A DNA stretch of 37,839 nt from a virus. The position numbers and the translations under genes were made by a program. The stretch covers positions 1 through 37,839 of the IMG/VR virus record IMGVR_UViG_3300046535_000183. One strand, written 5' to 3'. The notes beneath the pieces were generated by a model, which saw nothing but the letters and a program-made list of their open reading frames with translations, searched no databases and was not told where the DNA came from. Positions 1 through 37,839 of the stretch are shown one piece after another (the first letter of the stretch is position 1; each line of letters starts with the position of its first letter).

Positions 1-1248
1 CGACAGGACGAATTCGCCAACAAGGTCCGGCATACCCTCAAGCGCTTTGAGATTGGCCGCATCAAAGGCATCGAGACGCTTGAGGCTGCCGTTGCGGCTT
101 ACCAGGCGAAGCCACATACCGAACCGGAAGCGCCGCGCCCTGTAAGGAACGATGATGGTGAAATCGAGTTGGAAGAAGATGGCATCCGGGATCTTCCGAC
201 CATCGATTACGACGACATCAAGCCGACAGGCAATGTCCACACGCTGGTCCACAAGCTGATCGGCCCAAGCGCCATCTCCATGCTTGTCGCGCCTGGCGGC
301 GCATACAAATCATTCCTCGCTCTGGATATCGCCCTTGCCGTCGCTCAGGGGAAGCCGTGGAGGGGCAGAAAGACCACGCAGGGCATCGTCATCTACGTTG
401 CCGCCGAAGGCGCCCACGGCATGCGCCAGCGCGTCCAGGCCTACCGCATAGACAGGAAGACGGGAACCGGTATCCCATTCGTGCTGGCGCCGGCATCGCT
501 CAACCTGACGAAGGGCGAAGGAGACGCCCGCGCTCTGCTGAAGATCTGCAAAGCGGCAGAAAAGCGCTTCGGCTTGCCGGTTGTCATGATCGTAGTCGAC
601 ACGCTTCACCGAAACTATGGCGGCGCGGATGAAAACGATGCATCGGCAGCCGGCGCGTTCATGCAGAACCTAGACCTCGTGCGTGAGGCCACAGGCGCCC
701 ACATCATGGTCGTTCACCACACCGGCAAAGAAGCAGAGAAGGGCGCCCGCGGATCCTCCTCACTCAAGTTCGCGATTGACACTGAAATCGTCCTTGCCAA
801 AGGCGAGATGGAAGGCGCCGCGCAGGTGACCCGCCAGAAGGACGGTGCCGAAGGAGAGATCTTCCCCTTCAAAATGCGCGTTATCGATCTGGGCGAGGAC
901 GAGGAAGGCGCCCCTATCAATTCCCTCGTCATCGACCACACCGAAAGCAACAGCCTCATACCGGCGCAGCGGCACGCTCTAAACACGAAACAGAAACTCG
1001 CCATGGACGCGCTCAACAACCACTTCGCAGCGCCTGGCGCCGAGAGAACCATCAGCCTCGATATGTTCCGGATCATCATGCTCAAGCGCGGCGTGATTGA
1101 GGACGCAGATCACCGGTCGGTCCTGTCCCGGCTTCGCCAAAGCCTCGAACGCATGAACCTGATCTACTGCGAGAACAAGCAGGTCGGTCTCTTTCTGGCG
1201 CCGTCACGCGGCGTCTTTTCGATGTTTGGAGGCGGGGAAGACGCATGA
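1..1248 (+). CDS. RepA/AAA_25-type replicative helicase ATPase, 5' partial
   Basis: The frame is open from base 1, so the start lies outside the window and the TTG at 169 is internal. The visible part has a RecA-like ATPase core. It contains a Walker A variant APGGAYKS near base 290 with the following helix FLALDIALA, a Walker B strand VVMIVVDT near base 585, and the segment MVVHHTGK that in RepA-like hexameric helicases follows Walker B. A short C-terminal region resembles a winged helix. Members of this family unwind DNA at phage and plasmid origins. The stop codon overlaps the next ATG (ATGA), and a candidate origin follows directly, which fits an initiator or helicase role. The tyrosine before the Walker lysine occurs in this family and is not damage. 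A primase domain could lie upstream but is not visible. Confidence 0.85.
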   Translation, partial: RQDEFANKVRHTLKRFEIGRIKGIETLEAAVAAYQAKPHTEPEAPRPVRNDDGEIELEEDGIRDLPTIDYDDIKPTGNVHTLVHKLIGPSAISMLVAPGGAYKSFLALDIALAVAQGKPWRGRKTTQGIVIYVAAEGAHGMRQRVQAYRIDRKTGTGIPFVLAPASLNLTKGEGDARALLKICKAAEKRFGLPVVMIVVDTLHRNYGGADENDASAAGAFMQNLDLVREATGAHIMVVHHTGKEAEKGARGSSSLKFAIDTEIVLAKGEMEGAAQVTRQKDGAEGEIFPFKMRVIDLGEDEEGAPINSLVIDHTESNSLIPAQRHALNTKQKLAMDALNNHFAAPGAERTISLDMFRIIMLKRGVIEDADHRSVLSRLRQSLERMNLIYCENKQVGLFLAPSRGVFSMFGGGEDA

Positions 1249-1526
1249 TTGGGGCCTTCCAAATAAGGCAATCTTGCCACAATTGCCTGTGGATAACTAG
1301 CGCATTCGACCCTCAAAAAACAGGCTGCGTCGCATACCCAAATGCGACGGCGACGCAACATGCGACGCAATGCGACGCAATTGAAAACATTGAACTTTTT
1401 ATGCGACGCAACATGCGACGCAATGCGACGCGGCGTACCGTAGCGTTGTTGCAGGGTTCTAAGACCTGCAACGATGCGACGCCCTGGAATTCAAGGCAGC
1501 AACAGAGAAAGGAAACACGGAGATGA
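1245..1526 (+). CDS. Small hypothetical ORF across the iteron region
   Basis: This 93-residue frame starts at an ATG overlapping the helicase stop codon, so translational coupling is possible. I recognise no family. The N-terminal half has cysteines 12, 15 and 29 that could form part of a metal site. The rest is forced by the TGCGACGC repeats into runs of Thr, Gln, Arg and Asn, which argues that the DNA rather than the protein is selected here. It may be a real short gene that has become origin DNA, or simply an open frame. Confidence 0.3.
   Translation: MIGAFQIRQSCHNCLWITSAFDPQKTGCVAYPNATATQHATQCDAIENIELFMRRNMRRNATRRTVALLQGSKTCNDATPWNSRQQQRKETRR
1288..1296 (-). promoter_or_regulatory. Consensus DnaA box
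   Basis: The plus strand reads TGTGGATAA, the exact reverse complement of the TTATCCACA DnaA box. It sits about 40 bases after the helicase gene and about 30 bases before the repeat array. One such 9-mer is expected by chance roughly every 130 kb when both strands are counted, so its position is suggestive but not proof. Confidence 0.5.
1327..1482. repeat. Iteron-like TGCGACGC array (candidate origin)
   Basis: ATGCGACGC(AA) occurs at 1360, 1370, 1401, 1413, 1423 and 1474, with a variant at 1342, a partial copy at 1350 and an inverted copy at 1327-1335. Two blocks, 1350-1378 and 1403-1431, are identical over 29 bases and start exactly 53 bases apart, about five helical turns. Between them is an AT-rich stretch (1379-1402). 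Direct repeats in phase with the helix, an AT-rich spacer, a DnaA box and an adjacent helicase gene are the usual parts of an iteron origin. An operator array controlling the helicase operon is the main alternative. Confidence 0.6.
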
Positions 1527-1792
1527 AAATTCAAAAAACTATGTGGTCTGATATCTGCAACGGATATGAACCAAAATTTGCTGAAGCCGTTTTTTATCGC
1601 GATCAGGCATATCGGTTTTTTCAGAGTGCGGTGTCAAAAGACGCTAATGGCGTATTTCCCAAAATCAGGGTTTGGACATCATTTTGTCAAAAATGCTCAA
1701 AGTTTTTTGAAACTACATCGCCTCATATTCCTACATCAAAGCCAGCCAGATGCTGCAAAGGCTGTTTTAGACAAAAAAGGTATAGATCATGA
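1523..1792 (+). CDS. Small cysteine-rich protein, putative zinc ribbon
   Basis: An 89-residue protein with an AGAAAGGAA ribosome site ending about nine bases before the ATG. The C-terminal half holds CQKC and, 20 residues on, CCKGC, a spacing compatible with a four-cysteine zinc ribbon, followed by basic residues. The stop overlaps the next start (ATGA at 1789). The gene is clearly more AT-rich than its neighbours, with many A and T runs. That suggests recent acquisition or a role for the DNA as part of the adjacent origin. I recognise no family. A second frame starting at 1566 is less likely. Confidence 0.6.
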   Translation: MKIQKTMWSDICNGYEPKFAEAVFYRDQAYRFFQSAVSKDANGVFPKIRVWTSFCQKCSKFFETTSPHIPTSKPARCCKGCFRQKRYRS

Positions 1793-2304
1793 CCATCCAA
1801 TCCGACGTGAAAGAGGCCACCGACACGCTTGATCGCCGGTGGGGTGTTGGCGAAGCCATGGGCCTCATTGACGACGCGCTGGCGGTGAAGGTGCGCCGTC
1901 AGACCGAGAAGTGGACCACGGCCAACCTGGCAGGCGACCCGGCTCAGATCGAAGCGCATGGTCAGGCGATGCTCAAAGCCATCGCCGCGGTCGACCGTGC
2001 CTGCGTCGCGACGTATGGCGAGCCCAGCGAGGCGCCAGACGAAAGTCCACAGGTCGCCGTCGTCAGGCTGCGCGATGACACGGTGATCCACATCGTCACC
2101 GATGGCATGGAGGCCGATCGTCTAGCCAGGACAGGCGCGCTGGCTTTTACCTTCGAGGAACTGGCGTTCTGCGCCTCAGCCGCTCCAGGCTGGCCGGCGC
2201 TGGTGGAAACCAAGAGACTATTTGGGAGTCTAGGCAATGCCGTTGTTCGAGCGCGGGCCGACCGGAAGTTCTTCGAAAACGGCGGAGACGAAATCCCCTT
2301 CTGA
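1789..2304 (+). CDS. Hypothetical early protein with SSB-like C-terminal tail
   Basis: A 171-residue protein of unrecognised fold, coupled to the upstream gene by ATGA. The body is mixed helix and strand with no obvious catalytic motif. It ends in GGDEIPF, which closely matches the acidic tip of bacterial single-strand binding proteins (D-D-D/E-I-P-F). In SSB that tip recruits replication and repair partners. The protein does not otherwise look like an OB-fold SSB. It lies between a helicase and a RusA resolvase, so a role at the fork is plausible, either as a divergent SSB or as a protein that mimics the SSB tip. The function is inferred. Confidence 0.7.
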   Translation: MTIQSDVKEATDTLDRRWGVGEAMGLIDDALAVKVRRQTEKWTTANLAGDPAQIEAHGQAMLKAIAAVDRACVATYGEPSEAPDESPQVAVVRLRDDTVIHIVTDGMEADRLARTGALAFTFEELAFCASAAPGWPALVETKRLFGSLGNAVVRARADRKFFENGGDEIPF

Positions 2305-2428
2305 TCTCGCCTGGGCCGTTTGGGCGGAATATGACGGAAACATCAGCATCGAAACCGCCCAGCGCATCGCAGATAGGCTGCAGGCGATCTGGAAACGAGA
2401 CGAGGAAGCCAATGATCATCACGATTGA
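2237..2428 (+). CDS. Small hypothetical protein overlapping two genes
   Basis: This 63-residue frame begins inside the previous gene (GGGAG about ten bases before ATG 2237) and runs 17 bases into the RusA gene. The C-terminal half reads like a natural helical protein (Trp, Glu and Arg pattern, an ETAQRIADRL segment), and it fills the only gap between 2304 and 2412. The N-terminal overlap of 68 bases is long, so the true start may lie further downstream. I recognise no family. Confidence 0.5.
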   Translation: MPLFERGPTGSSSKTAETKSPSDLAWAVWAEYDGNISIETAQRIADRLQAIWKRDEEANDHHD

Positions 2429-2828
2429 AATCCCAGGCGCTCCGACAGGCAAGGGCCGAGCACGTTCGACCAGCAACGGTCATCATTATACCCCCGCGAA
2501 GACCCGAGCTGCAGAAGGTTACATTCAGCACCTCGCAGCCATCGCTATGCAGGGGCTCCCCCGCTTCGAAGAGCCGGTCAGCATGTCGATCGACATTGCC
2601 ATAGCCCCGGTGAAGAGCATGCCGAAGCGCCAGCGTGATGAAGCGCTGTGTGGCCGCATCAGGCCGGCGAAGAAGCCAGACTGCGACAACATCGTGAAGT
2701 TGATCAGCGATGCTCTGAACACCATCGTCTGGCGCGACGATGCCCAGGTGGTGGATTTGGTTGTGCGCAAACGATATGACTTGAACGAACGGACAACGGT
2801 CATCGTGTCGCTTGCTGGAGCATCATAG
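2412..2828 (+). CDS. rusA: RusA-family Holliday junction resolvase
   Basis: The start is at ATG 2412, behind GAGGAAG, giving 138 residues, near the usual RusA length. The N-terminus IEIPGAPTGKGRAR is typical of the family. The acidic active site is visible as KKPDCDN (D90 and D92), a lysine four residues on (K96) and WRDDAQV (D109/D110), matching the known Asp-x-Asp, Lys, Asp arrangement. RusA enzymes cut four-way DNA junctions symmetrically. In phages they clear branched replication intermediates before packaging, which fits the position just ahead of the terminase genes. This is the last gene of the early plus-strand block; a candidate promoter follows. Confidence 0.93.
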   Translation: MIITIEIPGAPTGKGRARSTSNGHHYTPAKTRAAEGYIQHLAAIAMQGLPRFEEPVSMSIDIAIAPVKSMPKRQRDEALCGRIRPAKKPDCDNIVKLISDALNTIVWRDDAQVVDLVVRKRYDLNERTTVIVSLAGAS

Positions 2829-2836
2829 CCGAAAAC

Positions 2837-2865
2837 TTGCGCCCCGCTGCTCGCCACGCTACAAT
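2837..2865 (+). promoter_or_regulatory. Putative sigma70-type promoter before terminase
   Basis: TTGCGC and TACAAT are separated by exactly 17 bases in the 90-base gap between rusA and the terminase small subunit. The -10 box matches five of six consensus bases and the -35 box only the TTG half. It is the natural place for a late structural-operon promoter. Confidence 0.5.
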
Positions 2866-2918
2866 CGATGTGAAATGAGTTGCGCGCGTTTGTTTGCAAT
2901 TTCAAGGAAATCCACACC

Positions 2919-3194
2919 ATGCCGAGTGGCGGCAAGCGCGCAGGGGCTGGCAGGCCGAAGGGTGTCGTCAATCGAGTGACGGCAGAAAAGCGTGCGACGA
3001 TCGAAGAGATTGCCAGGCGGTATACCGACGAGGCGATTGCTGTTTTGGTTGATGTCGCGAAGAATGGCGCTAGCGACAGTGCCAGAGTGGGTGCGGCGAC
3101 TGCGCTCCTAGATCGAGGCTATGGCAGGCCGCACCAGCACATGGACCTGCATGCCACGATTGGCCATGAAGACGCTTTGGCCGATCTCGAATGA
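2919..3194 (+). CDS. Terminase small subunit (putative)
   Basis: The ATG at 2919 follows AAGGAAA. The 91-residue protein opens with SGGKRAGAGRPKG, the GRPKG opening common to many phage small terminases and related helix-turn-helix proteins. A helical body follows that could hold the oligomerisation helices. Small terminases recognise the packaging site and stimulate the large subunit. Its stop overlaps the start of the large subunit (ATGA at 3191). That coupling is the strongest evidence for the call, since the sequence signature alone is generic. Confidence 0.75.
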   Translation: MPSGGKRAGAGRPKGVVNRVTAEKRATIEEIARRYTDEAIAVLVDVAKNGASDSARVGAATALLDRGYGRPHQHMDLHATIGHEDALADLE

Positions 3195-4726
3195 CAGCCA
3201 CAACGATGACCGCCAATGAGTTGGCAATACGGCAGCGTTTGAAGGACGACTTTGCGCACTATGCTGCGAAGTGCCTAAAGATCAGAACCAAGGGCGGCAC
3301 GGTCGCCCCGCTGATTTTGAATGAGCCGCAGAGATATTTGCACAATAGATTGGAAGAGCAGCGGCGCAAGACTGGCCGAGTTCGTGCGATTATTCTTAAG
3401 GGGCGCCAGCAAGGCTGTAGCACTTATGTCGGCGCCCGGTATTATTGGCAAACTACTCACAGAAAGGGCTGCCGAACGTTCATCCTGACGCACGAGCAGG
3501 ATGCCACAGACAACCTGTTCGAGATGGTGACGCGGTATCACGAGCATACGCCTGACCTGGTCAAGCCAGTCACAAGTGCCGCCAACGCCAAGGAGCTGAC
3601 GTTCAGCAAACTGGATAGCGGCTATCGCGTCGGCACGGCTGGTACCAAGGGCGTTGGCCGCTCGCAGACGCTACAGCGATTCCATGGCAGCGAGGCGGCA
3701 TTCTGGCCCTTCGCTGATACGCATGCCGCTGGTGTGCTGCAGGCGGTGCCCGATATGCCTGATACCGAAGTGATCTTGGAGAGCACGGCCAACGGCGTTG
3801 GCGGGTTCTTTCACGAGCAGTGGCAGAAGGCGGAAGCTGGGCAGTCCGAGTATCAGGCGATCTTCATCCCATGGTTCTGGACGCCGGAGTATCGGCGTGA
3901 TCCGGGTGACGACTTCGCGCTTGATGACGATGAGGTTGCTTATGCCGACGCTTATCGCTTGGATGACGCGCAGATGGCCTGGCGCCGTGCGAAGATCATT
4001 GAGCTGAAGGATGCGTGGCTGTTCATGCAGGAATACCCTGCGACGGCTGCGGAGGCGTTCCAGGTCTCAGGGCATGATGCCTACATCAAGGCATCGCTTG
4101 TGCTGCAAGCGCGCAAGGCAAGCGTCGTGCCGCATGGCCCATTGATCGTCGGGGTAGACCCTGCGCGCTTCGGCGATGACCGCACGTCGATTGCATGGCG
4201 CCGAGGCCGTCGCATTCTCAAGATCGAAAGCTTCAACAAGCTGGACACGATGGAAGTCGCCGGGCGCGTCATGAAGCTGATCCGAGAGGATCGCCCAACA
4301 CGAGTGTTTGTTGACGTTGGCGGTCTCGGCGCTGGCGTGGTCGACCGGCTGCATGAGATGGGTTACGAGGACATCGTTGACGGCGTGAACTTTGGCTCAG
4401 GCGCGCTCGATGCCGCTCGATACAGCAACCGCCGCGCCGAGATGTGGGGCGAGATGCGCGAGTGGCTAGATGACCCAGCTGGCGTGCAAATCCCGGATGA
4501 CGATGTGTTGCAGGCTGACTTGACCGGGCCGGCTTATAGCTACGACAGCAATAGTCGTCTCAAGCTAGAGCGCAAAGAAGACATGAGAAAGCGCGGCGTG
4601 CGCAGCCCAGATGAAGGCGACGCTGCAGCACTCACTTTCGCTGAACCAGTTAGTAGTTGGGCGGATGATGAGGATGATGTATACAATGACCGTTCTAATC
4701 AACGTGATCAGTTGACGGGGTATTGA
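3191..4726 (+). CDS. terL: Terminase large subunit
   Basis: A 511-residue packaging motor with both expected domains. In the ATPase domain the Walker A loop is GRQQGCST (71-78), HGSEAAFW (165-172) is placed like Walker B, and LESTANG (197-202) is the coupling motif. The RNase H-like nuclease domain begins with VGVDPARFGDD (D323), then VFVDVGG (D375), and ends near SPDEGDAAAL (D474/D477), giving the metal-binding acidic triad. The protein pumps DNA into the prohead through the portal and cuts the concatemer. The order small subunit, large subunit, portal is standard. Confidence 0.95.
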   Translation: MTATTMTANELAIRQRLKDDFAHYAAKCLKIRTKGGTVAPLILNEPQRYLHNRLEEQRRKTGRVRAIILKGRQQGCSTYVGARYYWQTTHRKGCRTFILTHEQDATDNLFEMVTRYHEHTPDLVKPVTSAANAKELTFSKLDSGYRVGTAGTKGVGRSQTLQRFHGSEAAFWPFADTHAAGVLQAVPDMPDTEVILESTANGVGGFFHEQWQKAEAGQSEYQAIFIPWFWTPEYRRDPGDDFALDDDEVAYADAYRLDDAQMAWRRAKIIELKDAWLFMQEYPATAAEAFQVSGHDAYIKASLVLQARKASVVPHGPLIVGVDPARFGDDRTSIAWRRGRRILKIESFNKLDTMEVAGRVMKLIREDRPTRVFVDVGGLGAGVVDRLHEMGYEDIVDGVNFGSGALDAARYSNRRAEMWGEMREWLDDPAGVQIPDDDVLQADLTGPAYSYDSNSRLKLERKEDMRKRGVRSPDEGDAAALTFAEPVSSWADDEDDVYNDRSNQRDQLTGY

Positions 4727-4729
4727 GCT

Positions 4730-4810
4730 GTGGCCAAAAAGCGCAAGATCACGACGAAGACTCGCAAGGCCCCTGCTGCTCCGGCACCTCACCCGGTGCC
4801 GTATAAATGA
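4730..4810 (+). CDS. 26-residue basic/proline-rich microprotein
   Basis: GTG start four bases after the terminase stop, with GGGG about ten bases upstream. The stop codon overlaps the next ATG (ATGA at 4807). The peptide starts AKKRKITTKTRK and ends in a run of Ala and Pro. Perfect fitting between two genes by start/stop geometry supports translation. No function is recognised; the basic half could bind nucleic acid. Confidence 0.5.
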   Translation: MAKKRKITTKTRKAPAAPAPHPVPYK

Positions 4811-5064
4811 GCGCGAAAAATATTATTCTGTTGAGCGGTGTAACGCTAGCGACGGCACCGGTGGCAAACGTTGTTGAGCAGCTTGAATCCGCTTTGGCCT
4901 TGGCGCGTTCTGGCAATATCAGGGCTATAGCAATAGCCGGGATTTATAATGATAACTGCATTCACCAGAGCTGGCATGCCGAGGCCGGCGAGAACCCGAC
5001 TAGATTGATTGGGGCCATCGCCAGGATGCAGTGGTCTTTGATTCAGCAAGCTGAGACTAATTAA
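4807..5064 (+). CDS. Hypothetical protein between terminase and portal
   Basis: An 85-residue protein whose first 20 residues are hydrophobic with small side chains, followed by a helical segment (VVEQLESALALARSG). No family recognised. It is translationally coupled on both sides (ATGA at the start, TAATG at the end), which supports it as a real member of the packaging/head operon. Confidence 0.65.
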   Translation: MSAKNIILLSGVTLATAPVANVVEQLESALALARSGNIRAIAIAGIYNDNCIHQSWHAEAGENPTRLIGAIARMQWSLIQQAETN

Positions 5065-7187
5065 TGACCGATCTGTCAATGCAGCAGGGTGACCAACAGG
5101 CGTCCACGACTGGCATGCCTACGCAGCTTGCGGCAGAGGGCCTGACGCCGCAGGCGATGATTGAGATGGTGAACATCGCCGATCATCTGCCGAAGGAAGT
5201 CGTCAGCCAGATTGGCCGGCGCGTTTCACGCGAATTCGACATCGATAAGGGCAGCCGGTCGGATTGGGAGCGTCGGATGACCGACGCAACCGACATGGCT
5301 ATGCAGGTTGCTGAAGCGAAGACGTTCCCGTGGCCAGGCGCCGCGAATGTCAAGTATCCGCTGATGACGACGGCAGCGATCCAGTTCAATGCGCGCGCTT
5401 ACCCGGCCATCGTCAATGGCCGTGATGTCGTCCAGGCGCAGGTGAACGGCAAAGACCCGACCGGCGACAAGCGCTCCAGGGCCGAGCGCGTCGGCGAACA
5501 CATGAGCTACCAGCTCACAACCGAGATGGTCGAGTGGGAAGAAGATACCGACCGTCTGTTGGTGATGCTCCCGGTCGTTGGATGCCTGCACCGCAAGACA
5601 TGGTTCGACCCGAACGCCGGGCGCAACATGTCGGTGCTGGTCAATCCGATGGACTTTGTAGTCCATTACAAGACCAAGGCGCTTGAGACCGCGCCGCGGC
5701 AGACGCAGATTTTCGAGCTATACCCGCACGAGATCATCGAACGTATGCGCTCTGGTCTATGGCGCGATGTCGAACTCGGCTTGCCGCAACAGGCTGATGG
5801 CGACACTGAGGCGCCGCACGTCTTCCTGGAGCAGCACCGGCGTGAAGACCTGGATGATGATGGCTACCCCGAGCCGTGCATTGTCACGATCCACCGTGAT
5901 ACCCAGCAGGTCATGCGCATTGCTGCAAGGTTTGATCTGGACAGCGTGAAGCGTGCGCCGGACGGCCGTGTCATCAAGATTGATGCCGTGCAGTCTTTCA
6001 CAAAGTACGGCTTCATCCCGTCGCCCGATGGCGGCTACTACGATGTTGGTTTCGGGCTGCTGCTCACGCCCATCAACAAGATGGTCGACACGGTTCTGAA
6101 CCAGCTTATTGACGCCGGCACATTGGCCAACGCCGGCGGTGGCTGGATGGGCAAGAGCGCGCGCCCCAAGGGCGGGCCGCTGCAGGTGCAGCCCGGTCGT
6201 TGGCAGCCGGTCGACGTGAATGGCGAGGACCTTAGCAAGGCCATCGTGCCATATCCAAACCGCGAGCCGTCTGCTGTGCTGTTTCAGCTCCTCGGCATGC
6301 TGGTAGAGGCTGGCAAGGAGATCAGCGCCGTCAAGGACGTACTGACAGGCGAAGCGCCACAGGGCGCGAATACGCCGGCCGCCACGACGCTCGCATTGAT
6401 CGAGCAGGGTCTGAAAGTCTTTACGGCCATCTTCAAGCGCATCTTCCGGTCGCTGAAGCAGGAGCTGGCCAAACTGTACCGGTTGAACCGGCTCTATCTG
6501 CCGCCGAATGCCGAGTACATGGTGCTGGATGACCCGAAGGCGATCAGCCAGAAGGATTATGCGGCCAGCGATCTGGACATTACGCCTGTCAGCGACCCGA
6601 GCATGGTTACTGACATGCAGCGGTTGGGCCGGGCTCAGTTCCTCATGCAGTTTGTTGGCAATCCGATGTTCGACCAGGCGGCCATCATCGAACGGCTGCT
6701 GGAGGCTGCATCGATCGATAGTATCGATGATCTGATGGCCAAGGAGCCGCCGCCACCGTCTCCTGAGGCGATGCTGGCGCAGGCGAAGATTCAGGCCGAG
6801 CAAGGGCGGCTCCAGATCGAACAGAGCAAGGTTCAGATCCAGGGGGCGGAGGCTAAGGCCAGTATCCTTAACCTGCTGTCCAATGTCGTATTGAATCTGG
6901 CGAATGCGGAGACAGCTGAAGCCAAGGTGCAGATCCAAAGCACGATGGCGCAGATGGAAATGCTCGCCATGCAGGTAGGGATGTTCTCGAATGATGGACA
7001 AGGAAACGTTCCTGGCATGGCGCAGGGACCCGCGAACGGTGGAGGTGCTCCAGCACCTGGAGGGCCGCCGCCAGGCGCTAATGGAACGATGGGCGCAGGG
7101 CCAATTCCTGGAGCCGGCCAGCCGGTCCCAGGTCAATTCGGGATGGTGCCAGGCGCTCCGGGCGGTCCTGGACCTGGACCACAGTGA
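5064..7187 (+). CDS. Portal protein
   Basis: A 707-residue portal of the podovirus-type family. The diagnostic region is residues 60-220: DWERRM, KTFPWPGAANVKYP, a conserved helix, VGCLHRKTWFDP, NPMDFVVHY and SLETAPR-like ALETAPR. Residues about 570-640 are a long Gln/Glu/Ala helix typical of the portal barrel. The last 65 residues are Gly/Pro-rich and disordered in appearance, and another gene is read through that stretch in a second frame. Twelve copies form the ring through which DNA enters and leaves the head. The long antisense frame opposite is a codon-bias shadow. Confidence 0.93.
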   Translation: MTDLSMQQGDQQASTTGMPTQLAAEGLTPQAMIEMVNIADHLPKEVVSQIGRRVSREFDIDKGSRSDWERRMTDATDMAMQVAEAKTFPWPGAANVKYPLMTTAAIQFNARAYPAIVNGRDVVQAQVNGKDPTGDKRSRAERVGEHMSYQLTTEMVEWEEDTDRLLVMLPVVGCLHRKTWFDPNAGRNMSVLVNPMDFVVHYKTKALETAPRQTQIFELYPHEIIERMRSGLWRDVELGLPQQADGDTEAPHVFLEQHRREDLDDDGYPEPCIVTIHRDTQQVMRIAARFDLDSVKRAPDGRVIKIDAVQSFTKYGFIPSPDGGYYDVGFGLLLTPINKMVDTVLNQLIDAGTLANAGGGWMGKSARPKGGPLQVQPGRWQPVDVNGEDLSKAIVPYPNREPSAVLFQLLGMLVEAGKEISAVKDVLTGEAPQGANTPAATTLALIEQGLKVFTAIFKRIFRSLKQELAKLYRLNRLYLPPNAEYMVLDDPKAISQKDYAASDLDITPVSDPSMVTDMQRLGRAQFLMQFVGNPMFDQAAIIERLLEAASIDSIDDLMAKEPPPPSPEAMLAQAKIQAEQGRLQIEQSKVQIQGAEAKASILNLLSNVVLNLANAETAEAKVQIQSTMAQMEMLAMQVGMFSNDGQGNVPGMAQGPANGGGAPAPGGPPPGANGTMGAGPIPGAGQPVPGQFGMVPGAPGGPGPGPQ

Positions 7188-7218
7188 TATCAGCAACGCA
7201 GAAGGCGCGGACGAGTGA
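6991..7218 (+). CDS. Small conserved-type phage protein overprinted on portal tail
   Basis: A 75-residue protein (start ATG 6991 or 6994, AGGG ten bases upstream), of which 197 bases lie inside the portal gene in another frame. It reads as a natural charged helical protein: KETFLAWRRDP, then a heptad-like Glu/Arg helix (LQHLEGRRQALMERW), and an acidic C-terminus. Short proteins of this pattern commonly follow portals in podovirus-like phages. Its stop overlaps the GTG of the co-chaperonin. The overlapped portal segment is low-complexity Gly/Pro, as expected if this frame is the more constrained one. Function unknown. Confidence 0.7.
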   Translation: MMDKETFLAWRRDPRTVEVLQHLEGRRQALMERWAQGQFLEPASRSQVNSGWCQALRAVLDLDHSDISNAEGADE

Positions 7219-7526
7219 AGAACATCGACCCAGGCAAGATCAAACCGACCGAGTACCGCGTTCTGGTGCGGCTCGACCCGGTTGAGGAAAAGACGGCCGG
7301 CGGCGTGATTCTGGCAAAGGACACGCGTGATCGGAAGCAGATGGCGCAGATCGTCGGTGAGTTGATCGCAGTCGGCGGCAATGCTTTTGAAGGCTGGCAT
7401 GACCCGATCCCGCAGATCGGTGACCGCGTGTTGATCGCGAAGTATTCTGGCGATCGTCCTCCGCTGGATGAAACAGAGACGTATGCCGTGTGCAACGACA
7501 AGGATGTTGTTGCGGTCATTAGTTAA
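7215..7526 (+). CDS. GroES-like co-chaperonin
   Basis: A 103-residue Cpn10 fold protein starting at GTG 7215 (GTGA overlap). Visible hallmarks are PTEYRVLVRLDPVEEKTAGGVIL, in which GGVIL matches the mobile loop (GGIVL in GroES) that docks on GroEL, then VGELIAVG and IGDRVLIAKYSG, and a terminal strand KDVVAVIS. Host GroES caps GroEL; phage versions such as T4 gp31 let the chamber fold the capsid protein. Its position between portal and capsid genes fits that job. It is a complete protein with no internal deletion. Confidence 0.9.
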   Translation: MKNIDPGKIKPTEYRVLVRLDPVEEKTAGGVILAKDTRDRKQMAQIVGELIAVGGNAFEGWHDPIPQIGDRVLIAKYSGDRPPLDETETYAVCNDKDVVAVIS

Positions 7527-7541
7527 AAAGGACATCAGGCA

Positions 7542-7583
7542 ATGTGCGACGATTATTATGCGACCCCTGGAGACGTGATGTGA
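7542..7583 (+). CDS. 13-residue leader-like ORF before scaffold gene
   Basis: The ORF encodes MCDDYYATPGDVM. A strong AAAAAGGA site (7525-7532) lies nine bases before the ATG, while the scaffold gene's GTG overlaps this ORF's stop codon (GTGA at 7580). The arrangement looks like a leader peptide that delivers ribosomes to a weak GTG start. It could also be a chance frame. Confidence 0.4.
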   Translation: MCDDYYATPGDVM

Positions 7584-8389
7584 CCGATATCACTCAGCGG
7601 CCCAATTCGGGCACAGCCATTCCTGGCGAGGCCGCCCCGAATGTGGATGTCGAAGTTCGTGCCAAGCGCATGGGCTGGACGCCGAAGGACGATTTCCGCG
7701 GAAATCCTGAAAAGTGGGTCGACGCTGATGCGTTCGTCGCTCGCGCCGATGAGGAATTGCCTCTCAACCGAGCTGAGATTCGCAGGCTGCATCAGACCAT
7801 CACGAATATGGGCCAGCAGCTTGCGCAGATGCAGGGCAGCCAGGGTCGGATTGCTTCTGCGGCCTATCAGCGTGCGGTGGAAGACCTGGAGCGTCAGAAG
7901 CTGCAGGCAGTCGCTGTTGGCGACACACAGTCATATCAGGCGCTGAACCAGCAGGTCGCCCTCGTCCAGCAGGAATATGCCCCGCTGATCCAGCCGCAGC
8001 AGCGCAATCAGGTCCCCACAGAAGTGATGGACTGGGTGACGGAAAACCCGTGGTTCGATCATGACCCGGAACTGCGCCACATGGCGACGGCCATGGAAGT
8101 GATTGAAAGCCAGAAGACCCCCAACGTCGCGCCGCGCGTGGTGCTGGAGCGGGTTAAGGCTGAGATCCAACGGCGATACCCGGAGAAGTTCTCGAACGGC
8201 GCTAGAAGCGCCCCGGCGTCGGTTGAGGGCGTGCCTGATGCCCGAGGCGGCAAGCGCGGTGGCAAGATGACGTTCGCCGACCTGGACTCCGAAGCCAAGG
8301 CCGCTTGCGACAAGTTCGTGAAGCAGGGCGTCTTTAAGACGCGCGATGACTACGTGAAGTCTTATGCAGAGGAATACGGCAATGGCTGA
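7580..8389 (+). CDS. Putative head scaffolding protein
   Basis: I place the start at GTG 7580 (GGAG eight bases upstream, overlap with the leader ORF), giving 269 residues. The protein is charged and largely helical. After the opening region MGWTPKDDFRGNPEKW, seen in many phage scaffold-like proteins, come Gln-rich coiled-coil segments (about residues 70-140). A basic C-terminal region follows (GGKRGGK, then FVKQGVFKTRDDYVKSY), suited to binding capsid protein. The location directly before head genes supports the call. No protease motif is visible. Confidence 0.75.
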   Translation: MTDITQRPNSGTAIPGEAAPNVDVEVRAKRMGWTPKDDFRGNPEKWVDADAFVARADEELPLNRAEIRRLHQTITNMGQQLAQMQGSQGRIASAAYQRAVEDLERQKLQAVAVGDTQSYQALNQQVALVQQEYAPLIQPQQRNQVPTEVMDWVTENPWFDHDPELRHMATAMEVIESQKTPNVAPRVVLERVKAEIQRRYPEKFSNGARSAPASVEGVPDARGGKRGGKMTFADLDSEAKAACDKFVKQGVFKTRDDYVKSYAEEYGNG

Positions 8390-8900
8390 TGCCACCACTG
8401 AAGTTCGGCGCGGTCCTGGCCGTCCTCCGCGTGATCTGGAGAAGTCTCGCGAGCCAGATGGGCGCCGTAAGCGCGTACCACTTGGCGCACCGCAGAATAA
8501 AATGGCGGCAAGCCAGCGTTCGGGTTATAGTCGTCGCTGGATAAATGACGAGGCTGGCCGACTTCAGGAAGCAGAAGAAGGCGGTTACCAGTTCGTCAAG
8601 GAAGGCGACGCCAACTCTACCGACACGGGCACCAGGAAATCGCTCACTGTCGGAAAGCACGAAGACGGTACGCCACTTCGCGCTTATCTCATGGAAATCC
8701 CGTTGGAGTTCTATGAGGAAGACCAGGTCGCAAAGCAGCAGGAAATAGACGCGACTGACGAAGCAATCAGGACCGGCAGCGTGGCCGGTCAAAACGGAGC
8801 CGATGGACGTTACATCCCGTCACAAGGTATCAGCTACAAGACAGGACGAAACGGTCGCTCCGCTCCCAAGTCCATTCAACCCAATGACGGAGATCACTGA
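8382..8900 (+). CDS. Conserved-type phage head-region protein of unknown function
   Basis: The start is ATG 8382, eight bases inside the scaffold gene, giving 172 residues. The N-terminus is basic and Pro/Arg-rich (RRGPGRPPRDL), followed by YSRRWINDEAGRLQEAEEGGY, a pattern I associate with small proteins next to phage capsid genes, and a hydrophilic C-terminal half ending in Asn/Gly-rich sequence. Stop and next start overlap (TGATG). The role is unknown; it may be a DNA-binding internal head component. Confidence 0.7.
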   Translation: MADATTEVRRGPGRPPRDLEKSREPDGRRKRVPLGAPQNKMAASQRSGYSRRWINDEAGRLQEAEEGGYQFVKEGDANSTDTGTRKSLTVGKHEDGTPLRAYLMEIPLEFYEEDQVAKQQEIDATDEAIRTGSVAGQNGADGRYIPSQGISYKTGRNGRSAPKSIQPNDGDH

Positions 8901-9475
8901 TGGCGAACGTTAACGCCGCCAAGGGGTTTTCGCCGGTCCGGTTCTCGAATGGTCGTCCGTACAATGGGGCGGGTAACTCGTATTTCGTTCCCGCCACTGA
9001 TGCGACGGCGCTGTTCATCGGGGATCCCGTAATCCTCGCCGGTTCTGCGGATGCCAAAGGCGTCCCGACCATCACCCGCGCGACCGCGGCTGGTGGCAAC
9101 TATGTCAGCGGTGTTGTGATCGGCTTCTTGCCTGATCCGACCAACCTGACCCTCACGTATCGCCCGGCGTCTACCGCTCGGTACGCGATCGTGGAAGACG
9201 ACCCCAGCGTGCAGTACGAGATTCAGGAAGACAGCGTCGGCGGCGCTCTTGCTGCGACCAATGTCGGCCAGAACATCGACTTCATCGCGGGCTCTGGCAG
9301 CACGTCGACCGGGCTGTCTGGCTTCATGATCGACAGTTCGACTGCAGCGACGACGAATACGCTGCAGTGCCGGCTTGAAGCTCTCGTCAACCGCGAGGAC
9401 AACGACATCGGCACGAACGCGAAGTGGCTGGTCAGGTTCAACCTGTCCCAGCAGAACAACACCACTGGCATCTAA
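8900..9475 (+). CDS. Probable capsid decoration/structural protein
   Basis: A 191-residue, beta-rich, Gly/Ala/Thr-rich protein with the segment VEDDPSVQYEIQEDS, characteristic of proteins encoded just before phage major capsid genes. No enzymatic motif and no membrane segment. It is one base-overlapped with the previous gene and followed by a strong ribosome site for the capsid gene. Head decoration or stabilisation is the best guess. Confidence 0.65.
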   Translation: MANVNAAKGFSPVRFSNGRPYNGAGNSYFVPATDATALFIGDPVILAGSADAKGVPTITRATAAGGNYVSGVVIGFLPDPTNLTLTYRPASTARYAIVEDDPSVQYEIQEDSVGGALAATNVGQNIDFIAGSGSTSTGLSGFMIDSSTAATTNTLQCRLEALVNREDNDIGTNAKWLVRFNLSQQNNTTGI

Positions 9476-9489
9476 GGAGGGCTTAGCAA

Positions 9490-10401
9490 ATGGCTGGCGT
9501 CATTACGACCGGCAATCATCCGAAAGCCCTCTGGCCCGGCATCAAGCAGTGGTGGGGGCGGCAGTACGATGAGCATGCCGTTGAATACACGGATCTGTTC
9601 GACGACGATACGTCCGACAAGTCCTACGAAGAGGATGTGCAGGTCACCGGCTTTGGGCTCGCGCCCGTCAAGCCGCAGGGCACTGCTGTCCAGTACGATT
9701 CCGAGACTCAGGGCTACGTGTCGCGGTACACGCACGTTGCCTACGCTCTCGGCTACATCGTCACGTGGGAAGAGTTGCGGGACAACCTCTATGAGGTCGT
9801 TTCGAAGCGCCGGGCTCAGGCTCTCGCGTTCTCGATGCGGCAGACGAAGGAGAATGTCGGCGCCAACGTCTACAACCGGGCGTTCAACAACGCCTATCTG
9901 GGCGGCGACGGCGTGGAGCTGGTCAGCAACGCGCATCCGACCCTTTCCGGCAATCAGTCCAACATCCTCGCGGTGGCGGCTGACCTGTCGGAACTGTCGC
10001 TGGAAACAGCGATCATCCAGGTCATGGGCATGACCAACGACCGCGGGCTTAAGATCAGTCTGATGCCGCGTTCGCTGCATGTTCACCGGAACGAGTGGTT
10101 CAATGCCAACCGCATCCTGAAGTCGGCTCTTCAGAACGACACTGCGAACAACGCGGTGAACGTCCTGAAGGCGACCAATGCGCTGCCGGACGGTATCAAG
10201 ATGAACCACTACTTCACCGACCCGGATGCATGGTTCCTGCGCACCAACGTGCCGCGCGGCCTGGTCCACTACGATCGTGACCCTGTGACCTTCGAGCAGG
10301 ACAACGATTTCGACACCAAGAATGCCAAGGCGCTCTGCTACGAGCGCTACAGCATGGGGTGGACCGATTGGCGCGGCGTCGTAGGCAGCCCCGGCGCCTG
10401 A
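9490..10401 (+). CDS. Major capsid protein
   Basis: A 303-residue protein with TAAGGAGG seven bases before the ATG, the strongest ribosome site in the window, as expected for the most abundant virion protein. The sequence (KALWPGIKQWWGRQYDE near the start, TWEELRDNLY, SNAHPTLSGNQSN in the middle, TDPDAWFLRTNVPRGLVHYDRDP near the end) matches an HK97-fold capsid family that includes Mu gpT-like heads. No long N-terminal delta domain is present, consistent with a separate scaffold gene upstream. A stable hairpin follows the stop codon. Confidence 0.9.
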   Translation: MAGVITTGNHPKALWPGIKQWWGRQYDEHAVEYTDLFDDDTSDKSYEEDVQVTGFGLAPVKPQGTAVQYDSETQGYVSRYTHVAYALGYIVTWEELRDNLYEVVSKRRAQALAFSMRQTKENVGANVYNRAFNNAYLGGDGVELVSNAHPTLSGNQSNILAVAADLSELSLETAIIQVMGMTNDRGLKISLMPRSLHVHRNEWFNANRILKSALQNDTANNAVNVLKATNALPDGIKMNHYFTDPDAWFLRTNVPRGLVHYDRDPVTFEQDNDFDTKNAKALCYERYSMGWTDWRGVVGSPGA

Positions 10402-10407
10402 TAACGA

Positions 10408-10436
10408 GGGCGCTCCTTCGGGGGCGCCCCTTCTCT
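10408..10436 (+). terminator. UUCG tetraloop hairpin after the capsid gene
   Basis: A nine-base-pair stem (GGGCGCTCC with GGGGCGCCC, one G-U pair) is closed by a TTCG loop on a C-G pair, followed by CTTCTCTTT. This is a very stable hairpin with a weak U-run. It may be a partial terminator or a 3' end that protects the capsid mRNA while allowing read-through to the tail genes. Confidence 0.7.
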
Positions 10437-10450
10437 TTGGAGCATGAACC

Positions 10451-10870
10451 ATGTGGAAACCCACTGTTTTCCCGAATGGGATCATCGCCGGGGGCGTGTC
10501 TGTAGGCGATCTGAATGGCACGGGCGCTCCGGTCATTTCCGGCGCTACGGCGAGCGGTCCGGTTGCGAGCGATAGCCTGCAGGTTGGCACGACCAACGGC
10601 ACGCCGCTGACGCAGGTCCGCGTCTATTCGCAGGCCCTGACGCCGGTAGCGGTTGCGCTGAGCACGACTGCGGAGCAGACGTTCACGGTGACGGGCCTGA
10701 CCACGGCTGACAAGGTGTTCGTCAACTGGGCGGCCAACACTGCTGGTATCGGCATCGTCGGCATGCGCGTGTCGGCGGCCAACACGCTGGCAATCACCTA
10801 TGTCAACGCCACTGTTGGCGCGCTGACCCCGGCGGCCGGCACGTATCAGATCGTCGCATTCCGGAGCTGA
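10451..10870 (+). CDS. Hypothetical virion protein, beta-rich
   Basis: A 139-residue Gly/Ala/Thr/Val-rich protein with GGAG upstream of its ATG. The C-terminal 80 residues (VYSQALTPVAVALSTTAEQTF onward, ending GTYQIVAFRS) look like a beta-sandwich domain frequent in phage decoration and tail proteins. A comparable pattern recurs at the C-terminus of the fibre encoded at 14451. It is first in the post-capsid group. Confidence 0.6.
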   Translation: MWKPTVFPNGIIAGGVSVGDLNGTGAPVISGATASGPVASDSLQVGTTNGTPLTQVRVYSQALTPVAVALSTTAEQTFTVTGLTTADKVFVNWAANTAGIGIVGMRVSAANTLAITYVNATVGALTPAAGTYQIVAFRS

Positions 10871-10874
10871 TGCC

Positions 10875-11273
10875 ATGGCCGACGCTGTCACGTCTCAGAT
10901 TGTTCAGGACGGCCAGCGCCAGGCCGTGTGCAAGTTCACCAACGTTTCGGACGGCACCGGTGAGGCTGCCGTCGTCAAGGTGCATGTGGCATCTCTTGTT
11001 CAGGGACTGAACGGCGACCCTTGCACGGGCGTGTCGATCGAGCAGATTTGGTATAATTGTGATGGCATGTCGGTGAGCATTCTGTGGGATGCGACGACCG
11101 ATATCCCGGCAGCGATCATTACCGGATATGGCCACCACAACTTCACCTGTTTCGAGGGCCTGACCAACAACGCCGGCGCGGGCAAGACGGGCGATATCCT
11201 GTTCACCACGAATGGCGCCACGTCCGGCGACAGCTATACGATCGTCCTGAAACTGTTGAAGAATTACGGTTGA
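10875..11273 (+). CDS. Hypothetical virion protein
   Basis: A 132-residue beta-rich protein without recognised motif, starting four bases after the previous gene. Alternating hydrophobic strands and small residues, together with the operon position between capsid and connector genes, suggest a head or connector component. There is no signal peptide or transmembrane segment. Confidence 0.6.
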   Translation: MADAVTSQIVQDGQRQAVCKFTNVSDGTGEAAVVKVHVASLVQGLNGDPCTGVSIEQIWYNCDGMSVSILWDATTDIPAAIITGYGHHNFTCFEGLTNNAGAGKTGDILFTTNGATSGDSYTIVLKLLKNYG

Positions 11274-11277
11274 TGGC

Positions 11278-11550
11278 ATGTCGAACGCAAGATCCCCTGC
11301 ACTAGACGGATCTCCAGGTTGGATTCCTGGGGACAGTTGGTGTATCTGCGACCGCAGCGGCCTCAAGGTCCGCATGTCGCAGACGCGCAAGGAGTGGTCA
11401 GGCCTTCGCGTTTGGGTTGGTGTCTATGAACCGCGCCAGCCACAGGACTACGTCCGAGGCCGCAAGGATGACATGCGCGTTCCTGATGCCAGGCCCCGCC
11501 AGCCTGATGTGTTCCTGACCACGAATGAAGTTCAGCCCGAGGATCTGTGA
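11278..11550 (+). CDS. Degenerate zinc-ribbon-like phage protein
   Basis: A 90-residue protein with CICDRSGLKVRMSQTRKEW, W-G-V-Y, EPRQPQDYVRGRKDD and a proline-rich end. This is the layout of a small phage family that normally carries two Cys-x-x-C knuckles around R-K-E-W-x-G. Here only the first cysteine pair remains; the positions of the second pair read W-V-G-V. Metal binding is therefore doubtful. The stop overlaps the next ATG (TGATG). Confidence 0.7.
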   Translation: MSNARSPALDGSPGWIPGDSWCICDRSGLKVRMSQTRKEWSGLRVWVGVYEPRQPQDYVRGRKDDMRVPDARPRQPDVFLTTNEVQPEDL

Positions 11551-12260
11551 TGGCAACCAGCGGCACGGCTGATTTCAACCTGACGGTCTACGATGTGATC
11601 GTGGAGGCTCTAGAGCTTCTGACGATCCTGGCCGCCGGGGAAGAGCCATCCGCTGAGGATGTGGCCAGCGCCAAGCGCTCGCTGAACATGATGCTGAAGG
11701 CATGGGAGGCCAGCGGCATTTATCTGTGGACACAGACCGAGGACAGTTTCGCGACGGTGATCGGGCAGGCAGCATATCTGTTCGGAGCCGCTGGCGTGAA
11801 GACGTATCGGCCACTGCGCATTATCAGCGCTCGATACGATATGGGCGGAGGTAATGAGTTGCCGATGCGGTTGATCTCTAGGCAGGAGTATTTTGAGTAC
11901 CCGCTCAAATCAACACAGGGCGTATCTACGACCTATTATTACGACCCCCAGCGGTCGAACGGCACGCTTTATCTGTGGCCCGTTCCGGCAAACGTCACGA
12001 CGCTGCGTTACACCTATGTGCGGGCGCTTGAGGATGCTGAATTGAACAGCAATAACCTCGATATGCCGCAGGAGTGGCTTGAGACGCTGGCGTACAATCT
12101 GGCTGTGCGGCTTGCCCCCAAGTTTGGCGTGGCGGCCATCCAGTCGGCGGCGCTCATCAAGGCGGATGCGGCGGCCAAACTGGAAGAGGCGCGCGGCTGG
12201 GATCACGATCCGGCGCCGACAGAACTGCGACCGGACTATGAATGGATGGGGATGCGCTGA
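11550..12260 (+). CDS. P22 gp4-like tail accessory / head-completion protein
   Basis: The start is ATG 11550 rather than the GTG just before it; 236 residues. The helical N-terminus (VIVEALELLTILAAGEEPSAEDVASAKRSL, written here only as landmarks at 10-40) followed by MLKAWEASGIYLWT and RPLRIISARY matches the gp4-like adaptor family. These proteins assemble under the portal and hold packaged DNA. The next but one gene is gp10-like, the normal partner. The C-terminal helix WDHDPAPTELRPDYEW is also typical. Confidence 0.85.
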   Translation: MATSGTADFNLTVYDVIVEALELLTILAAGEEPSAEDVASAKRSLNMMLKAWEASGIYLWTQTEDSFATVIGQAAYLFGAAGVKTYRPLRIISARYDMGGGNELPMRLISRQEYFEYPLKSTQGVSTTYYYDPQRSNGTLYLWPVPANVTTLRYTYVRALEDAELNSNNLDMPQEWLETLAYNLAVRLAPKFGVAAIQSAALIKADAAAKLEEARGWDHDPAPTELRPDYEWMGMR

Positions 12261-13063
12261 TGGCAGCGACAGATACCTTTCATTCCCTGCTTGGCATCTT
12301 CAGCGGCAACCGTGATGGTTCGGCGCCGGCCTCTGCCGCGCCGTCGAACGGCCAGGTCGACATGAACTTCGGCAGCCCGGCCGGCACGGCGCTAGGGGCA
12401 CTCAGCCTTGTCCCAGGCCCTGTGGGCTGGCTCGGAACGCTTGGCAGCGCCGGTGTGCGGCTTGGCAATGCGTCGTATGCCGATAGCGCGCGTCCGACAT
12501 GGGGACAACAGGGTCTGAATTTCGGCCAGTACGCCGGCTCGGCATTCGGGCTGAACAGCTACGGCCAGGGAGGCCGCACAGACGCGATCGGCCAGTATAA
12601 TGGCTCTGATGTCGCGCCAGGGGGCATGGCATCGAGCGGCGGGTTCATGGGGATTGGCAGTTCGCAGCATCTGGCTTACACGCCGGCAGAGGCCCAGAGC
12701 CGGTACGCTTCACAGCAGGCCTATGGCGCCAACTTCCAGGGGCCGTGGGCTGGCCCCGGCAACGCGCCGGCTACGTTGGCACCAACACAAGCTGTCGCCG
12801 CTCCTAGGCCCCCTATGGCGGTTGCCGCCCCCGCTGTGAACGCCTTCGGCGTAGCAGCGCCGCAGAACACGCTCGCCAGCAGGATCAATGCGTCTGGGTC
12901 ATCCGATCCGATCGGGGACCTGATCCGGGGCCTTGGCCTCGGCGGGGGCGGTAACTACAGCGCGGGCCATCCTGGAGATGGCGGGCCCGGCGGAGGCTAC
13001 GGTGGCCGTGCGGATACCGGCCGCAGCGGCGCGGATACCGGCAATCGGTCAAGCATAAACTGA
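12260..13063 (+). CDS. Gly/Ala-rich hypothetical structural protein
   Basis: The start is ATG 12260 (TGATG overlap); 267 residues. Low complexity, rich in Gly, Ala, Ser, Pro and Asn, with a hydrophobic stretch near residues 45-75 (ALGALSLVPGPVGWLGTLG) and a glycine-rich C-terminus. It lies between the gp4-like and gp10-like connector genes. No catalytic motif. It could be a minor tail or ejection component able to touch membranes; function not assigned. Confidence 0.6.
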   Translation: MAATDTFHSLLGIFSGNRDGSAPASAAPSNGQVDMNFGSPAGTALGALSLVPGPVGWLGTLGSAGVRLGNASYADSARPTWGQQGLNFGQYAGSAFGLNSYGQGGRTDAIGQYNGSDVAPGGMASSGGFMGIGSSQHLAYTPAEAQSRYASQQAYGANFQGPWAGPGNAPATLAPTQAVAAPRPPMAVAAPAVNAFGVAAPQNTLASRINASGSSDPIGDLIRGLGLGGGGNYSAGHPGDGGPGGGYGGRADTGRSGADTGNRSSIN

Positions 13064-14451
13064 TGACAAAGCTTTTACCCCCGCTCGGCTCTGCAACAGC
13101 GCGCTCTAGGCCGGTATCGGTCCAGCGCGTCGTGAACATGATGTCGCAACAGGCCCCTACCGGTTCGCCGTGGCAATACTGGCTGGTTGGCTGTCCTGGG
13201 CTGAAGAATTGGGTCACGCTGCCGAAAATGCCTGTTCGTGCGGAGGCGGTGTTCAACGACCTCCTGTATGCGATTGGTGACGATACGCTCTACAAGGTCG
13301 CCAGCGACGGCACGATGACGCCATATTCGGCCGTGACTGTGCCAGACGGGCCAATCTATATGGCACCTGGCAACGGCTATCTGGTGTTTACAGCTGGCGG
13401 CAATGGGTATTGGTTCGACGGGACGACGCTCGGTAAGATTATACCCGATGGCATGCCATTGGTGTCATCGGTCGACTATATCGACGGCTATTGGATCTTC
13501 ACGCAGCAGGACAGCGGTCGGTTCTTCATCACGGCGATCAACGATCCGCGGTCTGTGAATGCACTGGACTTCGCCAATGCTGAAAGCCGCCCGGACAACA
13601 CGATCCGCGTGCTGGTGACGCATCGTGAGGTGTGGCTGTACGGCACGGATTCTACTGAGGTCTGGACCGATACCGGCAATGCGGACTTCCCGTTTGAAAG
13701 GTATAGCCCGGCGGCAATCGATCGCGGCATTCTCGCGGCCGGATCGGCAGCGAACCTCGACAACACGTCGTTCTGGATCGGCAACGATGGTATCGTATAC
13801 CGGGCCGAGGGCTATACGCCGACTGCTATTTCGACGCCAGAAGTTGCCAAAGCGATTTCTGACAGCACTGCGCCAGCCGACATTGTCGGCTTCACGTGGA
13901 CGCAGGAGCAGCACGTTTTCTATGCGCTGCGCATCCCTGGTGTTGGGGCCTGGGTCTATGACGCCGCAACGCAACAGTGGCATGAGCGAGAGACATTTGG
14001 CCGGGATATGTGGCGAGCGAATTGCTATGCCCATGCCTATGGCAAGCACATCGTTGGCGATGACACGACGGGCGATCTATACGAGTTCGATTATGACACG
14101 CTCACGGATGGGGATGCCATCATGGCGTCTGACATCTATTCGCCGCCGATTTGGGCTGAAGATCAGCGGTTTCAGACTCATCGGTTGCAGGCTGACTATG
14201 AGGTCGGCGTCGGCTTAACGCTTGGCCAGGGCAGTGACCCACAAGTGATGCTTCAGTGGTCCGATGATGGCGGGTTTACGTGGTCAAATGAGCATTGGCG
14301 CACGCTTGGGCCGATTGGCGCGCGTCGTCAACGAGTGCAGTGGTATCGTCTTGGCCAGTCGCGTGAGCGCGTCTACCGGATGCGCATTACGGACGCTGTG
14401 AAGCGCGCGTTTCTAAGCTGGACGGCCGATCTTGAGGGGGCATCGACCTGA
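13063..14451 (+). CDS. P22 gp10-like tail hub / DNA stabilisation protein
   Basis: A 462-residue beta-rich protein. Landmarks match the packaged-DNA stabilisation family: SRPVSVQRVVNMM near the start, GCPGLK, RAEAVFNDLLYAIGDDTLY, DGYWIFTQQDSGRFFIT and HREVWLYGTDSTEVWTDTGN in the middle, and GVGAWVYDAATQQWHER later. In P22, gp10 binds the gp4 ring and carries the tail spikes and needle. Starts one base inside the previous stop; ends one base into the fibre gene. Confidence 0.88.
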   Translation: MTKLLPPLGSATARSRPVSVQRVVNMMSQQAPTGSPWQYWLVGCPGLKNWVTLPKMPVRAEAVFNDLLYAIGDDTLYKVASDGTMTPYSAVTVPDGPIYMAPGNGYLVFTAGGNGYWFDGTTLGKIIPDGMPLVSSVDYIDGYWIFTQQDSGRFFITAINDPRSVNALDFANAESRPDNTIRVLVTHREVWLYGTDSTEVWTDTGNADFPFERYSPAAIDRGILAAGSAANLDNTSFWIGNDGIVYRAEGYTPTAISTPEVAKAISDSTAPADIVGFTWTQEQHVFYALRIPGVGAWVYDAATQQWHERETFGRDMWRANCYAHAYGKHIVGDDTTGDLYEFDYDTLTDGDAIMASDIYSPPIWAEDQRFQTHRLQADYEVGVGLTLGQGSDPQVMLQWSDDGGFTWSNEHWRTLGPIGARRQRVQWYRLGQSRERVYRMRITDAVKRAFLSWTADLEGAST

Positions 14452-15965
14452 TGGCAGCCCCAAAAGGCGATATCTACACGCGAATCGCGGATGTTGTGCC
14501 GCCTGATGGGCCAGTTTTGTCCCCAAAGAACCGGTTTTTAGACGGGTGGTGGCGCTGGCTATGGGTTTTCCGCAAGACTGCTGATGATAATTTTACGTCA
14601 GTTGCTGTAAATGATCTTGGCGCGCAGCAAGCGGGCCAGATTGAGGCGCTACAGGCCGAAATCACCGCGCTTCGTCTGCAATTCGGCAGTTTCCAGGCCG
14701 AGGCTGTGCAGGACTTGGCTGCGGTAACGGCGCAGCAGGCCCAGACACAGGAGATGGTCGGCGCGATCGAGCAGATCATCGCGCCGGACGGGCTGCAGGC
14801 TTCCGTTCAGCAGGCCATTGACCTGGCGTTGGCGAACGGGGCTTATGTCACACTGCCCCCCCCCCCGGCGCAAGATTCAGCTACGATCGCATCGGCTGGA
14901 GAGGAATTTGGCGCTCGTCTCACAGCACTTGAGGCGTATCTGCCTGAACTGATGCCGCGGTCAGAACCGCCGGCAGCCGATCTGTCGACGCAGCCATGGA
15001 TAGAGACTGGGCACCTCGCCGTTCGGGACAAAATGGAGCGTTTTGCGACTGTTACGGTGATGAACGACATCACCGGCGCTGGGGGGTTGTTGGCAAATTG
15101 GGGTGTGTTTACGGGGTCTGCACTAGGAGGAGGCCCGATCCTATGGGCCGCTACGGGTGCGGGTGACGCCAATGTCGGCATGACCATCCTGCCGAAGGGG
15201 ACCGGCGCTATTATGGCTGCCATCCCTGATGGCACGGCAGTTGGCGGTAACGCTCGCGGCGCTGGCGCTGTCGACTTGCAGATGAACCGTGCGTCGAATA
15301 CGTCGGTTGCATCTGGCGCCAACTCCACAACTTTTGGCAGTAATAACGGGGCTTCTGGCCAGGCATCCGTTGCCATGGGCCAGAACAGCGTTGCTTCGGG
15401 CCTAGCCGCATTTGCAATGGGCAACAGCTCGACGGCCGGAGGCCAATCTAGCGTGGCGCTCGGCGGGACGTGTACCGATCGTGGTGTATCCGGTTGCTTC
15501 GTCTTTGGCAGCAATCGATTCACGGTCAACGGCGACGCGCAAAAGCTTGAATGTATCCACATGTCCACGACGGCCGCCGCAGCGGCTGTGCGACTGACGA
15601 CAAACGGGAGCGCCGTCAGCGCTGTGGCTGGCTCGATCAACATCCTGATATTGCCGGCAAACTCGACCTACCTGATCCGCATCGATATGGCGGTACAGGA
15701 CAATACTGCCGGCACATCTTGGGTCTTCACGCTCGCCGCAGCATCAATCCACCGCGGTGCCACTGCGGCGTCTACGGTCACCGGAACAGGCAACCCAGTC
15801 TTCGTTGCTGGCCCCACGACGGGCGCGGCTGCCGTAATTGCAACGGTTCCGACCTTCACGGCCGATACGACTAATGGAGCAATCAACATCACCTTCACCC
15901 CTCCAGTTGGAAATACCAACACGCTGCACATCACCGGCACAACCTATGTTCAGCAGGTCGCTTGA
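14451..15965 (+). CDS. Tail fibre with YadA-like head repeats
   Basis: A 504-residue probable receptor-binding fibre. Residues 1-45 hold a Trp-rich anchor (DGWWRWLWVFRK), 60-130 is a coiled coil, then comes a four-proline hinge (136-139) encoded by an 11-C run. Residues about 280-340 contain S-V-A-S-G-A-N-S type repeats (for example QASVAMGQNSVASG) like the trimeric beta-roll of YadA heads. The C-terminal 120 residues form a beta-sandwich (SINILILPANSTYLIRID). It is probably a homotrimer attached to the gp10-like hub. A frame change at the C-run would leave only anchor and coiled coil. Confidence 0.82.
   Translation: MAAPKGDIYTRIADVVPPDGPVLSPKNRFLDGWWRWLWVFRKTADDNFTSVAVNDLGAQQAGQIEALQAEITALRLQFGSFQAEAVQDLAAVTAQQAQTQEMVGAIEQIIAPDGLQASVQQAIDLALANGAYVTLPPPPAQDSATIASAGEEFGARLTALEAYLPELMPRSEPPAADLSTQPWIETGHLAVRDKMERFATVTVMNDITGAGGLLANWGVFTGSALGGGPILWAATGAGDANVGMTILPKGTGAIMAAIPDGTAVGGNARGAGAVDLQMNRASNTSVASGANSTTFGSNNGASGQASVAMGQNSVASGLAAFAMGNSSTAGGQSSVALGGTCTDRGVSGCFVFGSNRFTVNGDAQKLECIHMSTTAAAAAVRLTTNGSAVSAVAGSINILILPANSTYLIRIDMAVQDNTAGTSWVFTLAAASIHRGATAASTVTGTGNPVFVAGPTTGAAAVIATVPTFTADTTNGAINITFTPPVGNTNTLHITGTTYVQQVA
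14856..14866 (+). repeat. 11-base poly-C tract in the fibre gene
   Basis: Eleven consecutive C bases, in frame as CTG-CCC-CCC-CCC-CCG, lie between the coiled-coil and adhesive parts of the fibre. Mononucleotide tracts of this length slip during replication and can switch a gene on and off. It could also be a sequencing length error, though the present length keeps the frame open. Confidence 0.85.
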
Positions 15966-15993
15966 TCTACGAGACCGAGCCTAGTGGGAAATA

Positions 15994-16022
15994 CTGACAC
16001 TTGCCACTGCGTCTGTTATGTT
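15994..16022 (+). promoter_or_regulatory. Putative promoter before the ejection-protein block
   Basis: CTGACA (five of six to TTGACA) and TATGTT are 17 bases apart in the 93-base gap after the fibre gene, the largest gap inside the structural region. It would start a transcript for the 16059-22481 genes. Confidence 0.5.
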
Positions 16023-16058
16023 AGACCCGTCCAAACTACCTGATTTGGAGATGCCGCC

Positions 16059-16391
16059 ATGGCCGTCCAGCCGACCGTCTTTTCACAATCAACGGCTGTA
16101 GCCGCGACCGACACGACTTATGTCGCTGCCGACCTGGCTAAGCGTATGATCGACAAGTGCACTATCTACAATTCAGACTCGGTCACGCGAACGGTCACGA
16201 TCAATCTTGTCGTGTCGGCAGGCTCGGCGGCCACGGCAAATATCGTGATGGTAAAGAACCTTCAGGCAGGCGAGACGTATACGTGCCCCGAGGTCGTCGG
16301 CCATTATCTGAATAGCGGCGACTTCCTCAGCGCCAAGGCCAGCACGGCAGCAGTCGTTAATCTCCGTGTCTCCGGCCGTCAGGTGTCGTAA
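16059..16391 (+). CDS. Small beta-rich hypothetical virion protein
   Basis: A 110-residue protein behind TTTGGAG. Its pattern of short strands, ending in the Val-rich LRVSGRQVS, suggests a small beta-sandwich such as a tail decoration or chaperone-like protein. The ribosome-site context GGAGATGCCGC is shared with the tailspike start at 22512. The stop overlaps the next start (TAATG). No family recognised. Confidence 0.6.
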   Translation: MAVQPTVFSQSTAVAATDTTYVAADLAKRMIDKCTIYNSDSVTRTVTINLVVSAGSAATANIVMVKNLQAGETYTCPEVVGHYLNSGDFLSAKASTAAVVNLRVSGRQVS

Positions 16392-17467
16392 TGGACCCGG
16401 CGAGCATCACTGCTCTTCTTTCCGGCGGCAGTTCGCTTCTCGGCGGCTTGACTAGCATGTTCGGGGGTGATGGGGGCGCGAGTGACGCCATCAATAAGGC
16501 ACTCGACCAGGCAAAGCAGCAGTACCAGCAGAGCGACCAGGCGACCACGACTGCCGCCAGGCGCAATCTCGCGCTGCAGGACCCGAACTATCAGCAGTCT
16601 TACCGCGCCAACCAGGCATATCTGGCGGCGCTGGGGCTGCCCTACATCACGAATGACCCTGTGCTGGCATCGATGCAGCACAATGCGGATAACTATATCG
16701 CAGTCGGGCCGGATGGTACGCAGTCAGTGGTCAACACCATTCCTGGGTATACCGGGGGGAACACGCCGCGGCCGATCAATGGTGCCCAGCAGGGCGGCGG
16801 TGCTCAGGGTGGCGGCATGTCGGTCAACCCGTTCGGCGTCGTGACGCAGCAGCAGGGCGGCACACAAGGCGGCGGGCAGGCTGGTGCAAACGGACTGAAC
16901 TTTGGCGCTCCGAAGGGCACGCCGATTGGCACCATCAATGGCGTGACCTACTACAAGCGCGATGAAGATAGCCTGATGCCCTACAATTGGGCGGCCGGTA
17001 CAGGCTTCCAGCAGACGCCTGGCTATCAGTTCCAGTTCGATCAAGGCATCAATGCGATAAATCGGCAAGGCGCGGCTACCGGTCGTCTCGACAGCGGCGC
17101 GCAGGCCAAGGAACTGACTCGTTACGGGCAGGGCGTCGCCAATCAGGAATATAATAATTGGTTGAATAGGGTTGCCGGGGTCGCGGGCCAGTCTCAGACG
17201 GCCACGTCCAATTTGGGCAGCGTCTACAACAACCAGGGTACGCAGAGCGCGGCGAACAGCGGCAACCTGGCCAATCTCGCACTGACTGGCGGCTCGACGG
17301 CCTACGACATGGCGCAGCGTAGTAAGAGCTCGTTCAACAATGGCCTATCCAGCATCGCCAAGGGATTGGGTTCTTTGATTCCAAGCAATAGTGGCAGCAA
17401 CAGTCTGAATAACATAATCGGGATGAGTCAAAATATTAGCCAATTTGGGCTTGGTCTAACGAGGTAA
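16391..17467 (+). CDS. Putative DNA transfer / ejection protein (P22 gp7-type position)
   Basis: A 358-residue protein with a hydrophobic, glycine-rich N-terminus (SGGSSLLGGLTSMFGG), a Gln-rich helix, a Gly/Gln-rich linker (130-170) and a conserved-looking segment at about 220-260 (INRQGAATGRLDSG, ELTRYGQGVANQEYNNW, LNRVAGVAGQSQT). That last segment is typical of phage DNA-transfer proteins. Such proteins are packed in the head and released ahead of the DNA. Two more large ejection-type genes follow, the three-protein set used by P22-like phages. Confidence 0.75.
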   Translation: MDPASITALLSGGSSLLGGLTSMFGGDGGASDAINKALDQAKQQYQQSDQATTTAARRNLALQDPNYQQSYRANQAYLAALGLPYITNDPVLASMQHNADNYIAVGPDGTQSVVNTIPGYTGGNTPRPINGAQQGGGAQGGGMSVNPFGVVTQQQGGTQGGGQAGANGLNFGAPKGTPIGTINGVTYYKRDEDSLMPYNWAAGTGFQQTPGYQFQFDQGINAINRQGAATGRLDSGAQAKELTRYGQGVANQEYNNWLNRVAGVAGQSQTATSNLGSVYNNQGTQSAANSGNLANLALTGGSTAYDMAQRSKSSFNNGLSSIAKGLGSLIPSNSGSNSLNNIIGMSQNISQFGLGLTR

Positions 17468-17474
17468 CAAAAAT

Positions 17475-19373
17475 ATGGCAAGCCTACTTTCTGGCATTCC
17501 ATACCCGCAGGCGCCTGACCTTGGCGGTTCATTCCTGCAGGGACAGCAGGACGTGCGGGCCAGTCAGCAGCAGTCGCTTGACCTGAAGCAGAATCAGCAG
17601 GCCAGCGCGGCGCGGACGGCTGAGATCATGGGCCGGTTTGCTGTTGATGCGGATACGCCTGAGAAATGGTCTGCTGCCATGCAAACCGCAGGCCAACTCG
17701 GCGTGCCTGATGCGGCTCAGTATGCTGGCAAGTTCAACATGCGCGATCAGATCATCAAGGCGACGCAGACGGTTTCCGATCAGTTGAACTCGCGCACTGC
17801 CGGCTCGTTCTTGTCGTCGTTGCCGCAGAAGGGGCAGATGGGCGGAGGCCCGGTTGGGGCGACGCTATCGCCGGGGTATCTGGCGTCGTTGAGCGGGCCG
17901 CAGCCGCAAGGCGCGGCGCCCCCAGTTGGTGGCGCCATTCCGTCGCGTCCTGATGCGCCGGTGGGCAATGTCGGCGGAGATACATTCGGCCGCATGATCG
18001 GGGCCGAAAGCAACGGCAATCAGTTTGCCGCCAATGGCCAGCCTTTGACCAGTTCGGCCGGGGCGGTTGGCGTTGCCCAGGTCATGCCTGGCACGGCACC
18101 GGAAGCCGCTCAACTCGCCGGAATGCCGTTTGATGAGAACCGATTCCGCACTGACCCAGCCTATAACAAGGCGCTTGGGCAAGCGTATTTCCAGAAGCAG
18201 TTGCAGGACTTCGGCGGTGACCCGGCGCTTGCTGCTGCTGCCTACAATGCAGGGCCGCAAACGGTGCAGGACTTCCTAGCTGGGAAGCGCATGTTGCCGG
18301 CGGAGACGATTGCTTATGTCCAGAAGGTCACGGGTCGTGATCTGAGTGGCGGCGCAGGCGGCCTAGGCGGACAGGTGCGCCCAGCTACACGTGACATCCA
18401 AGGCCCGAACAACAACGGTGTGCCGCTGTCGTCGCTTCAGATCCTGGCACAAAACCCGACCTACGCTGGCACGGCGATCCAGACTGGCATTGCGCAGAAT
18501 GTGCCGATCAAGGATCGGTACTCGGTCGTCGGCAATGCCGTGTTCGACAAGCTGACCGGCAACATCGTCAGCAGTGACCCGACGTTGATGCGCCCGACCG
18601 GCGACATGCAGGAGTATCAACAGAATGTGCGGCAGGGGTATTCTGGCTCGTTCATGGACTACCAGCTTGCCATGAAGCGCGCTGGCACGCCGTCGACCGA
18701 AACCACGTATGACCAGACGACGGGCAAGGCGAATGCCGAGACCAACCAGGCCATCCAACAGGGTGCGCAGAAGGCCCGAAACACGCTGGCGACCGTCAAT
18801 GCGATGAGCGCGGCACTTGCCGATCCGAGTGTAACACAGGGCTCATTCGGTAATGCGTCTCTGGCCGTCAAGCGGAACGCACAGGCTATGGGCTTTGATG
18901 TTGGCAATCTTGGGCCTGCCGAACTGGCGCAGTCGCTGGGCAATCAGCTCGCGTTGACGTTGCGTGACCCGTCTCAGGGTGGCGGCATGCCGGGTGCTAT
19001 GTCCGATGCTGACCGCGCCTTCCTGCAGGCCAGCGTTCCAGGCTTGTCGCAGACCCCGCAGGGCAACGCGACCCTGCTTGATTACATGCGCCGGGTTGCT
19101 CAGCGCACGGTGGATGTCGATACGCTGCGCCAGCAGTACATTCAGCAGCATGGCAGGCTGGATGAAGGTTTCAACACGGCGCTGTCGCAGTGGTCGTCGT
19201 CGCATCCGCTGTTCTCGCAGGACGAAATGCGGACGACGCCGCAACAGGGAGCCGTTGCCTCAGCCCGGGACCCCTCGAAACTTCCTGCAATCAGCAACAA
19301 CGACGAGTATAATTCCCTTCCGAGCGGGGCAGAATACATCGCCCCGGATGGCAGCCATCGGAGGAAGAAGTAA
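17475..19373 (+). CDS. Ejection protein with lytic transglycosylase domain
   Basis: A 632-residue protein. Residues 170-290 form an SLT-type lysozyme-like domain: catalytic glutamate E178 in MIGAESNGN, then GAVGVAQVMPGTA, and AAAAYNAGP followed by VQDFL. These are the E-S, G-x-x-Q-x-M-P and A-Y-N-x-G motifs of soluble lytic transglycosylases. The flanking parts are Gln/Ala-rich and helical. In podoviruses such a virion-borne enzyme opens peptidoglycan so that DNA can cross the periplasm. It ends overlapping the next start (TAATG). Confidence 0.88.
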   Translation: MASLLSGIPYPQAPDLGGSFLQGQQDVRASQQQSLDLKQNQQASAARTAEIMGRFAVDADTPEKWSAAMQTAGQLGVPDAAQYAGKFNMRDQIIKATQTVSDQLNSRTAGSFLSSLPQKGQMGGGPVGATLSPGYLASLSGPQPQGAAPPVGGAIPSRPDAPVGNVGGDTFGRMIGAESNGNQFAANGQPLTSSAGAVGVAQVMPGTAPEAAQLAGMPFDENRFRTDPAYNKALGQAYFQKQLQDFGGDPALAAAAYNAGPQTVQDFLAGKRMLPAETIAYVQKVTGRDLSGGAGGLGGQVRPATRDIQGPNNNGVPLSSLQILAQNPTYAGTAIQTGIAQNVPIKDRYSVVGNAVFDKLTGNIVSSDPTLMRPTGDMQEYQQNVRQGYSGSFMDYQLAMKRAGTPSTETTYDQTTGKANAETNQAIQQGAQKARNTLATVNAMSAALADPSVTQGSFGNASLAVKRNAQAMGFDVGNLGPAELAQSLGNQLALTLRDPSQGGGMPGAMSDADRAFLQASVPGLSQTPQGNATLLDYMRRVAQRTVDVDTLRQQYIQQHGRLDEGFNTALSQWSSSHPLFSQDEMRTTPQQGAVASARDPSKLPAISNNDEYNSLPSGAEYIAPDGSHRRKK

Positions 19374-22300
19374 TGGCCGGATGGCAAAGCGACCCTATCG
19401 TTGATAATGGCTCGGCCTCTGCCCCGGCTTGGGTTTCTGACCCTGTTGTGGGGCAGCCGGGCACAGCAACCACATCACAAGGCGCGACCGCTGGGTCTTT
19501 GCTGGATAACATCGCTGCGGGGACCAATAAAATGGTATCTGCGACTGCTGGCGCCCCGGTAGACATCGCCACATTCGGCATCAATAAGGGGATCGACGCA
19601 GCAAATTGGATTTCTCGGCAGTTTGGCGGCGAAGATCTGGCCAGCCCGATCGTTGATCCTTTCGGTGGCAGCCAGAGCATTCGCAATGCGCAGGGCGCGC
19701 TCTATGGCGGCAGTCCTGACCAAGTCGTGCCGCATAACGCACCTGAACGTATTGCGCAGGGTATCGGGTTTGGATTGGCCGGCGCCCTGCTACCTGGCGC
19801 AGGCGCTGCGGCGCTCCCGACAGGAGCTGCTAGGGTCATGACTTCGATTGTGGGGGGCCCTACGGTCGGCAACGCCCTGTTGGGCACCGTAGCGGGCGGC
19901 AGCGGTGCCGCGGCTGAGGAAGTCGTGTCAGACAAGTACAAGCCACTTGCCAATCTGGTTGGTGGCTTGGTCGGCGGCGGCTTGGTTGCCGGCGCCACAG
20001 CGCTCGGCGGCGCTGCTGTAAAGGCCGCCGGCGATTATCTGGCGCCGCTTACCGAAGCAGGTCAGCAGAACATTGCCGGGCGCACGCTTCTGGCCGCCGC
20101 ATCAGACCCGCAGGCCGTCCGGGCATCGCTGGCCAATGGCGCCGATGAGATTATCCCCGGATCGATCCCCACCACTGCGCAGCAGACCGGCGATATGGGT
20201 CTATTGAGCCTGGAACGGTCGACGCGGACGAATAACCCGGATCTGTTCCAGGCCCGTGCTGCAGAGCAGAATGCCGTGCGCACCGATGCGATGAAGGGCG
20301 TCGAGACTGCCGGCGACCCGACCGCAGTAACCAAGCTTGTCCGGTCGCAGCTTGACGACATCGAAGCGCAGACGAATGCGGCTGTGAACTCGGCCAGGTC
20401 GACCGCTGATAACGCCGGTGCCGAAATCGGTGGCAACCAGCCGCTTGAAGCCTACGGCTCCAATCTGCGCGACGCAGCAGTGACGGCTGAAACGGCTGCC
20501 AGGGAACAGGAACGCGCCTTGTGGGGCGCCGTTGATCCTGATGGCTCTCTCGCGCTGGATGTGACGCCGGTTCGCGTGACCGCGCGAGAAACAGTTGCCG
20601 ACATGACTCCTTCGGCTAAGCCGATGTCGGCAGCAGAGCAACAGATTTTTAGTGCAGCCAGCGATTACGCAGATGTCATTCCATTCCGCGAGTTGGTTAA
20701 GCTTCGCAGTAATCTCAGCGATTCGATGAAGCAGGAATTGCGCACCACGGGTCGCACGCAAACCTATGGCCGACTGAGCAAATTGCGCGGCGTGGTCGAA
20801 GCCGCTATAAATACTGCTGTAGAGCGGCAGGCGCAGACGGAAGCCAGCGCCGTAGCACGCGGCGAAATGGCGCCAGATGCTACCATGGCGTCAAGATTGC
20901 AGCAGCAGGCGCAGGAGTGGCAAAATCAGCGAGCCGCAGAAGCTAGAGCCGGGCAAAGTGCTGGAGAGAATTTTGGGGCCGATGCTGCCACCGGAACGGG
21001 CGGCATGTCTTCAGCATCTGGAGCGACTGGCGCGCGAGGCCGGGGATCTAGAGTCCCTCCGGGAAATTCGGGCGTACAAGCAGATCAGCCTATCGCCCCC
21101 AACTTCGATGAAGCCGCTGCGGCTCGTCTAGCGGCGGCCTCTGCTGCCACGAAGGAGCGCGCATCGACGTTCGGGGCTCAGACGCCAGCCGGCGCTGTCA
21201 CTCGCAACGCTGAGGGCCGGGATACCTATCGTCTGTCGGATTCCAGTGTGCCGGCCCGTGTGTTCCATCCTGGCCCCAAGGGGTTTGAGGATGTGAACCA
21301 GTTCCGTGCCGCTGTTGGCGATGAGAACGCGCTACCTGTGTTGTCCGACTATGCCGCAATGTCGCTGCGCCGTGCGGCGGCACGTGCCGATGGCTCGCTC
21401 GACCCGGCTAAGATTGCTATTTGGCAGCGGCAGCATTCGGAAGCTATGCGGGCATTCCCAGAACTGCAGGCGAAGTTCGCTACGGCCGCCGATGCCGAGC
21501 GTGCGGTTATGGACGCCATGGCAACCCGCAAGGCGGCTCTTGACCTGTTCAACCGGCAGACGGCGGCAAAACTGCTGAACCTGCAGACGCCCGAGGATGT
21601 GACCCGTACGGTTGGCGGTATGTTCGGTACGCAGAATTCTGCCACCCAGTTCCGTGAACTGGCACAGGCGGTGAAAAGCTCGCCCGAAGGTAGAGCCGGC
21701 ATCCGCCGATCGATTGTCGACTACATGAACAATCGGTTCATCGGCAACACCGAAGCCGGGACGACGGGACTTGGCCAGATAAAATCGGATCAGTTCCAGA
21801 CCTTTGTCCGCCAGAATAAGGCTGCGCTACAGTCGTTCTTTACAGATAGCGAGTTGGATCTGATGCAGGCGATTGCGACCGATCTGCAGCGCGCCAATCG
21901 GTCAATGACAGCAATCAAACTTCCGGGGCAGTCGAACACGGCACAGGACACCGCCGCGCTACGCCGCAATGATCTGCAGAGCACGGTTCTCCAACGCATT
22001 GTCACTGGCGGGGCTGGCGCGGCGGCAGGCGCGGCAGTCTCAGGCGGGGTGGGCGGAGTACTTGGCGCGCTGGGGACGACTGCCATAGGAGCAATGCGAG
22101 ACGCTGGGCTGCGCAAGGTCGATGATCTGGTCACGCAGGCGATGCTTGACCCCGTGTTGGCCAGGGCGCTTCTGCGCCGGGTCAGCGCCAATGATGTTGG
22201 TGAATCGCCATTCGCAACGCTTGCTCGCCGCTTGCGTATGACTTCTGTCGTCGGCGGCCAGAGTAGTGAGAATCAACGGCGCCGGTCTGGTGCGAAATAA
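19373..22300 (+). CDS. Large internal virion / DNA ejection protein
   Basis: A 975-residue protein with an ejection-protein layout. The hydrophilic N-terminus is followed by glycine-zipper-like hydrophobic stretches at about 130-150, 158-180 and 192-220, a long charged helical middle (230-520), and a Gln/Glu/Arg-rich region. A second hydrophobic Gly/Ala stretch lies at 876-911, before a basic tail. No enzyme motif was recognised. The membrane-seeking segments suit a trans-envelope conduit like P22 gp16 or T7 gp16. It is third in the ejection gene set and coupled to the transglycosylase gene. Confidence 0.72.
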   Translation: MAGWQSDPIVDNGSASAPAWVSDPVVGQPGTATTSQGATAGSLLDNIAAGTNKMVSATAGAPVDIATFGINKGIDAANWISRQFGGEDLASPIVDPFGGSQSIRNAQGALYGGSPDQVVPHNAPERIAQGIGFGLAGALLPGAGAAALPTGAARVMTSIVGGPTVGNALLGTVAGGSGAAAEEVVSDKYKPLANLVGGLVGGGLVAGATALGGAAVKAAGDYLAPLTEAGQQNIAGRTLLAAASDPQAVRASLANGADEIIPGSIPTTAQQTGDMGLLSLERSTRTNNPDLFQARAAEQNAVRTDAMKGVETAGDPTAVTKLVRSQLDDIEAQTNAAVNSARSTADNAGAEIGGNQPLEAYGSNLRDAAVTAETAAREQERALWGAVDPDGSLALDVTPVRVTARETVADMTPSAKPMSAAEQQIFSAASDYADVIPFRELVKLRSNLSDSMKQELRTTGRTQTYGRLSKLRGVVEAAINTAVERQAQTEASAVARGEMAPDATMASRLQQQAQEWQNQRAAEARAGQSAGENFGADAATGTGGMSSASGATGARGRGSRVPPGNSGVQADQPIAPNFDEAAAARLAAASAATKERASTFGAQTPAGAVTRNAEGRDTYRLSDSSVPARVFHPGPKGFEDVNQFRAAVGDENALPVLSDYAAMSLRRAAARADGSLDPAKIAIWQRQHSEAMRAFPELQAKFATAADAERAVMDAMATRKAALDLFNRQTAAKLLNLQTPEDVTRTVGGMFGTQNSATQFRELAQAVKSSPEGRAGIRRSIVDYMNNRFIGNTEAGTTGLGQIKSDQFQTFVRQNKAALQSFFTDSELDLMQAIATDLQRANRSMTAIKLPGQSNTAQDTAALRRNDLQSTVLQRIVTGGAGAAAGAAVSGGVGGVLGALGTTAIGAMRDAGLRKVDDLVTQAMLDPVLARALLRRVSANDVGESPFATLARRLRMTSVVGGQSSENQRRRSGAK

Positions 22301-22313
22301 GAGGTGCAATGGA

Positions 22314-22481
22314 ATGGCCGCACAACTCACTCCCGAAGAAGATTGCCGTTACAGAGAACGCGCACTTGAGTGGGCACTCAAGATCTTCGCCGGCACACCG
22401 CCTGATGCCGCTGCCCTGATCCAGGGTGCGCAGGCGATCTATGAGTTTTTAGTCGTCCCGCAAAGCGATCCTGCGGCATAA
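22314..22481 (+). CDS. Small hypothetical protein before tailspike
   Basis: I choose ATG 22314 (AAGAGG eight bases upstream) over ATG 22309, because only this frame gives a natural protein: 55 residues, acidic N-terminus (AAQLTPEEDCRYRERALEWALKI), one helical domain, acidic end. It may be a chaperone or anti-holin-like small factor, but no family is recognised. Confidence 0.65.
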   Translation: MAAQLTPEEDCRYRERALEWALKIFAGTPPDAAALIQGAQAIYEFLVVPQSDPAA

Positions 22482-22511
22482 TAAACAAGACTGCTTTCTG
22501 GAGATGCCGCG

Positions 22512-25103
22512 ATGGCGACTGGTGATCGTTTCTATGCTCCGTACTACGTCCCGGTGGATGGGAACGGAAACGTTTCGCCTGGCGCCAAGCTGTACTTTTA
22601 TGTCACAGAAACCAGCACGCCGAAGGATACGTTCTCCGATGTCGACCTGACGACTGCGAACACCAATCCGGTCATCGCGAATGGTGCTGGGCAGTTCCCG
22701 GCGACTTTTCTCAGCGCCGGTCGGTACAAGGTCGTCCTCAAGGATCAGTTTGATACGCTGATTTGGACCGCAGATCCGGTCTTCGGCGGCGGCTCTGGCG
22801 GTGATGGTTCAGTCTTCAACAGCGTGGCCGACCTGCGAGCCTATGCCGGGCCGCACGGCGAGACAGGACTGATCGCAGATGGCAGCAACGCCCTACTGCT
22901 GGGCTACTACGGCAAGTCGACGCAAGGCGGTGGCCACGTCTACTGGGATGCGGCCAGCACCGCTGCTGATGACGGCGCGCTGGTGTTCAAGCCGGCGAGC
23001 AACCCGGCAACGGGCCGCTGGCGCCGGGTTGAGGAAGACGGCGTAGGCTTTGATGTCACCAAGGCCGGGCTGAAATCCGACGGCGTATTCGACAATGCGA
23101 CGCTGTGGGCTGTGGTGCTCGCGCTGGGGCGCCCGCTGCTGGTGCCGCGCGGCACGTTCCTGCACACCGGCCAGGTCAATCTTCCGGCCGGGACCAGGAT
23201 CGAGAACCATGGCCGGGTCATGGGCCTGATGCAGGTCAACGGCTATCCGGTCGACTATGACGTGAATTCCGTCGTGGCTCTGCCCGGCAGCCTGTTTCCG
23301 GTCATCACTTATCCCGCTGGCCTGACATCGTTCAGCGGCCATGATTTCAGCAGCTACACGGCCGGCGACCTGATGATGGTGGATCTCACCACGGCGGGCG
23401 GCGACGGTACGAACAACCAGCAGGGCCGGGATTTCGCTATCGTCACGGCGGCGGATGCGACCCACATCACTTTCAACTATGCGACGCGATGGGTCTATGA
23501 CGCGGCACGAGTGACTAAGGTCCCAGGCTATGTGGTAACCGGCCAGCCGCTCACCTTCGAGACCAATACGATCACAGGCGACTACACGGGGAAGTTCGCA
23601 GCAGGCAACCTGATCCGCTTCGAAAACCGCACCGGCACAGATACGTTTGATAGCCGTACCGCTTACTTCGAGCAGAACCGCATCAGAGAGATTTACGGGG
23701 CATCTGATCCGGGGGGCGCCCGGATCGTCATGGAAAACCCCATGGCTTACGCCTATGGCGATTTCGTCATGGTTAAGGTCAGGACGGTTGAGGATGTCCA
23801 GATAGAAGGCGGCTACGTCGATGTCCTAGTGGTGGTCGCTGGCGTCAAGACGCGCTTCACCAACATCGAGACGCGGCAATTCAACTACGGCTGGGCTTAC
23901 GATTTCCGGGTCCACGACATCCGGGCGATCAGCGACCAGCCCCGCGGCTTTGGGTTCACTTGGTGCCGGGATGGCGCTGTATCGCTGTGCGTCACGAGCG
24001 CAGCTACGGGCGGTACCGACAACGCCGCATTCAAGACGCTCGGCAACATCAGTTGCATCTTCTCTAACTGTGTTGCCTACAACACAAAATCGACGGACAG
24101 CGTTCAGGCGATCTACCCGATTCTTTGCGACGCCTTCTTCACCCCATACCTCGGATACAACCAGGATGTTTGGTATATCGGCTGTGTTGGCGGGCGCTGC
24201 ATTGGCGGCTCCATGCGGTCTGGCTGGTTTGAATTCATGCGCGGCGGCGGGGTAAAGGGCTTCTCTGGCGCAGAGGATGTACTGTTCGAACGTAACTTCC
24301 ATGCCGAGTTCTCAGGGATCATGGCCCGGCGGTTGCTGGAGCTGAAAGACGGCATTGGGTGCCAGCTAAGCGGCTTCACCACCAAATTCATCAATCTTAC
24401 AGGCGCAACGCGCTGCATTGTCGGCCCTGGCGTCGTCGCGGGGGCCTCTGGCGACAACAACGGCCGTTCTGTCTGGGTTCGCGGCAGTGTCAACCCGGTC
24501 ACACCGCGTAGCGATGGGCTGATCGTCCATGGGGTGCGCGTCAACAACACGACTTCGGGCGAGACCAGCTTCTACATTCAGACCAGCTCGGACGTGTTTC
24601 TGGATGGCGTATCGGACCGTGTGAAGGCCGGCGGCGCCAAGTCGGTTGAAGTCGGCGGCGATACGCCTGGTCTTAGCATTGGCGCCGGCATCGATCTGAA
24701 AAACATCGTTGATACGCCGACTGAGGGGGCGTACACGCCAATTATCATCGGCACTACCTCGGCGGGGGTTGGGACTTATGGGCTCCAGTATGGTCTCAAG
24801 CAGCGCGCCGGCCGGAGCATGCTCATCTCCGGCACAATCAATTGGACTGCTCACACCGGAACAGGGAACATCTCGATTAATCTGCCGGCTATGTTTCTGC
24901 CAAAGTTGTCCCCGTCTGCCACACAGATGTTCGTATGCGAGATTGATGGAGCAGCGGCTGCCGGCCCGCAATATTTCTTCAGGATCGACCCCGGCGCCGC
25001 CACGGCCAATCTCTACCAGGTCAACGCTTCAGGCACGCCTTCCCAGGTGGCGATGGTGGGGGCCGCCACTATCCGGTTCAACGGCCACTTTGAGTTGAGC
25101 TGA
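22512..25103 (+). CDS. Tailspike with N-terminal anchor and beta-helix body
   Basis: An 863-residue protein. Residues 1-110 form a head-binding/anchor domain of common phage type (FYAPYYVPVDGNGNVSPGAKLYFYVT, given as a landmark, with VIANGAGQFP and AGRYKVVLKD). Then come a linker, the start of a beta-helix (VGFDVTKAGLKSDGVFDNA), and a long repetitive Gly/Asn/Val body consistent with a right-handed parallel beta-helix. Residues 750-863 are a beta-sandwich C-terminal domain. Spikes of this design bind and often degrade surface polysaccharide. I cannot see a certain catalytic site. Together with the fibre at 14451, the virion would carry two different adhesins. Confidence 0.85.
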   Translation: MATGDRFYAPYYVPVDGNGNVSPGAKLYFYVTETSTPKDTFSDVDLTTANTNPVIANGAGQFPATFLSAGRYKVVLKDQFDTLIWTADPVFGGGSGGDGSVFNSVADLRAYAGPHGETGLIADGSNALLLGYYGKSTQGGGHVYWDAASTAADDGALVFKPASNPATGRWRRVEEDGVGFDVTKAGLKSDGVFDNATLWAVVLALGRPLLVPRGTFLHTGQVNLPAGTRIENHGRVMGLMQVNGYPVDYDVNSVVALPGSLFPVITYPAGLTSFSGHDFSSYTAGDLMMVDLTTAGGDGTNNQQGRDFAIVTAADATHITFNYATRWVYDAARVTKVPGYVVTGQPLTFETNTITGDYTGKFAAGNLIRFENRTGTDTFDSRTAYFEQNRIREIYGASDPGGARIVMENPMAYAYGDFVMVKVRTVEDVQIEGGYVDVLVVVAGVKTRFTNIETRQFNYGWAYDFRVHDIRAISDQPRGFGFTWCRDGAVSLCVTSAATGGTDNAAFKTLGNISCIFSNCVAYNTKSTDSVQAIYPILCDAFFTPYLGYNQDVWYIGCVGGRCIGGSMRSGWFEFMRGGGVKGFSGAEDVLFERNFHAEFSGIMARRLLELKDGIGCQLSGFTTKFINLTGATRCIVGPGVVAGASGDNNGRSVWVRGSVNPVTPRSDGLIVHGVRVNNTTSGETSFYIQTSSDVFLDGVSDRVKAGGAKSVEVGGDTPGLSIGAGIDLKNIVDTPTEGAYTPIIIGTTSAGVGTYGLQYGLKQRAGRSMLISGTINWTAHTGTGNISINLPAMFLPKLSPSATQMFVCEIDGAAAAGPQYFFRIDPGAATANLYQVNASGTPSQVAMVGAATIRFNGHFELS

Positions 25104-25110
25104 GGTGGAG

Positions 25111-25509
25111 ATGGGCGAAGACGCGGCCAAGTGGTTTAATGCGGTGAAGATCCGGCTTCTGGCCTGGATTGCTGTAGGGATCACTTTCCCCGCTATCGGT
25201 ATCGCCGGGGGGCTCTTTGCCAGCTCAATCAGCACAGCCCTAAGCGACATCAAGGCGACTCAGGTCACAGCAGCGACCGACCAAAAGACGACGGCCACTC
25301 AGGTCAACAGCATCCAGACCAGCTTGGCCATTGTCTCGACCACGGTAACCGAAGGCCTGGTGAAGAGCGTCCAGGGCGCTGTGGATGTGAACGTCTCCCA
25401 GCAAGGAGAAATCAACGACCTGCGCGATAGGGTTGGCGCGGCGGAGGGGGATCTAAAGGCGCTGAAGGCGCTGCAGCAGGTGCAATTGCCAAGTCAGGGC
25501 CGCAGATGA
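25111..25509 (+). CDS. Membrane-anchored coiled-coil protein, candidate i-spanin
   Basis: The ATG at 25111 has GAGG upstream and is preferred to the GTG two codons earlier. The 132-residue protein has a short cytoplasmic start, one transmembrane helix at about 14-38 (LLAWIAVGITFPAIGIAGGLF) and a long hydrophilic heptad-like region to the end. This N-in, periplasmic coiled-coil topology is that of Rz-type inner spanins. The gene is coupled (ATGA) to a small lipoprotein gene, the usual spanin partner, and sits in the lysis cassette. A holin-accessory role is possible. Confidence 0.6.
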   Translation: MGEDAAKWFNAVKIRLLAWIAVGITFPAIGIAGGLFASSISTALSDIKATQVTAATDQKTTATQVNSIQTSLAIVSTTVTEGLVKSVQGAVDVNVSQQGEINDLRDRVGAAEGDLKALKALQQVQLPSQGRR

Positions 25510-25775
25510 AATGGCGAATGGTGCTTCCGCTGATCTTGTTGACGGGCTGCCTTCCTCAAGACAGTAAGCCGGTTGACGCGCCATTCATGATAGCCATGCC
25601 ATGGGTGTCCACCGTCCGGCAGTGCGAGCGGACGCCGCAGGCGCCAGATGGCTTGATGGATGTGCCTAAGCTGGAGGCGTACATTGCTGAGATATCGGCT
25701 CGGCTGGAAACCTGCGCTGACAAGCTTGACACGCAGAACAAGCGCATAGAGCGCGCTCGGAGGCGAAAGGGATGA
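25506..25775 (+). CDS. Small lipoprotein, candidate o-spanin
   Basis: An 89-residue protein with signal peptide MKWRMVLPLILLTGC, a lipobox ending at C15, then a short Pro-containing stretch and a C-terminal charged helix with a basic end (NKRIERARRRKG). An outer-membrane lipoprotein next to a TM/coiled-coil protein and an endolysin suggests the Rz1 role, bridging to the i-spanin to fuse the membranes. It is longer than most Rz1 proteins and has its own coiled coil. The stop overlaps the endolysin ATG. Confidence 0.6.
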   Translation: MKWRMVLPLILLTGCLPQDSKPVDAPFMIAMPWVSTVRQCERTPQAPDGLMDVPKLEAYIAEISARLETCADKLDTQNKRIERARRRKG

Positions 25776-26245
25776 ACTTCGATCAGGCATTCTTTGTGGT
25801 CGTTGGGGCAGAAGGCGCTTACGTCAACGACCCTGCGGACCCCGGCGGGGAGACGAATTGGGGCATCTCCAAGCGGTCATACCCCACGGTCGACATCAAG
25901 AACCTATCCCTGGCCAGCGCAAAGCTGATCTACCTCACAGACTTCTGGATGAAGTGCGCATGCGATGACCTGCCGGATGATTGGCGCCTGCTGATCTTCG
26001 ATACGGCGGTCAACATGGGGGTCAAAACCTCCATCAAGATCCTGCAGAAGGCCACGGGTCAGACGCAGGACGGCATCATTGGCCCGAAGACGATTGGCGC
26101 TGCGCACTCTGCGCCAATTGAAGCTTTCGATGACTACGCCACAGAGCGAGCTCTGCGGTACGCGGGTCTTGGCACGTTCCAGCATTTCGGCCGGGGCTGG
26201 TATCGGCGCCTGTTCAAGATGTTCCGGCTTTCAGTGGGAGCGTGA
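25772..26245 (+). CDS. Endolysin, glycosyl hydrolase 108 muramidase
   Basis: A 157-residue complete protein. The N-terminal GH108 domain shows the catalytic motif AEGAYVNDPADPGGETNWGIS with E14, and the C-terminal part (from about residue 75, FDTAVNMG through GIIGPKTIGA) is the PG_binding_3 region that completes this family. The enzyme cuts the glycan backbone of peptidoglycan. There is no N-terminal signal, so export should depend on the holin encoded immediately downstream. Confidence 0.93.
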   Translation: MNFDQAFFVVVGAEGAYVNDPADPGGETNWGISKRSYPTVDIKNLSLASAKLIYLTDFWMKCACDDLPDDWRLLIFDTAVNMGVKTSIKILQKATGQTQDGIIGPKTIGAAHSAPIEAFDDYATERALRYAGLGTFQHFGRGWYRRLFKMFRLSVGA

Positions 26246-26246
26246 C

Positions 26247-26429
26247 GTGTCCAACTATAGCAAGCTCATCGCGGCCGGCGTCGGCATCGTCGTGATGCTG
26301 GTCAATCAGATCTGGGGCATCGACCTGACCGGCTTCAGTCAGCCGATCACGGAAGGTATCAATGCGGTCATCGGCGCAGCGACCCTGTTTGCCGTCCACC
26401 AGGCCACCAACACCCCGAAGGCGTCGTGA
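26247..26429 (+). CDS. Two-TM holin (class II-like)
   Basis: GTG start at 26247 with GGGAG six bases upstream; 60 residues. Two hydrophobic helices (about 7-24 and 38-50) are separated by a short loop with Gly and Pro (GIDLTGFSQP), ending in a short hydrophilic tail. Size, topology and position directly after the endolysin match class II holins. The stop overlaps the next ATG. Confidence 0.75.
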   Translation: MSNYSKLIAAGVGIVVMLVNQIWGIDLTGFSQPITEGINAVIGAATLFAVHQATNTPKAS

Positions 26430-26764
26430 TGCGCAAGCTCATCCCCCTAGCCATGCTCGCCACCTTTCTATCTGGCTGTGGCACTGGCCTCGATCCTAAC
26501 AAGCCGGTGGATTCTGCCGGCGTACTTGCGAATATCCAGACGGCGCAGACGTTCGTGAGTGTGGCGACGGCCGGCGCTGAAGCGTGCATTCTGTCGAAGC
26601 TGGCGTTCTGCGTGACCAACGCCGACAAGATCCGCCAGGCCGAGGCAATCGCAACGGAGGCGCTTGGGCAGGCTAAGGACATCGCCAGCACCGACGCGAC
26701 GCAGGCTCAGACGTTGCTGCGAGTGGCGATGAACGCGCTGCTGATTTTCAGTTCGTTGGCCTGA
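26429..26764 (+). CDS. Lipoprotein of the lysis cassette
   Basis: A 111-residue protein with a lipoprotein signal peptide, MRKLIPLAMLATFLSGC, lipobox cysteine C17. The mature part is Ala/Thr-rich and helical, with two more cysteines (ACILSKLAFC) that could form a disulphide. No family recognised. As last gene of the rightward transcript it may be a second spanin-type lipoprotein or a surface exclusion protein. Confidence 0.7.
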   Translation: MRKLIPLAMLATFLSGCGTGLDPNKPVDSAGVLANIQTAQTFVSVATAGAEACILSKLAFCVTNADKIRQAEAIATEALGQAKDIASTDATQAQTLLRVAMNALLIFSSLA

Positions 26765-26770
26765 CATAGA

Positions 26771-26798
26771 AACGCCCCAGCCGTGAAGCCGGGGCGTT
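26771..26798. terminator. Hairpin terminator between converging operons
   Basis: AACGCCCC pairs with GGGGCGTT (8 bp) over a 12-base loop that can add two more pairs. It starts seven bases after the last plus-strand stop. There is no U-run on the plus strand, so termination may be Rho-assisted. Confidence 0.65.
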
Positions 26799-26805
26799 CC
26801 ATGAT

Positions 26806-26872
26806 GACCGTCACGTACCGCAGCCTCGGATTGATCAGATCTTCGGTTGTCTAGGCGGCAGAGGTGACGGTC
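26806..26872. repeat. 9-bp inverted repeat in the convergence gap
   Basis: GACCGTCAC at 26806 and GTGACGGTC at 26864 are perfect inverted copies 49 bases apart. They lie between the rightward terminator and the last minus-strand stop. It may be a terminator for the leftward operon or a small structured RNA. Nothing else is seen in 26799-26877. Confidence 0.5.
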
Positions 26873-26877
26873 GTATC

Positions 26878-27147
26878 TTAACCGTTTCGGCCTTGGCCCT
26901 TAACGGCGTCCCAATATGACTCCTCGCGTTCGCTGAGGCCAAGCCCTTCGATCTTGACTTTGAATGACGGGTTGAGCCTTTCGGCTTCGCCGGCTAGAGC
27001 ATTCGCCATGATGGCGATGTCTCTACCAGTCACGCCGATAGCGTAACTTTCCACGCCGTTTAGGCCTTCATCCGCCCCCTGGGTATGGACGGTGACCTGG
27101 TAACGCCGAACTGGCGATACGCGAATGGTGATGATTTTCTCAGTCAT
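26878..27147 (-). CDS. Small phage protein, tandem paralogue A
   Basis: An 89-residue protein starting MTEKIITIRVSPVRRYQVTV, preceded by GAGAGGAAG. It aligns without gaps over most of its length with the protein of the next gene upstream (27330-27563): both have R-R/K-R-Y-Q-V/I-T-V, Q-G-A/S-D, N-G-V, T-G-R-D, and N-P-S-F-x-V-x-I-x-G-L. Roughly two residues in five match by eye. It carries an extra acidic C-terminus. No family recognised. It is last in the leftward operon. Confidence 0.7.
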   Translation of the reverse strand: MTEKIITIRVSPVRRYQVTVHTQGADEGLNGVESYAIGVTGRDIAIMANALAGEAERLNPSFKVKIEGLGLSEREESYWDAVKGQGRNG

Positions 27148-27152
27148 GTCTT

Positions 27153-27179
27153 CCTCTCGTTGACCCCCGCGAGGGCCTG
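27153..27179 (-). repeat. 27-bp leader repeat, copy A
   Basis: This element ends five bases upstream of the paralogue A start and includes its ribosome site. It matches the element at 27570-27596 at 25 of 27 positions. Its core CCCCCGCGAGGG is nearly palindromic. It could be an operator or a post-transcriptional control site. Confidence 0.8.
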
Positions 27180-27187
27180 ATTAAGGC

Positions 27188-27319
27188 ATTTCCAAGAGCG
27201 TCACTTTCCCAAGCGGCAGGCGGATGCGTGCGGCTTTGATCGGCACTTGAGTGGAAGTTTCCCGGCAAACAGTGGTTAGCTGCAAATCCACTCACTGACG
27301 AACTGGCGCTCTTGGAAAT
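27188..27319. repeat. Nested inverted repeat in the spacer between paralogues
   Basis: ATTTCCAAGAGCG (27188-27200) and its exact reverse complement (27307-27319) enclose 106 bases. Inside, GAGTGGA (27248-27254) and TCCACTC (27289-27295) form a second inverted pair. The 182-base gap is the largest non-coding stretch of the leftward operon and could fold into a long two-tier hairpin or cruciform. Possible identities are a structured RNA, a processing site or a remnant mobile repeat. Confidence 0.65.
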
Positions 27320-27329
27320 CTCGTGAAGG

Positions 27330-27563
27330 CTACTCGATATCTGGAGGTCCATCAAGCCCATCGATAGAGACTGAAAAGCTTGGGTTGTCTTCCGCCAGTT
27401 TCGTAGCCATCGCCCGTGCAAAAACCGAGGCGTCTCTGCCCGTCAGGGCATTACCGTATGTGGTTACGCCATTAATCTGAACATCAGAGCCTTGCACGAA
27501 CACGGTGATCTGGTAACGCTTCAAGGGGCGCACCTGGATCTCAATGATTTTATCGATGCTCAT
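27330..27563 (-). CDS. Small phage protein, tandem paralogue B
   Basis: A 77-residue protein. Of the two close ATGs I choose the second (27563), because GAGAGG abuts the first and is six bases before the second, and because the proteins then align from their start. It resembles paralogue A through the Y-Q-I-T-V strand, T-G-R-D turn and N-P-S-F-S-V segment, ending in Pro/Asp-rich residues. It is probably a small alpha-beta domain. Function unknown. Confidence 0.7.
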   Translation of the reverse strand: MSIDKIIEIQVRPLKRYQITVFVQGSDVQINGVTTYGNALTGRDASVFARAMATKLAEDNPSFSVSIDGLDGPPDIE

Positions 27564-27569
27564 TATCAT

Positions 27570-27596
27570 CCTCTCATCGACCCCCGCGAGGGCCTG
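27570..27596 (-). repeat. 27-bp leader repeat, copy B
   Basis: Second copy of the leader element, six bases before the paralogue B start. Upstream of it on the minus strand, TTGACG (27641-27636) and TAGCCT lie 17 bases apart, a weak candidate promoter. Confidence 0.75.
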
Positions 27597-27645
27597 CTGC
27601 TGGAAGAGATGATAGGCTACTCGTCCGTGTGGCCTCCGTCAAGGC

Positions 27646-27915
27646 TCACCCCACCCTCTCCCCATCCCGGCCGGGAGCGGTCTCCACCATCGGCAGATCA
27701 GCCATCAGCGCTTCTCGAATGTCATGATAGAAGTTGAGGGCAAAATCCCCTGCATTCCAGTCATCGACATATGTTTCAGCAAGACGCCTGAGCGCGCTTC
27801 TGAGTTCGCCTGGCAGATCCATCCATTCGGGCAAAATATTTGGATGCCGCCAGCGAAGCCGTTCATTCTCTTGCCGGAGATTCCCTAGGAGGACCGCCAT
27901 TTCTCGTTCGCTCAC
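27646..27915 (-). CDS. Hypothetical small helical protein
   Basis: An 89-residue protein. The N-terminal helix LLGNLRQENERLRW is coiled-coil-like, then PEWMDLPGELRSALRRLAETYVDDW and an acidic helical end. ATGA overlap with the upstream gene. Family not recognised. Confidence 0.65.
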   Translation of the reverse strand: MSEREMAVLLGNLRQENERLRWRHPNILPEWMDLPGELRSALRRLAETYVDDWNAGDFALNFYHDIREALMADLPMVETAPGRDGERVG

Positions 27916-28181
27916 TCCCCCGTCTCCCTGCCGAGGGCTGCGTTGAAGCGCTTGGCGCGGAGGCGGCGCGGGATCTGACTAACAGCCAGGTTGACCTTCT
28001 GCGCGAAACGAATGAAGCCCTCGTCACCATCTAGAGCGTAGGCGGGCAGCCCAATCCCAAGCCTGTTAGCGGCGAGCGTTAGAGTTATGCGAAGGGCCAT
28101 GTCAGCGGCGTAGGCCCGGGTGTGTTCGCCCTCGCCGCTGATGGCTTCGAGCAGCACGATCTCATTTCTGGTCATGCTCAT
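27912..28181 (-). CDS. Hypothetical protein
   Basis: An 89-residue soluble alpha-helical protein, no motif recognised. It starts MSMTRNEIVLLEAISGEGEHTR and contains an Ala/Leu-rich core, with a basic C-terminus (RRLRAKRFNAALGRE). TAATG overlap with the gene before it and ATGA with the gene after it. Confidence 0.65.
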   Translation of the reverse strand: MSMTRNEIVLLEAISGEGEHTRAYAADMALRITLTLAANRLGIGLPAYALDGDEGFIRFAQKVNLAVSQIPRRLRAKRFNAALGRETGE

Positions 28182-28381
28182 TACGACACCTCATCATGAG
28201 CGGTCAGAGAGGCGCATGACATCCTGGCATTCAGTCGCTCAGCGCATTGGCGCCGCATATCTTCCCCCTGCCGATAGCCAGCCTCATATTCCAGATAGTC
28301 GGATTTCGGACGGAATGGGCTCGCTGTCCAGCCATCTATACGGCCTTCCTGATAGGGCGTTATTCCTGATATCTTGCTCAC
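28181..28381 (-). CDS. Hypothetical protein with aromatic GY-x-x-G motif
   Basis: GTG start at 28381, overlapping the upstream stop (GTGA) and preceded by GGGGGA; 66 residues. An upstream extension is open but lies inside the preceding gene. Landmarks are YQEGRIDGW and EYEAGYRQGED, repeated aromatic/Gly turns common in small phage proteins whose role is unknown. Confidence 0.55.
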   Translation of the reverse strand: MSKISGITPYQEGRIDGWTASPFRPKSDYLEYEAGYRQGEDMRRQCAERLNARMSCASLTAHDEVS

Positions 28382-28704
28382 TCCCCCGTCTCCTTCCCGC
28401 CGCGCAGGGCGGCGCGCCCCAGCCGTGGGATAACCGCCCCATCGGCGATCCATCGTTCGCGCTGCTTCAGTGCCGTCACCAAGGTTCCCAAACTCACGCC
28501 GCGTCCGATGATGGTGACCGGCGCCAACAGCACATCACATGGGATCGGCCACGACCAATCCTTGCCAATGTCGCCAGTGAGAAGGCCGGCAGATCGAAGT
28601 CGTGACAGGATGTTGTGAGATGGCTCGATATCGTCGTGCTCTGCTTCATCAAAAGCATCGCAGATGATCTTTAGGATTTCGCTGTCGGGCACGTCGATCG
28701 TCAT
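28378..28704 (-). CDS. Hypothetical acidic protein
   Basis: A 108-residue protein from ATG 28704 (GGAGGGA ribosome site, TGATG overlap). The acidic N-terminus (CDAFDEAEHDDIEP) is followed by an amphipathic helix (ILSRLRSAGLL) that suggests a winged-helix-like recognition fold, and the C-terminus is basic. It may be a regulator or host-protein inhibitor; no family recognised. Confidence 0.6.
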   Translation of the reverse strand: MTIDVPDSEILKIICDAFDEAEHDDIEPSHNILSRLRSAGLLTGDIGKDWSWPIPCDVLLAPVTIIGRGVSLGTLVTALKQRERWIADGAVIPRLGRAALRGGKETGE

Positions 28705-28937
28705 CACCGTCCCTCCTCGTTCTGCCCGGCGCCGGAGATGGGCGGGGGCGCAGGGAGCAGCATCCAGTGGGTGGCGTTGATGCGGATGTAATTGCCGCTG
28801 TCAAGCGCGTCAGGGTCGTAGGCACAGACCTTGTCGACGTTATTGGCGCTCCACCCAATCTGGTACCATTTGCTGGCTGTGTAGCAGAGCACGTGCTGTC
28901 CGGCCTCCAGGGTCTCCATCGGCTGCCAGGCGGTCAT
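28704..28937 (-). CDS. DUF551-like small protein
   Basis: The start is ATG 28937 (ATGA overlap), giving 77 residues. W-Q-P-M-E-T-L at the start and THWMLLPAPPP at the end are the boundary motifs of DUF551, a phage-enriched domain of unknown function. The usual A-P-x-D-G turn is replaced by LEAGQ. Two further DUF551-like genes lie in this operon (29427 and 36144). Confidence 0.7.
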   Translation of the reverse strand: MTAWQPMETLEAGQHVLCYTASKWYQIGWSANNVDKVCAYDPDALDSGNYIRINATHWMLLPAPPPISGAGQNEEGR

Positions 28938-29155
28938 CGCGGGGGCTCCTGGGTGGCGAGGAAAGCTTTGCCCTTCTCGCTGATGCGATAGTTGACGCCG
29001 CCACTGTCGATGATCCGATCCACGAACTTGTGGCCGTGCAGCCATTCGATGGCCGGCGTCATCCACGATCCCCAACCGGAGATCGTCGTCTTCTCGCCGT
29101 TCAGATCGCGAAGCAACTCGATCTCCACGGCGCACGGCTCTGTTTGGCTGGTCAT
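28934..29155 (-). CDS. Small winged-helix-like protein
   Basis: A 73-residue protein with a helical N-terminus (EIELLRDLNG), then W-L-x-x-H-K-F-V-D-R and YRISEKGKAFL, resembling the recognition helix and wing of phage winged-helix regulators that end in x-x-S-x-K-G-x-x-F/L. DNA binding is inferred from the pattern only. Both ends overlap neighbours by ATGA. Confidence 0.6.
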   Translation of the reverse strand: MTSQTEPCAVEIELLRDLNGEKTTISGWGSWMTPAIEWLHGHKFVDRIIDSGGVNYRISEKGKAFLATQEPPR

Positions 29156-29430
29156 CGAACCCCTCCCTCGTCCTGAATGCCGGACTCCAGCGGCAGGCCG
29201 AGCGATTGGAGAGCGGCGCTAAGTCGTACGATATGCATGATACGAGCTCTCGGGTCTAGCGCCGCCCTCTCCAGATCCGCCCTGCTGACGCGCCCGGAGG
29301 ACGGGGAGGCGCCAATCATCGCGGCATAGCCCGCTTGGAAGCTCCATTCCGAGACCGGCAGAAGCTCGCCAACCAGCGCATCAGACATTGCCTGTGTCGC
29401 CTCGCCCGGCACCAGCGCCATCTTCGTCAT
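29152..29430 (-). CDS. Hypothetical protein
   Basis: A 92-residue helical protein with the segment LLPVSEWSFQAGYAAMIGA and an Arg/Ala-rich middle (RVSRADLERAALDPRAR). No family recognised. Coupled by ATGA at both ends. Confidence 0.6.
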   Translation of the reverse strand: MTKMALVPGEATQAMSDALVGELLPVSEWSFQAGYAAMIGASPSSGRVSRADLERAALDPRARIMHIVRLSAALQSLGLPLESGIQDEGGVR

Positions 29431-29699
29431 GCGTCATACTCCGGCGCCCAATGAGTAGGCGCCCCGTCCGGGTCGTGCTCGGTCCACGTCGCCCCGCCCT
29501 CAGGCAGAACCCACACCCCGGCCACACCAGGAGCAAAGAAATCGTTAGTTGCCGATTCCTGCCACTGCATGGGGAAAATCTCTTGCGGTTTGCCATTATG
29601 CATCCAAGTCAGGAGGATAACGGTCCCGTCTCTGGGGGCGGTCTTGATGTCACGCCAATCCCGGTTGGCCATAGCGGCGAATTCTTCTGCGTCTGTCAT
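29427..29699 (-). CDS. DUF551-like protein
   Basis: A 90-residue protein with the DUF551 layout: DWRDIKTAPRDGTVILLTW at residues 14-32, a Trp-rich middle and the closing PTHWAPEY. The copy keeps the TAPRDG turn that the 28704 copy has lost. Function of the domain is unknown. Confidence 0.75.
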   Translation of the reverse strand: MTDAEEFAAMANRDWRDIKTAPRDGTVILLTWMHNGKPQEIFPMQWQESATNDFFAPGVAGVWVLPEGGATWTEHDPDGAPTHWAPEYDA

Positions 29700-29983
29700 T
29701 TCTCGGCGCCATCCTTCTTTGCGTTTTCTGCAAACAACTCCGCCGCGCCATCAGGACGGGTGGGGATCAGGGCGAGGATGGCTTTGGCTGTACTGGAGCT
29801 TGTAGCCCAGCCGTAATCGTCTCCCATCTCGCAAGCCACCTTCGCCGCCTCCTCCAAAGCCGCGCGCCTGGCCTCGATCAGCGCGGCGGTGGTGGCCTTA
29901 TGAAGTGCCATGTCGTTGCGGTAGCCATCCCAAGTGGCAGTCGATCTTAGGATCTCCCGCGCCTTCTCGTCGGGCGCCGTCAT
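29696..29983 (-). CDS. Hypothetical helical protein
   Basis: The start is ATG 29983 (ATGA overlap); 95 residues. TAPDEKAREILRS followed by a long Ala-rich helix (ALIEARRAALEEAAKVACEMG) is the pattern of short Ala/Glu-rich proteins frequent in alphaproteobacterial phage accessory operons. The role is unknown. Confidence 0.6.
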   Translation of the reverse strand: MTAPDEKAREILRSTATWDGYRNDMALHKATTAALIEARRAALEEAAKVACEMGDDYGWATSSSTAKAILALIPTRPDGAAELFAENAKKDGAEK

Positions 29984-30462
29984 CGCGGGGCTCCGGTGCG
30001 GATGAGTTCGGCGATGTCCTTCACGGCATCGGTTGCATATTCGCGTGCTGTGGTGAATTCGATCTCCTTGTCTGAAAACTGCGCTAACCATTCATCGCAG
30101 ATTGCCCCGCACTCCTCCCGAGCCCGCGCCTCCGTGGCCGCGGCGATGATGGGCGTTACGGCCTGGACAAGCTTGACCATGTTAAATGGTCCATCGACCG
30201 TGCGCGTGCCTTCCGGCCATTCAGCGCCGAGATAGATGCTCTCGAAGCCATTACCCCCCTGCGCTGCCCATCTCTCCAACTCTGCCCAGCCAGCAGCAAC
30301 GGCTGCCTCCACCACGTCCCCCTCGACCGCAGGCGCCAGCCGGCCCGAGGCGCGGAGGGTGGAGAGGACACGCTCTGCCTTGGCGCGGCTGGCTCCGCTC
30401 GGGAACGGTGCGCTGCTGATAGCAGTCGCAACCGCGTCTCTCAATACATCGTCGTTCATCAT
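29980..30462 (-). CDS. Hypothetical helical protein
   Basis: A 160-residue protein with two helical parts: an Ala-rich N-terminal helix region and an EARAREECGAICDEW segment, then TTAREYATDAVKDIAELI. GGAGG lies six bases before the first of two adjacent ATGs. No enzyme motif. It is one of the longer unknowns of the operon. Confidence 0.65.
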   Translation of the reverse strand: MMNDDVLRDAVATAISSAPFPSGASRAKAERVLSTLRASGRLAPAVEGDVVEAAVAAGWAELERWAAQGGNGFESIYLGAEWPEGTRTVDGPFNMVKLVQAVTPIIAAATEARAREECGAICDEWLAQFSDKEIEFTTAREYATDAVKDIAELIRTGAPR

Positions 30463-30593
30463 CGCCGACCTCCGATAACCTTGCGCTTGCCGCCACGAAT
30501 GCGGTGCTTTGCATTGAACCGAGAAGCGACATAGCGGCGCCTGCCGAACCGACGACGCTCATCCCAACCTGGATCGATCTTCCATTCCGTCAT
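30459..30593 (-). CDS. 44-residue arginine-rich protein
   Basis: A short gene that fills the gap between two neighbours exactly: TGATG overlap at its start, and its TGA overlaps the next ATG. The peptide starts MTEWKIDPGWDERRRFGRRR and ends in a Lys/Arg/Gly tail (GGKRKVIGGRR). The strong positive charge suggests nucleic-acid or ribosome binding. No family recognised. Confidence 0.55.
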   Translation of the reverse strand: MTEWKIDPGWDERRRFGRRRYVASRFNAKHRIRGGKRKVIGGRR

Positions 30594-30856
30594 CATTCGG
30601 CGCCTCCCTGCGCCTGGGTCAGGGCGGCCAGCAATCGCTGGAAAGCCTCAAGTGGCGGCGGGAAGAAAAAGCAGCTAGCCCGTTTCTCTGCATCACGAAG
30701 GGCTTCAGCCGTCACCGCAGTCGCGGCGCCGGAGCGGACGACGTAGAGGCCGTCTGGGGCATCAGGAGGTGACGGCGGAGGGGGCCAGACACCAATAGCT
30801 CGGCCATCTTCCGGGCCTGAAGGATCGAAGCCGAACAACCTATATTTCCACGCCAT
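30593..30856 (-). CDS. Hypothetical proline-rich protein
   Basis: The start is ATG 30856 (TGATG overlap); 87 residues. It starts AWKYRLFGFDPSGPEDGR, continues with a proline run (WPPPPSPPDAPDG), a beta hairpin (LYVVRSGAATAVTA) and a Phe/Pro patch (CFFFPPPLEAF). No family recognised. Confidence 0.6.
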   Translation of the reverse strand: MAWKYRLFGFDPSGPEDGRAIGVWPPPPSPPDAPDGLYVVRSGAATAVTAEALRDAEKRASCFFFPPPLEAFQRLLAALTQAQGGAE

Positions 30857-31212
30857 CACCCCTGCTCCTTCGCTGCGGTCGAGCGCTGGCGGAGTGCGTC
30901 TGCGGCTTTAATCACTAGGCTGGCTTCCTTTAGGCCGGCTTGAGATAGCCCTTGCCGCCAACCCATCGCAGCCTCGATCACAGCCCTTTCGGCCTGCGCC
31001 ACCTCCGCATCCGCCGGGGGCTCGGGGAGGGGCGGGAGGAGGGGCGCGATATTGTGCTCCCAAAGCTGCCGCATCTGACTGCGCAGCCTTTCACGCTCCC
31101 GCTCAGTCATGCCGCTGCCGTACCATTGCGCATTGTCGGGCAGCACAAGTCCGAAGTCGTGCCGCCACGTCACGCACATCGCGTCGATGATCCGCTCAAA
31201 CTCGCTGCTCAC
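30856..31212 (-). CDS. Hypothetical protein
   Basis: GTG start (GTGA overlap), 118 residues. The N-terminus EFERIIDAMCVTWRHDFGLV is followed by an Arg/Glu-rich helix (TERERERLRSQMRQLWEHN), a proline hinge and an Ala/Glu helix. It is likely an all-helical protein; role unknown. Confidence 0.65.
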   Translation of the reverse strand: MSSEFERIIDAMCVTWRHDFGLVLPDNAQWYGSGMTERERERLRSQMRQLWEHNIAPLLPPLPEPPADAEVAQAERAVIEAAMGWRQGLSQAGLKEASLVIKAADALRQRSTAAKEQG

Positions 31213-31406
31213 GACGCGTCCTCCATGCCAAGCGCCGCGCGGGCGCCCTCGATCCGGCGCGCCTGTACGTCAGCGACACCCAGCAGCCTCATATATGCCC
31301 GAGCTAAATTCCTCTCGTCTTCCATGCTTAGACATCCTTCGGTCTGCCCATCGTCGTCATTGTAGATTCGGTCTATGATTGACATGATGTAGCTGTCTTC
31401 GGTCAT
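31209..31406 (-). CDS. Small acidic hypothetical protein
   Basis: A 65-residue acidic protein with the motif NDDDGQTEG followed by two helices (MEDERNLARAYMRLLG and ARRIEGARAALG). Acidic mini-proteins of this kind can act as DNA mimics, but nothing specific shows that here. Coupled at both ends. Confidence 0.6.
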   Translation of the reverse strand: MTEDSYIMSIIDRIYNDDDGQTEGCLSMEDERNLARAYMRLLGVADVQARRIEGARAALGMEDAS

Positions 31407-31825
31407 TTCGCGTCCTCCTCGGATGCCGCGGGTGGGGTGAGGGCTGCTTGGGCATCAATGACCGCAGACCGTCGATAAAAGTCCGCATTGCCGCCGTGAG
31501 TGGAAAACCACGCGTCCTTGTGGTCGTCTAACAGCCCCCTCAGCGCTATACGCAGGCGCTTGATCTCTTCGTCCTGTTCGTCAGCCCGCAGGCACCAACC
31601 GGCATCCCGCGCCCGCAACGCCTCGACCTCCCGTTGCAGCCGGGCTTCGTTGGAGGCCGCGGTGAGGAGGGCTCGCACACCCGAAAGCCTTAGCTCAGCT
31701 TCGTGCTCCGTGCCGCTATGCACAGCGTGGACCACATCAGAGAGATTGAGCATCTTCACCCGATCCCGGATGTCGAGATATCGGCGGACGCGATCTTCCG
31801 CGATCGTCTGCTCGTCAATCGGCAT
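31403..31825 (-). CDS. Coiled-coil hypothetical protein
   Basis: A 140-residue protein with a central coiled coil (NEARLQREVEALRARD and EQDEEIKRLRIALRGLL), flanked by helical ends. The pattern is common in phage accessory proteins and does not identify a function. It overlaps the upstream gene by 11 bases. Confidence 0.65.
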   Translation of the reverse strand: MPIDEQTIAEDRVRRYLDIRDRVKMLNLSDVVHAVHSGTEHEAELRLSGVRALLTAASNEARLQREVEALRARDAGWCLRADEQDEEIKRLRIALRGLLDDHKDAWFSTHGGNADFYRRSAVIDAQAALTPPAASEEDAK

Positions 31826-32174
31826 GGTGGGCTCCTGTGATGAGGGCGCGGATCAATGCGGCCAGGATGGCGATGGGGAGGCGGGCACCATTCGCGTCGA
31901 ATGCGGGGCACTCACCTATGCGGCACCATGGCTTTGTTAGCCCTGATACGCCGGATCCCAGCAGCCAAGTAGCTTTGGGCAACACGCGCTCGACCAGCGC
32001 TAGGGCCGCATCTACGGACGAGGTGAAGGCAAGCGTCCCGCGGGCCATCTCGCGATAGTGCTTCTCCCAGCAAAGCGCGAACCACAGGGCATCATCCAAC
32101 TCCCCGCTCGGCCCCTCAGCCATCTCCACGGCGGCCAGCAGATCAGCCAGGCGCTCGGGCGCAGGCGCGGTCAT
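31815..32174 (-). CDS. Conserved-type phage hypothetical protein
   Basis: The start is ATG 32174 (ATGA overlap); 119 residues. It begins TAPAPERLADLLAAVEMAEGPSGELD and continues with YREM, FTSSVDAALALVERVLP and a helical end. The E-G-P-S-x-E-L-D and F-T-x-S-x-D-A-A-L-x-L-V segments recur in many phage and prophage hypotheticals of alphaproteobacteria. Function unknown. Confidence 0.75.
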   Translation of the reverse strand: MTAPAPERLADLLAAVEMAEGPSGELDDALWFALCWEKHYREMARGTLAFTSSVDAALALVERVLPKATWLLGSGVSGLTKPWCRIGECPAFDANGARLPIAILAALIRALITGAHHAD

Positions 32175-32473
32175 GGGGTGATCTCCATCTGTCGGCGTTG
32201 CTTCGAGCCCCAAGCCGGGTCAGTTCCAAGCGTCAGAGCCTCATCAAGAGACAGCGCATTGCGTCTCGTGTTGCAGGTCCAGCAAGCGGATGCCAAGTTG
32301 AACCACTGGTTGCTGCCGCCTCTGGACAGGGGTTCGATGTGTTCGATAGTGGCGCTATCGGCGTGCCCCGGCTCTGGGCGCATACGGCAGCCGCACCAGC
32401 AGCAACGCCACCCTTGTTCGCCAGCCAGTTGCGGGCGCATGGCACGAACTTTTGCAGATGGTCGCGCGGTCAT
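32171..32473 (-). CDS. HNH endonuclease
   Basis: The ATG at 32473 follows GGGGAGGAAG; 100 residues. The HNH zinc module is intact: C24-x-x-C27, ATIEHIEPLSRGG with H45, N59, C64-x-x-C67 and N68/N72. Small HNH enzymes near phage packaging or accessory genes nick or cut DNA, and some act with the terminase. This one is far from the terminase and on the opposite strand, so a role against competing or host DNA, or as a free-standing homing-type enzyme, is possible. Confidence 0.9.
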   Translation of the reverse strand: MTARPSAKVRAMRPQLAGEQGWRCCWCGCRMRPEPGHADSATIEHIEPLSRGGSNQWFNLASACWTCNTRRNALSLDEALTLGTDPAWGSKQRRQMEITP

Positions 32474-32727
32474 CACTTCCTCCCCACATCCAGCATCGCC
32501 CGCGGGGCGGCTTCGACGGAGACCGGAGGGATTGGCCCTTCGGTATAACCGACCTTAAGCTTCCCATTCTCTGCGCGGATCCAGAAATGCGCGTCACCAA
32601 TTCCCAGCCAGCACCGATCTCGATCCATCATTTCCAGATGAACGAATGCCGGCGACGTGATGACGATCTCGTCAATTCTGTCCGAGATGTCGCCGCCAGC
32701 TTTGTAAGGGGTGACGCGGTCAGCCAT
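32473..32727 (-). CDS. Hypothetical protein
   Basis: I choose ATG 32727, which overlaps the stop of the microgene upstream; 84 residues. It starts ADRVTPYKAGGDISDRIDEI and has a beta-rich middle (CWLGIGDAHFWIRAENGKL). No family recognised. A longer start at 32760 would overlap the upstream gene fully. Confidence 0.6.
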   Translation of the reverse strand: MADRVTPYKAGGDISDRIDEIVITSPAFVHLEMMDRDRCWLGIGDAHFWIRAENGKLKVGYTEGPIPPVSVEAAPRAMLDVGRK

Positions 32728-32809
32728 TGGACGTCTCATCAACTGCGCTGCGCCCATCACGGGTCCGAAGACGCGTGCCGATCGGGAGGGTGGAAAGGTT
32801 GAGGGTCAT
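32720..32809 (-). CDS. 29-residue microprotein
   Basis: Its ATG overlaps the upstream stop (ATGA) and its own TGA overlaps the next start. The peptide contains TLPIGTRLRTRDGRSAV, which reads like the first strand-turn-strand of a small beta-barrel module, a pattern I have seen in short phage proteins. Translation is inferred from gene geometry. Confidence 0.5.
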   Translation of the reverse strand: MTLNLSTLPIGTRLRTRDGRSAVDETSNG

Positions 32810-33075
32810 GGAGCTTCTGCCTGAGCAATCGCTCGCTTCCCCGCCGCCGTGACTGTGAAGGTCTTCATCAGTTTCTTCGGGATGGATCGGAGGTCATCTT
32901 TTCCGATCGTGCATTGCAGAAGCCCCTTTGGCCCGTGGCGACATACACGAAGTCGGTCCCATTTCTCCGGAGGTCCTTCTGCTTCTCCTGGACCTTCGCG
33001 CCATTGGAAGAAGTGAGGCTCTGGCGTTTCCATGCAGAACTTCATGAACTTGATCTGCGCTTTATTGAGGCTCAT
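32806..33075 (-). CDS. Hypothetical protein
   Basis: An 89-residue basic protein: SLNKAQIKFMKFCMETPEPHFF at the start, a Gly/Pro loop, then RVCRHGPKGLLQC and KTFTVTAAGKRAIAQAE. The last part resembles the recognition helix and wing of small DNA-binding proteins. Not assigned to a family. Coupled by ATGA on both sides. Confidence 0.6.
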   Translation of the reverse strand: MSLNKAQIKFMKFCMETPEPHFFQWREGPGEAEGPPEKWDRLRVCRHGPKGLLQCTIGKDDLRSIPKKLMKTFTVTAAGKRAIAQAEAP

Positions 33076-33131
33076 CCCTGAAACTCCCCAAGCGACGCGA
33101 AAATGATGATGAGAAGGAGGGTCATGACCAT
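33072..33131 (-). CDS. 19-residue hydrophobic microprotein
   Basis: MVMTLLLIIIFASLGEFQG: one membrane-length hydrophobic run followed by a polar end. The ATG overlaps the upstream stop (TGATG) and its TGA overlaps the next start (ATGA). It would be a tiny inner-membrane peptide, or a ribosome-transit ORF kept only for coupling. Confidence 0.45.
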   Translation of the reverse strand: MVMTLLLIIIFASLGEFQG

Positions 33132-33508
33132 CACCGCAGGTTAATGTCAGGAATGATGACGGACGGCTTGAAGATCACGCGGTAATGCGAAGTGCTGGCA
33201 TCCACGCTATCGATCTGCTCGGCGAAGTAGGTCACGTTGTCTGACAGGCCCAGGAAATGCTTTTTGAATGATGTCGGCCCGGTCTTACAGGTGACTGTCA
33301 GTTCGCGTGACCTGTCATTGTTGCCGAGCGAGCATAGGCCTTCGATGCTCAGCATGTATTCGCCGGTGCTGCCGTTGTAGAAAATGATGCGGCGGTTAAC
33401 CTCGAAATTGTCAGCCGCTTTCGACAGATTGTTCGACGCCACATCGGCATCGCTGCTGCAGGCAACAACGCCAATGGCGACAAGAACGAGTGCGATATAC
33501 TTCTTCAT
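33131..33508 (-). CDS. Phage beta-sandwich lipoprotein
   Basis: A 125-residue protein with a lipoprotein signal peptide, MKKYIALVLVAIGVVAC (lipobox cysteine C17), then the strongly characteristic body: AADNFEVNRRIIFYNGSTGEY, IEGLCSLGNN, LTVTCKTGP, KKHFLGLSDNVTYFAEQ and FKPSVIIPDI. This family of beta-sandwich lipoproteins is widespread in phages of several host groups. Anchored in the envelope, it is a plausible superinfection-exclusion factor, though that role is not shown for this protein. A four-base gap separates it from the gene upstream. Confidence 0.85.
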   Translation of the reverse strand: MKKYIALVLVAIGVVACSSDADVASNNLSKAADNFEVNRRIIFYNGSTGEYMLSIEGLCSLGNNDRSRELTVTCKTGPTSFKKHFLGLSDNVTYFAEQIDSVDASTSHYRVIFKPSVIIPDINLR

Positions 33509-33512
33509 CTTC

Positions 33513-33707
33513 TCAATTCCCTATTGCTGCGGCGCCGGCCAGGACCAGCGCGTAAACCCAGATGATGACCAGAACGCCCTGAAGCGTGCCGAGCCGGTCG
33601 CTGTACGTGATCTCAAGCGCGCGTCTCGGCGGCGTCTCCTCTGCGATCTTCGCGCGCAGCGATGCAGAGGCCTCCATCATCCTCGGCGTGGACATGCAGG
33701 GGGTCAT
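33513..33707 (-). CDS. Small single-TM membrane protein
   Basis: A 64-residue protein with a charged N-terminus (SASLRAKIAEETPPRRALE) and one C-terminal membrane helix (LQGVLVIIWVYALVLAGAAA). Its ATG overlaps the upstream stop. It lies beside the lipoprotein gene, so both may act at the envelope. Confidence 0.65.
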   Translation of the reverse strand: MTPCMSTPRMMEASASLRAKIAEETPPRRALEITYSDRLGTLQGVLVIIWVYALVLAGAAAIGN

Positions 33708-33901
33708 GACGCGACAGCCTGCTCGGACCGACCGCCCCGCGAACCTTGCGGCTCGGTTTTTCCTACTTCAGTTCCGCGATAGGCTATGGCGCAGTCCGCG
33801 TGCTGGGCCCGCCAGCCGACAGCCGTTCTTTCGAAATGCCCGTCTCCAGCCTCACAACGCTGGCCGCACCGATAGCAGGTGCCCGGATACCGGTTACGCA
33901 T
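33704..33901 (-). CDS. Small zinc-finger-like protein
   Basis: The start is ATG 33901, eight bases inside the methyltransferase gene; 65 residues. MRNRYPGTCYRCGQRCEAG has a C-x-x-C knuckle, followed by W-R-A-Q-H-x-x-C, giving a C-C-H-C metal site. The rest is basic and Gly/Arg-rich. A small nucleic-acid binding protein is likely. Confidence 0.65.
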   Translation of the reverse strand: MRNRYPGTCYRCGQRCEAGDGHFERTAVGWRAQHADCAIAYRGTEVGKTEPQGSRGGRSEQAVAS

Positions 33902-34463
33902 CCTTGCCCCCACCGCCGGCCGCGAGCGCGGCTCTGTTTGATCGTGTCAGAACGACGCCCTTGATATCGATCCCGGTCAGATCAACGCCGAAACCAAACA
34001 ACGCCGATCCGTGGCTAGCCGCCTCCTGTCTCCTGTTCTCGCGCAGAACGCCAAAACGAAGTCGAGCGTCAATGAAGAGAACTGAGGCGCTCTCTTTGAG
34101 GGCGCGCTGAAATATCTTCGTCTCAGTGTGCGATGGGATCAGCAGCACGATTCTAAGGCCATTGATCTGCGATTCATCAATGCACCGCTCTACCCAACGG
34201 TTGCGCGCCTCTCCGTACGGAGGGTTGCAAAAGACCTTTTCCCGGCATCGCCCCCACGGGAGAGCGGCGCCATCGTCAGGCAGGCAATAGAACCGTTTGG
34301 CCTGTGTTGGATTGTCCGGTTCGGTGCATGGGTCCAAGTCAATTCCGCCGAGATGCGTCCTGACTGCCTCTAGGACATAACCAGGAGTTAGCATGGCCTG
34401 ACGCGCGTGGTGGTCAGGACGACGACGTTTCTCATTGTCGAAACGGAAGGTGGCTACGCTCAC
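33894..34463 (-). CDS. Phage DNA N6-adenine methyltransferase
   Basis: GTG start (GTGA overlap), 189 residues. Landmarks of the phage Dam family: TPGYVLEAV, IDLDPCTEP (42-49), KRFYCLPDDGAALPW, and the catalytic FCNPPYG (NPPY at 80-83), which is a variant of the DPPY motif of N6-adenine methylases. The product methylates adenine in phage DNA and so can block host restriction. No matching restriction gene is seen beside it. The HNH nuclease is about 1.4 kb away in the same operon. Confidence 0.9.
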   Translation of the reverse strand: MSVATFRFDNEKRRRPDHHARQAMLTPGYVLEAVRTHLGGIDLDPCTEPDNPTQAKRFYCLPDDGAALPWGRCREKVFCNPPYGEARNRWVERCIDESQINGLRIVLLIPSHTETKIFQRALKESASVLFIDARLRFGVLRENRRQEAASHGSALFGFGVDLTGIDIKGVVLTRSNRAALAAGGGGKDA

Positions 34464-35227
34464 GATACAGCGCTCCTAATGGCTTCGATGAAAGGAGACC
34501 CGGCGATGCCGTCGCCTGACACGTCGCGCCACAGCCCTGTATCGGCTAGAGCCAAGACTTGCCGTAGCAAGTTTATCGCCCCCGCCGCGTCCAAGGCGCC
34601 GGCGCGGGTGGGGGCTGCTGCGGCCTTCAGTTCGTCGATCAAATCGAAGATCGATCGGCCACCCAGTTCTTCGTAGGAAGGGTTGCCGAGCTGGCTCCAG
34701 ATGCGCCGGATCGTGCTGGCATAGTCTTGATCCGGCACCGCCTCGGCGCGCTCTGCGGGGGCTGTGATGGTGACGCCATACGAACGGAGCTTCTCCAGGA
34801 CAAAGGTGCGCCATGCGGCTTCGGCACATACCTTTGCGATGGCTTCGGATGGGCGCTCTTCCTCGCCGTGCGGCCCCTGGTGATAAGCCAACCCCTGGTT
34901 GTCGGTGCCATAGACGAAGCGGCCGATGGGCGTCTCGGCGCAGAACAGAGTGAAGTCCGCAGCGCTCTGGTCAATCCATGGGAGGGCCCTGATTTGAACT
35001 TCCGGCAACGCCTCGGCGCGCTCTGCGGGGGCGAGGGCGGCGAGCACCGTTGCGACGTTCGCTTCCCATGGGACGGGATGCCCGATGCTGTCTCGGTAGA
35101 ATTTCAGGATCGTCGTGCCGTTGGCGTCGCGGACATAAGGCCGGTAGCCTTCCATCGCCAGCGTCCAAGGGAACGGCGAGTGCTCGACCTGCTCGGCCGT
35201 CGGCGGCGTCGCCGCGGGATGGGTCAC
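34460..35227 (-). CDS. Hypothetical protein with internal repeat
   Basis: GTG start (GTGA overlap), 255 residues, the longest unknown in this operon. N-terminal landmarks are HSPFPWTLAMEGYRPYVRDANGT (quoted only in part), a beta-rich type of small phage domain. Two copies of APAERAEA lie 90 codons apart and flank a central segment. The C-terminal part (RIWSQLGNPSYEELGG onward) is helical. No function recognised. Confidence 0.7.
   Translation of the reverse strand: MTHPAATPPTAEQVEHSPFPWTLAMEGYRPYVRDANGTTILKFYRDSIGHPVPWEANVATVLAALAPAERAEALPEVQIRALPWIDQSAADFTLFCAETPIGRFVYGTDNQGLAYHQGPHGEEERPSEAIAKVCAEAAWRTFVLEKLRSYGVTITAPAERAEAVPDQDYASTIRRIWSQLGNPSYEELGGRSIFDLIDELKAAAAPTRAGALDAAGAINLLRQVLALADTGLWRDVSGDGIAGSPFIEAIRSAVS
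34731..35032 (-). repeat. 32-bp in-frame direct repeat
   Basis: Bases 34731-34762 and 35001-35032 match at 31 of 32 positions and are spaced by 270 bases, a whole number of codons. They encode the APAERAEA linker twice and may be recombination points for module exchange. Confidence 0.8.
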
Positions 35228-35694
35228 GATGCTTTCTCCAGAAGTTCAGCCCATGCGCCGAAGCCGTAGCGATGCTTTGGGCCGAGCGGATGCTTGTCGT
35301 CGCGTGGGCGGGATGGGACGCTCCAGCTTCGGCCGGGCGTGTCGCCGAGATAGGACCAACCGGAGGCCTTCAGGCTTGCGCCGTCTTCGCTATCCAGGAT
35401 GTACGTGATGCCGCGGCGATAGCCCTTATCGATGGCGACGCGGCGGGCAGCGGCATAAAGGATCGAGCAGGCGTTGAAGGTGCCGTCAGTGCAGAGGCGC
35501 GTTACCTCGACCGTCAGGCCATCATCCAAGCGCCGGGCGACTGGGCGGCCGACGATTGCCACGCCAACAAGCTGGCCATCTTCGTCATGCACGCCGTGCC
35601 ACCACAGGGCGCCGACAGGAACAGTGTGGTGCCGGTGGTGCTGGCGGATGAAGTCGAACGCGACCGCTTGCGTGGTTGGTCGAAGCTCGATCAT
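35224..35694 (-). CDS. XF1762-family / GNAT-like protein
   Basis: The start is ATG 35694 (ATGA with the microgene upstream); 156 residues. IELRPTTQAVAFDFIRQHHRHH, GVAIVGRPVARRLDDG, EVTRLCTDGTFNACS, YAAARRVA and KGYRRGITYI are the hallmarks of the phage XF1762 family, which has an acetyltransferase-like fold with R-R-V-A / G-Y-x-x-I core motifs. The substrate is unknown; modification of host proteins or of DNA bases are options. Confidence 0.85.
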   Translation of the reverse strand: MIELRPTTQAVAFDFIRQHHRHHTVPVGALWWHGVHDEDGQLVGVAIVGRPVARRLDDGLTVEVTRLCTDGTFNACSILYAAARRVAIDKGYRRGITYILDSEDGASLKASGWSYLGDTPGRSWSVPSRPRDDKHPLGPKHRYGFGAWAELLEKAS

Positions 35695-35732
35695 CGCCGC
35701 CACCAGACCACAGGCCCCGCGAGCATGGTCAT
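35691..35732 (-). CDS. 13-residue microprotein
   Basis: MTMLAGPVVWWRR, fitted by ATGA at both ends between two genes. The size is near the limit of meaning; it may serve only to pass ribosomes to the next start. Confidence 0.35.
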   Translation of the reverse strand: MTMLAGPVVWWRR

Positions 35733-35956
35733 GACGTCGGTCCTTTGGCTGCGTCGATGATCGCCTTCACCCGGTCGCGGTCCATCCAGACCACGATCCC
35801 GAGTTTTTCGGTACCATCCGGCGTAAAGGGCTGTTCGGTCCCAAAAGTGATATTCGTCCCGCTCTTAGTGATGTCGAGGTATATCGTGCACCGATCCAGG
35901 TTTTGAAACTGCACGACTTCGTCGCCATAGGCGGCAATTAGATCGGACAATTTCAT
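35729..35956 (-). CDS. Conserved-type hypothetical phage protein
   Basis: The start is ATG 35956 (ATGA overlap); 75 residues. KLSDLIAAYGDEVVQFQNLD followed by a beta-rich core (CTIYLDITKSGTNITFGT) and a final helix (DRDRVKAIIDAAK). The opening motif recurs in small phage proteins of rhizobial-type hosts, though I know no function. Confidence 0.7.
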   Translation of the reverse strand: MKLSDLIAAYGDEVVQFQNLDRCTIYLDITKSGTNITFGTEQPFTPDGTEKLGIVVWMDRDRVKAIIDAAKGPTS

Positions 35957-36147
35957 GTCCGGCCCCCAGCGAGGGCGGCATCTTTTCGACAGAACTTGGT
36001 CTGCTTCCGGTTGATGCTGATCTGAGACACGCCATAGACGATACGGGACCCAGCGCCGCCGCAAGCCGGACACGGCCACCATTCAGGCTTATTGTCGAAA
36101 GTGAGGATGTTGCCGGTGCCGTGGCATGTCTTGCAGAGCGCGCTCAT
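35953..36147 (-). CDS. DnaJ-type zinc-finger mini-protein
   Basis: A 64-residue protein with two C-x-x-C-x-G-x-G knuckles, CKTCHGTG and CPACGGAG, the exact repeat of the DnaJ cysteine-rich domain, joined by an 18-residue loop. No J domain is present. Free-standing two-knuckle proteins like this are common in phages and may bind RNA, tRNA or unfolded protein. Coupled on both sides. Confidence 0.8.
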   Translation of the reverse strand: MSALCKTCHGTGNILTFDNKPEWWPCPACGGAGSRIVYGVSQISINRKQTKFCRKDAALAGGRT

Positions 36148-36824
36148 TCCGGGCCACCGGCGAGCGCGGCGTCGATCTTGACGAGAACCCGATGTTGCGT
36201 ATCCAGCACCCGCACAGAAGGTGCGTGGAAGAGGACGTCCTCGATAAGGTCGCGGGCCTGCCGCAACGCCGCCTCCAGCTCGGCGATCCTGGCGGACGCA
36301 GCCGGCGGGAGGGCGGTGCCGGGAGGTGGCGGGAGTGGCATCCAGTAGGTCGGCTCCTCGCTCAGCGCGGGATGCCCTGAGCAGAAATGCATCCAGCCCC
36401 AGCGCTCATCTTCGATCTGGCCCCACGTCACGACATAAGTGTTCTTCCGATCCGCGCACCAGACGAGGATCGCCCGCCGCTCCTTCGGCGCGCTGCTGAT
36501 GTCCTGCCACGCCACCGCGTCGCCCTGCCCTGCGCCGTACGCGTTCACGGCCGGAGCGGCATCGATCATCGCCCGCCAGATCGCGGCTGCGACATTGCCC
36601 TTGGAAGGCACGTGATTAATATCGGGGATGACGGTGGCCAGCCATTCCGGGACATCCCGTCCGACCCGGCGCAGATGCTGATAGAGGGACTGCCCGGTCG
36701 GGCTCGCCAAGTCGCGCCACATGACGATGTCGCGAGCCAAGCCGGACCACATCGCCTTGGTCGGCACGATGGGAACTGGCACGATTTCGGCCTGCGGCGT
36801 GGCTTTGCTGATGTCGGTGGTCAT
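36144..36824 (-). CDS. Protein with central DUF551-like domain
   Basis: A 226-residue protein. Residues 1-95 are a Pro/Trp-containing helical domain of a type common in phage hypotheticals (AMWSGLARDIVMW). Residues about 100-165 form a DUF551 domain (AWQDISSAPKERRAILVWC at its start, EPTYWMPLPPPP at its end). Residues 170-226 are a coiled-coil tail. It is the most complete of the three DUF551-like genes. Function unknown. Confidence 0.7.
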   Translation of the reverse strand: MTTDISKATPQAEIVPVPIVPTKAMWSGLARDIVMWRDLASPTGQSLYQHLRRVGRDVPEWLATVIPDINHVPSKGNVAAAIWRAMIDAAPAVNAYGAGQGDAVAWQDISSAPKERRAILVWCADRKNTYVVTWGQIEDERWGWMHFCSGHPALSEEPTYWMPLPPPPGTALPPAASARIAELEAALRQARDLIEDVLFHAPSVRVLDTQHRVLVKIDAALAGGPE

Positions 36825-37129
36825 GATGCGGGGGCCTGTTCCAGGGGCATGCAGTCGGCGCAGACGATCACGTCCTCGCCGCTCACATAGTCGTCATCGC
36901 TCCAGAGCGGCTTGTTGCAGCCCTCGCAGACCCAAATCGGGTCCTCACCAATCTCTTCGGCGATGGCTTCGACGGCAGCCTCTGCAGCAATGACGCCGCA
37001 TTCGTCCCGGAGACGCTCGATCTGCGCTTGGTGATACGAGATGCGAGGCTGAGCATTGCTCCGAGCCGTCAATGCTCTATCGACGGCGGCTTGGTAGCGC
37101 TGTCGCTGGTATTCGGTGGGCTTTGTCAT
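36821..37129 (-). CDS. Zinc-ribbon hypothetical protein
   Basis: I choose ATG 37129, with GGAGAGAG upstream; 102 residues. The N-terminal half is a basic helical region (QRQRYQAAVDRAL), followed by an acidic helix, and the C-terminal third is a zinc ribbon: C-E-G-C, then C-A-D-C 21 residues later. It is the first gene of the tightly coupled series and may act on nucleic acid or a polymerase. Confidence 0.7.
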   Translation of the reverse strand: MTKPTEYQRQRYQAAVDRALTARSNAQPRISYHQAQIERLRDECGVIAAEAAVEAIAEEIGEDPIWVCEGCNKPLWSDDDYVSGEDVIVCADCMPLEQAPAS

Positions 37130-37156
37130 CACTCTCTCCAATCCATCTGACTGGCA

Positions 37157-37180
37157 CCCACCCGCGCTCTGACGGGTGGG
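37157..37180. terminator. Hairpin after the pentapeptide-repeat gene
   Basis: CCCACCCG and CGGGTGGG form a perfect 8-bp stem over an 8-base loop in the 67-base gap between the pentapeptide gene and the next gene. There is no U-run in either direction, so it could be an attenuator, a processing site or a Rho-assisted terminator. Confidence 0.6.
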
Positions 37181-37196
37181 GACGAGGCAGACGGGG

Positions 37197-37839
37197 TTAG
37201 GCTGCTGCAGGCGCCGGCGAGGTCAGGTGAATGAATTCCTCGACCCAGTCCGCCGCGATTTTCGCAATCTGCGAATTCTCCGGCGTGTCGCCTTCCTTTA
37301 TCCCGAGGAACCACATCTCAGCCGGTCGAGCAGAATTCGGCGAGAGGCCGTTCCCGAGGTCCGAGTAGTTCACGCCTCGGGCATTGGCGATCGTGCCGAC
37401 CAGGCAGGCGCAGGAGCCGGTATAGGTCGAGCCATTGACCTTGCCGTCGCGGAGCGCGCCGAGCAGGGCCGGCGCCTCGCCGCGAGCGCGGAGCAGCACG
37501 TCCCACATGTCATTGCGGATGTCAGACAGCACGGCCAGGGGGAGATTTTTGCTGTCGCCGAGGTTGCTGCCGCTGAGGTCGCTGTCGCGGAGGTCGCTGC
37601 CGCTGAGGTCGCTGCCGCTGAGGTCGCTGCCTCTGAGGTTGCTGTCGCTGAGGTCGCTGTCGCGGAGGTTGCTGCCGCGGAGGTTGCTGCCGCGGAGGTT
37701 GCTGCCGCGGAGGTTGCTGCCGCTGAGGTCGCTGCCGCTGAGGTTGCTGCCGCTGAGGTTGCTGCCGCTGAGGTCGCTGCCGCTGAGGTCGCTGTCGCGG
37801 AGGTTGCTGCCGCTGAGGTCGCTGTCGCGGAGGTTGCTG
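37197..37839 (-). CDS. Pentapeptide-repeat protein, 5' partial
   Basis: The minus-strand frame is open from the right edge to the TAA at 37197, so the start is outside the window. The first 93 or so visible residues are about 19 copies of S-D/N-L-S/R-G/D, the right-handed quadrilateral beta-helix repeat. The C-terminal domain of about 110 residues is non-repetitive: VLSDIRNDMWDVLL, GSTYTGSCACLVGTIAN, and PAEMWFLGIKEGDTPE. Pentapeptide proteins of this type can mimic DNA or act as structural rods. The fixed C-terminal domain is shared by several phage proteins, but its role is unknown. Confidence 0.85.
   Translation of the reverse strand, partial: SNLRDSDLSGSNLRDSDLSGSDLSGSNLSGSNLSGSDLSGSNLRGSNLRGSNLRGSNLRDSDLSDSNLRGSDLSGSDLSGSDLRDSDLSGSNLGDSKNLPLAVLSDIRNDMWDVLLRARGEAPALLGALRDGKVNGSTYTGSCACLVGTIANARGVNYSDLGNGLSPNSARPAEMWFLGIKEGDTPENSQIAKIAADWVEEFIHLTSPAPAAA
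37560..37839 (-). repeat. 15-bp tandem repeat array, about 19 units
   Basis: Units of the form AGCGACCTCAGCGGC run head to tail to the right edge. They are almost identical at the nucleotide level, differing mainly in the D/N codon and the S/R codon. It is coding DNA, not CRISPR. The low divergence suggests recent expansion or ongoing copy-number change. Confidence 0.9.

Follow-up and report, generated by a model that had tools for sequence, protein, structure and literature searches.

The segment between approximately positions 1320 and 1485 of the viral DNA analyzed here is assigned with high confidence as a phage replication origin for which the adjacent RepA-type helicase would act as its own initiator. 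The window is the complete record IMGVR_UViG_3300046535_000183, a linear virus DNA of 37,839 bases whose left edge lies inside the helicase gene. An array of repeated sites (iterons) within this segment is very probably the location at which the phage starts to copy its DNA. The multiple direct repeats, the AT-rich segment, and the position next to the initiator gene that characterize an iteron-type origin are all found here. The original prediction of a candidate replication origin beside the helicase gene is supported by the relatives, where loci with the helicase keep iterons at the same place.

The helicase gene occupies positions 1–1248 on the plus strand, with its stop at 1248 and its 5′-end cut by the start of the record. 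AAA_25 is the sole Pfam family above the cut-off in the protein (E = 3e-37). RSF1010 RepA is the top structural match, and the entries 1nlf (E = 4e-11) and 1g8y (E = 1e-10) are among the top PDB matches. The AAA_25 domain and the RecA fold of a RepA-type hexameric helicase are thus both present, and the predicted placement of the array directly after a RepA/AAA helicase gene is correct. The relatives of this protein are either primase–helicase fusions of ~650–830 amino acids or helicase-only open reading frames (ORFs) of ~365–420 amino acids. Any primase portion of the window protein would lie outside of the record, since the gene is cut at the record start.

The array behind the helicase stop contains eight or nine copies of the near-palindromic iteron (A)TGCGACGCA, where TGCGACGCA is a 9-bp odd palindrome. 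The exact sequence TGCGWCGCA occurs five times in the whole 37,839-base record, and every one of these occurrences is located between 1326 and 1422. Copies with a single mismatch are found at 1349, 1424, and 1475, and ATGCGACGG at 1342 lengthens the array. The first iteron (1326–1335, minus strand) is inverted with respect to the others and reads TGCGTCGCAT on the plus strand. It is positioned 78 bp past the helicase stop, which is farther than in most relatives. Iteron block 1 (1342–1379, plus strand) is composed of the degenerate copies at 1342 and 1349 and exact copies at 1361 and 1371. Iteron block 2 (1401–1432, plus strand) is composed of exact copies at 1402 and 1414 and the one-mismatch copy at 1424. 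Each block holds one copy of the identical 29-bp sequence GCGACGCAACATGCGACGCAATGCGACGC, at 1350–1378 and 1403–1431, respectively, with starts that are 53 bp apart. The iteron sites are centered at 1330, 1353, 1365, 1375, 1406, 1418, 1428, and 1479, and therefore the two 29-bp sequences repeat one 12/10-bp spacing at a distance of 53 bp.

The two blocks are separated by an AT-rich spacer (1380–1400), a candidate unwinding element with an AT content of 80% over positions 1380–1399. Block 2 is followed by a dyad of 16 pairs (1439–1481) with a loop around TTCTAAGA, for which DNA folding gives −14 kcal/mol and a z-score of −4.4. The last iteron (1475–1483, plus strand, one mismatch) is partly inside the right arm of this dyad. 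The order of elements in the window is therefore iterons, AT-rich spacer, iterons, hairpin, and iteron, the same kind of anatomy as in the relatives. The two identical 29-base blocks, the further single iterons, and the AT-rich spacer had been predicted from the DNA sequence, and all of them were confirmed. One 8-mer is present in eight copies within ~155 bp, whereas 60 Markov simulations of the full record gave no cluster denser than 4 copies. Among the real clusters of the record, only a 15-bp tandem repeat at its right end is denser. No match to Rfam was found.

Many viruses with a 60–70% identical terminase large subunit (TerL) have no related helicase in the flanks that were fetched. The phage is therefore a mosaic of packaging and replication modules, and consequently the array was compared through the helicase. 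Viral contigs yielded no relative when the window helicase was the single query. When four annotated phage helicases were included in a profile, numerous loci were obtained from viral contigs and from bacterial genomes, and this set was later extended. The closest helicase to that of the window is from locus L090 (~40% identical), and the window helicase's own close family is absent from the collections searched. For 94 nonredundant loci, at least three copies of some 8-mer occur within 200 bp downstream of the helicase stop in 53% of cases, compared with 16% in the bin just before the stop and 0–6% in all other bins. When a composition-corrected cluster score with a threshold of 14 or more was applied, 66% of 196 loci reached the threshold versus 0.6% of 1,027 control windows taken from these loci. 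The score of the window is 34.6. When arrays that start inside the 3′-end of the gene were allowed, the fraction was 78% of 194 loci versus 3.8% of 448 matched controls. The threshold was also reached by 67% of 82 distinct loci that were fetched afterward.

The check for relatives that have the same helicase and lack the repeats thus came out in favor of an origin. Several of the array-negative loci are near misses or have helicases that are cut before the C-terminal domain. No array accompanies the AAA_25 helicases of SETP3, a Salmonella houtenae element, Gordonia phage Trine, Microcystis phage Mae-JY30, and a Manatee Spring phage. Arrays are also present in Roseobacter phages CRP-811 and CRP-831 and in Alteromonas phage XX1924. 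The arrangement had been regarded as rare among phage origins; it is instead common in this helicase family. When viral contigs were scanned for a DNA pattern of two adjacent iterons, three were hit, and no related helicase is encoded in the stretches fetched from them.

The iteron word varies by locus. The words include CGTCACA, CGTTACC, CGTTCCC, CGTGACA, CGTAACA, CCGGACAT, CGGGACA, TGTCCTAAA, ACTACAAA, GTATAAA, TGTACGATTT, and TGGTTCA, among others. Within a class, the positions and orientations of the iteron sites are nearly constant, although the words differ. In the Rhodobacterales class, plus-strand sites are located near +1, +10, +20, and +55/64 from the helicase stop and minus-strand sites near +84 and +93, with the inversion at a dyad near +75–80. 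In the marine class, which includes CRP-831, the approximate positions are 2 and 12 (plus), 58, 67, 76, and 88 (minus), 108 and 117 (plus), and 136 and 143 (minus). A short dyad with the core CTHTAG is enriched, being found in 48 of 196 loci versus 22 of 1405 controls, and the hairpin of the window is its counterpart. The distant virus at locus L282 has the iteron TGCGACGC, which is nearly that of the window, together with a hairpin in which iterons are embedded. Its helicase and that of the window share an SR pair (residues 376–377 in the window protein).

Two additional observations were made on these loci. Many of the Rhodobacterales-class helicase elements (L232–L274) are on virus contigs of just ~6–19 kb, several of them from isolate genomes, and these elements may be satellites rather than full phages. 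In several Paracoccus loci (L198, L207, L212, L214, and L226), the repeats were found ~100–430 bp before the stop of the helicase frame. The frame therefore seems to stay open across the array, in which case the repeats would code for a C-terminal tail.

The iteron word changes together with a small part of the helicase. Covariation was analyzed with 58–60 loci that have CGTNNCN-group iterons, mainly from Rhodobacterales elements, using the residue numbering of the L182 helicase fragment. The protein column that is most informative on the iteron word (60 loci) is 351, followed by 354. In a partial Mantel scan controlled for identity in the rest of the protein, the signal peaks at residues 348–356 (r = 0.574, z = 5.1, 0 of 500 permutations), whereas the best window before residue 330 reaches an r of only 0.22. 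On a tree calculated with only the helicase core, 24 of the 26 parsimony changes in the iteron word coincide with a change at position 351, versus at most 17 for columns of similar rate before residue 330. In loci that are 90–97% identical over residues 1–330 and have different iterons, the recognition helix differs. The residue and iteron pairs are Met with CGTAACA, Gln with CGTGACA, Thr with CGTCACA, and Val with CGTTACA. A natural swap is provided by L091 (AAARMAFKRAK, CGTAACA) and L096 (SAARQAFKRAK, CGTGACA), which are 97% identical elsewhere. Exceptions to this relation include Met with C and Gln with CGTACCA. The helicases of the cultured Rhizobium phages 16-3 (p101) and RHph_X2_25 are followed by 14 and 16 copies of CGTGACA, respectively, and both have Gln at the equivalent of position 351, as the pattern predicts.

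The predictive power of the helix was evaluated with held-out loci. The nearest helix gave the correct whole iteron word for 4 of 10 loci, whereas the remainder of the protein did so for 1 of 10. Residue 351 by itself gave the correct variable base in just 3 of 10. Where the helix resembles nothing in the training set, none of the six predictions was correct. Every success was obtained with a training-like helix, and therefore the pattern does not yet extend to unlike helices. The recognition helix of the window helicase is diverged and unlike the training set, and its iteron is unpredictable from the helix. The coupled changes in the relatives suggest that the iterons are read by the helicase's own C-terminal winged helix, which changes in step with the repeats.

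The structures of the window helicase and of the C-terminal domain of L182 were modeled with AlphaFold2, with mean pLDDT values of 86 and 84, respectively. The fold order of helix–strand–helix–helix–strand–strand in both models is that of a winged helix. In the window helicase this predicted domain, the proposed iteron-binding domain, comprises residues 329–397 (985–1191, plus strand). Position 351 of L182 is located in the third (recognition) helix. The predicted recognition helix of the window protein comprises residues 368–384 (1102–1152, plus strand), in which S373, S376, and R377 align with the iteron-covarying columns 351, 354, and 355 of the relatives. In a structural comparison of the winged helix, the top-ranked matches were those of Orc1/Cdc6 (Z = 9.4, rmsd 2.9, 82 residues), and MukF, CRP-type, and other winged helices followed closely. 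Since all of these are near one another in the ranking, the comparison identifies the fold and not the function. The P4 alpha and SaPI Rep domains are not among the structural matches listed, which is not evidence of absence.

In the proposed mechanism, the C-terminal winged helix would bind the TGCGACGCA iterons on double-stranded DNA, so that helicase subunits would flank the AT-rich spacer and also occupy the dyad. The DNA would open at the helicase-bound site, and RecA-fold hexamers would load and travel outward. The primase, to which the initiator helicase is fused in some relatives and beside which it is a separate ORF in others, would then prime, possibly at the hairpin. Replication would thereby start at the array.

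The segment could instead be an origin whose iterons are bound by a separate phage or host protein, either DnaA or an initiator like RepC or lambda O, that would also load the helicase. In RSF1010, which has a RepA of the same fold as the window helicase, iteron binding is the task of a separate protein (RepC), and the window contains an exact match to the DnaA box, TTATCCACA, at 1288–1296 on the minus strand. This match had been predicted as a part of the origin. The perfect box is indeed present, but it is a single copy, and DnaA boxes are mostly absent from the relatives (9 of 196, versus 12 of 1405 control windows). The DnaA box was consequently rejected as a core element, and the conserved DnaA boxes of a DnaA-dependent origin are not found. 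A separate binder would not explain why iteron specificity tracks the recognition helix of the helicase, and the neighboring genes differ among the annotated relatives that were looked at. This alternative is improbable, and the covariation makes the C-terminal domain of the helicase, rather than DnaA, the likely binder of the iterons.

The palindromic form of TGCGACGCA is operator-like, and a possible gene start is located at 1523, as would be expected if the repeats were only a transcriptional operator for downstream genes, with a regulator or the helicase as the bound protein. The array is, however, found behind the helicase gene and not before it, and differing genes adjoin it in the relatives. 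No sigma-70-like promoter was found near the array, a scan that is weak evidence in such hosts. At least eight phased copies with an AT-rich spacer and a dyad fit an origin better, and a role as operator alone is very improbable; a dual role as origin and operator is possible. Assignment of the array as a packaging (pac/cos) or partition site is extremely improbable. The terminase genes start 1.4 kb downstream of the array in the window, but in relatives the array stays beside the helicase when the gene order is different and the terminase is located elsewhere (CRP-811). The viruses with 60–70% identical TerL and no related helicase in the fetched flanks also argue against packaging, and packaging or partition proteins would not covary with the helix of the helicase.

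GC skew and integration host factor (IHF) sites were also considered. The cumulative GC-skew minimum of the window, at 1166, is near the array as anticipated for an origin. The record begins at this location, however, and the skew follows gene direction; in two circular relatives, the minimum coincides with a switch of gene strand 4.6–4.8 kb away from the array. The skew is therefore undecisive and was rejected as an origin marker. An IHF site in the spacer appears clear by eye in some relatives; the strict consensus is found in just 14 of 196 loci versus 13 of 1405 controls, and this candidate was rejected. No good match to an IHF site was seen in the window.

The assignment of the helicase as its own initiator can be compared with known systems. 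The oriV of RSF1010 is served by the RepA helicase, the RepB′ primase, and the separate iteron-binding protein RepC. The helicase fold and the combination of iterons, an AT-rich segment, and hairpins are shared with the window, whereas the window helicase seems to carry the reader itself. In the satellite phage P4 (ori and crr), the alpha protein combines primase, helicase, and origin binding. Some relatives of the window helicase are likewise one-protein primase–helicases and would resemble P4 alpha in having a primase, a helicase, and a C-terminal origin-binding domain with iterons. P4 alpha has a superfamily 3 helicase, whereas the window helicase is RecA-fold AAA_25; the fusion of primase and helicase in P4 alpha has been noted (PMC7145576). 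The C-terminal domain of SaPI Rep and of SCCmec Cch2 binds iterons that immediately follow the helicase gene (PMC7581432). The window likewise has iterons directly downstream of the helicase gene with inverted repeats nearby, and a C-terminal double-strand DNA-binding domain is predicted for its helicase from the covariation in relatives. The motors of SaPI Rep and Cch2 are of the DUF927 or Primase_Cterm/D5 type, whereas that of the window matches AAA_25 only and has the RSF1010 RepA fold. The window-type helicase occurs mainly in alphaproteobacterial phages and small elements, which distinguishes it from SaPI Rep and Cch2.

For the plasmid pRN1, a sequence needed for replication is located immediately downstream of the gene for the replication protein orf904 (PMC4234260). 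The required sequence is thus directly behind the gene for a multifunctional replication protein, as proposed here, but that protein is of another class and the plasmid is archaeal. PrimQH-type proteins are primases joined to helicases, some of which are RepA-type, and they carry a winged helix at the C-terminus for which a possible role in origin recognition has been suggested (Kazlauskas 2018, PMC5862659). Origins, iterons, and a recognition pattern are not reported for these proteins in the portions of PMC5862659 that were consulted. No description of iteron arrays or of a recognition pattern for RepA-type motors was found in the literature searched, with subscription papers mostly outside the search.

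RecA-fold replicative helicases usually need a separate loader or initiator. The loci described here are taken, with moderate confidence, to represent a large and mostly undescribed class of origins in phages and small elements that are started by RecA-fold (RepA-type) primase–helicases, which would read the double-stranded iterons directly and need no separate loader. Specificity would be set within one helix by a few residues, with nearly one residue to one base (Gln for G, Val or Lys for T, Thr mostly for C, and Met mostly for A), so that paired changes in the helix and in all of the iterons would make origins diverge and become incompatible with one another. If true, a RecA-fold replicative helicase unites origin recognition and unwinding in one protein, the same combination as in P4 alpha and SaPI Rep, which have other motors. 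The natural swap pairs isolate a handful of residues in the pattern of helicase–origin recognition. The frequent switching of specificity suggests selection against cross-talk between co-resident elements. A simple rule for finding the origin in hundreds of phage and prophage genomes is to look just behind the RepA-type helicase.

The remainder of the gene neighborhood is as follows. The ORF at 1245–1526, which overlaps the array, is probably not a gene and has no Pfam or PHROG match. The ORF at 1523–1792, directly after the array, encodes 89 amino acids with CxxC pairs; it has a weak FYVE zinc-finger match (E = 6e-4, below the Pfam cut-off) and no match in the phage collection. Farther downstream are the genes for a RusA resolvase (2331–2828), a likely terminase small subunit (2880–3194, a weak match), TerL (3191–4726), and a portal protein. 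The 15-bp tandem repeat TTGCTGCCGCTGAGG at 37549–37839 has 19 copies with 89% matches and reaches the right end of the record, where the assembly may have broken within the repeat.
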